IMG/VR virus record: IMGVR_UViG_3300045996_000376
Span: 1-41,278 of that record
Length of the DNA stretch: 41,278 nucleotides
Source of the DNA: a virus
Reading direction: 5' to 3' (one strand)
Part shown: positions 1-41,278 of the stretch, one piece after another
Position numbering within the stretch: the stretch's first letter is position 1
Layout of the letters: each line of letters begins with the position of its first letter
Notes under the pieces: generated by a model
What the model was told of the DNA's origin: nothing
Databases searched by the model: none
Seen by the model: only the letters and a program-made list of their open reading frames with translations
Made by a program: the position numbers and the translations under genes

Positions 1-177
1 TTCGGGCCAGAACTGGCAGATGGTCTCCAGGCCGGGGTTTTTTGTGTCGCCTCGCTTGATCTTCAGCAGTGTGTGAAAGGGCACGCCCGAACGCTTAGCG
101 AGAGCCTGGAGGTCCATCCGGCTGAGGGCAGCAAGTTTTTCGCGGACCTGCTGGGTGGTGGGGGGTTGAATTGCCAT
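1..177 (-). CDS. Cro-like regulator, partial copy in the left repeat
   Basis: This is the N-terminal 59 codons of the same HTH gene that is complete at 40988-41212. The C-terminus is cut only because the window starts inside the gene. The mismatch at 116 makes codon 21 ATG (Met) here, where the right copy has ACG (Thr). It is not a second gene; on the circle it is the same locus. Confidence 0.85.
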   Translation of the reverse strand, partial: MAIQPPTTQQVREKLAALSRMDLQALAKRSGVPFHTLLKIKRGDTKNPGLETICQFWPE

Positions 178-183
178 GCCACC

Positions 184-239
184 ATCGTACCGCGTTCGGT
201 ACAAGCACGTCAACCGCGTTCGGTATTTTTTATTCGGTA
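184..239. promoter_or_regulatory. Immunity operators and divergent promoters (PR/PRM-like), left copy
   Basis: Two copies of a 14-base inverted-repeat box lie at 188-201 (TACCGCGTTCGGTA) and 212-225 (first base A). A half site TTCGGTA follows at 233-239. On the minus strand TTGACG (208-213), an 18-base spacer and TACGAT (184-189) form a promoter for the Cro-like gene starting at 177. Box 1 covers its -10 and box 2 its -35. On the plus strand TACTGT (238-243) is a weak -10 with no good -35 for the CI-like gene at 250, as expected for an activator-dependent maintenance promoter. That the boxes are repressor operators is inferred from their position and from the same boxes at 1862-1898. Confidence 0.8.
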
Positions 240-249
240 CTGTGCCACG

Positions 250-855
250 ATGAACCCCCAGAACCCCCTCGCCTACCTTTGGGAGAACCTCGCCTCCCTA
301 ATGGGGCAGCCACCAGATCAGCCGGGACTACTGGATCGCATTACTAAAAAGGTCGGCGGCGGCAGGGGCACGCTGCAACGCATTCAGAACGGCAAAAAGG
401 ATCTGAGCGAGCTGAAGCCCGGCGACAAAATCCCATCCGTTGAATTGCGGTCCCTCATGGCCATAGCGGAGGCCTTCTCCGTAGAGGTTTGGGAGATGCT
501 TCGCCCTCCGCGTCGAGAGGCCAGCCAAGCCAGGGAGTTCATCACATCCGAGCTGGTGGAGTTGTCAATGTCACTTTCAGAGGATGAGCTTGCCGGCCTC
601 GTTAAGGTGGTGAAGCTTGCGGTGCGTGAAAACAAGAGGGGAACCACCGAGGGGCCCCATGATCTCGCAAGGGTCAACTTTGTTCTTGAGCGACGACCCC
701 AAGATGTTCAAGGGGCTCCGACTCGCAAGGGAGTGAAGTCATGGATGGAAATAGACCCCACCAGGCCAGGGACGCCGCCGCCATTGAACCCGGAGGGATT
801 CAAGAGGCGGTCAACCGACACGAAGGACCGCAGCCAGTCGGAGGACGAGCAATGA
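250..855 (+). CDS. CI-like phage repressor, HTH type, no peptidase domain
   Basis: This 201-residue protein has an N-terminal helix-turn-helix-like segment (about residues 20-60, with GTLQRIQNGKKDLS and then SLMAIAEAFSV typical of XRE-family repressors). The C-terminal half is hydrophilic. It reads away from the Cro-like gene across the operator region, so it occupies the prophage repressor position. ATG 250 is chosen because an upstream in-frame extension would run through the operators and the opposing gene. No Shine-Dalgarno precedes it, and the only -10 candidate ends 6 bases upstream, so the message may be leaderless like lambda cI from PRM. There is no S24/LexA-type Ser-Lys peptidase domain, so classical RecA-stimulated self-cleavage is not expected. 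The role is inferred from position; the HTH assignment is fairly secure. Confidence 0.75.
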   Translation: MNPQNPLAYLWENLASLMGQPPDQPGLLDRITKKVGGGRGTLQRIQNGKKDLSELKPGDKIPSVELRSLMAIAEAFSVEVWEMLRPPRREASQAREFITSELVELSMSLSEDELAGLVKVVKLAVRENKRGTTEGPHDLARVNFVLERRPQDVQGAPTRKGVKSWMEIDPTRPGTPPPLNPEGFKRRSTDTKDRSQSEDEQ

Positions 856-1085
856 AGGCGCCGTTCCGCCTGATTCGCGAGGAAATCTCGCACGACACCG
901 TCGAGTGCTTGGACCAACTCCGAGAGATGGCTCAGCGCGGCGAGTTGATTGGCATCGCCTTCGTGGCAATGCGCAAGGGACGCAATTTCCTAGCTCATGC
1001 CACCGGGGAAACCTACCGCAACCCGACATTCACACGCGGGATGCTCCGAGACCTAGACGATAGCCTGGGGCGCATCCAAATCTAA
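852..1085 (+). CDS. Small hypothetical protein of the immunity operon
   Basis: This 77-residue protein starts at an ATG overlapping the repressor stop codon (ATGA), so it is probably translationally coupled to the repressor and made in the lysogen. The N-terminal half is rich in charged helix; the middle contains a short hydrophobic strand (GIAFVAMRKGRNF) followed by HATGETYRNP. There are no membrane segments and no motif I can name. Co-expression with the repressor suggests a role in lysogeny maintenance or host alteration, but nothing in the sequence proves it. Confidence 0.7.
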   Translation: MKAPFRLIREEISHDTVECLDQLREMAQRGELIGIAFVAMRKGRNFLAHATGETYRNPTFTRGMLRDLDDSLGRIQI

Positions 1086-1126
1086 CGCGGCCAGGCCGCC
1101 CGCTTCTGCGGCCTAAGGGAGGACTT

Positions 1127-1465
1127 ATGCGGTTGATGACATTGATTGCTGCGGCGGTTGCGTTGTGTGGGTGTGCCCAACTTCAGGAGGCTCAACGGCA
1201 AGCACAGCAGAGCCGCATGAACGCCATCGAGGCAACATGCATGCGATACGGCTTCACCAAGGGTTCTCCAGAGTTCGGTCAGTGCATGATGCAGATCGAC
1301 CAGAACGCCCGAGCTACGCAGCAGCGCGCCGACGCCGAGTATCAACGCACACAGAACGAGATTTACAGGCAGCAGATGGAGAACATCAGGAGCAATCGGC
1401 CGCCTCCTCAGATCAACTGCACCAGCACGACAAGCTACGGCACAACCCGAACCACCTGCCAGTAA
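1127..1465 (+). CDS. Lipoprotein expressed from the repressor operon (moron-like)
   Basis: This 112-residue protein has a short type II signal peptide: positive MRLM, a hydrophobic stretch, then lipobox ALCGC with Cys16 as the acylated residue. The mature part is Gln-rich and helical (about residues 17-90) with Cys residues at 38, 53, 98 and 112. It is the last gene before the terminator at 1487-1511 and lies downstream of the CI-like gene on the same strand, so it should be made by the prophage. Lipoproteins in this position often change the cell surface or block superinfection (for example Cor/Llp-like proteins). I see no homology signal to those families, so the function is open. Confidence 0.8.
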   Translation: MRLMTLIAAAVALCGCAQLQEAQRQAQQSRMNAIEATCMRYGFTKGSPEFGQCMMQIDQNARATQQRADAEYQRTQNEIYRQQMENIRSNRPPPQINCTSTTSYGTTRTTCQ

Positions 1466-1486
1466 CCAATACACCTCAAGCTGACC

Positions 1487-1511
1487 AAGCCGCCCACCAA
1501 GGCGGCTTTTT
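1487..1511 (+). terminator. Intrinsic terminator of the repressor/lipoprotein operon
   Basis: A perfect stem GCCGCC (1489-1494) / GGCGGC (1501-1506), extended by AA/TT, has a 6-base loop and is followed by TTTTT (1507-1511). It lies 24 bases after the lipoprotein stop and insulates the repressor unit from the early operon beginning at 1897. Confidence 0.92.
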
Positions 1512-1654
1512 CATGTGCCCAGCCACTCGCGCAGCATCAACGCCGCCAGGAACGCCACGAATAGCAGGTGCTCGGCCCAGCTCCCGCGCCGCACATGCTT
1601 GATGTAGAGCATCCAGCGTAGTCTGCGCCCTAGCTCGCTTCCCTTTTTTCTCAT
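1511..1654 (-). CDS. Possible small membrane protein, convergent to the repressor operon
   Basis: This 47-residue reading frame has a basic N-terminal half (MRKKGSELGRRLRW) and a hydrophobic segment near the C-terminus (HLLFVAFLAALML). This is the pattern of a one-pass membrane peptide with the positive side in the cytoplasm. It ends exactly at the edge of the terminator of the opposing operon. No clear ribosome site or promoter is visible, so it is tentative. If it is not real, 1512-1861 is non-coding. Confidence 0.4.
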   Translation of the reverse strand: MRKKGSELGRRLRWMLYIKHVRRGSWAEHLLFVAFLAALMLREWLGT

Positions 1655-1798
1655 GATGCATTGTAAAGAAGGCGCCGCAGCGATCTGAAGCGGACAGCCG
1701 CAACAGGCGGTGCCGGAAAGCCGATATAGGCGCTCAGGTATGGTCGCCAGGCGATCACAAGTTATCCGGACTGCAATCATTTGTAATCGCCTTAATCG

Positions 1799-1845
1799 GT
1801 AGATGTGTGGTTTGCGCTCACCCCTAGGCTTAGGGGGCGATCTAC
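1799..1845. repeat. Nested inverted repeats upstream of the PL-like promoter
   Basis: GTAGAT (1799-1804) pairs with ATCTAC (1840-1845). Inside lies CCCCTA (1821-1826) / TAGGGG (1831-1836) with a 4-base loop. There is no T run, so it is not a usual terminator. Its place 17 bases before the first operator suggests a protein-binding site, but there is no direct evidence. Confidence 0.4.
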
Positions 1846-1861
1846 AAAAATATCTGCGCCA

Positions 1862-1902
1862 TACCGAATTCGGTTGACACGGTGTACCGCGTTCGGTACA
1901 TT
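1862..1902 (+). promoter_or_regulatory. PL-like early rightward promoter with two repressor operators
   Basis: TTGACA (1874-1879), a 17-base spacer and TACATT (1897-1902) make a near-consensus sigma-70 promoter. Operator box TACCGAATTCGGTT (1862-1875; its inner 12 bases are a perfect palindrome) overlaps the -35. TACCGCGTTCGGTA (1885-1898) fills the spacer and touches the -10. The second box is identical to the one at 188-201. A bound repressor would block RNA polymerase directly. The predicted start is near 1909, and the first gene starts at 1943. Confidence 0.88.
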
Positions 1903-1942
1903 AACTCCATCGACGCACAACGCGTCACAGATGGAGCGGCAG

Positions 1943-2347
1943 ATGAGCCCAGCAGAGCAATACGCAGCGATGGACGACACGATGTGCATGTCTGTCGTGA
2001 GCGCGGAAGAGAAGGCGGCGGCGCCAGTGTTCTACGGCGCTCGCACTCCGCACGATGAGTACCGCGAGGTTCAGGGCATGGTTCGCAGCCTGTCTGCGCT
2101 GGCTGATCAGGAGCGCAGCAACCGGCACGAAGCGGCCAAGTCTCAGTTCATCTTGATGGCGCTCAAGAAGCATCAGACCGATGCCGAGCGTATGACGGTG
2201 GCTAACGGCATCGCCTCGAACTTCACCGACGCCCAGATGGTTGACTTCGTGCGTGCCAGCCTCAAGGGCGAGCCGCTCACGGCATCGAACATCGCCCGCG
2301 AAGTCTTGTACGCCGCTGCTGAGTCCTTCGCTGATCTGGAGGGCTGA
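1943..2347 (+). CDS. First gene of the early rightward operon, unknown function
   Basis: This is a 134-residue soluble, mostly helical protein. ATG 1943 is preferred over the in-frame ATG at 1931 because GGAG (1933-1936) lies six bases before it. It is the first gene behind the PL-like promoter, the place where lambda carries N. It lacks the short Arg-rich N-terminus of N proteins, so I do not call it an antiterminator. No domain is recognised. Confidence 0.75.
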   Translation: MSPAEQYAAMDDTMCMSVVSAEEKAAAPVFYGARTPHDEYREVQGMVRSLSALADQERSNRHEAAKSQFILMALKKHQTDAERMTVANGIASNFTDAQMVDFVRASLKGEPLTASNIAREVLYAAAESFADLEG

Positions 2348-2350
2348 GCC

Positions 2351-2731
2351 ATGAGCACGAATGCAAAGCACACGGCCCTGCCATACGAGCCTGGCGCACG
2401 TTACAGCAACTCTGCCTATTACGACGTGGCGACCGCCGAGGTAATCCACGGCTGGCAGGTGTTCGAGCAGCGGCGCCCAGACGGTTCCCCGACAGGCAGG
2501 CGGTCATTCGTTGATTCCTCGGGGAATCTGTGCGCGATTGAGTTGGCTGAGGCGAAGCGCAATCACGTCATTCGCGAGGCCGCGCCAGAGCTTCTGGAGG
2601 CGCTGGTGGCCATGCAGGAGCTTGCCGCGTTACTTGCTGCTTGCTGCGCCGACCGCGTCGATGTCACGAACGATCCGCGCGTCGCTGCTGCGCGCGCCGC
2701 AATCGCCAAGGCCACCGGGGGCACAGCATGA
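2351..2731 (+). CDS. Phage early hypothetical protein
   Basis: This 126-residue protein follows the first early gene after three bases. The N-terminal part is polar (ALPYEPGARYSNS, then a WQVFEQR strand). The C-terminal part is a helical Ala-rich segment (REAAPELLEALVAMQEL and later ARAAIAKATGG) of a kind often seen in accessory proteins of temperate phages. No catalytic motif is visible. Its stop overlaps the next start. Confidence 0.7.
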   Translation: MSTNAKHTALPYEPGARYSNSAYYDVATAEVIHGWQVFEQRRPDGSPTGRRSFVDSSGNLCAIELAEAKRNHVIREAAPELLEALVAMQELAALLAACCADRVDVTNDPRVAAARAAIAKATGGTA

Positions 2732-3192
2732 CCCACACCCCACAAGAGCGCGTATTCCTAGCCATCTCTGCGGCAGTGCTGTACCTGAGCGGTTCCGTGG
2801 TGTACGCCATGGACGCCGAAGAGACGGCCCAAGCTGCTGCGGTAGCTGATGGCGCGAGCACAGCGGCTGTTCTGGCTGCTGGCGCTGTTGAAAGCAATCC
2901 CATCGTCAATAGCGTGGGCCTGCTGCCGATCACTGCCGTCAAGTTCGCCATCCCCTACATGGTCCGCGATGCTGAGCCGGCTACACGAAAGGCAGTGCTA
3001 GTGAGTGCTTCAGGCATCTACGGCGGGGCGGCGGTGAACAACCTGCTGCTACTCGTCGGCGCCGGTCCTGTGGCCATCGTCGGCGGGATCGTGGCCGGGA
3101 TCTGGTTCGGCTTCAACACCGCCGACAAGGTCGATGCCGAGTACGCCGCAATTGCTGCCCGCGCTCAGGCCGTGGCGCAGGCCGCCAACTGA
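2728..3192 (+). CDS. Membrane protein, Ala/Gly-rich, unknown function
   Basis: This 154-residue protein begins at an ATGA overlap with the previous stop. A hydrophobic N-terminal segment (about 9-28) could be a signal or anchor. Later hydrophobic stretches near residues 58-75, 88-100 and 105-125 include a glycine-rich one (VAIVGGIVAGIWFGF). The C-terminal helix is Ala-rich and polar. It starts a run of membrane proteins around the VWA gene. An inner-membrane location is likely; the function is unknown. Confidence 0.7.
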   Translation: MTHTPQERVFLAISAAVLYLSGSVVYAMDAEETAQAAAVADGASTAAVLAAGAVESNPIVNSVGLLPITAVKFAIPYMVRDAEPATRKAVLVSASGIYGGAAVNNLLLLVGAGPVAIVGGIVAGIWFGFNTADKVDAEYAAIAARAQAVAQAAN

Positions 3193-3196
3193 ATAC

Positions 3197-3228
3197 GGGC
3201 GAAGCCGCCACGCCCTTTTCATGGCGGC
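3197..3228 (+). promoter_or_regulatory. Two mutually exclusive hairpins before the VWA gene (attenuator-like)
   Basis: GGGCG (3197-3201) can pair with CGCCC (3211-3215), followed by TTTT (3216-3219): a short terminator form. GCCGCCA (3204-3210) can pair perfectly with TGGCGGC (3222-3228). The two helices cannot coexist. The layout resembles a terminator/antiterminator switch just after the membrane gene stop and 27 bases before the VWA start. Confidence 0.5.
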
Positions 3229-3254
3229 AAACCTCTCTCTTACGGAGATTCTCT

Positions 3255-3857
3255 ATGACCGATGTTTCCAAACTGTCCGAATACGATTTCGTCGTTGTGA
3301 TCGACAAATCCGGCTCGATGGGTGAACCCAACAAGCCCGGTTCCAGCGCCACCCGCTGGGAGGCTGTCCAAGAAAGCGCGATGACCTTCGTTCGTGACAT
3401 CGAGAAGCTCGACAGCGACGGCCTGGGCCTGGTTCTGTTCAGCGGCTCCAGCATCGTTTCCAAGGATGGCGTGACCAGCGACAACATCCGCGATGTTTTT
3501 GCCAGCAACCGCCCGAGCGGCTCTACACCACTTGCCGAAGCGCTGACCGAGGCACTGAAGCTGGCCGGCAAGTCCGACAAGAAGGACTTCATCGTCGTCT
3601 TTACCGATGGCGTACCCGATGACAAGGCCGCCGCCGCCAAGGTGATTGCCGACGCATCGCACAAGCAAGAGACCGACGACGCGCTGACGATCCTGTTCGT
3701 TCAGGTCGGCACTGACGCGGGTGCTGCTGCCTACCTGAAGTCGCTGGACGACGACCTGAAGGGCTGCAAGTACGACATCGTTGACGCCAAGACCGTGGCC
3801 GAGGCTGACGCCTACCCGAGCACCGCCGAACTGGTGCTTGCCGCCATCAACGACTGA
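3255..3857 (+). CDS. von Willebrand factor A (VWA) domain protein with intact MIDAS
   Basis: This 200-residue protein is essentially one VWA domain. The metal-ion-dependent adhesion site is complete: DKSGS (Asp17, Ser19, Ser21), Thr91 in GSTPL, and Asp118 in FTDG. Hydrophobic strands alternate with helices as in a Rossmann-like fold. No signal peptide is present, so it acts in the cytoplasm. VWA/MIDAS domains bind Mg2+ and a partner's acidic residue, and often work with AAA+ ATPases or in membrane and stress systems. No ATPase gene lies nearby here. Instead it is followed by three small membrane proteins and preceded by another. ACGGAG lies 6 bases before the ATG. It should be transcribed early from the PL-like promoter. 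Its target is not known. Confidence 0.9.
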   Translation: MTDVSKLSEYDFVVVIDKSGSMGEPNKPGSSATRWEAVQESAMTFVRDIEKLDSDGLGLVLFSGSSIVSKDGVTSDNIRDVFASNRPSGSTPLAEALTEALKLAGKSDKKDFIVVFTDGVPDDKAAAAKVIADASHKQETDDALTILFVQVGTDAGAAAYLKSLDDDLKGCKYDIVDAKTVAEADAYPSTAELVLAAIND

Positions 3858-3907
3858 TCTTCAACCACAACGAAGCGGGGCTGCGGCCCCGGCTTCTGGA
3901 GCCTTTC

Positions 3908-4039
3908 ATGATCGACTTCATCCTCTTTTGCTTCGTCATCGGCGTCTTTGCTTGCGGCTTCTGGTGCGGCAAGAAATTCGGATCGCTGAAGTCGATGATG
4001 AAAGCCGCCCACTCCACCGTCTCCGACTGGTTGAAGTGA
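3908..4039 (+). CDS. 43-residue membrane protein
   Basis: MIDFILFCFVIGVFACGFWC forms one transmembrane helix at the N-terminus, followed by a basic amphipathic tail (KKFGSLKSMMKAAH). It lies 50 bases after the VWA gene; a GC-rich hairpin (about 3873-3897) without a T run sits in the gap. It is one of three successive small membrane genes. No family is recognised. Confidence 0.6.
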   Translation: MIDFILFCFVIGVFACGFWCGKKFGSLKSMMKAAHSTVSDWLK

Positions 4040-4046
4040 ACTGGCC

Positions 4047-4139
4047 ATGACGAACCACCACGCAACCTTCTTGGCCGATGTCTTCCTGGCCTTCTGTATC
4101 GGGCTGACTCTGGCCTGGACCTTGTTTACCAATCTGTGA
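4047..4139 (+). CDS. 30-residue membrane peptide
   Basis: This very short frame (MTNHHATFLADVFLAFCIGL and on to TNL) is a single predicted transmembrane helix with a short polar N-terminus. It starts 7 bases after the preceding stop and is followed 7 bases later by the next gene. Tight packing and hydrophobicity support it. The size leaves real doubt. Confidence 0.5.
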   Translation: MTNHHATFLADVFLAFCIGLTLAWTLFTNL

Positions 4140-4146
4140 GGTACGC

Positions 4147-4479
4147 ATGAAACAAGAACGCTACTGCTGCGATGGCCTGTGCGAACAGGGCCGGCATTGT
4201 CCAGCCTTCCCGCCCGCTTCCGAGTTCCAGTCCAAGCACCCCCTGCACCGCTGGTGGGCCGAAGAGCGCAATACCTGCGGCTCTGCCTGGATCGACTTCG
4301 CCACCTTCTGGCAACTGCGCTTGCCTCTGCTGCTGCAAAGCATCGATTGGGTCGGCTGGGTCTTGCTCGCCGCGATGGTTCTGAGCGCCGTCCTCGTCCT
4401 GATTGGTCTTGGTGGTGTGGCTGTCAGTCTGACCGGCATCGACCTGTCTGCACTCGTGAATGTGGCTTGGAAGAACTGA
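4147..4479 (+). CDS. Cys-rich membrane protein
   Basis: This is a 110-residue protein. The N-terminal soluble part (residues 1-45) carries CCDGLC, then further Cys at about 18 and 44, suggesting metal binding or disulfides. Two hydrophobic segments follow (about 58-90), the second rich in Val/Leu/Ala. GTGAGGT lies just before the ATG. It closes the VWA/small-membrane cassette. I know no family for it. Confidence 0.7.
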   Translation: MKQERYCCDGLCEQGRHCPAFPPASEFQSKHPLHRWWAEERNTCGSAWIDFATFWQLRLPLLLQSIDWVGWVLLAAMVLSAVLVLIGLGGVAVSLTGIDLSALVNVAWKN

Positions 4480-4480
4480 G

Positions 4481-5014
4481 ATGAGCCAAGACAACAAAAC
4501 GCACTGGAAGCGACTGATCAATCCAGACTACATCGGGGCGTATGCGCTACCTCCCGGCGACGACATGACCGTTGAAATCGTCTCCGTTGGTCGCGAGAAG
4601 GTTGTGGTGTCCGGCGGCAAGAAGGAGGATCACACGGTGGTCCGCCTGAAGGGCCAGAAGCCGCTGATCCTTAATTCCACGAACAGCAAGTCGATTGCGC
4701 GCCTGTACGGGCCGTACATCGAAGACTGGGCGGGCAAGAAGATCACCCTGTACGCGAGCACTACGAAGCTGGCCGGCGACACGGTGGAGTGCTTGCGCAT
4801 CCGCCCGAACGTGGCCGAGAGGCAGAAGCCCAGCATCGCAGATACGCGCCTTGATGCTGCCATCTTGTCGATCAAGAAAGGCGACTACACGGTCCAGAAG
4901 CTCAAGGACAACTTCTTTCTGACGCTGGAGCAGGAAGACAAGTTGAACGCCGAATTGGCGCCGAAGCCAGAGCCAGAACCGCAGCCACAAGAACAGGGGG
5001 CAACCGATGCTTAA
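4481..5014 (+). CDS. OB-like protein next to the recombination exonuclease
   Basis: This 177-residue protein has a beta-rich N-terminal two thirds (TVEIVSVGREKVVVSGGKK, then HTVVRLKGQKPLILN, GKKITLYASTTKLAG, VECLRIRP) and an acidic, Pro-rich tail (PKPEPEPQPQEQ) like that of ssDNA-binding proteins. It lies directly upstream of and overlaps the YqaJ exonuclease gene, where phages usually encode an annealing or ssDNA-binding partner. It is not a recognisable Bet/RecT/ERF. The partner role is inferred from position and the acidic tail. The start follows the preceding stop by one base. Confidence 0.6.
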   Translation: MSQDNKTHWKRLINPDYIGAYALPPGDDMTVEIVSVGREKVVVSGGKKEDHTVVRLKGQKPLILNSTNSKSIARLYGPYIEDWAGKKITLYASTTKLAGDTVECLRIRPNVAERQKPSIADTRLDAAILSIKKGDYTVQKLKDNFFLTLEQEDKLNAELAPKPEPEPQPQEQGATDA

Positions 5015-5747
5015 GATCCGCGCATCCTCCCTCGGGTTGATCATGGCCGAGGCGAAATCGATTGATCCAGCGCTGCTGGTTGGCGACCTCGCGAAGCTCT
5101 ACAAGAGCCGGCCGACCAAGGACGAAGACAAGGCGGCAAAAGAAGCCGCGCTGGCTCCCCTGTGGGACCGCACGCTTTCCGCTGGAGCTAAGACCCACAT
5201 TCAGGAGCTGGCGAAGCAGTACGTCTACCGCTTTCAGCCTGAGGTGACGACGAAGTACATGGAGAAGGGTCTCATCGTTGAAGACGCGGCCATCGAACTC
5301 TACAACTCCGTTTTCTTCACCTCTCACACGAAGAACACCGAGCGCCGGACGGTCGGTCATCTGACAGGAGAGCCCGACATCGTGGATGTGGCTGGGCGAA
5401 AGATCAAGGACATCAAAAGCTGCTGGTCTCTCGACACATTCCCGGCCATCCGCGCCGCTGGTGAGTGCTCCCTGTATGAGTGGCAAGGCCGCGCGTACAT
5501 GAAGCTCTGGCCTGATGAGGTGGACGAATTCGAACTCGTCTATTGCATGGTTTCGACGCCGGAGGAGCTGATCGGTCACGAAGACGAAACGCTGCATCTG
5601 GTTGACCACATCGACCCCACCCTCCGCGTCACCCGCCTCACCTTCAAGCGCGATCCAGTAAAGGAGGCCTTGATCGACGTGAAGCTAAACGAGGCCAGCC
5701 GCTATTTCGAACTCGTGCTTGAGCAAATCGCCGAAGAGCACGCCTAA
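5007..5747 (+). CDS. YqaJ/lambda-exonuclease-type recombination nuclease
   Basis: This 246-residue protein contains the usual core of the PD-(D/E)XK phage exonucleases: KIRASSLG at the N-terminus, the helix EKGLIVEDAAIELY (about 87-100), the Asp of LTGEPDIVD (about 116-124), and DIKSCWS (about 131-137) with the catalytic Lys. Such enzymes resect dsDNA 5' to 3' for annealing-type recombination and for circularising or concatenating phage DNA. The start overlaps the previous gene by 8 bases, implying coupling to the OB-like protein. The size fits the family. Confidence 0.85.
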   Translation: MLKIRASSLGLIMAEAKSIDPALLVGDLAKLYKSRPTKDEDKAAKEAALAPLWDRTLSAGAKTHIQELAKQYVYRFQPEVTTKYMEKGLIVEDAAIELYNSVFFTSHTKNTERRTVGHLTGEPDIVDVAGRKIKDIKSCWSLDTFPAIRAAGECSLYEWQGRAYMKLWPDEVDEFELVYCMVSTPEELIGHEDETLHLVDHIDPTLRVTRLTFKRDPVKEALIDVKLNEASRYFELVLEQIAEEHA

Positions 5748-5774
5748 CCCTTTAAGCGGCGCCCATGTCGGGCC

Positions 5775-5900
5775 ATGGCAACCAACACGCTTTCGATAGC
5801 CATGCCGGGAGACCGGGCCGCACCTATCAGAGCCTCGTCCGGTTGCAGTAGGCAGTCGGAGAGTAGTACCGGGCGGGGCTCGCCTAACTTGGAGATGTGA
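5775..5900 (+). CDS. Possible 41-residue peptide in the gap after the exonuclease
   Basis: This frame fills most of the 149-base gap and ends TGATGA so that its stop overlaps the next ATG by one base. The product is Ser/Arg/Gly-rich without hydrophobic segments. The stop-start overlap is the only support; otherwise the gap is non-coding. Confidence 0.3.
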   Translation: MATNTLSIAMPGDRAAPIRASSGCSRQSESSTGRGSPNLEM

Positions 5901-6163
5901 TGATCCCTACCATCGAAGACATCATTGCCGGCCTAATCGCTGGCCGCTACAACGCCGAACAGGCTGAGGCCTGGATCTCCCGGCACGTTGAGATTGCAAC
6001 GGATGAGATTGCGTTGCGCGATCACTTTGCAGGGGCGGCGCTTCCAGCAGTGATCACGGCATGCGCTAGCGACACCAGAAAGCCCGGCGAGGCGCAGGAA
6101 GAGTACTTTGCTCGTCGCTGCTGGCATGTAGCCGACGCCATGCTTGCAGCGAGGTCCGCATGA
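5900..6163 (+). CDS. Small conserved-type phage early protein
   Basis: This 87-residue protein is helical and rich in Ala. IPTIEDIIAGLIAGRYNAEQ at the N-terminus and RDHFAGAALPAVI in the middle are patterns I associate with phage early accessory proteins of unknown function. GGAG lies 6-9 bases before the ATG at 5900. Its stop overlaps the next start by four bases. Confidence 0.7.
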   Translation: MIPTIEDIIAGLIAGRYNAEQAEAWISRHVEIATDEIALRDHFAGAALPAVITACASDTRKPGEAQEEYFARRCWHVADAMLAARSA

Positions 6164-6630
6164 CCACAGCAGCAGAAGCAGCGAAGGCGATTCAGGCGGC
6201 GCTTGATGCGGAGCCAGCGGGCCTGTGCAAGGAGCGCGATGCTGGATACAACCTAGAGGTGCTTCGCCAGCGTCGAGATTGGATTCATTCGGTCGCCGAA
6301 ACAGCATCGCCATACGCCCTCCGCGCCCTCCTAACCGAGCGCACCGCCCTCCTTGCAGCCCGTGAGCAGGATGCAATGGCCTTCCGCATCAAGGAGGAGG
6401 AGTGCGAGCGGTTGAAGGCTTGGAAGGCCCGGGTGATCGCGGCCGCCGAGGTGGCCCACGGCCCGGACGCCGTGCGCTTCAAGCTCTCGCTCCGGCGCAA
6501 CGGCACGGCGACGAACGAGTTTCCGAAGCACCTTGATCAGCGCTGGGTGTCATTCGTCTATGCCGAGGACGACGCCCACATCGGCTACATCGCCAAGGCG
6601 CTTGCAGCCCAGCAGGAGAAGCAGGGATGA
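6160..6630 (+). CDS. Early hypothetical protein
   Basis: This is a 156-residue soluble protein, helical up to about residue 95 with an Arg/Glu-rich probable coiled segment (ERTALLAAREQDAMAFRIKE). A C-terminal region follows with WVSFVYAEDDAHIGYIAKAL. It is coupled to both neighbours by ATGA overlaps. No known domain. Confidence 0.65.
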   Translation: MTTAAEAAKAIQAALDAEPAGLCKERDAGYNLEVLRQRRDWIHSVAETASPYALRALLTERTALLAAREQDAMAFRIKEEECERLKAWKARVIAAAEVAHGPDAVRFKLSLRRNGTATNEFPKHLDQRWVSFVYAEDDAHIGYIAKALAAQQEKQG

Positions 6631-6704
6631 GCCTGATCGCTATTGCCTTCGCAGTCGGCTACTTGCTCGGCTCGCTACCCACACTGAAGGACCAACAACC
6701 ATGA
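6627..6704 (+). CDS. 25-residue membrane peptide between two coupled genes
   Basis: MSLIAIAFAVGYLLGSLPTL is a short hydrophobic helix with a small polar tail. Both its start and its stop are ATGA overlaps with the neighbouring genes, so it is read through by the same ribosomes. That double coupling is the main evidence for such a short gene. Confidence 0.5.
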   Translation: MSLIAIAFAVGYLLGSLPTLKDQQP

Positions 6705-8146
6705 GCACCACACAACTGCCGCCTCTGACAGGCCGCGTGCACGAACTCAAGACCGACCCCGACGCGTTCGACGCGGTAGCTGCCGGACAGAAGACGCACG
6801 AGATCCGCAAGGATGACCGAGGCTTCGCTGTAGGGGATCAGTTGCTTCTCAGGCGCACTCGCTACACGGGCGCTCAGATGCACATGCGGCCTGAGCATTG
6901 CCCTCTGGAGTACACGGGCGCGCAGGAGCTTCGCATTGTGAGCCACATTCAGCACGGCTACGGCTTGAGCGACGGCTGGGTGATCCTAAGCTTCGCAGCT
7001 CCTGCCGCACTCGCCAGCGTTGAGGGTGAGCCGTCCCAGGCGGTGTACCAGCTTCAGAAAGCCGATGGCTCGTGGATCGACCAAGCAAAAGGCAGCTACG
7101 ACTACAACGTGCGGCACGGCGCCAGTACGGTGCGCGTGCTCTTTCTCCGCCCCCAGCCAGCCCAGGCCGATGCGGCGCAGGGTGGGCGGGTGCCGGCCAT
7201 CAAGCTCGACCACTTGATCCCAAATGCCATGCGCCGTTACTTTCGAGTTTGCTCATCTGGGGGGCTACCAAAGAAGACCATCGACAAAGTGATGGTGTAC
7301 GTAGAAGAAGCAGAGCGACTGAACTACTTCAAGCTGGCAATCGCTGAAGCCATGCTCACCGCCTCACCCGAGCCCGCAGCAGCCGGCCAGGAGCCATGGG
7401 GGCACCTGAAGCGCTACGGCTACGCTCCTGGTAACTATATGTCCCGCTGCTCTACTTGCGATCAGGTGGTGAGTGGTCTCGATAAGAGGGCCATCCGCTG
7501 CAAGCCCTGTGCAGAGCAGCTACATACAGACCCACCCGCCAGCCAGGAGCAGGCACAGCAGCCCACGTGCACGACCTGCGCCGGTACCGGCGTGGTTGAT
7601 GACGGTGAGATCGAGTCGGAAGGCGGGGCCAGCTTCGAAAACGGTCCGATCAAGTGCGTAAAGGACTGCCCCACTTGTAGCAAGACCGTCGCGCTGTCGG
7701 CAGCACAGCAGCCCGCGCAGGCTGAGGCCGGCACGGTGGGGGATGAGTGCGCGGCCACTGGCGCAAGCCACTCTTTCGGTGCGCATGGCCCGAATGGGGC
7801 CAGGCAGTGCCAATACTGCGGCGAACCGCAGTTCGAACAGGAGGCGGGCCATGTTGGCGATACGCGCTTTGAAGGCTGGCTTGGTTGCCACGAGCCAGAC
7901 CGCACCGATGGCCGCTCGATGCGCTACACGAAGAAGGACATGCGATGTGCTTACTGGGCCGGCTACAGCGAGCGCGCCGCCCTGCAATCCGCCCAGGCGG
8001 TGGGGGAGGACAGCAAACGCCTCGATTGGCTGCTTCTGCGCGTCTCCGGGCAAGAGTTCCGCCGCATCGGTGTCTTCTACAGCGGTAACGCACGCCGGGC
8101 AGACATCGACGCCGCCCTCGCCAACAACCAAGGGGGCAAGGCGTGA
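6701..8146 (+). CDS. Multidomain early protein: DUF3850 (ASCH/PUA-like) plus zinc-ribbon segments
   Basis: This 481-residue protein is a mosaic. Residues about 10-105 match the DUF3850 pattern (HELKTDPDAFDAVAAGQKTHEIRKDD region, then YGLSDGWVILSF), a PUA/ASCH-like fold linked to RNA or modified-base binding. A segment near 105-150 (VYQLQKADGSWIDQ) resembles another phage accessory module. From about 250 to 400 come several CxxC pairs (CSTC/CKPC, CTTC/CPTC, CQYC) like DnaJ-type or rubredoxin-like zinc knuckles. The end (KRLDWLLLRVSGQ with DIDAAL) is typical of small phage accessory proteins. It looks built by fusion of short phage modules. ATG 6701 is the coupled start. Confidence 0.75.
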   Translation: MSTTQLPPLTGRVHELKTDPDAFDAVAAGQKTHEIRKDDRGFAVGDQLLLRRTRYTGAQMHMRPEHCPLEYTGAQELRIVSHIQHGYGLSDGWVILSFAAPAALASVEGEPSQAVYQLQKADGSWIDQAKGSYDYNVRHGASTVRVLFLRPQPAQADAAQGGRVPAIKLDHLIPNAMRRYFRVCSSGGLPKKTIDKVMVYVEEAERLNYFKLAIAEAMLTASPEPAAAGQEPWGHLKRYGYAPGNYMSRCSTCDQVVSGLDKRAIRCKPCAEQLHTDPPASQEQAQQPTCTTCAGTGVVDDGEIESEGGASFENGPIKCVKDCPTCSKTVALSAAQQPAQAEAGTVGDECAATGASHSFGAHGPNGARQCQYCGEPQFEQEAGHVGDTRFEGWLGCHEPDRTDGRSMRYTKKDMRCAYWAGYSERAALQSAQAVGEDSKRLDWLLLRVSGQEFRRIGVFYSGNARRADIDAALANNQGGKA

Positions 8147-8319
8147 GCAAGACCATTCCAATCCAACCGCTGCCGTCCTGCGCAGTACACGGTCTAGTGC
8201 GACGTGGTGCCATGTGCGGCAGCGTCGGCGTCGCCACTGACGACCAGGGCCGCAAGCTCTGCCACTTCAAGGGCGAGTGCCAGCACAAGCAACCGGACAA
8301 CAACCAAGGGGGCGAGTGA
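8143..8319 (+). CDS. 58-residue Cys/His protein with GTG start
   Basis: GTG at 8143 overlaps the preceding stop (GTGA). The product has Cys/His pairs (CAVHG, MCG, LCHFKGECQH), a plausible single zinc site. Its last codons and its neighbour's last codons share a 16-base direct repeat (8122-8137 and 8298-8313). The stop overlaps the next ATG (TGATG). Confidence 0.6.
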   Translation: MSKTIPIQPLPSCAVHGLVRRGAMCGSVGVATDDQGRKLCHFKGECQHKQPDNNQGGE

Positions 8320-9176
8320 TGAATATCATGGAAGAGACCAAGCGCACACTCAACCTGCGCATCAAAGGCATGACCATGCGCGAGGTCAAGGACATCATCG
8401 AAGACAAGTTCGGCGCGCTGATGTGGCACGGCGGCGGAGCTTATCCGGCTGATGGCATCCAACTGCAATTCAAGCAGTTCGACGGACCTCAGAGCGCCGC
8501 CCTCTCCCGCCTGCAAGCCGAGCGCGATCAGGCACAGGCCAAGTGTGCAGAGTACGTCACCGCGCTGGAAGAGGCGGCCAAGAACGACGATGCGTACCGC
8601 GCGCAAATCGCCCGCATGCAAGCCGAGCTGATCTCGAAACAGGGCGCCATTGAGATGCTGAACCGCATGAACGACGAGCAGCATGCCCAGATCGAGCGCC
8701 TGCAAGCCGGGGGCGGGGTGGTGATTGGGTATCAAGCCCGAAGGCTGCTTGGCAACCCGAGCGTAATTGATCCGTTCTGGTCAGATTGGTCCGAGTGTTC
8801 AAAGGCGCAGTTTGATCAGTTGCAAACCGCGCCTGTTGATGCCAGCGGCATCCGCCATGAGGTCCGCGTCCTCTACACCCACCCAGCCGCGCCTGCTTGT
8901 CGCTCGCAAACCGCTGGATCTGATCTACAAGGCGACTTGACGCGCACCGATGAGCCACAACAGACCGCCGCGCCTGCGAAGGTGCTTGTGCCGTTGATCG
9001 CATTGCAAGAGGCGCACAAGTGCGGCTTCCTCCGCGCAGCCAAATGGTGCGAGCGTGATGACCTTGTTTTTGACGCCGACAGCCTCGCCTACGTCAAGGA
9101 GCGCGATCACGACATCGAGCTGATCGCCACCCACAACGGCCTGACTCTCGGCACTGACGGGGGTGAGGGATGCTAA
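8319..9176 (+). CDS. Coiled-coil early protein, modular
   Basis: This 285-residue protein has an N-terminal region (1-50, RTLNLRIKGMTMREVKDIIED), a long coiled coil about 55-130 (repeated LQAERDQ, ALEEAAK, MQAELI), then WSDWSECSKAQFDQLQ and EVRVLYTHPAAP, a tail seen in phage accessory proteins of the DUF551-like neighbourhood. The C-terminal part (about 225-285) is separate, with KCGFLRAAKW. The start overlaps the previous stop. Confidence 0.65.
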   Translation: MNIMEETKRTLNLRIKGMTMREVKDIIEDKFGALMWHGGGAYPADGIQLQFKQFDGPQSAALSRLQAERDQAQAKCAEYVTALEEAAKNDDAYRAQIARMQAELISKQGAIEMLNRMNDEQHAQIERLQAGGGVVIGYQARRLLGNPSVIDPFWSDWSECSKAQFDQLQTAPVDASGIRHEVRVLYTHPAAPACRSQTAGSDLQGDLTRTDEPQQTAAPAKVLVPLIALQEAHKCGFLRAAKWCERDDLVFDADSLAYVKERDHDIELIATHNGLTLGTDGGEGC

Positions 9177-9490
9177 TACAACCATCGGCAAGCTTTTTGG
9201 TGGCATCCGAATGCCTTGATGCGTTCTCGATGGAGCCGATTCACAGTGACGCGTGTCCTCACTGCGGGTTGCAGGTAAGGCGCCCTGTGATAGCGAGAGA
9301 ACGAGACATCAAGGATTTCGAGCGCCTGATGTCCGCAGCGCAGATCGTGCTGGAAAGGCACGGTTACACGGGCCTTGTGCTGTCTGAAGTCTTGGCGCAG
9401 TGCCACATAGAAATTGCCAAACGCAAGCCCGCCCGCACTGACGGCGGTGATGGCGGTGATGGCGGTGATGGTGGGGAGGGGAAAGTATGA
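9170..9490 (+). CDS. Hypothetical protein with one CxxC and a Gly-Asp tail
   Basis: This is a 106-residue protein. CPHCG (about 29-33) is a half zinc knuckle. A helix follows, and the tail consists of GGD repeats encoded by a 9-base tandem repeat (9443-9469). The start overlaps the preceding gene's stop by 7 bases. Confidence 0.6.
   Translation: MLIQPSASFLVASECLDAFSMEPIHSDACPHCGLQVRRPVIARERDIKDFERLMSAAQIVLERHGYTGLVLSEVLAQCHIEIAKRKPARTDGGDGGDGGDGGEGKV
9443..9469 (+). repeat. Three tandem 9-base repeats inside a gene
   Basis: GGCGGTGAT occurs three times without interruption and encodes Gly-Gly-Asp units. Slippage would change length in frame. Confidence 0.9.
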
Positions 9491-9876
9491 GCATTGAAAT
9501 AGGCAAGACCTACGAGGTGGCTTATCCGTTCGTCCTCGAAGAGGTTGACCTTCCACCAGACGACCCAGAGGGCGGCATGCGCAGCGTCAAAAGCTGGCGC
9601 CCCGGTGTGGGGTTCATCCACTCAGACCCGAATTGTGATGCTGACTCTTATGCCGACGCATTTGGCCAGATGCTGCTGACGGTCGTGGATGTGCACAAGC
9701 CTGGCAAGTACCCGGCGCGCGTCTTCTACACACGGAAGTGGCGAGATCCAAAGGGCCGCGAGTTTGGCAAAGCTGGCCTTCGCATCACGACAACTCCAGC
9801 CTTCAAGCGACTGCTGGCCGGCTACCGTCACGAGATCGATCTGATCGATGAGCAGTCCCCCACCCCCAACCAGTGA
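9487..9876 (+). CDS. Early hypothetical protein, beta-rich
   Basis: This is a 129-residue protein. It begins SIEIGKTYEVAYPFVLEEVD and contains SWRPGVGF and PARVFYTRKWRDPKGREFGK, suggesting a small beta-barrel-like domain. ATGA coupling to the previous gene. Not assigned. Confidence 0.65.
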   Translation: MSIEIGKTYEVAYPFVLEEVDLPPDDPEGGMRSVKSWRPGVGFIHSDPNCDADSYADAFGQMLLTVVDVHKPGKYPARVFYTRKWRDPKGREFGKAGLRITTTPAFKRLLAGYRHEIDLIDEQSPTPNQ

Positions 9877-9883
9877 GACAGAG

Positions 9884-10063
9884 ATGAGCAACCCATCCAC
9901 CCGGGAAGTCGTGACTATCACCCTGCGCACTGAGCAAATGCCAGACGGCACTTGGTGCGCTCACATGATCGTGACCAGCCTCGCAAGTGAGTCGATGGCG
10001 AATGCCGCCATGAAGCATATGGAGCAGCTTTTCTGCGGCCATCAGATCAACCCGGCCGACTGA
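9884..10063 (+). CDS. 59-residue hypothetical protein
   Basis: This small mixed alpha/beta protein (TITLRTEQMPDGTWCAH, then MANAAMKHMEQLFCGH) starts 7 bases after the upstream stop with a purine-rich GAGACAGAG leader. No known domain. Confidence 0.55.
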   Translation: MSNPSTREVVTITLRTEQMPDGTWCAHMIVTSLASESMANAAMKHMEQLFCGHQINPAD

Positions 10064-10073
10064 AGGACCACCC

Positions 10074-10682
10074 ATGACCACCCCCACAGAGAAGCTGGCG
10101 GCCCGCCTAGAGCGCTATCGCATGAGCCCGATTTGCGACAACGGGTCTGATCTTGATGCGCTGATTGTTGAAGTTGTCGCCCTCCTGCGCTCCCAGCAGC
10201 CTCCAGTTATCAAGGATTCCTTAACAACTCAGCAGCCGGGGCAGGATGAGCGCGAGGCGTTTGAGGCTTGGTGGCGCACAGACCAAATGAAAACGTTCCC
10301 CTATCACGATCAGCCAGAGCGGCTGGAGCATTGGGGCGCTGGCTACAAGCCGAAAGCATGGCTCGCATGGCAAGCCGCCCGCCTCTCCGCTCCACAGGCA
10401 GCGGGGCAGTGGCTGGACATTGCGACGGCGCCACGAGGCAGCGGCGAGAATGGCCCGGGGTCGGTGACGCACCCAGACTACGTTGAGCCGCCCAAGCTGC
10501 TGTTGAACACTGCGGAGGGCGTGGTCGTGGGCTACTACGACTGGTACTACCACCCTGGGTACGGGCGCGGCGCAGAACCCGGCGTGTCGGCGTGGCGCGA
10601 CAGCAGTGGCGGGCAGGCGTATGCGCCCACGCACTGGATGCCCCTGCCAGAACCACCCACCCCAGCCGGAGAAGGCGGATGA
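10074..10682 (+). CDS. Phage accessory protein with DUF551-like C-terminus
   Basis: This 202-residue protein has an N-terminal helical part with EREAFEAWWRTDQ and KPKAWLAWQAAR, the typical phage EAW..W..R pattern. The C-terminal domain from about 113 begins WLDIATAPRG and ends THWMPLPEPP, the hallmark of DUF551. Function unknown; such proteins are common and dispensable-looking in early operons of temperate phages. Confidence 0.75.
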   Translation: MTTPTEKLAARLERYRMSPICDNGSDLDALIVEVVALLRSQQPPVIKDSLTTQQPGQDEREAFEAWWRTDQMKTFPYHDQPERLEHWGAGYKPKAWLAWQAARLSAPQAAGQWLDIATAPRGSGENGPGSVTHPDYVEPPKLLLNTAEGVVVGYYDWYYHPGYGRGAEPGVSAWRDSSGGQAYAPTHWMPLPEPPTPAGEGG

Positions 10683-11023
10683 GCGACAGAGAGCTTTTGG
10701 AGCTGGCTGCGAAGGCGGCCGGGTTCGTGGAGATAGATTTTCTCGCAGCGGATCACCTGGCGAATGTCTATGACGCAGAGGGCAGGCAGTTCACCTGGAA
10801 CCCCCTCACAGACGACGGCGACCATGCCCGCCTTGAGGCCGCATTAAACATCGACGTCGAGTGGCACACCATCGGGGTGGTTGCGATCCTTAATGACAAA
10901 GACCTGATTCATCACACCCATCGCTTCCGCGAAGTCTACGCAGACCACGGTGGCGACAAGCAGAAGGCGCGCCGATATGCAGGCGTCCGTGCTGCCGCAG
11001 CCATTGGAAAGGCCACCCCATGA
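10679..11023 (+). CDS. Phage accessory protein, paralogue of the gene at 33722-34120
   Basis: This 114-residue protein begins MSDRELLELAAKAAG, contains WNPLTDDGDHARLEAAL, and ends ARRYAGVRAAAAIGKA. The protein at 33722-34120 shares the same order (ELLELAAKAAG, WNADEDDGDALRLAVKI, ATRRAIVLAAAMIGEA). They are paralogues encoded in the two opposite early arms. ATGA coupling on both sides. Confidence 0.75.
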   Translation: MSDRELLELAAKAAGFVEIDFLAADHLANVYDAEGRQFTWNPLTDDGDHARLEAALNIDVEWHTIGVVAILNDKDLIHHTHRFREVYADHGGDKQKARRYAGVRAAAAIGKATP

Positions 11024-11286
11024 CCCCACAAGACATCGAGCGCATAGCGCGTGATACCGGCGAGATCGCTTTCTCGGACGGCAAATACATACTGCACAAG
11101 GGTGACGCGATCATGTCGCCTGATGCGCTTGCGGCTTATACGGCCCAGGTGCTGGAAGAGGTGGCTCGGGAACTTTTCAAGCGGGCCTGCCGTGACGGCG
11201 CTGCGGATCGATCGGTTCACGGTCAAGACGACGCCGAGCACATCCGCACCATCGCAGCATCACTCGGCGGGAAGGATGGGGGTTGA
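11020..11286 (+). CDS. Early hypothetical protein
   Basis: This is an 88-residue acidic helical protein with a short N-terminal IERIARDTGEIAFSDGKYIL segment. Its start overlaps the preceding stop by four bases. Not assigned. Confidence 0.6.
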   Translation: MTPQDIERIARDTGEIAFSDGKYILHKGDAIMSPDALAAYTAQVLEEVARELFKRACRDGAADRSVHGQDDAEHIRTIAASLGGKDGG

Positions 11287-11287
11287 G

Positions 11288-11587
11288 ATGAACCTGAACG
11301 ACAAGATCGCGAACAACGTGTGGGACCACGTCGCCGACGTGATGCCGACCCTCAAGGCGGCCAGCAAAGGCGAATGGACTTGGTTCAACAACTGGCCGTG
11401 CAAGTACATCGAGCTTCGCATTGACATGCGGGATGGCGGCTGCCTCATCCGAGACCGCGAAGGCAACCGCATCGATCCGGAGACGTTGCGGCACCAGGCT
11501 TTCCAGGGCGGTGGTGAGCCATGGCCGGCACGCAAGACGCCCGAACCGCAACGCTGCCCCAGCACGGGCGAGCTTTTTGGAGAGTGA
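11288..11587 (+). CDS. Early hypothetical protein
   Basis: This is a 99-residue protein starting one base after the preceding stop. It has a Trp-rich centre (GEWTWFNNWPCKYIELRIDM) and a basic/Pro tail. No recognised family. Confidence 0.6.
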   Translation: MNLNDKIANNVWDHVADVMPTLKAASKGEWTWFNNWPCKYIELRIDMRDGGCLIRDREGNRIDPETLRHQAFQGGGEPWPARKTPEPQRCPSTGELFGE

Positions 11588-11589
11588 GC

Positions 11590-11781
11590 ATGGAAGTACA
11601 GAAGCGACTCGACACGGCCGGCATCGCGGCCATCCTGGGCTACTCGGTGCGCCATGTGCGCGACCAGATCACGAAGCGCCCCGACTTTCCCAAGCCGGCC
11701 ATCGCCCTGAGCCAGAAACACCGCCTCTGGAATGAGGTGGACGTTCTGCGCTGGCGCGATGCCATCAGTCAAGCTGCTTAG
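11590..11781 (+). CDS. AlpA/MerR-like excisionase candidate (Xis)
   Basis: This 63-residue protein has the winged-helix layout of excisionase/AlpA proteins: a helix-turn-helix with AAILGYSVRHVRDQIT, then FPKPAIALSQKHRLWNEVDVLRWRDA. ATG 11590 is chosen because GGAG lies 6-9 bases before it. It is the last gene of the rightward early operon and ends inside the 3' end of the opposing integrase gene. Position and fold support a directionality factor for prophage excision. Confidence 0.75.
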   Translation: MEVQKRLDTAGIAAILGYSVRHVRDQITKRPDFPKPAIALSQKHRLWNEVDVLRWRDAISQAA

Positions 11782-12757
11782 CGATGTCCTCGGCGGTCAC
11801 CCGGTAGTAATGCTGCTGGAGGATCTTCAGATCCCGGTGGCCGCTGATCTTGGCCAAGGTGAGCACGTCCACTTTTCGGCTGAAGCGCGTCAAGGCGCTG
11901 GCCCGGGCGTCATGGAAGTGCAGATCTTCGATCAGCGTGTTCGCCTTGGCCTTGCGGAAGAGGGCGTCCAGGCTGGCGCTGGACAGCGTGAAGATCTGCG
12001 GCGCCATGACGGGCTTCAGCAGCCGGACGGCATGCCGTGACAGCGGCACCTCTCGGAGCTTGCCTGTCAGGTGCTGCGTCTTGTGCGGCACCTTGGCCAC
12101 CCGCTTCTTCAGGTCCACCCTGTCAGCCGTCAGCGAAAGCACCTCGCCGGCCCGCATGCCGGTGCGCAGCGAGATCATGAAGGCCAGGGCCGCCTCCTGC
12201 ATCTTCGTCACTGGGCGCTGCCCCGTGCGGTACCCAAGCCACCTGACGATCCGGCGCACCTCCAGCGGCTGGATGATCCGCTCACGCGGCGGGTTGTCCC
12301 CTGGCGCCTTCATGCCCTCGAAGGGGTTCTTGTCGTTCCACTGCCATTCCTTCCAGGCAATCCGGAAGACGTTGGACATGAGGTTGATGTGGCGCTGGAC
12401 GGACCCCGGCGTGACCACCTTCAGGCGCGCGTCTCGCCACTCGACCATGTCACTGGTCTTGACGTCCACAAGCTGCTTGCCGGCGATCTTGGGGAAATCC
12501 CGCACGAAGGCATCCAGCCGCAGTTTCTCGGCGCGCTCGCCCTTCTTCTTGGGGCACACGTCGGTCTTGTACCGCTCGATAGCATCCGCAAGAGTCTTGC
12601 GCGGGAAGCCGCCATCTTTGACGGCCAGGATCTCGGCTTCTTCGGCCTGCGCCCACTGGAGTGCTTCGGACTTGGTGCGGAATGACTTGGACTTCCGAAC
12701 GCCGTTTCGCTCAACCTCGGCGCGCCACCTGTCGCCGTTCTTCCTGATGTACGCCAT
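11765..12757 (-). CDS. int: Tyrosine-recombinase integrase
   Basis: This 330-residue phage integrase catalyses site-specific recombination between attP and a host attB. It has an N-terminal arm-binding part (AYIRKNGDRWRAEV), a SAM-like core-binding part (about 55-150), and a catalytic domain with Arg in SLRTGMRAGE, HDAR (His282/Arg285), GH (His307) and QQHYY (Tyr317 or 318 as nucleophile). ATG 12757 is chosen over the upstream TTG (12778) because AAGGA lies 7 bases before it. The last 17 bases overlap the excisionase gene on the other strand. A terminator upstream (12830-12855) shields it from late leftward transcription, so it must have its own promoter, which I could not identify. Confidence 0.95.
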   Translation of the reverse strand: MAYIRKNGDRWRAEVERNGVRKSKSFRTKSEALQWAQAEEAEILAVKDGGFPRKTLADAIERYKTDVCPKKKGERAEKLRLDAFVRDFPKIAGKQLVDVKTSDMVEWRDARLKVVTPGSVQRHINLMSNVFRIAWKEWQWNDKNPFEGMKAPGDNPPRERIIQPLEVRRIVRWLGYRTGQRPVTKMQEAALAFMISLRTGMRAGEVLSLTADRVDLKKRVAKVPHKTQHLTGKLREVPLSRHAVRLLKPVMAPQIFTLSSASLDALFRKAKANTLIEDLHFHDARASALTRFSRKVDVLTLAKISGHRDLKILQQHYYRVTAEDIAKQLD

Positions 12758-12829
12758 GCGGGATTCCTTGCGGGCCAAATGCGGGACGCATTCGGACGTA
12801 GGACGGCATTGTGCGGGATATGCGGGCGT

Positions 12830-12855
12830 AAAAAAGCGCCGTAAATGCGGCGCTT
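12830..12855 (-). terminator. Leftward intrinsic terminator between the late genes and int
   Basis: The stem GCGCCG (12836-12841) / CGGCGC (12848-12853) has a 6-base loop and an A6 run at 12830-12835, which is U6 on the minus strand. It would stop leftward transcripts from the late operon before they enter int. Confidence 0.88.
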
Positions 12856-12890
12856 ACAGAGGGAAAACGGTGTATATGGACGTTTAGTCG

Positions 12891-12911
12891 TGGTGCCCCG
12901 GGCCGGACTCG
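12891..12911 (-). other. Candidate attP core: 3' end of a tRNA gene
   Basis: Read on the minus strand, the sequence ends CCGGCCCGGGGCACCA. This is a T-stem half (CCGGC), a 7-base acceptor strand (CCGGGGC), a discriminator A and CCA, with CGAGT of a T-loop before it. The rest of a tRNA is absent, so this is not a tRNA gene but the identity segment that phages carry to restore a host tRNA after integration. It lies 134 bases upstream of int. The tRNA species cannot be fixed from this fragment; tRNA-Leu is one possibility. Confidence 0.7.
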
Positions 12912-13226
12912 TGTAGCCTCATAAAATGGCGGAATGCGGGAATTTCGCGGGATTTGTTGCCGCGCCTCCCGGCGATGCGTAGAATGGTGGCGTTGCACGT
13001 TCTGGCGAAAGCCTAGTGCTGGCGCTCCGGAAAGACGGGGGATCTTCACGCATGCTGATTGATGCGAGTTCACCAAACCTGCGCCCCGGGGCACCGCGAG
13101 CGGGTAGGATCGGAGACGGTAGCAACCTGGCCAGGGTCAGTCGGCAGTCGTGAGGGTGAATGCCAAGCGCATTTTGGACTGAATGTCGTCAAAAGAAGCT
13201 GCTGCGATCGGTCCGGCAGCCCCCTC
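12912..13226. other. Non-coding stretch between attP and the small gene pair
   Basis: No convincing gene is seen here. It holds two of the TGCGGG-like boxes near its left end and a GCCCCGGGGC palindrome near 13080-13095. I see no promoter or terminator of clear quality. Confidence 0.5.
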
Positions 13227-13415
13227 TCACCCAACCCGCCAGCCCCGCCACTCCTTCGTGATCGGAATCTGATGCTCCGGCCTCACCGGCTCCTTTGCCA
13301 AGTGCGCGACGATGAGCGCGAGCCGCTTTGCCCCGCCTTGAGGTAGCCGAAGGCCGAAGCGCTGGGCGAGGCGCGTGGCCTCGTCAATCTGGGCTTGCGT
13401 TACGCATTCACTCAT
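13227..13415 (-). CDS. Small hypothetical protein after the lysis genes
   Basis: This 62-residue protein (MSECVTQAQIDEATRLAQRF, then RLPQGGAKRLALIVAHLAKE) is helical and basic. It starts only 12 bases from the start of a gene on the other strand (13428), so the two are divergent with nearly no space for separate promoters. Its composition looks protein-like; no ribosome site is clear. Confidence 0.5.
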   Translation of the reverse strand: MSECVTQAQIDEATRLAQRFGLRLPQGGAKRLALIVAHLAKEPVRPEHQIPITKEWRGWRVG

Positions 13416-13427
13416 AGAATGGAAGCC

Positions 13428-13661
13428 ATGAAAGAAGCCTATATCCGTCAAATGCAAGGCGCCAGAGCCTTGAGTGAGCAAGAGATGGCGGCCATGCAGG
13501 CTCGCTGGGCCGAGGGGGCGCAAAACGCTGGCATACATCGCCAAATGCCGGGCCTGCAAAACGCCGCCACATGGATCGCGGATGCCGGCTCTGTCCAGAC
13601 TTCACGCCCCAAGGATTCATTCCTGACGCGCATTCTGCGCATCCTTCGCGGCGCTCAATAA
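13428..13661 (+). CDS. Small hypothetical protein, opposite to the late operon
   Basis: This 77-residue protein begins MKEAYIRQMQGARALSEQEM and ends in a basic amphipathic helix (DSFLTRILRILRGAQ) that could touch membranes. GGAAG lies four bases before ATG 13428. The in-frame ATG 13419 is an alternative. It is the only rightward gene between attP and the lysis genes and may be a prophage-expressed moron. Confidence 0.5.
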   Translation: MKEAYIRQMQGARALSEQEMAAMQARWAEGAQNAGIHRQMPGLQNAATWIADAGSVQTSRPKDSFLTRILRILRGAQ

Positions 13662-13669
13662 CGGCTGAT

Positions 13670-13740
13670 CGCTGATAGGTTCGCTCGACATATCAGCGCA
13701 ATGTGTCGAATTCAGCGCGCTGGATCGACATGACAGAGGG
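13670..13740. repeat. Interlocking inverted repeats at the end of the late operon
   Basis: CGCTGATA (13670-13677) pairs with TATCAGCG (13691-13698). TCGACA (13685-13690) pairs with TGTCGA (13704-13709), and TCGACA recurs at 13735-13740. There is no T run, so it is not an ordinary terminator. It may be a transcript-end structure or a protein-binding site. Confidence 0.55.
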
Positions 13741-13999
13741 CGGCGGCGCGGCACTCACGATAGACACCGATCACCTCAATCAGCTTGTCCGTGGTCGCGC
13801 CCATCGTCCGGTCCGGGAGCGCTCCCAGATCCTGTGGGCACGACGCCGTCACCAGCGCCTCGCAGCGCCCCGTTGAGGGCGTCGAACACCCGCTCGTCAT
13901 GAGCGCAAGCAGAATCGCGGTACACAGGCACCTCGCGCGTGACGGTCTTGACACGGGTGACAACTTTGACGGATTGGGTCTTGGCTTGAGCGACTGCAT
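13712..13999 (-). CDS. Rz1-like outer-membrane spanin lipoprotein
   Basis: This 95-residue frame lies largely inside the Rz gene in another frame and runs 64 bases beyond it. Start ATG 13999 gives a basic N-terminus, a hydrophobic segment (CLCTAILLALM) and lipobox TSGC with Cys38. The mature part is short with several Pro and Cys, as in Rz1 proteins. Together with Rz it should bridge the envelope and fuse inner and outer membranes in the last step of lysis. The upstream in-frame ATT-type starts are unlikely. Confidence 0.8.
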   Translation of the reverse strand: MQSLKPRPNPSKLSPVSRPSRARCLCTAILLALMTSGCSTPSTGRCEALVTASCPQDLGALPDRTMGATTDKLIEVIGVYRECRAAALCHVDPAR

Positions 14000-14144
14000 T
14001 GCCGGCTCCTTTCTGTGCAGAATCGTCCGCTTTGGACTGACTGGCCACCACGGACGCGGCACCGTCTTGCCGGCCCTGGTAGTAGATTGCGCCATGGGTG
14101 GCGGCGGCCAGCACCACGGCGCCGAGGATGGCGGAGGGGTTCAT
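13776..14144 (-). CDS. Rz-like inner-membrane spanin
   Basis: This 122-residue protein has an N-terminal membrane anchor (ILGAVVLAAATHGAIYY, about 5-22) followed by an Ala/Gln/Lys-rich helical periplasmic part. RVKTVTREVPVYRDSACAHD, typical of Rz proteins, comes next. The start overlaps the upstream gene by ATGA. The nested Rz1 gene in the alternate frame is strong context evidence. Confidence 0.85.
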   Translation of the reverse strand: MNPSAILGAVVLAAATHGAIYYQGRQDGAASVVASQSKADDSAQKGAGNAVAQAKTQSVKVVTRVKTVTREVPVYRDSACAHDERVFDALNGALRGAGDGVVPTGSGSAPGPDDGRDHGQAD

Positions 14145-14542
14145 GACACGGTGATCGTGATGGCCTGACCCTTGGCCTTTGCGGCCTTGAGCTTGGCGAA
14201 CAGGGCGTCAAACGCCGCCCGGCTGGAGAGGATGCAGTTTTGCCCCCTCCCCTGCCCCACGAGAATGCAGCCCTCTGTGTCGCTGGCCGTGTTCCCTGGG
14301 TGAATGCGGATGCCGATGAAGTTCTCCACCCCGATCAGCAGCGGCAAGTCGCGCTTGAAACGAGGCGAACGCGTGATGTCCACGCTGTAGGTGCCGCGCG
14401 GGATGGCGGTCTCACCGTACACCTTCACCCCATCGGCCCGCACCACATCTTCCAAGGTGAAGCACTCGTGCTTGCCGTCTATCAACAGTTCGCCGATGGT
14501 GCACACCTTGCCGCATTCCGTGCGGCGCAAATCAAGTTTCAT
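14141..14542 (-). CDS. DUF5675 protein in the endolysin position
   Basis: This 133-residue protein has IPRGTYSV (about 47-54), a central IRIHPGN (His81) and TEGCILVG (Cys92). The order P-x-G-x-Y, then His, then Gly-Cys resembles the active site of L,D-transpeptidase (YkuD) enzymes, which act on peptidoglycan stem peptides through a Cys. It lies between the holin and the spanins with ATGA overlaps on both sides, exactly where an endolysin belongs. No muramidase, amidase or transglycosylase is found elsewhere. DUF5675 membership is recognised from its pattern; lytic activity is my inference. There is no signal peptide, so it would need the holin. Confidence 0.75.
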   Translation of the reverse strand: MKLDLRRTECGKVCTIGELLIDGKHECFTLEDVVRADGVKVYGETAIPRGTYSVDITRSPRFKRDLPLLIGVENFIGIRIHPGNTASDTEGCILVGQGRGQNCILSSRAAFDALFAKLKAAKAKGQAITITVS

Positions 14543-14970
14543 GGCAGCAGCTCCTTTGCATCGCGGTAGATGTCGTCCCCGGCCTTGTCCTTGAACTTGG
14601 CCATGGTGTTGAAGGCGATGCGCACCAGCACCCAGCCAGGCAGGCCGCAGGCGAACACCGCGCCAATCACTTGGATGAGCCCGAGCACCACCTCAATGTC
14701 GTTGTGCGACGTCAGAGGCGTGTGCAGGCCAAGGTAGAGCACGACAGCAGCCCCAAGGCCGAACGAGGATGACAGTGTGCTGATGAGCGCCATAGCCCAC
14801 TCCCGGGTCGTCCTTGGTTGCGTGGCAATCATCACCAGCGCTGCCGCCAGCGAGAACCCAAGGAAGGCCAGCGCGCCAAGCGCTACCCAGAATGTCATTC
14901 CCAAGATGCGAGCCACCTCACCGGTTCCCGCTGCTGCTGATGCCTCAACTGCCATTTGCTTGCTTTCCAT
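14539..14970 (-). CDS. Holin candidate with three transmembrane segments
   Basis: This 143-residue protein has hydrophobic segments at about 26-50, 57-81 and 93-117 and a charged C-terminal tail (KFKDKAGDDIYRDAKELL). The location directly upstream of the DUF5675/Rz/Rz1 genes and the three-helix topology fit a class I holin, although it is longer than most. ATG 14970 is chosen because the longer frame upstream is Cys/Arg-rich and overlaps the next gene. Confidence 0.75.
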   Translation of the reverse strand: MESKQMAVEASAAAGTGEVARILGMTFWVALGALAFLGFSLAAALVMIATQPRTTREWAMALISTLSSSFGLGAAVVLYLGLHTPLTSHNDIEVVLGLIQVIGAVFACGLPGWVLVRIAFNTMAKFKDKAGDDIYRDAKELLP

Positions 14971-14993
14971 GTGCACAGAACCTCGTGCGTGCG

Positions 14994-15341
14994 TTAAGTG
15001 AGATTGCGCGCAGCTAAGGCATCCGCCCTCACCCGCTCGATTGCTTCGTCCGTCGTGACTGGTGCGTGTGCAGCCGGCCACGGCGGGGAACTGATGAGAT
15101 CCACCAAGGCGGGAGGCTCGGGCCTGGGCTTGGGCTTCGGAGGGATTGGCTTGTGCGGCCTGGCGAGCGCCTGCCGCCCCTCTTCAGTCAGCACGTAGCA
15201 CCGCTCGACCAAGCCGAACTGGCACAGCCGATGCAGCGCCCATGTGACGAAAGAAACGTCGTCACACCGGACCTGGCCGCCCAGGACTGCAAGCTTTTGC
15301 AACAACTGGTGAGGCTTGGAGCCGGTGTAGACGCGCTTCAT
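14994..15341 (-). CDS. Hypothetical protein between tailspike and holin
   Basis: This 115-residue protein has an N-terminal region that looks like a winged helix (KPHQLLQKLAVLGGQVRCDD, TWALHRLCQFGLVERCYVLT). A Pro/Lys linker (PHKPIPPKPKPRPEPP) and an acidic/Ala helix follow. It may bind DNA. Its place in the late operon gives no clear role. Confidence 0.65.
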   Translation of the reverse strand: MKRVYTGSKPHQLLQKLAVLGGQVRCDDVSFVTWALHRLCQFGLVERCYVLTEEGRQALARPHKPIPPKPKPRPEPPALVDLISSPPWPAAHAPVTTDEAIERVRADALAARNLT

Positions 15342-15359
15342 GATTTACGTCCTGACGCC

Positions 15360-17402
15360 TTACAGGTTGCCTTCGCTGACCCAGGTGCCGGGCACGCCTG
15401 CTGCGGTGCACAGCCAGCGCTTGGCCGATCCCACGGTGGGCGTCTGCCGCTCGGTGCGGTCCCCAACCTCCCATTGCAGAGTGGTCGGAGCCGCGTCGGC
15501 GTGCAGCACGTTATTTACCGTGGCAACCTGCACATCTCCATTGAAAACGCGGATGCTTCCGAACTCGATCTGCTGTGCGTTGTTCAGCGCAGCGATGGAC
15601 CAGCCGACGCGGTTCTGCGAACTGACAAGGTCCCAATAGAACGGCACGTTGACGATGTGCCGGCCTTGGCGGAGCACCGTCACGGTGTCGAGGTCGCCCC
15701 CAAAGAACGTCACGGCCACTGGGTGTGATGTCTGCACCGTCACCTCATAGACCGCCGTGTAAATGGCCGTACCGAAGCCGGTCAACTGGTTGCTCCATGT
15801 TTCGCTGACCGTGCCGTCATACGCCGAATTGGCACCCACGTAGCGCCGCGTGGGCTGCCCATGAATGCCGGTCTGGTTCGTGATGGTGGTGTTCGCGCTG
15901 GCCCCGCCTGTGGCGGTGTTCGCTCTGGCTTGGGCCACCTTGTCCGAGACAAGCAGAGAGCCGCCCGAGCACGTCGTGTCGGCCTGTAGCACCGTGCAGC
16001 GAGCCATGGCGCCCACGAAGCCCTGAAAGCTTGACTCTTCCCGAACGTTGCCCTCAATAATCCAGCCAGCCAAGTAGCTGCGGATGCTGGAAAGGTTCGT
16101 GATCCCGGCATCGAATTTGAAACCTAAGCTGTTGACCTGCCCCCGGTTGTTCCTCCAGAGGAAGAGGTTTGGCACGGCGTAGAACTCGACGGCGTACTTT
16201 CCGGCGCAATAGGCCTGGCACTCGGTGACTGCCAGCACGTTTGGCACGCTGGCGTCAATGCCCGCATAGTTCTTAACCAGCGTGGCCCCCGCCTCGCCAC
16301 CGAAGCGCGTCCCCGGCGTGAAGGTCAGCGACGAGTAATTGACACCCCATACGGTGCTGCCACCCATCGGCACGCCACAAACCCCATCCACGACCGTTTC
16401 ACACTGGTGCGTCAGATCGCCAGATTGAACGAAGGTGCCGGCGACAGTTGCCCATCCGCCCCGGATGGTGCACAGGTCACCAGTCACGAACTTGTAGACG
16501 GTCGCCCCTGGATTGGTGTTGTAGACCTTGCACTCATCAATGTTCAGTCGGGTTGATGCGCTGTTGCCGTCTGTCTCGACAGCGGAGAGTGTTTGCTCGT
16601 GGAACTCGTTGTTGCGCACGTTGATGACCGTGCTATCAACGTTCCCGGTTTCGACCTTTATTGCGCGGCGCCCCGCCATGAAGACCAGGCCCTCGATGTC
16701 GGTCATGTAACCGACCGTGAAGATGTCGAAGGTGTTTGTCGTCGGGATGATCTGCGCCCGCGAGCCTGTGATCTTGCAATAGGGCGGAACTGGCAAATTC
16801 CGCGATACCTTGAACTTGCCCGAGCCAAAGTCGATCAGGCTCATGGTCCCGGCCGTCACAGATGAGCCAACCGCGCCCGTGTACCTGGCCGCATTGATCG
16901 CGGCGAACATGTCTTCAATCGCATCTGACGCGTCGATCACGCCGCTCTTGTCGGCGCCCCAGTCGCAAGGGTTGAACGGTCTATCGCGGAACCACAGCGA
17001 CAGCGCGCGGCCGACGTAGCCTGCGAGCCCCCCAAGGAAGATGCCAACGAGGCTTACGCCCTTGTTGGCGTCGGTAGTGTTCGACAAATCAGAGACAAGA
17101 CTGCCGGCCTTGTCTTCTATACCATCTGTGGTCCTCCCGTTTGCTCCATCTTCATCGGTTACGTAGTACGTATACGCCCCCGAGCCAAGCCATGCGCGCG
17201 CCTCGCCCCTCGCATCTAGGCTCACATACTTGTTGCCGAATCCATCGGTGGTGTACGTTGCAGGCGTGCCCAGCGTGGCATCCGTGTACACCGCCTTGTG
17301 GGTTGTCGTCCCGCTGGAATATGTATAAAGTCGGCCACCTGCGAGTGGAGTGCCATCGTTGGCAAACTCCTTGAACCGAATCGATGAGGGCTGAAAGGAC
17401 AT
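15360..17402 (-). CDS. Tailspike with right-handed beta-helix
   Basis: This 680-residue protein is built as follows. Residues about 1-90 form a tail-attachment-type domain (DGTPLAGGRLYTYSSGTTT, then DARGEARAWLGSGAYTYYV) found at the start of many podoviral tail proteins. From about 145 (WGADKSGVIDASDAIEDM) a pectate-lyase-like beta-helix begins and continues to about 480. The rest is beta-rich and may be a carbohydrate-binding or trimerisation part. It should bind and perhaps cleave a surface polysaccharide of the host. An intrinsic terminator and a palindrome lie just upstream (17421-17486). The C-terminal portion is the part expected to vary with host. Confidence 0.88.
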   Translation of the reverse strand: MSFQPSSIRFKEFANDGTPLAGGRLYTYSSGTTTHKAVYTDATLGTPATYTTDGFGNKYVSLDARGEARAWLGSGAYTYYVTDEDGANGRTTDGIEDKAGSLVSDLSNTTDANKGVSLVGIFLGGLAGYVGRALSLWFRDRPFNPCDWGADKSGVIDASDAIEDMFAAINAARYTGAVGSSVTAGTMSLIDFGSGKFKVSRNLPVPPYCKITGSRAQIIPTTNTFDIFTVGYMTDIEGLVFMAGRRAIKVETGNVDSTVINVRNNEFHEQTLSAVETDGNSASTRLNIDECKVYNTNPGATVYKFVTGDLCTIRGGWATVAGTFVQSGDLTHQCETVVDGVCGVPMGGSTVWGVNYSSLTFTPGTRFGGEAGATLVKNYAGIDASVPNVLAVTECQAYCAGKYAVEFYAVPNLFLWRNNRGQVNSLGFKFDAGITNLSSIRSYLAGWIIEGNVREESSFQGFVGAMARCTVLQADTTCSGGSLLVSDKVAQARANTATGGASANTTITNQTGIHGQPTRRYVGANSAYDGTVSETWSNQLTGFGTAIYTAVYEVTVQTSHPVAVTFFGGDLDTVTVLRQGRHIVNVPFYWDLVSSQNRVGWSIAALNNAQQIEFGSIRVFNGDVQVATVNNVLHADAAPTTLQWEVGDRTERQTPTVGSAKRWLCTAAGVPGTWVSEGNL

Positions 17403-17420
17403 CTATGGGCCTCGGAAATG

Positions 17421-17445
17421 AAAAAACCCGCCACTTGGGCGGGTT
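17421..17445 (-). terminator. Intrinsic terminator 18 bases upstream of the tailspike
   Basis: The stem AACCCGCC (17425-17432) / GGCGGGTT (17438-17445) has a 5-base loop and an A6 run at 17421-17426, which is U6 on the minus strand. It stands between the ejection protein gene and the tailspike gene, so most transcripts should stop before the tailspike unless antiterminated. Confidence 0.9.
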
Positions 17446-17470
17446 CTGGGGGTGAGGTTTGATCGACTAC

Positions 17471-17486
17471 CTAATTTGGAAATTAG
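17471..17486. repeat. Palindrome CTAATTTGGAAATTAG
   Basis: Seven-base perfect arms flank a GG centre, extended by CTA/TAG outside. This AT-rich palindrome in GC-rich DNA lies between the ejection gene stop and the terminator. Operator-like; function unknown. Confidence 0.55.
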
Positions 17487-17522
17487 TAGCCATGAGCGTT
17501 GTCGCGTTCTTGGTCGGCTTAC

Positions 17523-19316
17523 TCACCGACTACCCGATGGAGTAAGGGAGACTGGTGCGGCGCGGGCCAACGCCTGGGTCAGCATATTGATCTCATCGGC
17601 GCCAATCTGTTGTTGAACCTGCGGGTTGCGCAGCAATGCGTTTTTGAGCGCGGTACTGTTCAGCATGGCATTGGCTCCGCGCCCTGCGACGGCAGCGCCG
17701 GCCAGATATGGCAGCCCAGCGAGACCGGCAGTGCCCGCTGTGGCCGAAGTTGCGGCGCCACCGATCACCAGCCTCTGAAGCGCGCCATGCGGGCTTTCGC
17801 GAGTCTTGACAAACTGCGCGGCAATATCAGCCAGTTCCTGCAACTCCTTGTTTTTGATGTTCTTCATGTTGCCCAGGCGCGCGGCAGAGATTTCGCCTTC
17901 CGCGCCGTTTTGGGCCAACTTTTCCAAGGCGCGCATGTTCCCGTACTGCTGGCGCACTTTGGAAAACGCCTTAGCCCCATCCTTGCCTAGCGATTCATTC
18001 AGCCCGTCCATGATGACGTCGCGCAATTCGCGGGCGTGATAGGCCTCAGGGCCAGCGCCGCGCCCAAGGCGGTCAAGGGTGCGCTTGATGTTGTAGGCGG
18101 CCTGGCCGTCAATGGTGCCGGCGCTTGCCTTCTCCATGATTTGGCCGATTTGCTTGTTGATCGTGGCGGCAGCATCACCGACAAGCTCATCGTTTGCCGT
18201 CCGCTCGACATTCGCCAGCTTGGACAAAAACCCGTCACTTGCCTTGATGTTGTTCGACTTCAGGACTTCATCAAACTTGCCGCCGAGGTCGTCGGCGGCG
18301 TTGCGCAGTGCCATGGTGACGTTATCCGACTCCTGGCCGACCGTGCGTGAAAGCGCCGTGTTGAGCTGCTTGGACATGCGCTCGCCAGTGGCCGCGCGAC
18401 CGCTGAGCGGCACGTACTCAAGCGACGCAGCCAGGGCATTCAATGGCTTGCTGTTTGCGATTCTGTCAGCGGGGATGTCAATCCCAAGCTCCTTTGCCCT
18501 GGCGGCTAGCTTTGCGACTTCAGGGCTGACCGCGAGCGAGTTGCGCACAGCGCGACCTGCGGCCCCAGCGCCACGAACGGCAACAGGTATAGCCGCACCA
18601 AGCATCGCACCAGTGCCGGCAGAATCAGGCTCCACCAGAGCTGTAGAGGCCCCGCCATTGATCGCGCCACCCGCCGCCCGGATCGCCATATCTCCGACTT
18701 TGCCGCCAACCCCCGCTGCTGATTTGCCGCCCAAGCTTAAGCCGCCAGACTGAACTGCCGCCGCCAGCTTGTTAACGGCTGGCGCAGCGCTTCCGGCCAT
18801 TGGAGCAGCTTTGGAGATTGCGCCGCCAATCAGGCCGCCGATAGGGGCGGTCACAACCACATCGGATGCGATTGAGCCCATGGTGTTGGCCAGCGGGTTA
18901 GCCTCCTTATAGGGTCGATTCTCAGCCGATAGCTTTGCCTGCCCCCGCTCCGCATCATCAATGAGCCACTGACCAGCCCTGCCGACGACGGAAGAGGGCT
19001 TGCCGGTGACAAGACTGGAAAGGCTCTTGCCGCCCGCTGCCTCATCGATTGCGCGCACACCTTTGCCAAGCAGCTTCTGCCCCCCAAGAACGGTGTTGCC
19101 AAACCTCTGCCCAGCACCGGCTGCAACGCTGGCCAACAGGCCTGGCGCATCGCCCCCGGCGCCTTGACCGCCTCTACCGCCATCAAGTGACGATACCGCT
19201 TTGCCGAACTCTTTCTGCGCCCGATCATGAACAGCGTCAGGCGTGACATCATCCGGTGCATTCTGGTAGACGTGCGTTGAGCCGTCATCAAAGGTGACAG
19301 TGATGTTTCGCGGCAT
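17523..19316 (-). CDS. Ejection (internal virion) protein, large
   Basis: This 597-residue protein starts with PRNITVTFDDGSTHVYQNAP, a conserved-type N-terminal module of podoviral injection proteins. Long Ala/Gly-rich stretches follow (about 120-260: GGLIGGAISKAAPMAGSAAP and similar) that could cross membranes. Helical segments and a further Gly/Ala region near 520-560 come after. This is the profile of P22 gp16-like or T7-type core proteins that leave the virion and form a channel for DNA across the envelope. No clear transglycosylase Glu motif. It overlaps the upstream gene at 19316 by one base. Confidence 0.75.
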   Translation of the reverse strand: MPRNITVTFDDGSTHVYQNAPDDVTPDAVHDRAQKEFGKAVSSLDGGRGGQGAGGDAPGLLASVAAGAGQRFGNTVLGGQKLLGKGVRAIDEAAGGKSLSSLVTGKPSSVVGRAGQWLIDDAERGQAKLSAENRPYKEANPLANTMGSIASDVVVTAPIGGLIGGAISKAAPMAGSAAPAVNKLAAAVQSGGLSLGGKSAAGVGGKVGDMAIRAAGGAINGGASTALVEPDSAGTGAMLGAAIPVAVRGAGAAGRAVRNSLAVSPEVAKLAARAKELGIDIPADRIANSKPLNALAASLEYVPLSGRAATGERMSKQLNTALSRTVGQESDNVTMALRNAADDLGGKFDEVLKSNNIKASDGFLSKLANVERTANDELVGDAAATINKQIGQIMEKASAGTIDGQAAYNIKRTLDRLGRGAGPEAYHARELRDVIMDGLNESLGKDGAKAFSKVRQQYGNMRALEKLAQNGAEGEISAARLGNMKNIKNKELQELADIAAQFVKTRESPHGALQRLVIGGAATSATAGTAGLAGLPYLAGAAVAGRGANAMLNSTALKNALLRNPQVQQQIGADEINMLTQALARAAPVSLTPSGSR

Positions 19317-20611
19317 TACCAGTTACTCACGGATGCGCCGGCCTTGGTTTTGGCTGGCTGCTTAGAGTCAGTTCCCCAGGCGCCAGTCGCCCCGCCACCT
19401 ACGGCAGGCTTTGGCGAGCGACGTGATGCGGTGTCAATCGGCGGAGCGCCATAGTTGCCACGGACCATATCTAGATTCATTTCATGAGCCTCGACTGCCC
19501 GCTCGTTTAGCGCCTGGATTTCTCGCAGGCGCTGCGTCACCACGCCAGGGTCATTGATGTTGGCTAAGAGCTCGTTCCATGCGCGCTGCGCATCCCCATC
19601 CGTCTGGACGCCCTTGTTGAGGCGGAGCGAATCGTTCCGGAGCTTTTCAAGCGTTGCTTTGAGCGATGCGAAGTTCTTGCTTCCCTGGTCGCTCAGTCCG
19701 GCCAAATTCTTTCCAGCGTTCACCAGATTTCGAACAGGCCCCAACTGAAGTTCACCGGACTCGATTTGGCCAAGGACTGCGCCAAGATCGGCTTGAATGC
19801 CACCAGCAATGCCGATTGCATCTGCGGCTTCTTGCTGCATCTTCAGCGCACCCACTGGCAGCGGCTTGCCGCCTCCTGGTGCTGGCCCGGCTACGGCCCT
19901 CTGGGAGGCGATTCCCTCAGTTGCCATGTTGTGGCGCTTCGATTCCGCAAACTGATCCCGCTGGAGAGAAAGTTGCGCCGCCTGGCCCGGCGCCATGTTG
20001 AGTTTGCTTTTGCCTGTGACGGTGATCGCCCCAGTGATCGGGTCGCGCATGCGGTCTTGCACCGCGTCGCCAGTGTTCAATGTTTCGAATTTGGGTAGCA
20101 TCTGCTCCGCTGAAAGCGCATGCCCCGCCGCCCACTTGCGGATGTCATCAGGCGTCTGGAGCATGGCAATTGCCTGTCGCTCTGCGTCCATGTTCTGCTC
20201 AGAGATGCGCTCCATCTCTGCAATGGCCGACAGTGCAGCCTGGCTCGACGGATTGGCCATCACCTTGCCGGCAAGGTCTTTCTGCACGCCCAGCACGAAC
20301 TTGGCCTTTTCCTGCGTCCACTTCTCGGCCTTGCGGCCCTCTTCGACCTTGTTTTGATCGAACGACTGCCGCTCCTTGGCGCCTTCGTAGTCGCCAATGC
20401 CGACAAGCTCGTCAGCAGAGGCGCCGCGCTGGCGTGCTGTGCGAATGGTGTTGAGAAGGTTCTGCTCCTGCTTGTACGCATCGACCTTCTGCGAGTTCAG
20501 CGCGTTAGCAAGCCGGGCCGCCTCGACCTGCTGGCGCTCTGCCGAAAAGCTCTCAGGCGTGCGAATGTTCAGCAGGTTCTGATAGATGCTGGTGTCAAGT
20601 GTTTGTGCCAT
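19316..20611 (-). CDS. Ejection (internal virion) protein, helical
   Basis: This 431-residue protein is almost entirely charged helix with coiled-coil-like parts (FSAERQQVEAARLANALNSQ; EEGRKAEKWTQEKAKFVLGV) and a Ser/Pro/Gly-rich end. It lies between two other injection-protein-type genes, matching the P22 order gp7-gp20-gp16 in spirit. The gp20 role is inferred from order and composition. Confidence 0.7.
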   Translation of the reverse strand: MAQTLDTSIYQNLLNIRTPESFSAERQQVEAARLANALNSQKVDAYKQEQNLLNTIRTARQRGASADELVGIGDYEGAKERQSFDQNKVEEGRKAEKWTQEKAKFVLGVQKDLAGKVMANPSSQAALSAIAEMERISEQNMDAERQAIAMLQTPDDIRKWAAGHALSAEQMLPKFETLNTGDAVQDRMRDPITGAITVTGKSKLNMAPGQAAQLSLQRDQFAESKRHNMATEGIASQRAVAGPAPGGGKPLPVGALKMQQEAADAIGIAGGIQADLGAVLGQIESGELQLGPVRNLVNAGKNLAGLSDQGSKNFASLKATLEKLRNDSLRLNKGVQTDGDAQRAWNELLANINDPGVVTQRLREIQALNERAVEAHEMNLDMVRGNYGAPPIDTASRRSPKPAVGGGATGAWGTDSKQPAKTKAGASVSNW

Positions 20612-20618
20612 AAGAACC

Positions 20619-21260
20619 TCAGAAGAAGCCGCCGCCCATTGCCATGCGGGCAGCGTCTTGGCCGTAACTCGACATGCGGTTCATCGCATTGCCAAACAGA
20701 TTGCCTTGGACAGAGAGTTCCGCTGCCTTCGCGTTGCCCTGCTGATATGCGCTGTTGCTGAGGGCGTTAACCGCGTTTTGACTGGCGCTGCCCATTGCGC
20801 CTGCTGCGGCCTGGCCGCCAGAGCGAATGGCGCTCAGCAGGTTCACCTGGTTCGATGCGCCCTGCTGCTCCCGATTCCACCAGTTTCCATAGTCGGCATT
20901 GGCGATGTTCTGGGAGCGGTCTTGCAGGGCCTTCAGGGTCCGACCGGAGTAAAGCCCGCCACTCGCGGCAGCCGAGTTCTGGGTAATGCGAGCCCCTTCG
21001 TTCTGCTGCCATTGGTAGGAAGGATCACGCTGGTACTGCTGGAACGTCGGCGCCTTGAGTTGTCCCGAGGTCATGAGCGCCCTCAGTAAGTCGTTCGCCT
21101 GGTATCCCGCCTCAAGAAACGGCTTGTTGTCGGCGCGAATCAAGTCCCGGGTTTCGCGGGTTAGCGCATCAGAACGGTTCACTGCCGCGTACTGGGCGTC
21201 TTCGGCGTCCTCGGCTTGGCTGCCGCCGAAGATACTTCCCACCAGTGATTCAATTCCCAT
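20619..21260 (-). CDS. Ejection protein, small (gp7-like)
   Basis: This 213-residue protein has GIESLVGSIFGGSQAEDAED at the start, a middle with PSYQWQQNEGARITQNSAAA, and an Ala/Gln/Asn-rich helical second half with Gly end. The PSY..R..EG pattern and GLYSGRTLKALQ are typical of phage DNA-transfer proteins. First of the three-gene ejection set. Confidence 0.75.
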   Translation of the reverse strand: MGIESLVGSIFGGSQAEDAEDAQYAAVNRSDALTRETRDLIRADNKPFLEAGYQANDLLRALMTSGQLKAPTFQQYQRDPSYQWQQNEGARITQNSAAASGGLYSGRTLKALQDRSQNIANADYGNWWNREQQGASNQVNLLSAIRSGGQAAAGAMGSASQNAVNALSNSAYQQGNAKAAELSVQGNLFGNAMNRMSSYGQDAARMAMGGGFF

Positions 21261-21263
21261 ACG

Positions 21264-21596
21264 TCACCTCAAAATGTGCTTAGTGCCTTCAAGGCGAAAG
21301 CCAAGTCGCTCAACAAAACGTGCGCCCTCATGGGTCGTCGCGTGGGTAATAGCCATGCCGTGCTCTGCTACAACGCCACGCAGGATCCGCAGCATTGCCT
21401 TGCTCATCCATCTGCCTTTGAACGCCGGCAAGATGCAGGCGTGTATCTCTGGACCTTTGACCATCACGGCCCCGGCGATCTGTCCATCAACCGTGACGGC
21501 ATGGCAATCCCACCCGTTGGTCAGTTCGCAGAATTCAGCGAAGGACCAATCCGCCCGGGATCGCGTTGACTCCCAGGCGGCGCACAGTGCTTCCAT
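21264..21596 (-). CDS. GNAT-like acetyltransferase-fold protein
   Basis: This 110-residue protein shows the GNAT strand/helix order: AVTVDGQIAGAVMVKGPEIH, ILPAFKGRWMSKAMLRIL (a degenerate acetyl-CoA loop, KGRWMS) and GARFVERLGFRLEGTKH. It is placed before the ejection proteins. T7 internal virion protein gp13 is, as I recall, of this fold, so it may be a structural or assembly protein rather than an enzyme. The pyrophosphate loop is not the full Q/RxxGxG/A, so activity is uncertain. Confidence 0.75.
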   Translation of the reverse strand: MEALCAAWESTRSRADWSFAEFCELTNGWDCHAVTVDGQIAGAVMVKGPEIHACILPAFKGRWMSKAMLRILRGVVAEHGMAITHATTHEGARFVERLGFRLEGTKHILR

Positions 21597-21953
21597 TTAC
21601 GAAATGCGGTTCACAAACCCGGTAACGTTGATCGCCCCCGCCGTGCCAGAGAACGCCCGAATGGCCAAACCGTTGTTGATGTTCTGCCCGACAGCGATGG
21701 CGATGGGCTCACTCTTGGCGGGGATGTCAATGGCCTTAACGATGTGGTCACCCGGGTCAGTGGCGCCACCGAACTCAATGGTCAGCGTTGCCGTTGCTGC
21801 GGTGACGTTGGATGCCCATAGATAGACCTCATCGAAGCCTGTCGCTCCGGTGATTGCGGTATGCAGCAGCGTCCCGGGCGTGGCGACTGCGGCGACAGGG
21901 ATGGGCTTGCCGTTCGTGCTACCGGACAGCAAGACGCGCGAGTAACTGGCCAT
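21597..21953 (-). CDS. Beta-rich virion protein candidate
   Basis: This 118-residue protein consists of beta strands rich in Ala/Thr/Gly (TATLTIEFGGATDPGDHIVK) and resembles small decoration or tail proteins. It lies between two late genes with zero gap. No precise family. Confidence 0.6.
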   Translation of the reverse strand: MASYSRVLLSGSTNGKPIPVAAVATPGTLLHTAITGATGFDEVYLWASNVTAATATLTIEFGGATDPGDHIVKAIDIPAKSEPIAIAVGQNINNGLAIRAFSGTAGAINVTGFVNRIS

Positions 21954-22346
21954 TTAGCGGGCTCCGAAGATGCGGTTTGCAAGGATTGAGCCCGCCTCGT
22001 CTGGGCGCGGCTTGTTCGTGATCTGGCGCGGCAGAAATGGCAGCAGGGCCGCTTTCAGCGCCTCAATATCGAGTGCGACGGTGAATCGGTCGATCCCGCG
22101 CGAAACCACCATGTACGCGCCCTGCTCGACCTTCTTGTCGGATGCGCGTGGAGATCCACGGCTGAAGACGTTGAAGGCGGACGAGAGGGCCGATTGCTCC
22201 AACTCGATGTTGGTCAGCGCCTTGTCTCCACCAGAGCGGTCGCGCTGGGATTCGAGGTAGCGCAGGAAGTCGAACGATGCATACACCGGCATACCGCCAG
22301 CCGTGCCGATGGCAACCCGGTCGTTGTACTGGAGAACCTTGCTCAC
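21954..22346 (-). CDS. Late hypothetical protein, possible tail component
   Basis: This 130-residue protein begins YNDRVAIGTAGGMPVYASFD, followed by a helical centre and RFTVALDIEALKAALLPFLP. It overlaps the gp10-like start region by four bases. In P22 the needle gp26 follows gp10, but this protein lacks the long coiled coil of a needle, so I give no name. Confidence 0.6.
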   Translation of the reverse strand: MSKVLQYNDRVAIGTAGGMPVYASFDFLRYLESQRDRSGGDKALTNIELEQSALSSAFNVFSRGSPRASDKKVEQGAYMVVSRGIDRFTVALDIEALKAALLPFLPRQITNKPRPDEAGSILANRIFGAR

Positions 22347-23701
22347 ACAGTCCTCACGATCACGTCAGACGGGTTCCACGGCACGTCATCTGTCACGCGC
22401 AGCTCGTACACCCTGCGATGGGCCGATCCCATGGCATGCAGGCTCACGTCTTGATCGAAGTTGCCGATGTCGCCGAGGCTGATGTATTCCCAATCGCCCC
22501 ACTGATTACCGCCGTCGTCGGACCAGCGGACCATGAGATTGCCTCCGGCGCCTGTGTCGCAGATCACTTTCAGTTCTGGAAAGCGGATGCGCTTACCGTC
22601 CGGTCGCTGAGCGACAGGCATCACGCGTGAGCGGCACAGCACATCACCTGCGTTGCTGCTTGCTGTGGCGTCGAGCTGATACAGCTTCCCGTCATCCGCC
22701 CCGACCAACGTCTTGTTGAACGCGAACAGGTGGACATTGCCGCGATGCTTGGTGTACTCGCCATCCACCAGTTCTGCGGCCTCAGTCCACATGCGCGATG
22801 CGACGTCGTAGACCATCGTTGTGTCTAGGGCCGGCACCTGAAGGCAGTACATCGCGTTGCCCTCAAAGACCATCGAATATGCGTAGGCACCAGACAGGTC
22901 AATGCCGCTCAACTTCTCCTCTTCGGCCCGTGTGCTGATCCGCTGCGGCGTGTAGCCGTTCAGCCGGTACACCACCCCCTGGCCGAACTCTTCCGACGAT
23001 CCGACGAAGAACACCGAGTTGTCCAGGCGGCGAACGCTGAATGGCGATTCGCTGCCAACCTCGATCACGCGCCCTGTCTTGATGACCACATCATCGCCAC
23101 CGATCACGCGCCATGGCTCGATGGTGCTCTTGCCGATCAGCAGCAGCTCCTCATTCGAGACAATGCAGGCCGTCAGGTTGTCTGGAGACGATTCAGCAGT
23201 CGCAAAGCTCAAGCCGTCGATCACCGAGGCATCGCCGACGTTGGACCACCAGAGCCGGCCAGAGCCTGATTCGATACCGAACAGGAACTCGTTTAGAACC
23301 GCGATGCGCGGGCCGCCTGGGTAGCCTGTCGCCAGCGTCAGAGCGTTGGTGGTTCGATTCAGCACATACAGGCTGCTGCCATCAGTCGCGCAGATTTGGG
23401 TGGCGTTTGCCGCAAAGTCAGCCCACGACGAGCCAGCGATGCTGCCAAGTGAGGTGGATGTGCCGTCAGATGCCAGCTCCAGCAGCGAGCCACCAGCCAC
23501 CACCAGTGCGCGACCGTTGCTGTTGATGGCGCCACGGATGGCCCCGCCAAGGTCAGCGAACTCCACCAGCCCAGGGAAGTCCTTGAACGCGTTGCGCGTC
23601 GGCTCGCCAGGCGCCTCAACCGGCACAGGGATGAGGTTTACCGCCCTCTGCTTCGGCCCTGAGCGGTTGCGCAGCTTGTAGGAAGGGCCTGCGATGGTCA
23701 T
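22343..23701 (-). CDS. P22 gp10-like packaged-DNA stabilisation protein (tail hub)
   Basis: This 452-residue protein has repeated beta-blade signatures: AINSNGRALVVAGGSLLELA, SSLYVLNRTTNALTLATGYP, GGPRIAVLNEFLFGIESGSG with W-WSN, and VRRLDNSVFFVGSSEEFGQG. These match the beta-propeller-like phage stabilisation protein that closes the head after packaging and carries the tailspikes. The start overlaps the stop of the upstream beta-helix gene (ATGA at 23698-23701). Confidence 0.82.
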   Translation of the reverse strand: MTIAGPSYKLRNRSGPKQRAVNLIPVPVEAPGEPTRNAFKDFPGLVEFADLGGAIRGAINSNGRALVVAGGSLLELASDGTSTSLGSIAGSSWADFAANATQICATDGSSLYVLNRTTNALTLATGYPGGPRIAVLNEFLFGIESGSGRLWWSNVGDASVIDGLSFATAESSPDNLTACIVSNEELLLIGKSTIEPWRVIGGDDVVIKTGRVIEVGSESPFSVRRLDNSVFFVGSSEEFGQGVVYRLNGYTPQRISTRAEEEKLSGIDLSGAYAYSMVFEGNAMYCLQVPALDTTMVYDVASRMWTEAAELVDGEYTKHRGNVHLFAFNKTLVGADDGKLYQLDATASSNAGDVLCRSRVMPVAQRPDGKRIRFPELKVICDTGAGGNLMVRWSDDGGNQWGDWEYISLGDIGNFDQDVSLHAMGSAHRRVYELRVTDDVPWNPSDVIVRTV

Positions 23702-25167
23702 GCCAGGAACTTGTTCGGATCGTTCAGGAAAGCGGACGTCGAACGGCGGCCATCCATCTGACGCGTCTTGGCGCCGGCCGACACGTTTGAGCGCAGCGTC
23801 GTGATGTTGTAGTAAAGGTTCTCGTCCTCAGTCACCGGGAAATTGCCGTTGCTGTTGGATGAGAAGCCAATGGCGTGATCCATCAGCACGTTTCGGCGGA
23901 TCTGCGTGCCGATGCCTTTGTGGTTGCTGAATGCCGCTGCCGCGTTGCCGGCCACTGTGTTGCCCACGATCGACGCGCTCTTCGTGAGGGTCGTCCGGAT
24001 GCCATATGAGCCGTTGCCGTAGATCGCGTTTTGCAGGATGACGTTGCCAATGCCGCCGTAAGAGACAATGCCGGCGCCCTCGTTGTACCGAGAGATGTTG
24101 TTCCGGACTGCACAACCCACCGTCCCGTCATCGAACTGGAAGCCTGGGCCTTCCGGTCCGTCAAAGTTGACCGTGTACTCTGCAATGCAGCGCTGAAACA
24201 GGACTGACGGTTGCGAGTACACCGCCTTGATGGCGATCGTGCGCGGGTCGATGCCGTTGAGGTTCACCAGCAGGGTGTTCGTGCCGTTGATGCCGAACTC
24301 ATTCGCGCCTGGAGTGGCTGGCGTTGCGCTCCTTGTGAGCTGCGCCTGTGCGGCAAGCTGCATGGAGGCGTCGTCGCCAGCAGTCACCAGCAGCCACGTC
24401 GTCACATCCTGAGACGCCGTAGGGGCGCCATATCCGCCGTTGTTCTTGGCGCTGACGTTGATGGACCAGATGTTTCCGCTTACGTTGGTCCATCCGGCAT
24501 TGCTGTCGAACAAAACATAGGCGCCAATCGTTCCCATGCCGTGACCAGGGGCCCACAGACCGCAGCGTGTGGCGCGGGAGTCGAGCACCTTGCCGGTGGC
24601 GCAGTCCGCGTACTTGATCCCGTGACCGCCGTTGTCCTCCACCACGCAATCGCGTGTGATCACGTTCGTGCAGGACAGGCCGCCCGTCTGGCGCGTGACG
24701 AAAATGCCGGTACAGGCTGCGCCAGATTGACCGCGCTCACCGTTGGCGGTCGCGTACAGCCTCGTCAGCGTCACGTCATCAACAGATTTCCCATCGAGCG
24801 GCGAGACCAAGAAGCCGTTTTGATAGGAGCGCGTGACGTGGAGGTCGGCGATGTCTATCTCATTGCCGCCACGCACCCAAATCGGGTGATAGATGGCGTA
24901 GTACCCATCGACGATTGGGTCCGCCGCGAGTGAGTCGCCGTAGCTGTTGAGGATGCACCGGCCAGAACCAGACCCCGCCGTGGTGTCGATGTTCGCCCGA
25001 TGATTCGCACTGGCCGGCAGCATCGTCGTGCCGCGCTTCTGGCGGATGTTGTTGCCCTTCCAGAGGTTGCCAGTGTTGACGTTCAGGAACGACGCCCAGG
25101 GGCTGGCCTCAGACCCGTTCCCTGAGGTGTCGCTGCCGGCCTGCGGGTCGATGTAGTACGTCGCCAT
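23698..25167 (-). CDS. Second right-handed beta-helix protein inside the head-tail gene block
   Basis: This 489-residue protein starts TYYIDPQAGSDTSGNGSEAS, the classic beginning of parallel beta-helix proteins. Repeats with short Asn/Gly turns run through about 40-440 (VVEDNGGHGIKY, NNISRYNEGAGIVSYGG, NAIYGNGSYGIR). No attachment-type N-terminal domain like that of the tailspike is seen. It lies between the gp4-like and gp10-like genes, an unusual place, and is translationally coupled to gp10. It may be a second spike, a glycan depolymerase, or a cap on the tail hub. Confidence 0.8.
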   Translation of the reverse strand: MATYYIDPQAGSDTSGNGSEASPWASFLNVNTGNLWKGNNIRQKRGTTMLPASANHRANIDTTAGSGSGRCILNSYGDSLAADPIVDGYYAIYHPIWVRGGNEIDIADLHVTRSYQNGFLVSPLDGKSVDDVTLTRLYATANGERGQSGAACTGIFVTRQTGGLSCTNVITRDCVVEDNGGHGIKYADCATGKVLDSRATRCGLWAPGHGMGTIGAYVLFDSNAGWTNVSGNIWSINVSAKNNGGYGAPTASQDVTTWLLVTAGDDASMQLAAQAQLTRSATPATPGANEFGINGTNTLLVNLNGIDPRTIAIKAVYSQPSVLFQRCIAEYTVNFDGPEGPGFQFDDGTVGCAVRNNISRYNEGAGIVSYGGIGNVILQNAIYGNGSYGIRTTLTKSASIVGNTVAGNAAAAFSNHKGIGTQIRRNVLMDHAIGFSSNSNGNFPVTEDENLYYNITTLRSNVSAGAKTRQMDGRRSTSAFLNDPNKFLA

Positions 25168-25170
25168 GGA

Positions 25171-25971
25171 TCAGGCTCCGTAGATGATCTCTACGTGGTC
25201 GCGCAGAACCGAAATGGTCTCAGCCGCAGTCGCAGCGTTCCATTTGCACTCAACGGTGAGCGTCATCTCGGCAGTGGTGTCGATGGCCAATGTCGTGGGC
25301 GAGACGCCCGTTGTGCCAGGGAACGCTGCGGCATAGATCGATTGGTTAACCGTCTGGCTGTTCTTGTTCCAAAAAGAGACCTGCCAATCAACGCCAGCGA
25401 CCACCGTTGTGTAGCTCGCGTCATGCCCGATCTGCACGCCGTTGACCTTGACGATAAATTGCTTCGTGGCCGCGCTGTTGTTGACTTGAAAAGTCATCCG
25501 GTAGCGCAGTAGGCCATTCGGCCCCAATAGCCCCGCTGGGATCGTCTTGGTGGCGATGGTTTGATACGTGGCGTCGCCTACTGCGTTTGCGCTGGCGCGG
25601 GAGCGGGTGGAGCCGTCCGGGGACAGGATCAGCGGGGCGTCGGTTGCGATGGTCGCGCCTGGGTAGATGCCACTTGCCGCCAACACCGCCAGGCTCCCGT
25701 CCGTCAGCGCAGCGGTATTGCCGTCATAGACAAGCGCCAGATTCGGGATCGTGTAGGTGGCGCTCGCGCCCACGGCGTTCAGCGTCACGATCGACTCATC
25801 AGGAATGCTGATCGTGGTTGCGCTGTAGATCCTCCGACCCGTGGGCCTTGTTTCAGCCAAAGGGGATGAGCAGTCGAACGTCACATATCCGCCAGCACCT
25901 GGCGTGATGGTGATGCTGTCCGTCTGACCAAAGTGGATTTCCTTGAAATTGCCTGCTGCAAGTGTTGCCAT
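25171..25971 (-). CDS. Beta-rich structural protein, unknown
   Basis: This 266-residue protein is rich in Thr/Ala/Val strands. The first half resembles an Ig-like or virion surface domain (DSITITPGAGGYVTFDCSSP). The second half has YRMTFQVNNSAATKQFIVKV and ends with VLRDHVEIIYGA. It lies just upstream of the second beta-helix gene and may be its anchor. Not assigned. Confidence 0.6.
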   Translation of the reverse strand: MATLAAGNFKEIHFGQTDSITITPGAGGYVTFDCSSPLAETRPTGRRIYSATTISIPDESIVTLNAVGASATYTIPNLALVYDGNTAALTDGSLAVLAASGIYPGATIATDAPLILSPDGSTRSRASANAVGDATYQTIATKTIPAGLLGPNGLLRYRMTFQVNNSAATKQFIVKVNGVQIGHDASYTTVVAGVDWQVSFWNKNSQTVNQSIYAAAFPGTTGVSPTTLAIDTTAEMTLTVECKWNAATAAETISVLRDHVEIIYGA

Positions 25972-25976
25972 GATGG

Positions 25977-26636
25977 TCAGAAGTAGTCAGGGGTTACGGT
26001 CACCGCATCAACTCGCTGAGAGTTCAGGGCGCGAATGGTCGTCAGGCCAATGGCCTGCTTTTGAAGAAGCCGCGAGGCCTTGGGTTCGGGGGTTTCGTAG
26101 TCGTCCACCAGATCGCCGGCCACGACATCGATCAGGGCCCGCAAGCACGCTGTTTGGACGTCAGGCGCTGCGCCGTTCTCGGTGTCGGCGGCGATCGCTT
26201 GGTATGTCAGCTTCGCCGTGTAGGACAGATCCGGGACAGGCCAGAGCCGGATGGTTGATCCGCTGAAGAAGGCCTTCACGGGCTCGCCTTGGCTTGCCTT
26301 GTCCTGAATGGCTTGGTATTCGCGGTGCCCGATGATCTCGATGGGTTGCTCGTCCGAGCCGACCACCAAAGACAACGAGACAGGGAATAGAAAGTCGGTC
26401 GGCGAGACGGTCGCAGTCACCTGGCCAGCCGTCAGGCTGACGTTGGTGGCCGCGCCGCTCACCTGCCACCAAAGCACCCCAATGGCGTGCAGCTCCTTCA
26501 GGCGGAGATCGGTTGCGTCGCACACCTTGGCGAAGTCACGCCCTGATGCAGTGCCGCCGACAGGAAGGACGCCCAGCTTTTGCAGGACATCACCCGCGAA
26601 CTGCTCTCGCGTCCGCGTGAAGGAGTAAGTCGGCAT
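25977..26636 (-). CDS. P22 gp4-like head-tail adaptor
   Basis: This 219-residue protein has FAGDVLQKLGVLPVGGTASG, LRLKELHAIGVLWWQVS, LWPVPDLSYTAKLTYQA and a helical C-terminus. This pattern is shared with tail accessory factor gp4, which sits under the portal and starts the tail. Position after the capsid genes and before gp10 supports it. Confidence 0.82.
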   Translation of the reverse strand: MPTYSFTRTREQFAGDVLQKLGVLPVGGTASGRDFAKVCDATDLRLKELHAIGVLWWQVSGAATNVSLTAGQVTATVSPTDFLFPVSLSLVVGSDEQPIEIIGHREYQAIQDKASQGEPVKAFFSGSTIRLWPVPDLSYTAKLTYQAIAADTENGAAPDVQTACLRALIDVVAGDLVDDYETPEPKASRLLQKQAIGLTTIRALNSQRVDAVTVTPDYF

Positions 26637-26639
26637 GGC

Positions 26640-26900
26640 TTACTTCGCCTTGGGCGGGCGCCCGCGCCGCTTTGCCTCGGCCTGCTCGCCTGGCTCCACA
26701 ACGTCAGCCGCCTGGACTTCGGTTGCGGACGGTGCCGGGTCCAGCACCTCGACGCCGTCGAAGACCTCGACAAAATGGCTGTTGCCGCGCAGCTTGCGGA
26801 TGGCATGATCTCCGGTGACCTCGGTTGCCTGTCCGCTGCGGAACTGGAAGCCGAACGCTTCCATGTCCTTGTGATCACCTGTGTAGATGAAACTCGCCAT
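26640..26900 (-). CDS. Small virion-block protein with AT-hook-like tail
   Basis: This 86-residue protein has a short ordered N-terminal half (SFIYTGDHKDMEAFGFQFRS) and an acidic/Pro linker. It ends KRRGRPPKAK, in which RGRP is the core of an AT-hook DNA-binding motif. It may touch DNA in the head or just be a basic tail. Start overlaps the previous stop (TGATG). Confidence 0.65.
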   Translation of the reverse strand: MASFIYTGDHKDMEAFGFQFRSGQATEVTGDHAIRKLRGNSHFVEVFDGVEVLDPAPSATEVQAADVVEPGEQAEAKRRGRPPKAK

Positions 26901-27376
26901 CAGGGCACCACGTAGTAAACGACCACCGACAGCGTGCCGGCAGCGAACGTTGCGGCGGTAGCCACGCAGGTCACCGTGACGATGGTTTCAGCGGCGAAGG
27001 TCTTGGGCCCGTCAGTCACGAGCACGCCGCCGAACGCGTAGTTGTAGCCAGACTCTGGCTTGATGCCAGCGACCGTGTCCGTACCCAGCACGCCCAGGTT
27101 GCCGAAGCCGTCAGAGTCGGCCGCATCGGTGCCATTGGCAGCCCAGCCCACATCCAGATCCAGCGTTTCGGTGGCGTTGGTGTCGAGGTCATCGGAGTAG
27201 ATCCGACCCCCTACAACGATTGCGCCAGCCGGCAGCTTGCACATCTGGTAGACATCGGCGGCAACCGGGTTTGCCGACACTTCGATGGTCCCGTAAGCCA
27301 CGCTCAGCAGGCCCGACCCGCTGCCCTGAAATACAGGGAAGCTGTCGGCCGCACGAGTTGCGGTAAAAGTAGCCAT
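26900..27376 (-). CDS. Capsid-adjacent beta-rich protein (possible decoration protein)
   Basis: This 158-residue protein follows the major capsid gene. It is rich in Ala/Val/Gly/Thr with almost no Lys, and has GAIVVGGRIYSDDLDTNATE and LDLDVGWAANGTDAADS. Similar small proteins follow capsid genes in many podoviruses and may coat the head. Role inferred. Confidence 0.65.
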   Translation of the reverse strand: MATFTATRAADSFPVFQGSGSGLLSVAYGTIEVSANPVAADVYQMCKLPAGAIVVGGRIYSDDLDTNATETLDLDVGWAANGTDAADSDGFGNLGVLGTDTVAGIKPESGYNYAFGGVLVTDGPKTFAAETIVTVTCVATAATFAAGTLSVVVYYVVP

Positions 27377-27390
27377 ATCGATTCCTTAAA

Positions 27391-27413
27391 AGGAAAAGGG
27401 GGCCGAAGCCCCC
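27391..27413 (-). terminator. Intrinsic terminator after the major capsid gene
   Basis: The stem GGGGGC / GCCCCC (27398-27403, 27408-27413) has a CGAA loop (TTCG on the minus strand, very stable) and is followed on the minus strand by TTTTCCTTTT. It lies directly downstream of the capsid stop. Confidence 0.88.
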
Positions 27414-27435
27414 TGGTGAGTGATCAAGTCAGCGA

Positions 27436-28518
27436 TCAGGAATCTGCAACGCCTGCGGTGTAGACCGTCAGGACGCCGTGCTGCTTGAGGTCGTCGGTGT
27501 CGCCAGCGCCAGAGCCGAAGATCATCTTTTCGATGCCACGGATCTCAGACAGGCCCACGCCGTGGCGGAAGTCGTAGTCATCGACCTGGGTCGTGGTCTT
27601 CGTGCGCTTGGCCCACGCCACAGCCAGAGCCTGAGCACCAACGAGGTAGTTCGGGGCTACGTCGATCGAGCCGGCGCCGACGCCCGTCAGCGCAGCGATT
27701 TCGGGGATCTCGCGGTAGATGATCCCGTCAGCCACCAGATCGCCGCCAGTGAACAACGGGTTGTCCAGGCCACGATTGCGCGCGTCGCGGTTGAGCTGAA
27801 GCATCTCGGTGCTTTGCGAGAGGTCGCGGAAGGACTGCGGGTTGCAGAACATCACGAACCACTCTTCGTCTTCCTTGATGCGGATGGGGCGGATCTTCGG
27901 GCTGGCGTTCTGAGCCATGCGCTTGGCCAGGCGGCCGATGGCGGGCGTCAGCTTGTCGCTGGTGTTGTCGATGTTGGCCAGCGATGCCGAGTGGTCATTG
28001 CCCGAGTTGTTCGACTTGGCAGCACCGAACAGCACGCGGTCAGCGTTGTCCACCAGCCAGGCGTCCTTGTTCGTCTCGGATGCCGATGCGTAGGCCACGC
28101 CGTTGATCGAGCCCAAGGCGGTGATGATCTCATCACGCATCTTGGTCATGGACCAGAGCTTGAGCATCGTCTTGCCGGCGTTGCGCAGATCGATGGCGGA
28201 CTTCTGCTCATCCCATTCGGTGATGGCAACGGCGTGGCGCAGCGGCTCCACGTAGACGCGGAACGATCGAGAGTCGAGCGCCTCTTCGTTGCCTTCCAGC
28301 GTGGTGTTGCCGGTCACGCCTGCGCCGGTCAGCTCGTTGACCAGAGCGAAGGTGACAGAGTCGCCCTTCTTCTTGCTCAAGTCTTCCTTGAGTTGGATGA
28401 TTGCGTTTTCATCCGTGCCCATGTACCGGCGGAAGCGGTTTTCACGGACGTATGCTTTGAAGAACTCGTCGTCCCATTGCTGGGGCGTCAAGCCAGTGCG
28501 TGCGGTGGTCAATGCCAT
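27436..28518 (-). CDS. Major capsid protein, N4-gp56/DUF4043 type
   Basis: This 360-residue protein has the family order: LTPQQWDDEFFKAYVRENRF at the N-terminus, IIQLKEDLSKKKGDSVTFAL, RSFRVYVEPLRHAVAITEWD, a helical spine, and EEWFVMFCNPQSFRDL. It ends DFRHGVGLSEIRGIEKMIFG. It forms the icosahedral shell (HK97-like fold expected). Terminators flank it on both sides, consistent with a separately tuned, abundant message. Confidence 0.88.
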   Translation of the reverse strand: MALTTARTGLTPQQWDDEFFKAYVRENRFRRYMGTDENAIIQLKEDLSKKKGDSVTFALVNELTGAGVTGNTTLEGNEEALDSRSFRVYVEPLRHAVAITEWDEQKSAIDLRNAGKTMLKLWSMTKMRDEIITALGSINGVAYASASETNKDAWLVDNADRVLFGAAKSNNSGNDHSASLANIDNTSDKLTPAIGRLAKRMAQNASPKIRPIRIKEDEEWFVMFCNPQSFRDLSQSTEMLQLNRDARNRGLDNPLFTGGDLVADGIIYREIPEIAALTGVGAGSIDVAPNYLVGAQALAVAWAKRTKTTTQVDDYDFRHGVGLSEIRGIEKMIFGSGAGDTDDLKQHGVLTVYTAGVADS

Positions 28519-28540
28519 GATGTATTTCCTTTGCCGCTAC

Positions 28541-28566
28541 AAAAGAAAAAGGCCCCGAAGGGCCTT
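28541..28566 (-). terminator. Intrinsic terminator between scaffold and capsid
   Basis: The stem AAGGCCC (28549-28555) / GGGCCTT (28560-28566) has a 4-base loop. An A-rich tract at 28541-28550 becomes U-rich on the minus strand. The hairpin touches the scaffold stop codon. Confidence 0.85.
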
Positions 28567-29410
28567 ATCTCTTGGTCGCGAGAACGTCGTCTAACGGTGT
28601 GGGTCCGTCGTACTGCTTGGGCTGGAATTGCCCGGTACGTGCGTCCCGTGCTTGTGTGAGCGTTTGTGGAAGGAATGGCTTGTTCTGCTGCGCCGTCTGT
28701 TCGGTCGCGGCATCCAGTTTGGTAAGGCGGATTTCGGCGATCTCGTCAACCATCTGGAGCGGCGGCAATGCATAGATGCGTTGCGCCTCTTCAGGATGCT
28801 TGCCGAGGTAGTAAGCGACCTCATGAGCCCGTTTCGTCGTCACCAGTGCTTGCTTGAACACCAGCGCTTGCGGCGTCTCCTGGGCCAGATAGGGCCCGAG
28901 TCCGCTGTTGATCACCGTGTCGAAGTCTTGAAAGGCTTGTTGACCCTTCGTAACGACCTCGTCAGCGGTGCGCTGCACTTGCTGTGCATGCTCTTGCGCT
29001 TGTTGCTCTTGCCGCTTCTGCTCGGCCTGGTGCTCGCGGCGTTTGTCGCCGTACTCAAGAAGCGCGTCTTCGTACTCTTCCTGGGTAGCGAACTCGTCGC
29101 GCTTCGGCCTGACGATGGCATCGGTCTGGGCCTGCTTGATAGGCTGCTTCAGGCGCTGCAATTCCGCTTCAAGCTGGGCGGCTTTCGCCTCCACCTCTTG
29201 ACGGCGCTTGCGCTCCGCTGCAATACCTGCTTCCAGGCCTTTGCGATGCTTCTCGATGGGGTCTTCTTGCTGTCCTTGCTCCTGTTCAACCTGATCGTCT
29301 GCCGGCGTCGCAGATTCACTTGCGCCCGTGTCGTGCTCGACAACCTCTTCGGCTACCTCGTTCACAACCACATCAGAGAGAACATCACCCAAACTGGTGT
29401 CACCACTCAT
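28565..29410 (-). CDS. Scaffold protein
   Basis: This 281-residue protein is acidic and almost wholly helical: an acidic N-terminus (EVAEEVVEHDTGASESATPA), a long coiled coil (AERKRRQEVEAKAAQLEAEL), Gln/Glu-rich repeats (EQKRQEQQAQEHAQQ), and a basic C-terminus (ARTGQFQPKQYDG). This is the typical layout of a head scaffold. ATG 29410 is chosen since the longer frame starts at a TTG inside the intergenic terminator region. It lies between portal and capsid genes as in P22. Confidence 0.82.
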   Translation of the reverse strand: MSGDTSLGDVLSDVVVNEVAEEVVEHDTGASESATPADDQVEQEQGQQEDPIEKHRKGLEAGIAAERKRRQEVEAKAAQLEAELQRLKQPIKQAQTDAIVRPKRDEFATQEEYEDALLEYGDKRREHQAEQKRQEQQAQEHAQQVQRTADEVVTKGQQAFQDFDTVINSGLGPYLAQETPQALVFKQALVTTKRAHEVAYYLGKHPEEAQRIYALPPLQMVDEIAEIRLTKLDAATEQTAQQNKPFLPQTLTQARDARTGQFQPKQYDGPTPLDDVLATKR

Positions 29411-29482
29411 TTCCAACACTCCATAGCGCCCGATAACCCGGCGACGGTCAGCGCGCCCGAACCTCGGCGACAGGCCCAACGC

Positions 29483-29505
29483 AAAAAGCCCGCACTAGGC
29501 GGGCT
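29483..29505 (-). terminator. Intrinsic terminator after the portal gene
   Basis: The stem AGCCCGC (29487-29493) / GCGGGCT (29499-29505) has a 5-base loop and AAAAA at 29483-29487, which is U5 on the minus strand. Confidence 0.88.
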
Positions 29506-29525
29506 CTCGGCTTCGGGGGGATTGG

Positions 29526-31601
29526 TTACTCTTGCGGCTCTTTGGCTTGCTGGGCCTCTTGAACCGCGCTGCGCACACCCTGCTCGGCATGCTGTGCTTC
29601 TTTGGTCTTTGCCTGAAGCTGAAGGATTGCGATCTGCTTGTCCTTCTCGAAAATCTGGCGCTCGTGTTGCAGCGCAACAGCCTGACGTTCGATCTCTTGC
29701 TTGGTTGCCTCAATCTCGGCAGGGGCAGCGTTTTGTGCCTCCATGGCCTTCAATCGAAGCTCGGCTTCCTTCAGCTCGATCTCTCGTGACTTCAACTTAA
29801 GCTCGGCCTGCTTGACCTGCATGTCGCCAGTCTTGTCCTGGGCAGCCATTTGGGCCTCTTGAAGCGCTTGCTGCATCTCTTGCATCTGCTGCTTCATCTG
29901 GACAATCTGCGGGCTCTCTTGCTCATCCTCGCCCTTCAGGCGGGCTATCAGCTTGTCTTTGTTGCGCAGGCTGGATGCCTCGATGAGCGCTTCGAACAAC
30001 TGCGGCGGCATGCTGGCCGCCTGCGGAGCGATCTTCACAAGGGCGTCGAACTGCTCGCCCTGGAGCGCTGCGGATGCCGGCACGTCGTCCAGCACGATAT
30101 CCACATCCAGTTCGGCGACGTTGTTCTTTGTGCCCACGATCACCTGCATGCGCGGGTCCATCTTGGCTTGCTGCTCCATCTCGGGCGTGATCCGCTTGCC
30201 TTGGCTGCGCAGCTCATCCAGCAACTGCTCGCCCATGGTCAGTGGCTGATTCAGACCAACGAACTTGACGTTCTTCTCGTCGTCGGTGACACGCACCCAC
30301 TTTTCGGCGGTCCAGAATTGGCGGATGCGGTTCCAAACCTTGCGGTACACGTCATGCTGGAACTGCTTGAACGCGTCGAACACGGGCCCCAGCTCGTTCA
30401 AGCCCTGCTCACTGCGGGCGATCAGGGCGCGCCCCGACATGTTCCGCTGTTCCGTGCCTGACAGCGCAGCATTCACACCAACCGCGTCAATCTCGCTCTT
30501 GGCCTCTTGCAGCAGGTCAAACTGCGCCTTTGCCATGTCTGTGGTCGGGATGATCCCGAAATCCTCGCCGAACTTGGCGCCGCCATCCATCTCAACGTGC
30601 CCATCAGGCTTGGCAAGCTCCTGGCGAACCTTGTTCTTGTCTCCCGTCAAAGCGTTGCCGAAGGTCTGACGCACGTTCATCAGGTGCAGCGCCTTGGACC
30701 GGCGCTTGTTGATCTCATCCTGAAGGCTGATCCAGCGGCGCACCACACCGAAGCGATTGCCGTCGCGGTCGATGTAGCAAGACCCAAAGACGAAGCCGTC
30801 ATCAGGCTCGCCATCCTCGTTCACGAACGACGATTCGCCGCGCTCCAGAATGCCGGCCCTGGTGAAGGCGGTATAGAAGAACTTCCCGCCCTCCTTCGTC
30901 CACATCTCGACAATGCGAACGCGCTTGCGTTTCGGGTCTGCCCAACGAGTGCGAGGCACATCGCTATAGGTGTCGCCGTCTGAGCCTTCGCCGGAAATAG
31001 TCGATTCAATGGCGTCTTCCTTGCCCGGGTACTTCAGGAGAGCCTCTTCCAGGTCCATCCAGACGAACTGGCCCTTGTAGTTGCCGTCCGACCAGTTGCG
31101 CATGCGGCTGTGCGGGTCGCCGAACTTGCGGTCCCACATGATGGGCAGCACCTCGATGCACATCTCGCCATTCTTGTCGTAGACCCGAACGTCAACACCA
31201 CAGGAGCCCTCGACAATGAAGTTCTCGAAGCACTCAGACCGCACGCGATCCCAACGCTGATCCTCCATCACGAACCGCAGCGCATCCGTAGCCGCGTCAG
31301 CCGCGTCCTCATCCTGCGGCGTCCTGGGGTAGGCGCGCGGGTCTGTGCGGTGCTGCGCCTCCATGCCCAGCAGGAAGTCCACCTTAGGACCGATCCGGTC
31401 AATCGTGATGACAGGCTGGCCGCGCTTGTTGAGCTTCGCTTCCTCGGCCGAGGTCCACTGCTTGCCGTTGCGGTAGTCACGGTCACGCTCGCACTGTTGG
31501 CGGGCATCAGCCGTGCTTTGCTCCGCACTCTCGTACATCTGGACGAGCTTGGACAGCACCGCGTCATCACTGCTCGCGGTTTTGGTCTTCGCTTCTTCCA
31601 T
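29526..31601 (-). CDS. Portal protein, P22-like, long coiled-coil end
   Basis: This 691-residue protein has DRDYRNGKQWTSAEEAKLNK, GQPVITIDRIGPKVDFLLGM, a core with KVWNRIRQFWTAEKWVRV, and an unusually long helical end from about 570 on (QMKQQMQEMQQALQEAQM and similar). This matches the P22 portal whose C-terminus forms a barrel into the head. It serves as the DNA channel and head nucleation point. ATG 31601 overlaps the terminase stop (TAATG). Confidence 0.9.
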   Translation of the reverse strand: MEEAKTKTASSDDAVLSKLVQMYESAEQSTADARQQCERDRDYRNGKQWTSAEEAKLNKRGQPVITIDRIGPKVDFLLGMEAQHRTDPRAYPRTPQDEDAADAATDALRFVMEDQRWDRVRSECFENFIVEGSCGVDVRVYDKNGEMCIEVLPIMWDRKFGDPHSRMRNWSDGNYKGQFVWMDLEEALLKYPGKEDAIESTISGEGSDGDTYSDVPRTRWADPKRKRVRIVEMWTKEGGKFFYTAFTRAGILERGESSFVNEDGEPDDGFVFGSCYIDRDGNRFGVVRRWISLQDEINKRRSKALHLMNVRQTFGNALTGDKNKVRQELAKPDGHVEMDGGAKFGEDFGIIPTTDMAKAQFDLLQEAKSEIDAVGVNAALSGTEQRNMSGRALIARSEQGLNELGPVFDAFKQFQHDVYRKVWNRIRQFWTAEKWVRVTDDEKNVKFVGLNQPLTMGEQLLDELRSQGKRITPEMEQQAKMDPRMQVIVGTKNNVAELDVDIVLDDVPASAALQGEQFDALVKIAPQAASMPPQLFEALIEASSLRNKDKLIARLKGEDEQESPQIVQMKQQMQEMQQALQEAQMAAQDKTGDMQVKQAELKLKSREIELKEAELRLKAMEAQNAAPAEIEATKQEIERQAVALQHERQIFEKDKQIAILQLQAKTKEAQHAEQGVRSAVQEAQQAKEPQE

Positions 31602-33079
31602 TACACGGTTTTCCAGTCTGTTGCGGTGTCTTCGTCGTCGCCAAAGGCTTTCGCCCACCTGTCAGGCTTTTTCTTCGCCTCTTCACGCTTTGCAATCGCT
31701 GGGTGCGCCTCATCAAGGGCGCGGCCTATCAGTGATGCCGTATCCACGTCGTCGTCGTGCTTGCCAGCCGGAAAACGGACGAACTCTTCGATGTCAGCGC
31801 CCGGCTCGAAATAGACGGCGCCCATCGCCAAGCGCGACTGAATGCCACGCGCCCGGGTCGGCTTATCCGCGATGCTCGCCACCCACTCCAGCCGACAGAA
31901 CACGCGCCGCTCTCGCATGCGCCTGGTCAGCATCGGCTCGATGGCCTTTTGAATCACACCCGCCTCACCGAACCAAGCGATCGGCTTGTATCGGCTGATC
32001 AGGTTCAGCTTTTGCTCGATCCACTCATCCGCAGCGGTCTGCCCACGCCACCCATCGAGGCGGTGAATGTCACCGTTCGGCGCCACACCCCACACCCGAT
32101 GGACTGTGTAGTCACCGCCACCATCCGTCACCGCGTAATCGCTGGTGCCGTAGATGTGCATGTCCTTTGGCTTCTCTGCCCAGAACTTGAACCATTCGCG
32201 CTTGAAATAGTCGCCCTCGTCACTCGCGGGCTGCTGCTGGTAGAGGGCCCACCATGAGCGCCGATCGCGCTTGGCCACCTCCACCATGTCGTCCGTGTAC
32301 CACTCTGGCCAAAGGCGCTCGCCTGGCTTGCGGCCTAGCGGGTCGCCGGCCATCGCCTCCATCGGGATCTCGATGACATGCCACCGATCCCGCTCACGCT
32401 CCAGAATCCGGCCGCCCAAGTCATCCTCATGCCAGCGGGTCATGACCACGATCTGCCGCGCGCCAGGCTTCAGGCGGGTCAGCAGGTCATTCGTGTACCA
32501 GTCCCAAGCCTTTTCCCGGCTGCGCCCGCTGTCTGCGTCCTCGCGGCTTTTGACCGGGTCATCGATGATGGCTAGGTCAGCGCGGCGGCCAGTGATCGAG
32601 CCACCAACACCCGCAGCGAAGTACTCGCCGCCCAGCGTCGTGTCCCACCGGCCAGCCGATGCGCTGTCATCCGCCACACCAAGGCCGAAGACGTTGCCGA
32701 ACTCCTTGACGGCCACAAGATTCCGCACCCGGCGCCCGAACCGCTCTGCCAGCTCCTGCGTGTGGCTAGCTGCGATCACCGACAGCTTCGGGTTGCGCCC
32801 CAGGAACCACGACGGAAACACAACCGAGGTGTATGTGCTCTTCGCCGATCCTGGCGGCATGCACACCATCAGGCGCTCTATCTCGCCCCGCTCCACCTTC
32901 TCCAAGGCATCCAGCAGCAATGCGTGGTGCTTTGCTGGCTTAAAACCGAGGTCTAGGTAGTCAATGAACGGGAGAATCCGCCCCTGCGCTTCCTTCCTGG
33001 CCAGCAACTCCTTGAGCAGCAAGGAGGGCGAGGATTTCGGCGGTTGAGAGGTCTCGCGGCGTTCTGTTGTCGTTGACAT
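31601..33079 (-). CDS. terL: Terminase large subunit
   Basis: This 492-residue protein has an ATPase domain with Walker A PPGSAKST (75-82), Walker B LAIIDD (169-174) and TRWHEDDLGG, and a C-terminal RNase H-like nuclease domain starting at SDYAVTDGGGDYT with HDDDVD near 450. It pumps DNA into the head and cuts it. The first 119 bases overlap terS in another frame; the conserved part begins about residue 33 (GRILPFIDYLD), so the true start could be later. Confidence 0.95.
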   Translation of the reverse strand: MSTTTERRETSQPPKSSPSLLLKELLARKEAQGRILPFIDYLDLGFKPAKHHALLLDALEKVERGEIERLMVCMPPGSAKSTYTSVVFPSWFLGRNPKLSVIAASHTQELAERFGRRVRNLVAVKEFGNVFGLGVADDSASAGRWDTTLGGEYFAAGVGGSITGRRADLAIIDDPVKSREDADSGRSREKAWDWYTNDLLTRLKPGARQIVVMTRWHEDDLGGRILERERDRWHVIEIPMEAMAGDPLGRKPGERLWPEWYTDDMVEVAKRDRRSWWALYQQQPASDEGDYFKREWFKFWAEKPKDMHIYGTSDYAVTDGGGDYTVHRVWGVAPNGDIHRLDGWRGQTAADEWIEQKLNLISRYKPIAWFGEAGVIQKAIEPMLTRRMRERRVFCRLEWVASIADKPTRARGIQSRLAMGAVYFEPGADIEEFVRFPAGKHDDDVDTASLIGRALDEAHPAIAKREEAKKKPDRWAKAFGDDEDTATDWKTV

Positions 33080-33287
33080 TCAGAGTGGACTCCGCCTTAC
33101 CCCAAGCCCGATCCAGCAGCTTGTCAGCGGCAGTGACGCGGGCAGAGTGAGGCGCGGATGGATCACCCATCACCTCAGCAAGAGTGCGAATGGCGTCCTC
33201 TGTGTGCGCCTTCGCCATCTCTCTGACGTTGTCGGGGATCTTGGGCCTGCCGCTGGGGTTGCCGGACTGCCCTTTCTTGAAAGCCAT
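32961..33287 (-). CDS. terS: Terminase small subunit, DUF5681-type
   Basis: This 108-residue protein starts AFKKGQSGNPSGRPKIPDNV, the hallmark of DUF5681-type small terminases, with a helical centre (RVTAADKLLDRAWGKAES) and an Ala-rich tail. It recognises phage DNA and hands it to TerL. A long hairpin (33319-33376) lies just upstream. Confidence 0.82.
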   Translation of the reverse strand: MAFKKGQSGNPSGRPKIPDNVREMAKAHTEDAIRTLAEVMGDPSAPHSARVTAADKLLDRAWGKAESTLNVNDNRTPRDLSTAEILALLAAQGVAGQEGSAGADSPVH

Positions 33288-33318
33288 TGTTTCTGCCTTG
33301 TTAGCAGTGCAGATTGGT

Positions 33319-33376
33319 GACCCGGCACTAGCACCGCTAACGGCGAATGCAGTGTGTGAGGCGGTGACGCCGGGTC
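33319..33376 (-). repeat. Long imperfect hairpin upstream of terS
   Basis: GACCCGGC (33319-33326) pairs with GCCGGGTC (33369-33376), and inside CACCGC (33332-33337) pairs with GCGGTG (33361-33366). This region is non-coding between terS and the previous late gene. Candidate regulatory structure or packaging recognition site. Confidence 0.6.
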
Positions 33377-33380
33377 GTAA

Positions 33381-33590
33381 CTATTCAGGCTGGTACACAA
33401 CGTCCTTGCGATGAAGGATCACATCACTGCGGCCATCGACCATGTGGCGGCATTCCTCATCCACTTCGCAGACGACTTGAGGGCCAGACCCTGGAAACTT
33501 GAAGCGAACCTTGAGCGCTGGGAGCTTGAGAAACAGAAGGCGAGCCCCCTGCTTGACGGACCCGTCTGCGAATGGGTTCTTGTTTGCCAT
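33381..33590 (-). CDS. First small gene of the late transcript
   Basis: This 69-residue protein (ANKNPFADGSVKQGARLLFL, then FKFPGSGPQVVCEVDEE, ending VVYQPE) is a small beta-rich protein with Cys. It starts just after the leader terminator. Not assigned; it may be a zinc or adaptor protein. Confidence 0.65.
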   Translation of the reverse strand: MANKNPFADGSVKQGARLLFLKLPALKVRFKFPGSGPQVVCEVDEECRHMVDGRSDVILHRKDVVYQPE

Positions 33591-33601
33591 GCGGAAATGA
33601 G

Positions 33602-33632
33602 AAAAGCCCCGGCACATTGCTGTGTCAGGGCT
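33602..33632 (-). terminator. Leader terminator of the late operon (tR'-like)
   Basis: An 11-base imperfect stem, AGCCCCGGCAC (33605-33615) / GTGTCAGGGCT (33622-33632), with one mismatch and one wobble, is followed on the minus strand by TTTTCTCATTT. It lies about 60-90 bases after the predicted late start site. Confidence 0.75.
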
Positions 33633-33648
33633 CATTTGCCGGCGACTC

Positions 33649-33666
33649 ACCCTCCGCAAGGAGGGT
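33649..33666 (-). repeat. Perfect hairpin in the late leader
   Basis: ACCCTCC / GGAGGGT (33649-33655, 33660-33666) has a GCAA loop (TTGC on the minus strand) and no T run. It is in the position of a pause or antiterminator-loading element. Confidence 0.65.
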
Positions 33667-33697
33667 AACGCCCATGCTGTTGCTACGTTTGGCTGTG

Positions 33698-33725
33698 ATT
33701 ATGCACAGTGTTTCATGTTCGTCAA
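33698..33725 (-). promoter_or_regulatory. Late promoter (PR'-like)
   Basis: On the minus strand TTGACG (33720-33725), a 16-base spacer and CATAAT (33698-33703) give a good sigma-70 promoter, with the start expected near 33690. It overlaps the stop codon of the gene at 33722-34120 and faces the hairpin and terminator. This matches lambda's PR'-leader-terminator layout. Confidence 0.8.
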
Positions 33726-34120
33726 GTGGTCTTTGCTTCGCCAATCATTGCGGCAGCAAGCACGATGGCGCGGCGGGTTGCGGCGTATGGGTCGCCGCCG
33801 TATTCCTCAAGGGCATCGTATTTGCCGCCACGATCAGTGTGACGCACACCGCACCGTCCGATTTCGCCGTCGATCACTATCTGCATGCAGCGGGATGGGT
33901 TGACACCAATCTTCACCGCCAGCCGCAGCGCGTCGCCGTCGTCTTCGTCGGCATTCCAGAGCGTGTGGCCACCTTGAGGGTGCAGGGCATTGAGGCTGCG
34001 CGTACGAAGCGCGAGGCGCCGCGACTCCTTCCATGTGTGAAGGCTCACCCTCTGATCGACCTGATACCCAGCCGCCTTAGCGGCCAGCTCTAAAAGCTCC
34101 AAAAGTTCCTTATCCGTCAC
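33722..34120 (-). CDS. Phage accessory protein, paralogue of the gene at 10679-11023
   Basis: This 132-residue protein starts at GTG 34120 overlapping the upstream stop (GTGA) with AAGGAGG before it. Shared pieces with the other copy are ELLELAAKAAG, a central W-N then DDGDALRLAV, and the Ala-rich end. The middle here has extra residues (TWKESRRLALRTRSLNALHP). Function unknown. Confidence 0.75.
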   Translation of the reverse strand: MTDKELLELLELAAKAAGYQVDQRVSLHTWKESRRLALRTRSLNALHPQGGHTLWNADEDDGDALRLAVKIGVNPSRCMQIVIDGEIGRCGVRHTDRGGKYDALEEYGGDPYAATRRAIVLAAAMIGEAKTT

Positions 34121-34497
34121 ACCGCCTCCTTAACTCGCAATCGATTCACCACCATTGTCCGCCCTTGAACAATCAGTTCAAAGAGCCCCTGCTTACTCAC
34201 CCCCAGCAGTTCGCACGGCTTGACGTGGCTGCCGCGCTGCACATAGCACCACTGAACCGCGATCCTGTGCCGCTGCGGGATGTCCTTCATGACCTTCTGA
34301 ACCGCGACGGCATCAAGGCCGTCAACCTCGGCTGAGGCGCTGGGCGCACTCTCGGCGTTCCTGGCGCGATAGTGGCGGAACATGGGGTGCACATTCCCCG
34401 GGTGGCCGCCTCGCTGCCACTTGGCCCAGTTCTCCAGGCGCTCGTGGATCTCGACCTGCTGGGGGTCTACGCGGTTGAAGTCAACGACGTTTTGCAT
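34117..34497 (-). CDS. Late-gene regulator, sigma-region-4/Q-like
   Basis: This 126-residue protein has a C-terminal HTH (about 75-125: MKDIPQRHRIAVQWCYVQRG, CELLGVSKQGLFELIVQGRT) like ArpU/RinA/Q-type late regulators. AAAGGA lies 3 bases before ATG 34497, so this start beats the upstream one. It is next to the late promoter and terminator leader. It should switch on the late operon, as an antiterminator or an activator. Confidence 0.75.
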   Translation of the reverse strand: MQNVVDFNRVDPQQVEIHERLENWAKWQRGGHPGNVHPMFRHYRARNAESAPSASAEVDGLDAVAVQKVMKDIPQRHRIAVQWCYVQRGSHVKPCELLGVSKQGLFELIVQGRTMVVNRLRVKEAV

Positions 34498-34505
34498 AGT
34501 TCCTT

Positions 34506-35114
34506 TCATACAGCCAACAACTCACGCTCGCGCTCAAGCTCTTTGCACTTGGCGCGGTATGTGCGGATGATTTCTTTCAGGTCTTCGATGGAAGGATGAC
34601 GCGGTGCTTGATCGGATTCGAGGGCCAATACGGCTTCCTCGCCAATTCGCTGAATGAGTCCGACTCGGTAATCGACGGCTCGCCCGCCCCCGTATCTGTT
34701 GCACTGCTTTCGCTGGGCGTGGGCGTTGCGCTCATCGAAACGCAAATGCGGAGCGCTCCCGACTGATCGGTAATGACCGCAGTCATAGTCACCCCCGACT
34801 TCGCCAGTTCCAAGAGGCAGGCCGCAGCAAATGCACGGCTTTCCGGCGTCTCGCAGACGTATGTAACGGTTGAATTCACGCTGTGCATCTTTCATCCACT
34901 CTGAGCGGGTCTTGAGCCGGTCCCGCGTTTCCCGGTCGCGCTTTCTTGATTCGCTGCGCTTGCGTGTCTCTTCCTGCTCGCGCTTGGCTCTGGCGACATC
35001 CAGGGCGCAAACCGGGCCGCAAACCTTCTGTCCCATGCGCTGTGGCTGGAAGGCTCTGCCGCAGGAGCGGACGGCGCACTTCTTGGCCTTGGGTGAGATG
35101 TTCTTGCTGTTCAC
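34506..35114 (-). CDS. ninG: NinG-like recombination protein
   Basis: This 202-residue protein has an N-terminal Cys cluster (CAVRSCGRAFQ, CGPVC), a long charged helix (AKREQEETRKRSESRKRDRE), and the NinG/Rap domain with CICCGLPLG, YDCGHYRS and NAHAQRKQCNRYGGG. NinG (Rap) is a structure-specific nuclease for recombination intermediates. GTG 35114 overlaps the previous stop (GTGA). Confidence 0.88.
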   Translation of the reverse strand: MNSKNISPKAKKCAVRSCGRAFQPQRMGQKVCGPVCALDVARAKREQEETRKRSESRKRDRETRDRLKTRSEWMKDAQREFNRYIRLRDAGKPCICCGLPLGTGEVGGDYDCGHYRSVGSAPHLRFDERNAHAQRKQCNRYGGGRAVDYRVGLIQRIGEEAVLALESDQAPRHPSIEDLKEIIRTYRAKCKELERERELLAV

Positions 35115-35335
35115 CAGAACACCCCAAAGCCGCGAGGGCGCGAATCCCGGATCGCCTGACAAAGCTCGCGATGTTTGCGCGCCTCTTCCGCTTTCTTGGC
35201 CTCTTCCGCCCACAGCGCAAGAAGCGCAGAACGCTCCTCGTCCGTCTCGCACATCTGCATGCATTTGGCTCTGTATTCGGCCATGTGCATTTGGTATTGA
35301 ATTTCAGCCAATACGGCCATCATTGATGCGGTCAT
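35111..35335 (-). CDS. Small helical protein between NinB and NinG
   Basis: This 74-residue protein is a Met-rich, charged helix (RAKCMQMCETDEERSALLAL, WAEEAKKAEEARKHRELCQA). ATGA and GTGA overlaps at both ends show coupled translation. Not assigned. Confidence 0.7.
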   Translation of the reverse strand: MTASMMAVLAEIQYQMHMAEYRAKCMQMCETDEERSALLALWAEEAKKAEEARKHRELCQAIRDSRPRGFGVFW

Positions 35336-35742
35336 GCTGTTTCATACTCCGGCGCAGTGAAGCGCACGCCCTGCTGAGCCGCGAACGCGCTCATCAGCTC
35401 CATCAGGTCGGACATCTCGCGGACGGTCATCTTTGAGGTGGACTGACCGAGGACGACAAAGCCGCCATCGAGGCCGGGCACCACGTCTTGGCGCTTCAGG
35501 CTGGCCGAGAAGACGTGCTTCCATTCCTCGGGCGTCAGCTTTCTGCCATGCCACACCACTTGCTGGCTGATCTCGGTCAACATCGCCCACATGCGCGCGT
35601 TCTGCTCCGTGCTGCGGGTCTTGGGCTTCACGTCAAGGCTGAACTCATGGCCAGCGACAAGCCAGGGCTTGAGGTCGCGGTAAAGGGCCGCGATAGCCGA
35701 ATGAGCCTGCACGGGCTCGCGTAGGGTCAGGTGCGCTTTCAC
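35332..35742 (-). CDS. ninB: NinB-like recombination protein
   Basis: This 136-residue protein begins at GTG 35742 (GTGA overlap, with AAGGAG 7 bases upstream). It has LEFSLD-like strands, KTRSTEQNARMWAMLTEISQ, VWHGRKLTPEEWKHVFSASL and a C-terminal MSDLMELMSAFAAQQGV, the usual NinB order. NinB (Orf) is a ssDNA-binding mediator that helps recombination in place of RecFOR. Confidence 0.9.
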   Translation of the reverse strand: MKAHLTLREPVQAHSAIAALYRDLKPWLVAGHEFSLDVKPKTRSTEQNARMWAMLTEISQQVVWHGRKLTPEEWKHVFSASLKRQDVVPGLDGGFVVLGQSTSKMTVREMSDLMELMSAFAAQQGVRFTAPEYETA

Positions 35743-35918
35743 TTCTTCTGCTCCTTCCACCACCACCGGGCGAACTCGTCTTTCAGCCACGCCGCCTCAA
35801 ACTTGCCCTCTTTGCGCTGGACTGCGTCGATGTACTCCCGGCGCTGCTGGGTGTCGCGCATGCCTTTCAGCGCTTCCATGTGGCGCTCTAGGGATTCATT
35901 GCTGGGGGTGGTGTTCAT
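35739..35918 (-). CDS. Small nin-region protein
   Basis: This 59-residue helical, charged protein (SLERHMEALKGMRDTQQRRE, ending FARWWWKEQKK) has ATGA at its start and GTGA at its end, coupling it to the neighbours. The Trp-rich end is notable. Not assigned. Confidence 0.7.
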   Translation of the reverse strand: MNTTPSNESLERHMEALKGMRDTQQRREYIDAVQRKEGKFEAAWLKDEFARWWWKEQKK

Positions 35919-36121
35919 GCTGGAACCTTCAGCAGGCCAGCCTGGTAGGCCAGCGCCACGGCGTGGGTACGGTTCCTGGCCCCGATCGAGCCAAGGAGCC
36001 GGCATGTATGCCCCTTGACTGTCTCGGGCGCCAGCCCCATGGCCTTGCCGATTTCCTTGTCCGTCATGCCCTGCGCGATGAGATCCAGCACGGCCACTTG
36101 CTTGTCGGTCAGGCTTCGCAT
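35915..36121 (-). CDS. Solo LuxR-type (GerE) helix-turn-helix protein
   Basis: This 68-residue protein is only a LuxR/GerE DNA-binding domain: LTDKQVAVLDLIAQGMTDKE, IGKAMGLAPETVKGHTCRLL. No receiver or ligand domain. GGAGG lies before ATG 36121. It is embedded in the nin region, so it should be made early and may act on host or phage promoters. Confidence 0.85.
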   Translation of the reverse strand: MRSLTDKQVAVLDLIAQGMTDKEIGKAMGLAPETVKGHTCRLLGSIGARNRTHAVALAYQAGLLKVPA

Positions 36122-36432
36122 AAGTCCTCCTGCACCTGGTAGCGCTGCGCCACACGGAAAATGCTCTGCACCTTGACGTATTCCCTGGGGATGTCGTCGA
36201 AAGGCTGGCGCTGCTTCGGTTGCGGCGGGCTCTTGCGGTACGCGGCCAGCGCCCTCTCTCGGCATATCCGGGCCTTGGCCTCCTTCGACAGAACCAAGCC
36301 CATCACTTGCGCCATCGTCCGGCAGGAAGTCGCGGAGTGCTTCACCAGCGCAGACATGGCGCGAGGACCGATTACCGGGTACTTCTCGCGCATCAGCCGC
36401 TTCTCTTCGTCTGTCCATTTGTTTGCACTCAT
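36109..36432 (-). CDS. Myb/SANT-like HTH protein (copy 2)
   Basis: This 107-residue protein has an N-terminal domain (KWTDEEKRLMREKYPVIGPR, then HSATSCRTMAQVMGLVLSKE) that resembles a small Trp-containing three-helix HTH. The C-terminal part is Arg/Gln-rich. The first 50 residues match the neighbouring 51-residue protein in order of motifs, so the two are tandem duplicates. The end overlaps the LuxR-type gene. Confidence 0.7.
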   Translation of the reverse strand: MSANKWTDEEKRLMREKYPVIGPRAMSALVKHSATSCRTMAQVMGLVLSKEAKARICRERALAAYRKSPPQPKQRQPFDDIPREYVKVQSIFRVAQRYQVQEDLCEA

Positions 36433-36584
36433 GCCGCGACCTCCGTGCGCCTTGTCAGCCCCATGGCAGACGCCTTGATCTGCACGGCATTGGCAGACTT
36501 GTTCAGGATCAAGCCAATCACCTTTGCTCTGTACCTACCGTACAAGCGGCGAATCACAATCAGATCTTCGTCGGTCCAAGTCAT
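36429..36584 (-). CDS. Small Myb/SANT-like HTH protein (copy 1)
   Basis: This 51-residue protein (TWTDEDLIVIRRLYGRYRAK, NKSANAVQIKASAMGLTRRT) has ATGA overlaps with both neighbours. It corresponds to the N-terminal domain of the next gene; the repeated TWTDE/KWTDE start and the MGL before the end are shared. Confidence 0.7.
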   Translation of the reverse strand: MTWTDEDLIVIRRLYGRYRAKVIGLILNKSANAVQIKASAMGLTRRTEVAA

Positions 36585-37219
36585 GCTTGCTTTCCTTCCA
36601 GCTGCATTGCCGGCATGACGTCAGATGCCAGCGTGAATTGCGTCTTGGGTGCGGTCGATCCAAGGCGGAGGACGTCGCTCGCCTTCTGCGGATCGCCGAT
36701 CAACATGGGCGGCGAGACCTTGCGGCCATCGATGCGGTTCTGCGCCTCGTACTCGCCGATTAGCTTGGCGGGGTAGACCATGTCCGGTCTGCCCGAATAC
36801 GCCCGGTACGCCTCGCAGAAGCGATGCTCCAGATAGCTCAACTCATTCAGATCAGAGCGGCACACCTTCGTCCAGCCGCCCAGGTCTTCGATGACGGCAT
36901 GGATCACAGCGTCATCGAATGCAACCGATTGGTAGGCACCCACGCGCTGCATGGCATCGAAGGCCTTGGACCAAGCGATGCGCGCCCGATCGGTCTTTGT
37001 GCCGGCCATCTCACGGATGAGGTCGGCCGGCTTCGGCATGAACTGCCCACCCTCCGGGTTCTGAACAGCCTTGGCGAAGGCCTGCTCCACCTGCTCGATG
37101 TCGAAGCCCTCCAGGGCTTTCCACCACAGCAGCACAGCGCCTTCGCTGACACTTTTGCCGTACAGCTCGCTCATGGCCATCAAGGACATCGAGAACCGTT
37201 TGAAATCAACTTGCTTCAT
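36581..37219 (-). CDS. Replication accessory protein, helicase-loader-like (DUF6475 type)
   Basis: This 212-residue protein begins MKQVDFKRFSMSLMAMSELY; then LLWWKALEGFDIEQVEQAFA, QFMPKPADLIREMAG and EDLGGWTKVCRSDLNELSYL. The first half, with its Trp-Trp helix and MPKPADLI, resembles the helicase-loader N-domain of lambda P-like/G39P proteins. It follows the O-like gene at a spacing of 5 bases, as P follows O. ATG 37219 is the first start after the O-like stop; the longer frame would overlap O-like by 120 bases. Confidence 0.7.
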   Translation of the reverse strand: MKQVDFKRFSMSLMAMSELYGKSVSEGAVLLWWKALEGFDIEQVEQAFAKAVQNPEGGQFMPKPADLIREMAGTKTDRARIAWSKAFDAMQRVGAYQSVAFDDAVIHAVIEDLGGWTKVCRSDLNELSYLEHRFCEAYRAYSGRPDMVYPAKLIGEYEAQNRIDGRKVSPPMLIGDPQKASDVLRLGSTAPKTQFTLASDVMPAMQLEGKQA

Positions 37220-37224
37220 GGACT

Positions 37225-38031
37225 TCACCGAAAAAGCTTGGCTTCGAGGGATTGGGTTGCTTGGAGAGTGGCCGCTCCAGCGGCGGAAAGGCCCCCAGGA
37301 GGCGATGCGCGGGCTCCGGTAGGGGGTAGGGCAGCCGCGAGCCATTCAAGCGGCTGGAGCGGCTTTGCTTTGATGCAGTCGCGAAGCTTCGAAATCACCG
37401 CCTCGTCGCCGTGATCCTTGCGCAGCTTGCCGAGGAAGGATCGGGCTTGCTTCTCTGGCGTACCAGCGCTTGCAAGCATCGGCACGCCGTAGCCGAAAAT
37501 GATCTCGACGGGGTCAGTGACCTTGACCGGCTTGGCGTCGAAGGCGCCCGTACCGATAGGTACGGATGTATTTCTCTCTATCTCTTCTCTTCTCTTCTCT
37601 AGCTCCGCATCCCGTCCGCTTTCTGTCCGGGGTTTGTCCGCATCGCATGCGGACATGTTGCGGACATCTTGCGGATCAGGTGCGGACTCTTTGCGCCCAT
37701 TAGCTTTGCGCTGAGCTTCGGAGCACCGCCGTTTAGCTGAGGCACCGTTGTGTTCTTCGAATTTGACGATCACGACACCATCAGGCCCATCGACCAGCCA
37801 GCCGATCTGGCATAGCGCAGCAGCGAAGCCCGCCAAGCCCGTCTTGCGGTCGATCTGGCGCAGCGTCAGGCCGGGCATGAAGCCGTCTTCGGTGTGCTGG
37901 TCAGCAGCAGCCCAAAGCCAGTACAGCGCGCCGATGACAGGACCTTCTGTGCTTTCCGTGAGGTCGCACAGCCGCCCCACCCTGGGGTCGTCCCAGAGGT
38001 TGCCGCGCATCTTGATCCAGTCACCAGCCAT
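37225..38031 (-). CDS. O-like replication initiator
   Basis: This 268-residue protein has an N-terminal winged-helix domain (GDWIKMRGNLWDDPRVGRLC, ALYWLWAAADQHTEDGFMPG, GFAAALCQIGWLVDGPDGVV). A hydrophilic linker follows that is encoded over the iteron cluster, then a C-terminal region (ARSFLGKLRKDHGDEAVISK). Origin inside the gene and a loader-like gene next to it are as in lambda O. It should bind the repeats and open the origin. Confidence 0.8.
   Translation of the reverse strand: MAGDWIKMRGNLWDDPRVGRLCDLTESTEGPVIGALYWLWAAADQHTEDGFMPGLTLRQIDRKTGLAGFAAALCQIGWLVDGPDGVVIVKFEEHNGASAKRRCSEAQRKANGRKESAPDPQDVRNMSACDADKPRTESGRDAELEKRREEIERNTSVPIGTGAFDAKPVKVTDPVEIIFGYGVPMLASAGTPEKQARSFLGKLRKDHGDEAVISKLRDCIKAKPLQPLEWLAAALPPTGARASPPGGLSAAGAATLQATQSLEAKLFR
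37570..37698. other. Replication origin: two opposed iteron arrays plus pyrimidine tract
   Basis: Three GTCCG boxes (37614, 37625, 37636) and four GCGGAC/T boxes (37649, 37660, 37671, 37682), with a fifth degenerate one at 37693, all follow an exact 11-base period. The two sets are inverted and meet at a 19-base near-palindrome (37636-37654, arms GTCCGCAT/ATGCGGAC). Next to it (37570-37600) is a CT-only tract suited to melting. The whole lies inside the O-like gene. The 11-base period puts all boxes on one face of the helix. Origin function is inferred; the pattern is directly visible. Confidence 0.85.
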
Positions 38032-38040
38032 TCCGATTCC

Positions 38041-38265
38041 TCAGGCTTCCGCCACTTCCTTAGCCTTGACGACGCGCCATGTCACGAGGTCGCCGCGCTT
38101 TCCGCGAACCAGCTTCTCGCCTTCACGCAGGAGGTAGCGGCCCTCTTCAAGGCGCTTCCAGGGGCAGGTCGATATGCCAAGCGCTTCCATCTCGCCGTAG
38201 GTCATGGCTTTGCGGCGCAGGTGGACGAACAGGCGTTCTGCTTGAGTTTTGGTGGGCTTAGTCAT
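38041..38265 (-). CDS. Small protein before the O-like gene
   Basis: This 74-residue basic protein has a winged-helix-like part (AERLFVHLRRKAMTYGEMEA) and VRGKRGDLVTWRVVKAKEV near the end. Phages often carry such a gene next to O. Coupled to the upstream gene by ATGA. Confidence 0.65.
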   Translation of the reverse strand: MTKPTKTQAERLFVHLRRKAMTYGEMEALGISTCPWKRLEEGRYLLREGEKLVRGKRGDLVTWRVVKAKEVAEA

Positions 38266-38522
38266 GCAGCCTCCTTGTTGCGCTGCTTGGCAATGCGTGA
38301 TGAAATCTCACCGCTCAGCACGTCGTGCGCGTACTCAAGCAACGCAAGCGGGCGGTATTGCTGGGTGACAGATCCATCAGGCGCGGCCGGCACACGTTTG
38401 GCGGGCAAAGGAAACCCCTCCCGCTTCCATCCCGCTTCATGCCGGATGGTTACCAGCTCTTGGGCAAGCAACGCATTTGCTGCATCCACGACGAGGCAGT
38501 GCACCTGATCTTTCGTGCTCAT
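38262..38522 (-). CDS. Early hypothetical protein
   Basis: This 86-residue helical protein (QVHCLVVDAANALLAQELVT, RPLALLEYAHDVLSGEISS) is flanked by ATGA overlaps. Not assigned. Confidence 0.65.
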   Translation of the reverse strand: MSTKDQVHCLVVDAANALLAQELVTIRHEAGWKREGFPLPAKRVPAAPDGSVTQQYRPLALLEYAHDVLSGEISSRIAKQRNKEAA

Positions 38523-38989
38523 TGCAGGGCCTCCAGTGCGGCGATGAGGAAGGGAAACGCCTGAGGGAAGTCCGCCACCGCATCTCCGGGCTTATGGCCG
38601 ACCGCCTCCAGCAGGGGGCAGATAACTGCTGCGATTTCATCCAGCGAGTGATTGGCGCGAGCCGCATAGAAAGCATCGCAGTAGTCCTCTAAGGTCGGCG
38701 CCCTCTTCGCCTCCGCCATCTCAGCCGCATCAGCAAACGACACGACGGGCGGCGTGGTGGTGGTGGCGCCAGTACTGCTGATGACGGGCCAGGATTCGGG
38801 CTTGGAGAGGTCGAGATCGACGGACGGCTTAAGCGGCTTGACTGCGAAGTGAGAGCCCCGCTCGAATTCCTCGGCGTCTTCGCGTCGGATCTGCTCGGCG
38901 GTCTTCGGCTTGACCGGCTCCACCTTCCTCCCCAGCTTGGGCAGAGGGTCGAAAGGGTTGTCTGTGGATTGGAGGTAGGAGAGTTTCAT
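38519..38989 (-). CDS. Early hypothetical protein
   Basis: This 156-residue protein has a polar, Pro/Lys-rich N-terminal half (PFDPLPKLGRKVEPVKPK), a Thr-rich linker and a helical end (PTLEDYCDAFYAARANHSLD). No domain recognised. Confidence 0.65.
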   Translation of the reverse strand: MKLSYLQSTDNPFDPLPKLGRKVEPVKPKTAEQIRREDAEEFERGSHFAVKPLKPSVDLDLSKPESWPVISSTGATTTTPPVVSFADAAEMAEAKRAPTLEDYCDAFYAARANHSLDEIAAVICPLLEAVGHKPGDAVADFPQAFPFLIAALEALQ

Positions 38990-38999
38990 GGTGGGCTCC

Positions 39000-39203
39000 T
39001 TACTTCTTGTGGGCCAACACCGCGCAGGCGCCCGCGATCCTCACGGTGGGGCGAATGGCGCACGATGCGGCGATTGGGTCTGAGCCACGCTCCACAAGAG
39101 TGACGATGGCATCGTTGTCTACTTTGTTGTTGTAGACACCTAAGCCGCACAACCCCACCAGGGAGGCGCACAAGATCGCGGCAACGTAATGTTCAAATTC
39201 CAT
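39000..39203 (-). CDS. Small membrane protein
   Basis: This 67-residue protein has one N-terminal transmembrane helix (YVAAILCASLVGLCGLGVY) and a polar Cys-containing C-terminus. Not assigned. Confidence 0.65.
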   Translation of the reverse strand: MEFEHYVAAILCASLVGLCGLGVYNNKVDNDAIVTLVERGSDPIAASCAIRPTVRIAGACAVLAHKK

Positions 39204-39206
39204 GGG

Positions 39207-39419
39207 TCACACCTTCGAGTTAGCCCGCTTGATGCGGTCGGTCCGGGATTCCTGCTTGGGCGTCGGCAATGAGCGCTTAGGCAGGGGCGGGAATTGGTTT
39301 GGCAGAGGCCGGCCTACCTTGTCCACGCAGGCAGTGGCAGCCTTGCTGCGGATCGAGGTGGAGCTGATGTCCGCGGCCTTGATTGCGGGGGTGTAGTTGT
39401 GGAAGGGCCAGATGTTCAT
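39207..39419 (-). CDS. Small basic protein
   Basis: This 70-residue protein has no clear secondary structure beyond the first residues (NIWPFHNYTPAIKAADISST); Pro/Lys/Arg-rich end. Coupled to the upstream gene by ATGA. Confidence 0.6.
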   Translation of the reverse strand: MNIWPFHNYTPAIKAADISSTSIRSKAATACVDKVGRPLPNQFPPLPKRSLPTPKQESRTDRIKRANSKV

Positions 39420-39706
39420 TGCATGCCTCCAATCGGGGTGAGCGTGCAGCCCTCAGCGATGGTCAATTCGGCCCGGCGCAGTGTTGTCTCGACCGCATTG
39501 CAAGGCGTGCAGCGCCGGTCGTTAGGGCGGGCCAGTTCCTGTTTGGTGATGGATGCCTGCCATACGGCGCCAGCCGTGTGGAAGACCTTCCCCGCCGCAA
39601 TCACTATCTCCCGGTGCCCTTCAGGCAGTCCAGGGAACATGATGTTCATGACGTAATCGAAAGCCAGATCAAGCGTTGGCTCGGGATGCTCGATGATGCG
39701 GCGCAT
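39416..39706 (-). CDS. Early hypothetical protein after the CII-like gene
   Basis: This is a 96-residue protein with RRCTPCNAVETTLRRAELTI (CxxC) and GHREIVIAAGKVFHTAGAVW. Coupled to the CII-like gene by a stop/start overlap. Not assigned. Confidence 0.6.
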   Translation of the reverse strand: MRRIIEHPEPTLDLAFDYVMNIMFPGLPEGHREIVIAAGKVFHTAGAVWQASITKQELARPNDRRCTPCNAVETTLRRAELTIAEGCTLTPIGGMQ

Positions 39707-39978
39707 CAGTTCTCCGATTTAAGTTGGTGGGATGTCAGTGACTGAGCCGCTACCTTCAGGGCCTCCACGATCACATCCACCTTCCTGGGGTCGTAGCACT
39801 CCAGATCGGCAGGAACGATCTTCAAACCCAAAGCCGCAAGGAAGATGGCTCCGTCTTGCTTGAGCTTGGTTTTGACCTCGCTGACCTTGCTTTCAGGCCA
39901 GTTCAGTTCATCGGCGATTGCTGACTGCTTGACGCGCGACAGCGCGGCGTCGATAGCGTCGGCGTTATTGGTGTTCAC
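39706..39978 (-). CDS. cII: CII-like transcription activator
   Basis: This 90-residue protein starts at GTG 39978 (GGGAG 8 bases upstream). DAIDAALSRVKQSAIADELN then WPESKVSEVKTKLKQDGAIF follows the lambda CII pattern (helix, then A-E-x-x-x-x-x-S-x-V HTH, then the FLAALGL helix). In lambda CII activates repressor and integrase promoters and favours lysogeny. It lies downstream of Cro in the same leftward operon, exactly as lambda cII does. The longer frame upstream lacks a good start. Confidence 0.8.
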   Translation of the reverse strand: MNTNNADAIDAALSRVKQSAIADELNWPESKVSEVKTKLKQDGAIFLAALGLKIVPADLECYDPRKVDVIVEALKVAAQSLTSHQLKSEN

Positions 39979-40067
39979 GAAGGCTCCCGAAGGTTCACAA
40001 AGACGGGCGAAATTGCCCGAACAGGTACTGAATGACGTTCTGGCCATGGCTTGCAAAACTAGAAGCC

Positions 40068-40229
40068 ATGGACACAACACACTTCCAACCAACACAGCGT
40101 GAGATCGAGGCCGTCCGGCGCTTGATCTGGGACGCACACATCACCGCAGCCATGTACGCGCTATGGAGGGATGACATGCGAGAGATTGAGTACATCGAGC
40201 ACTTCGGAGAAGAGCCATGCTCAGAATGA
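40068..40229 (+). CDS. Possible small protein, opposite strand to the early-left operon
   Basis: This 53-residue frame (TTHFQPTQREIEAVRRLIWD, MYALWRDDMREIEYIEHFGE) has protein-like amphipathic composition. It lies in the gap between the CII-like and next gene but on the plus strand. The ribosome site (GAAG) is weak. A minus-strand frame over the same region looks less natural. Confidence 0.4.
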   Translation: MDTTHFQPTQREIEAVRRLIWDAHITAAMYALWRDDMREIEYIEHFGEEPCSE

Positions 40230-40233
40230 AAGA

Positions 40234-40330
40234 CCCGCCCACACACAGCAGCCGCAACCAGCAGATAGGCCGGGAGGTAAGCCAAACGCGTTCGCCTGAG
40301 CGAAACGGCTGCACTCGGGTGTGGGGCGGG
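40234..40330 (-). repeat. Large stem structure between early-left genes (tR1-like position)
   Basis: CCCGCCCACAC (40234-40244) pairs with GTGTGGGGCGGG (40319-40330, one bulge), and GCAGCCG (40248-40254) with CGGCTGC (40306-40312). The rest of the region includes a possible inner hairpin. There is no T run. In lambda this is where tR1 and the nut site lie. Confidence 0.55.
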
Positions 40331-40342
40331 GGAAGTCATGGG

Positions 40343-40663
40343 TTACAGCTGCGTGTAGCCGGACTCGAAGGCCTCGGCTGGGCTGAACGATGCGTAGCCG
40401 TCCTCGTAAACGACGTAGTAGCCGCCGCGCTTCGGGGTGTGCTTCATCACATAGGCGTCGCTCACAAAGAATGGCGTGTAGCCGGGCTCTTCGGGAGTGA
40501 TCAGCACCTTGCCCAGGTGCTCGAAATCCATTGCCTTGATCTTGAGCGCATGCACCTTTTTGTGGCACTGGTACTGCGGCATTTCGCGCGCTGCCGAGGT
40601 GGCTGCTATAGCACCGCTGACAGGGCCGCCAGCGTCACCGAAATAGCCAAAGGGTTGATTCAT
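40343..40663 (-). CDS. Early-left hypothetical protein
   Basis: This 106-residue protein has an Ala/Gly-rich N-terminal part, VHALKIKAMDFEHLGKVLIT in the middle and a Tyr-rich end (GGYYVVYEDGYASFSPAEAF) found in other phage early proteins. Probably a small soluble domain. Confidence 0.7.
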   Translation of the reverse strand: MNQPFGYFGDAGGPVSGAIAATSAAREMPQYQCHKKVHALKIKAMDFEHLGKVLITPEEPGYTPFFVSDAYVMKHTPKRGGYYVVYEDGYASFSPAEAFESGYTQL

Positions 40664-40705
40664 CTCATCTCCTTAGCCGCCAAGACCCCAGGGCGGCGGG
40701 CTGGG

Positions 40706-40984
40706 TTAAAGGCGCTCTTTGGCGGAGAGGCGGACGCGCGTTCGCTCATCCCACAACTGGGCTTGATAGAAGTTGTGGCAGATTGCGCGGGCCCGGTGCC
40801 AGGACGGAACGCTGTAGCGAATCCCTGCGCACAGATTGATCACGCCAGAGATCAAGAACGCCAAGTCAAAGCGGGACCATTGCGCCGCGATGAATCCGGC
40901 GCCAATGCCAATGCATGCGCAGTTCAAGTAGAACCAGCCATGCGCCCGCGTGTGCTCAATGAAGGTCATGCGACGGATAGCCAT
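40706..40984 (-). CDS. Small two-helix membrane protein
   Basis: This 92-residue protein has hydrophobic segments at about 17-34 and 39-56 and a basic C-terminal part (WHRARAICHNFYQAQLWDER). It is the second gene of the leftward early operon, starting 3 bases after the Cro-like stop. Not assigned. Confidence 0.7.
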   Translation of the reverse strand: MAIRRMTFIEHTRAHGWFYLNCACIGIGAGFIAAQWSRFDLAFLISGVINLCAGIRYSVPSWHRARAICHNFYQAQLWDERTRVRLSAKERL

Positions 40985-40987
40985 GTC

Positions 40988-41212
40988 TCACCCCTTCGCC
41001 GTCTCGGCAGGCTTGCGCTTGGTGGGGGTGGAGAGTTCGGGCCAGAACTGGCAGATGGTCTCCAGGCCGGGGTTTTTTGTGTCGCCTCGCTTGATCTTCA
41101 GCAGTGTGTGAAAGGGCACGCCCGAACGCTTAGCGAGAGCCTGGAGGTCCGTCCGGCTGAGGGCAGCAAGTTTTTCGCGGACCTGCTGGGTGGTGGGGGG
41201 TTGAATTGCCAT
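40988..41212 (-). CDS. Cro-like HTH regulator, first gene of the leftward lytic operon
   Basis: This 74-residue protein has an XRE-type HTH (LQALAKRSGVPFHTLLKIKR, GDTKNPGLETICQF) and a basic Lys/Pro tail. It starts at ATG 41212 with no ribosome site; the -10 of its promoter ends only 6 bases before the ATG, implying a leaderless message. It is divergent from the CI-like gene across the operators and precedes the CII/O-like genes, so it holds the Cro position. The in-frame start at 41248 lies inside the promoter and is rejected. Confidence 0.8.
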   Translation of the reverse strand: MAIQPPTTQQVREKLAALSRTDLQALAKRSGVPFHTLLKIKRGDTKNPGLETICQFWPELSTPTKRKPAETAKG

Positions 41213-41278
41213 GCCACCATCGTACCGCGTTCGGTACAAGCACGTCAACCGCGTTCGGTATTTTTTATTCGGTACTGT
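41036..41278. repeat. Terminal direct repeat, right copy
   Basis: Second copy of bases 1-243 with G at 41151 instead of A. It encodes Thr21 of the Cro-like protein where the left copy encodes Met21. It supports circularity of the genome. Confidence 0.95.
41219..41274. promoter_or_regulatory. Immunity operators and PR-like promoter, right copy
   Basis: Same array as at 184-239: boxes at 41223-41236 and 41247-41260 and the half site at 41268-41274. The leftward promoter is TTGACG (41243-41248), spacer 18, TACGAT (41219-41224). Confidence 0.8.

What the first reader, a model, noticed from the sequence alone, without database searches (positions are those of the whole stretch)
14141..14542. DUF5675 as a candidate new endolysin type
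The lysis cassette has holin and spanins, but in the endolysin position stands a 133-residue DUF5675 protein with P-x-G-x-Y, His81 and Gly-Cys92, as in L,D-transpeptidase active sites. No muramidase, amidase or transglycosylase is found in the window. A Cys enzyme acting on stem-peptide bonds would be an unusual lysis mechanism.
Basis: partly seen in the sequence, partly recalled or inferred. Interest (0 to 1): 0.75.

Follow-up and report, generated by a model that had tools for sequence, protein, structure and literature searches.

The report
DUF5675: probable cysteine-type phage endolysin
A small phage protein of officially unknown function sits exactly where phages keep the enzyme that bursts their host, and its invariant His/Cys active site resembles peptidoglycan stem-peptide (L,D-transpeptidase-type) enzymes, so it is probably an unrecognised family of host-bursting enzymes shared by very different phages.

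Summary
The gene is on the minus strand (14542-14141, 133 aa, DUF5675, E 6.5e-32). It sits between a three-helix membrane protein and a Rz/Rz1-like spanin pair, with 4-base ATGA overlaps on both sides. The genome appears complete (243-bp end repeat), and Pfam finds no other peptidoglycan hydrolase among 66 ORFs.

His81 and Gly91-Cys92 are invariant in 253 relatives, including 80/80 found with a pattern that does not contain the Cys. A DUF5675 profile aligns with Tlde1_dom (L,D-carboxypeptidase/transpeptidase) with His and Cys in register (93.8%, P 1.7e-7), and weakly with YkuD. However, two confident AlphaFold models give no significant PDB match. The (S/T)HGC histidine is mostly absent, so it is not a YkuD member.

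Context favours an endolysin. Membrane-protein neighbours are 64% versus 10% in controls. Six common endolysin families are nearly absent from the DUF5675 phages searched. The same holin-like gene is followed by Amidase_3+Rz or GH108 in other phages, i.e. slot replacement.

It is not wholly new: crAss-like phage records already call relatives "L,D-carboxypeptidase/transpeptidase". Activity is untested. Best reading: a holin-dependent Cys L,D-peptidase endolysin, new variant of a known kind.

The parts
14141..14542 (-). DUF5675 protein, 133 aa, no signal peptide or hydrophobic segment; candidate endolysin
   Evidence: Pfam PF18925 E 6.5e-32; phrog_1501; no KD19 peak above 1.3; AlphaFold pLDDT 95.5, pTM 0.89
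14300..14302 (-). His81 codon, putative catalytic His at the end of a beta strand
   Evidence: 253/253 conserved; strand 79-81; aligned with the Tlde1_dom His
14267..14269 (-). Cys92 codon (T89-x-G91-C92), putative nucleophile
   Evidence: 80/80 in a Cys-independent sample and 16/16 in a second sample; aligned with the Tlde1_dom Cys
14539..15081 (-). Three-helix membrane protein, PHROG 1024, holin-like; the likely start is the ATG at 14967 (142 aa)
   Evidence: phrog_1024 E 1.1e-24; hydrophobic peaks 2.34, 2.23, 1.76; relatives directly precede Amidase_3 or GH108 endolysins in other phages
13776..14144 (-). Rz-like i-spanin, 122 aa
   Evidence: phrog_8821 Rz-like spanin E 3.9e-5 and three other Rz PHROGs; N-terminal hydrophobic stretch
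13712..14095 (-). Rz1-like o-spanin candidate, out of frame and overlapping Rz; hydrophobic stretch then ...LALMTSGC lipobox-like motif; possible start at 13999
   Evidence: translation and hydrophobicity; phrog_2425 unknown function E 2.9e-5
14539..14542 (-). ATGA overlap, holin-like stop / DUF5675 start
   Evidence: sequence
14141..14144 (-). ATGA overlap, DUF5675 stop / Rz start
   Evidence: sequence

Best explanation
DUF5675 is the endolysin of this temperate podovirus-like phage. It is a small soluble cysteine enzyme without export signal. It would be made from a translationally coupled holin-DUF5675-Rz/Rz1 cassette and reach the periplasm when the holin opens. There, Cys92, activated by His81, would attack the L,D bond after meso-DAP in the stem peptide. 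In a 4-3 crosslinked sacculus that bond lies inside the crosslink, so hydrolysis opens the wall; the spanins then finish lysis. Shown: cassette position and overlaps, conservation, absence of other recognised lysins, slot replacement by known lysins, profile similarity to Tlde1_dom. Inferred: holin and spanin functions, catalytic roles of His/Cys, bond cleaved, and the lytic activity itself.
For: (a) Cassette: PHROG 1024 membrane protein - DUF5675 - Rz/Rz1 with ATGA overlaps. (b) No other peptidoglycan hydrolase by Pfam in an apparently complete genome. (c) Slot replacement: the PHROG 1024 relative is followed by Amidase_3 (E 6.2e-25) and then Rz-like spanin in phage T4S1-k141_502596, and by GH108 + PG_binding_3 (E 6.5e-26) in Acinetobacter phage Aclw_8. 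(d) In 82 non-redundant viral loci, 77/120 immediate same-strand neighbours of DUF5675 carry a membrane segment against 26/268 for control genes of the same loci (OR 16.7, p 5e-28); 60/75 loci against 24/176. Neighbours include five holin PHROGs and an Rz-like spanin, and no endolysin family is among those shown. In 28 viral loci (redundant) a lipoprotein with C-terminal membrane segment (u-spanin architecture) follows directly. (e) Records searched for common endolysin families: 0/50 PF00959, 0/50 PF01510, 0/50 PF13539; 0/49 PF01520 and 1/49 PF05838 apart from one added positive-control record each, which was found; 0/31 PF08291. (f) Complete 4.9-6.8 kb microvirus genomes carry DUF5675 among their 6-7 annotated genes. 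(g) Invariant His/Cys and profile similarity to Tlde1_dom, whose member Tlde1a uses Cys131 as an L,D-carboxypeptidase/transpeptidase (PMC9638812).
Against: No activity data. Foldseek of two confident models finds no significant PDB match and no L,D-transpeptidase among the 50 listed. The motif lacks the second His of (S/T)HGC in most members. In T4-like Vibrio phage D506 the gene lies between portal and scaffold genes, not in a lysis cassette. 15 of 75 scored viral loci have no membrane neighbour; in bacterial genome loci 34 of 66 have one. The record of L042 also carries a GH108 match.
Confidence: 0.7

Rival explanations
1. Catalytic editing rather than hydrolysis of crosslinks: as with Tlde1a, the enzyme trims tetrapeptides or swaps D-Ala4, starving crosslink formation so that growing cells burst. 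It is a holin-delivered inhibitor of wall building rather than a degrader.
For: The closest profile match is Tlde1_dom, whose studied member cleaves mDAP3-D-Ala4 and exchanges D-Ala4 and is toxic (PMC9638812).
Against: Same slot as true hydrolases. Holin-triggered lysis normally follows membrane collapse, when wall synthesis has stopped, so starving synthesis would be too slow (established lysis physiology). The (S/T)HGC histidine, which contacts the D-Ala4 carboxylate in the docked Tlde1a model, is mostly absent, which suits an endopeptidase better.
Confidence: 0.15
2. Accessory or structural role: a peptidoglycan-remodelling or virion-assembly enzyme, with the real endolysin being an unrecognised protein elsewhere in the genome.
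For: DUF5675 lies in the head operon of Vibrio phage D506, a phage that also has a gene annotated as tail lysozyme. DUF5675 domains occur in long proteins such as that of Ralstonia phage RP31. Many window genes are unassigned.
Against: Cassette position, coupling, replacement by known lysins and absence of common lysins in most records searched.
Confidence: 0.12
3. A canonical YkuD-family L,D-transpeptidase that forms 3-3 crosslinks, strengthening the wall or excluding other phages.
For: Weak local profile match to YkuD around the His and Cys (25%, P 7.5e-4).
Against: No Pfam YkuD hit; different spacing and missing second His; no PDB fold match; a crosslink-forming enzyme in a lysis cassette makes little sense.
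Confidence: 0.03

Closest known systems
Tlde1_dom (PF10908; T6SS effector Tlde1a of Salmonella)
   Same: IP-x-G-x-Y, (F/I)-R-(I/L)-H and S/T-x-G-C-I motifs in the same order; His-to-Cys spacing 10 in Tlde1a and 11 here; profile-profile 93.8%, P 1.7e-7
   Different: Phage lysis cassettes instead of T6SS effector loci; extra N-terminal strands with invariant Glu31; G83-N84 after the His; no direct Pfam hit; no PDB fold match
YkuD L,D-transpeptidases (PF03734)
   Same: Order of strand-His ... Gly-Cys-Ile; weak local profile match
   Different: Below Pfam detection; spacing 11 instead of the longer canonical spacing; second His of (S/T)HGC mostly absent; no fold match
crAss-like phage 'L,D-carboxypeptidase/transpeptidase'
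   Same: Same family (31-56% identity), next to a gene annotated 'lysis regulatory protein/holin'
   Different: Annotation only; different phage order and gene arrangement
Gram-negative phage endolysins Amidase_3, GH108, GH19
   Same: Amidase_3 and GH108 stand in the same slot after the same holin-like family; a GH19 endolysin stands downstream of the tail genes in Pam5, which shares the structural module
   Different: Unrelated sequence; amidase or glycosidase chemistry instead of a cysteine peptidase
PhaLP class YkuD (cd16913, PF03734, PF10908)
   Same: Shows that L,D-transpeptidase-type domains are already counted among phage lytic proteins (PMC8310338)
   Different: Only 10 proteins in that class; DUF5675 was not in the passage shown

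Membership tests
DUF5675 (PF18925) | Pfam match above the curated cut-off | tested here: met
   110.2 bits against 26.7
YkuD (PF03734) | Pfam match above cut-off | tested here: not met
   no match in the protein or in the window
YkuD (PF03734) | motif HXX14-17-(S/T)HGCh | tested here: not met
   His and Cys present, but spacing 11 and the HGC histidine in only 11 of 253
YkuD (PF03734) | L,D-transpeptidase fold | tested here: inconclusive
   no significant Foldseek PDB match for two models, no LDT in the 50 listed; no positive control could be run; coordinates not available
Tlde1_dom (PF10908) | Pfam match above cut-off | tested here: not met
   only DUF5675 matched
Tlde1_dom (PF10908) | remote homology with catalytic residues in register | tested here: met
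   hhalign 93.8%, P 1.7e-7; score 46.9 against a maximum of 19.3 in 100 column shuffles
Phage endolysin (functional class) | encoded between holin and spanin genes | tested here: met
   the holin is a PHROG of unannotated function
Phage endolysin (functional class) | only recognised peptidoglycan hydrolase of the genome | tested here: met
   Pfam on 66 ORFs of an apparently complete genome
Phage endolysin (functional class) | replaced by known endolysins in the same slot | tested here: met
Phage endolysin (functional class) | degrades peptidoglycan and is needed for lysis | not testable with these tools
   needs experiment

The most novel reading that the evidence does not exclude
DUF5675 is a widespread unrecognised endolysin family of cysteine L,D-endopeptidases. 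It would be the sole wall-cutting enzyme of phages as different as ssDNA microviruses, crAss-like phages and podoviruses infecting Gram-negative bacteria, in some partnered directly with u-spanins.
Probability: 0.5. Interest if true: 0.72.

Novelty: new variant of a known kind. Interest (0 to 1): 0.58.

Why it matters
Pfam and PHROGs call this family unknown, and NCBIfam has no model that matches it, yet hundreds of phage contigs carry it, most of those sampled in lysis-like contexts. If it is an endolysin it assigns a lysis gene to many phages that appear to lack one, including microviruses and gut crAss-like phages. It would add a cysteine L,D-peptidase mechanism to an enzyme class dominated by glycosidases, amidases and metallo-, NlpC- or CHAP-type peptidases. 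Small one-domain enzymes with a defined Cys can be tested quickly.

Tried and rejected
YkuD membership: rejected (Pfam, motif, fold search). A hidden conventional endolysin in the window: none by Pfam at E<=0.01; PHROG scans showed none among the families listed, but only the first 25 are listed per scan. A chance ORF: rejected (strong family match, high GC3 bias, coupling). NCBIfam gave no model. Sequence searches of the PDB with the protein and with a profile gave nothing meaningful. The 'Phage_tail_terminator' and 'TctB' weak Pfam hits of the neighbours lie below cut-off and were not used. Scans with a microvirus protein, with the single protein in genome contigs and with the head-closure protein found no relatives. 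The negative for PF00182 is weak because nothing rang in its controls and is not counted among the six families. Ab105-2phi has the holin-like gene but no annotated lysin directly after it, and Pfam finds none in the two neighbours tested.

Full report
Observation. The ORF at 14141-14542 lies on the minus strand and is a DUF5675 protein. Its neighbours on the same strand are a three-helix protein of PHROG 1024 upstream, and downstream an Rz-like protein with an embedded out-of-frame lipoprotein-like frame. Both junctions are ATGA overlaps, and AAGGAG stands shortly before the DUF5675 start. The window has a 243-bp end repeat (99.6%), so it appears to be a whole genome of about 41 kb. It has a P22-type portal, an integrase, NinB/NinG and beta-helix proteins. 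Pfam over 66 ORFs shows no other peptidoglycan hydrolase.

Conservation. 194 phage records, at least 593 viral contig stretches and 415 stretches in bacterial genomes encode relatives. E31, G50, H81, G83, N84, G91 and C92 are invariant in 253 sequences, and the H-to-C spacing is always 11. Since two scans were baited with the Cys motif, I rely on the 80 genome loci found with a Cys-free pattern and on 16 others found by tblastn or a single-protein scan: all have the Cys. Only 1 of 253 has a hydrophobic N-terminus, so export must depend on a holin or another route.

Fold and homology. AlphaFold models of the window protein (pLDDT 95.5) and of a 33%-identical relative (94.8) are confident. Foldseek found no significant match in the PDB for either model, and in the viral library essentially DUF5675 relatives. 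Profile-profile comparison is clearer. DUF5675 against Tlde1_dom gives 93.8%, P 1.7e-7 over 57 columns, with IP-x-G-x-Y, His and Gly-Cys-Ile aligned. Against YkuD it gives 25%, P 7.5e-4. Tlde1_dom against YkuD gives 90.3%. Column shuffles reach at most 19.3, 18.0 and 17.3 against scores of 46.9, 27.7 and 41.1. So DUF5675 is most likely a compact, far-diverged relative of the Tlde1-like branch, not a YkuD member. In Tlde1a, H121, S128, H129 and C131 form the site, and H129 contacts the D-Ala4 carboxylate in docked models (PMC9638812). DUF5675 keeps the equivalents of H121, S128 (Thr89) and C131 but usually has Glu or Asp in place of H129. This would suit a substrate without a free D-Ala4 carboxylate, i.e. 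a crosslink; that is inference.

Context. In 82 non-redundant viral loci, 64% of immediate same-strand neighbours carry a membrane segment, against 10% for control genes in the same loci. Holin PHROGs and an Rz-like spanin occur among them, and no endolysin family is among the families shown. In 28 loci a lipoprotein with a C-terminal membrane segment, the build of a unimolecular spanin, follows directly, and in one contig (L063/L117) the two read as one ORF. Records searched for common endolysin families gave: Phage_lysozyme 0/50, Amidase_2 0/50, M15_4 0/50, Amidase_3 0/49 and GH108 1/49 (not counting the positive-control records, which were found), M15_3 0/31. Many of these records may be fragments, so the counts are indicative. 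The best evidence is slot replacement: the PHROG 1024 relative precedes Amidase_3 and Rz in phage T4S1-k141_502596, and GH108 in Acinetobacter phage Aclw_8.

Exceptions. Vibrio phage D506 has the gene between portal and scaffold genes. Some loci have no membrane neighbour, and the L042 record also has a GH108 match. A secondary role in some phages is likely.

Prior knowledge. crAss-like phage records name relatives 'L,D-carboxypeptidase/transpeptidase'. PhaLP lists a small YkuD class including PF10908 (PMC8310338). The two held papers that name DUF5675 only list it as a domain in lytic Vibrio phages without a role (PMC10671443, PMC9229204), and in Virtus it directly precedes a membrane protein. 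No experimental test was found in the held library, which lacks most subscription journals.

Verdict.

Noticed in passing
window 1-243 and 41036-41278: 243-bp direct end repeat with one mismatch; the contig appears circular or terminally redundant, so the genome is about 41.0 kb and complete.
   Followed up: yes
L063 10001-10948 and L117 (same contig): DUF5675 and a lipoprotein with C-terminal membrane segment (u-spanin-like) read as one 315-aa ORF: a possible endolysin-spanin fusion, or a lost stop codon or sequencing error.
   Followed up: partly
L051, L028, L035, L046, L054, L044 and others (28 viral loci): DUF5675 directly followed or overlapped by a gene with u-spanin architecture (N-terminal lipobox, C-terminal membrane segment).
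   Followed up: partly
L006, L094, L095, L096 (complete microvirus genomes): ssDNA microviruses of 4.9-6.8 kb carry DUF5675; how a soluble enzyme would cross the membrane there is unclear.
   Followed up: partly
L296/L093, Vibrio phage D506, record 6263-6715: DUF5675 gene within the head operon between portal and scaffold genes; the same match recurs in many related Vibrio phages.
   Followed up: no
BFVD A0A1L7N1E2_2 (Ralstonia phage RP31): DUF5675 domain within a protein model of over 1200 residues, possibly a virion-associated peptidoglycan enzyme.
   Followed up: no
window 3255-3857 (+): Protein with a von Willebrand factor A domain in the non-structural half of the phage.
   Followed up: no
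window 14539-15081; L292, L294: PHROG 1024 is 'unknown function', but its members in T4S1-k141_502596 and Aclw_8 directly precede endolysin genes; it is probably a holin family. Some of its genes are named 'ammonia monooxygenase/methane monooxygenase' in Acinetobacter phage records.
   Followed up: partly

Follow-up and report, generated by a model that had tools for sequence, protein, structure and literature searches.

A probable phage replication origin of 11-bp-phased half-sites embedded in its own initiator gene

Why does a phage replication gene carry, within its own coding sequence, two opposed arrays of short repeats held at a strict 11-bp step? The window, i.e. the whole stretch of DNA analysed here, is an entire IMG/VR virus record of 41,278 bp. 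Its genes include those for lambdoid-type functions (terminase, portal, major head protein, DNA-ejection protein, NinB and NinG), and it possibly belongs to a P22-like podovirus, a placing that we infer. A sequence-only reading had proposed an origin with two opposed 11-base arrays inside an O-like gene, and this proposal is strongly supported by the comparison of relatives reported below. Very probably, the segment is where the phage starts to replicate its DNA, an origin lying within the initiator gene itself, in the codons for the linker. It is best read as a lambda-like origin, but one made up of half-sites phased at 11 bp and belonging to a family that shows no detectable sequence homology to lambda O.

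The protein encoded by the gene in question, P0001, matches PHROG 2509 (E 8e-40 over residues 1–156, the N-terminal domain) and PHROG 9474 (E 4e-24), both labelled "replication initiation protein", and a tblastn search with P0001 found the epsilon15 gene (40% identity). These matches place P0001 in the PHROG 2509 / YdaU-epsilon15 type of phage initiators. The AlphaFold2 model is laid out as a winged-helix domain, a long basic helix of moderate model confidence (residues 91–115, pLDDT ~70), a disordered linker (~133–170) encoded by the end of the arrays and the purine tract, and a helical C-terminal domain (174–234). A PDB fold search with this model returned generic winged-helix matches alone (Z 5–6, no standout), among them CRP, plasmid RepA-type proteins (5kbj, 4pta) and DnaD. 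Solved structures searched by sequence gave no match, nor did a Pfam scan of P0001, and NCBIfam matched neither P0001 nor the DUF6475 protein encoded by the next gene (Table 1).

Table 1. Coordinates of the predicted initiator gene, its embedded repeats and the following gene in the window
Feature	Coordinates	Strand	Basis
Predicted replication initiator gene P0001, 268 aa	37225..38031	-	PHROG profiles, AlphaFold2 model, homologues
Winged-helix domain codons, residues ~10–90	37762..38004	-	pLDDT mostly >90; generic winged-helix matches, Z 5–6
Basic helix codons, residues 91–115 (R101, E105, K109)	37687..37761	-	AlphaFold2 model; residue-class association in 2 locus sets
First array, GTCCGCA boxes read on the coding strand	37648..37687	-	Sequence and pattern search
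First-array boxes	GTCCGCA 37687-37681, ATCCGCA 37676-37670, GTCCGCA 37665-37659, GTCCGCA 37654-37648	-	
Central 19-bp dyad GTCCGCATCGCATGCGGAC, meeting point of the arrays	37636..37654	.	Arms perfect over 8 bp; spacing of 19 bp kept from class to class
Second, inverted array read on the coding strand	37603..37642	-	Sequence
Second-array boxes	TGCGGAC 37642-37636, CCCGGAC 37631-37625, AGCGGAC 37620-37614, TGCGGAG 37609-37603	-	
Purine (GAGAA) tract, CT on the + strand; predicted DNA unwinding element	37567..37602	-	Stability; conservation in relatives
Hairpin CCGTACC-TATC-GGTACGG, immediately past the purine tract	37548..37565	-	Hairpin recurrence counts
DUF6475 protein gene; predicted lambda P-type helicase loader	36581..37219	-	PF20081 E 7e-31; fold match; gene slot

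On the plus strand of the window, exact GTCCG boxes stand at 37614, 37625 and 37636, accompanied by CTCCGCA at 37603, and exact GCGGAC boxes at 37649, 37660 and 37682, accompanied by GCGGAT at 37671. The strict 11-base steps claimed for GTCCG and GCGGAC boxes are thereby confirmed for four GTCCGCA-type and four inverted boxes of good quality, while a fifth inverted box, at 37693, has the poor sequence GCGCCC and is treated as doubtful. The regularity is also apparent in the autocorrelation at lag 11, which is 0.67 in one half and 0.58 in the other, compared with ~0.1–0.3 at other lags (except 22). Where the arrays meet, the near-palindrome of the earlier reading turned out to be an inverted repeat of 19 bp whose 8-bp arms match perfectly, GTCCGCAT-CGC-ATGCGGAC on the plus strand (37636-37654) and GTCCGCATGCGATGCGGAC on the coding strand (37654-37636). 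The 30-nt pattern GTCCGCAN4GTCCGCAN5TGCGGAC has exactly one match in the window, and allowing up to 3 mismatches returns the same single site (0.00 expected in shuffles). When synonymous codons were resampled with the protein fixed, three plus three exact phased boxes arose in 7 of 200,000 draws; because this test was picked after the pattern had been seen, the family-wide test carries more weight.

For the latter, homologues were gathered from viral contigs (80 loci), species genomes (71) and named phages (46 records, 12 examined), and 130 distinct linkers were each searched for the locus's own box word, with synonymous resampling as the null. The linkers contain 411 exact boxes (50.3 ± 6.9 expected), 142 same-strand neighbouring boxes at multiples of 11 bp (1.8 ± 1.3 expected) and a 19-bp dyad at 103 loci (1.2 ± 1.1 expected), near relatives being included in the locus counts. 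Same-direction boxes hold the 11-bp step across gaps of 22 and 33 bp, and the outer length of the dyad is mostly 19 bp in classes A, B and C, and otherwise mostly 30, 41 or 52 bp, i.e., 19 plus multiples of 11. The scan of related phages that the sequence-only reading had suggested found the layout in more than 200 phage and prophage loci, written with differing words: at least five box words occur on one layout (A, GTCCGC; B, GTAACG; C, GTCAC(G/A); D, GTAGAC, with a dyad of 20 bp; F, GTCAGA), and some distant loci, class E, carry GTAACGTAAC-like copies that are mostly direct.

A further 80 loci, retrieved with a profile of class C, class D and unassigned relatives, formed a second set, and most of its 71 distinct linkers had this layout too. 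A DNA-only search for the class A layout recovered family members in 80 of 80 cases among the matches listed (78 assigned automatically, one cut at a contig end and one divergent). The words used to assign classes were learned from the same data, with the exception that both the second set and this search came after most of the words were known. Two relatives carry additional boxes. In a divergent class A relative (L281), four GTCCGCA boxes at 11-bp steps form a second array in frame within the part coding for the winged helix (846-885), beside the usual dyad and tract at 1091-1127, and the linker of a class C relative (L192:498-659) holds at least 12 GTCACG boxes, most of them at 11-bp steps. 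The open-access literature searched on YdaU, epsilon15, oriJ and phage iterons did not describe this box layout, and the signature locates a putative origin in more than 200 fetched loci whose origins are undescribed in the open literature searched.

The CT tract noted beside the boxes is real (37602-37574) and reads CTAGAGAAGAGAAGAGAAGAGATAGAGAG on the coding strand, starting directly past the last box; across relatives, the last box ends 1–2 bp before the tract in 115 of 131 loci. By nearest-neighbour stability, the region's least stable 40-mers fall within 37555-37605, the tract is at the 0.1 percentile relative to the 4 kb around it and has the lowest stability in the gene, and in 96% of 147 loci it falls within the least stable 5% of the gene's 40-bp stretches; it is unstable relative to its surroundings, yet not composed of A+T only. 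Relatives use the tract in two reading frames, giving REEKRREE in 120 genes and LEKRREE in 28, and therefore it is the DNA of the tract that is kept rather than the peptide (the third frame would give a stop in CTAGAG). Codon choice is skewed too, AGA accounting for 227 of 230 arginine codons inside the tract and 306 of 2985 elsewhere. The hairpin that follows recurs in position and varies in stem sequence: stems of at least 7 bp are found at 32% of 134 loci, against 5% at other places in these genes and 1.3% after shuffling, and the loops are often of the TAAC, TATC, TAAA or TTCACTACGTTCA type. Past the tract, the C-terminal halves of the initiators (L002-L080) are of several unrelated-looking kinds, some of them DnaT-like, so the origin region marks a junction for domain swaps.

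Residues 101, 105 and 109, which lie one turn apart on the basic helix, track the repeat class in two separately fetched sets of loci. Class A (GTCC) has R101, D/E105 and K109 in nearly every sequence, class B (GTAA) mostly T105-V109, class C (GTCA) mostly A105-K/Q109 and class D (GTAGA) K105-Q109, and the difference between A and B holds alike in proteins with an LWDDP-type winged helix and in others. Since the three codons are upstream of the first box, the association is not simply the boxes read as protein. On the best tree of residues 1–96, which is poorly resolved, there are 17 class changes; class B is found on both sides of one well-supported branch, and few class switches are forced on well-supported branches. 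The basic helix probably reads the box sequence, through these three positions. Because helix and boxes are neighbours in the DNA, joint transfer through genetic linkage could explain part of the association, and selection for a matching helix and box would be the natural reason.

Extended to this widespread class of origins, the association raises the prospect that initiator and origin form a swappable lock-and-key within one gene, whose specificity evolves as a unit and prevents a phage from firing the origin of a relative; we hold the chances of this to be evenly balanced. The helix beside the winged-helix domain would read the half-site through residues 101, 105 and 109, with the boxes overwritten at the 11-bp phase in the codons of the disordered linker, and evolution as a unit would cover new box words and even a second array within the DNA-binding domain, as in L281. 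Repeat and reader, adjacent and switching together, offer a natural experiment on changing protein-DNA specificity, in which a putative recognition code is testable through three residues and one box word.

Several other explanations of the repeats have to be weighed. Conserved amino acids, which the sequence-only reading had named as what could explain the repeats away, receive next to no credence here: class A linkers do share peptides (e.g., SASDADK and REEKRREE), but the pattern is destroyed by synonymous resampling, on which ground we rejected this source. In addition, the 11-bp step shifts the frame at each copy so that the boxes lie in different frames, the purine tract is used in two, and in relatives the repeat sequence and the encoded residues change together from class to class with the 11-bp step and the 19-bp dyad preserved. 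Opposed repeats could also reflect a folded mRNA or single-stranded DNA hairpin, such as an attenuator or a translation control, instead of protein sites, and as RNA the 99-nt segment of the window folds strongly (-50 kcal/mol, z -6.7). However, the spacers lack covariation, their complementarity across the dyad being 0.273 against 0.307 in cross-locus shuffles for class A and 0.251 against 0.248 for class B, which means that the boxes alone pair. Nor does a hairpin need the 11-bp step that same-direction copies keep over 22- and 33-bp gaps, and class E loci have mainly direct copies; the hairpin was accordingly rejected as the cause of the inverted arrays and is highly improbable.

Operators and centromeres often contain dyads whose half-sites are one turn apart, and the boxes might serve some other protein as an operator, partition or other regulatory site. 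This is extremely improbable, given that the repeat class tracks the initiator's own helix, that the boxes adjoin the least stable tract and precede helicase-type genes, and that the class A pattern occurs, among the matches listed, in this gene family alone; the initiator may nevertheless regulate its own gene through the boxes in addition to their origin role. The tract and hairpin, for their part, could be mainly a recombination boundary for swaps of the C-terminal domain, leaving the box array alone as the origin. The C-terminal domains past the tract do differ among relatives, and hairpin sequences vary at a recurrent position, but in most relatives 1–2 bp separate the tract from the last box, no other DNA of the gene is less stable, and lambda has its A+T-rich region at the corresponding place. 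We regard a boundary as the main role as unlikely, and the two roles of the tract may coexist.

Computation established the boxes and their phasing, the dyad, the conservation and low stability of the tract, family-wide conservation that does not depend on protein coding, the predicted domains and the gene neighbourhood; we infer binding, melting and helicase loading by the initiator system. The initiator would bind half-sites separated by one helical turn (11 bp), which would place its protomers along a single face of the DNA; two protomers on the 19-bp dyad would nucleate the assembly and others would extend it on either side. Strain from the bound initiator would then melt the adjoining GAGAA tract, and the C-terminal domain together with the DUF6475 product would bring in the DnaB helicase. 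In lambda, the helicase-loader gene P directly follows O. Among solved structures, the DUF6475 model is matched best by lambda P as it occurs in the DnaB-lambda P complex 9oa1 (over 147 residues, with Z 7.5, below Z 8; next fold match Z 4.9), and a profile comparison between DUF6475 and lambda P relatives was not significant. In relatives, the same slot is occupied by DnaB, a DnaC-type ATPase, lambda P (PF06992) or a primase-helicase. Fold and gene position are suggestive of a lambda P-like loader, which offers helicase loading as a candidate function for this uncharacterised domain.

How does this arrangement compare with known origins? As in ori-lambda, which lies in the initiator gene O with an unstable region next to the repeats (PMC7466680, PMC3349717, PMC5043065), the window has a probable origin inside the initiator gene, a 19-bp inverted repeat as the unit and an unstable stretch (here by computed stability) beside the repeats. 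Ori-lambda, however, is built of four tandem whole iterons (six in Stx phages), whereas the window has one 19-bp dyad flanked on both sides by 11-bp half-sites, and its unstable region is, unlike that of ori-lambda, a GAGAA purine tract. The sequence-only reading had contrasted the opposed arrays with lambda iterons in one orientation, which is imprecise, since every lambda iteron is an imperfect inverted repeat of 19 bp in its own right (PMC7466680); that both systems use 19 bp is a parallel worth noting. Its term "O-like" suits the gene by role and not by sequence homology: none of 48 homologues matched the lambda O families of Pfam at E 0.01, a result at the level of sequence, and a distant common origin of the winged-helix domain with that of lambda O is possible.

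Closer counterparts are found in epsilon15, SPN1S, CP2, phiPSA1 and the YdaU of Escherichia phage Rac (442/2), where a homologous initiator gene carries the same embedded boxes, dyad and purine tract; box counts differ among the PHROG 2509/9474 relatives, and the box word of Rac 442/2 and CP2 is GTAACGC. The oriJ of the Rac prophage is an active origin (PMC3945230). We rejected K-12 oriJ as direct experimental proof on account of the different N-terminal domain of K-12 YdaU: its N-terminal half differs from that of the Rac 442/2 protein, and it combines a DUF1376 domain, of which P0001 has none (no Pfam match), with other repeats. K-12 ydaU (L166:1112-1177) contains TGTTCAAACA twice, 33 bp apart, and once inverted; these repeats are possibly a separate origin of the same design, perhaps oriJ. 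Opposed arrays, which the sequence-only reading took to be distinctive, are not unique to the window: E. coli oriC has two oppositely wrapped arrays of DnaA sites next to its unwinding element (PMC5043065). There, the initiator is DnaA, the sites and spacing are different and the origin is located outside the initiator gene.
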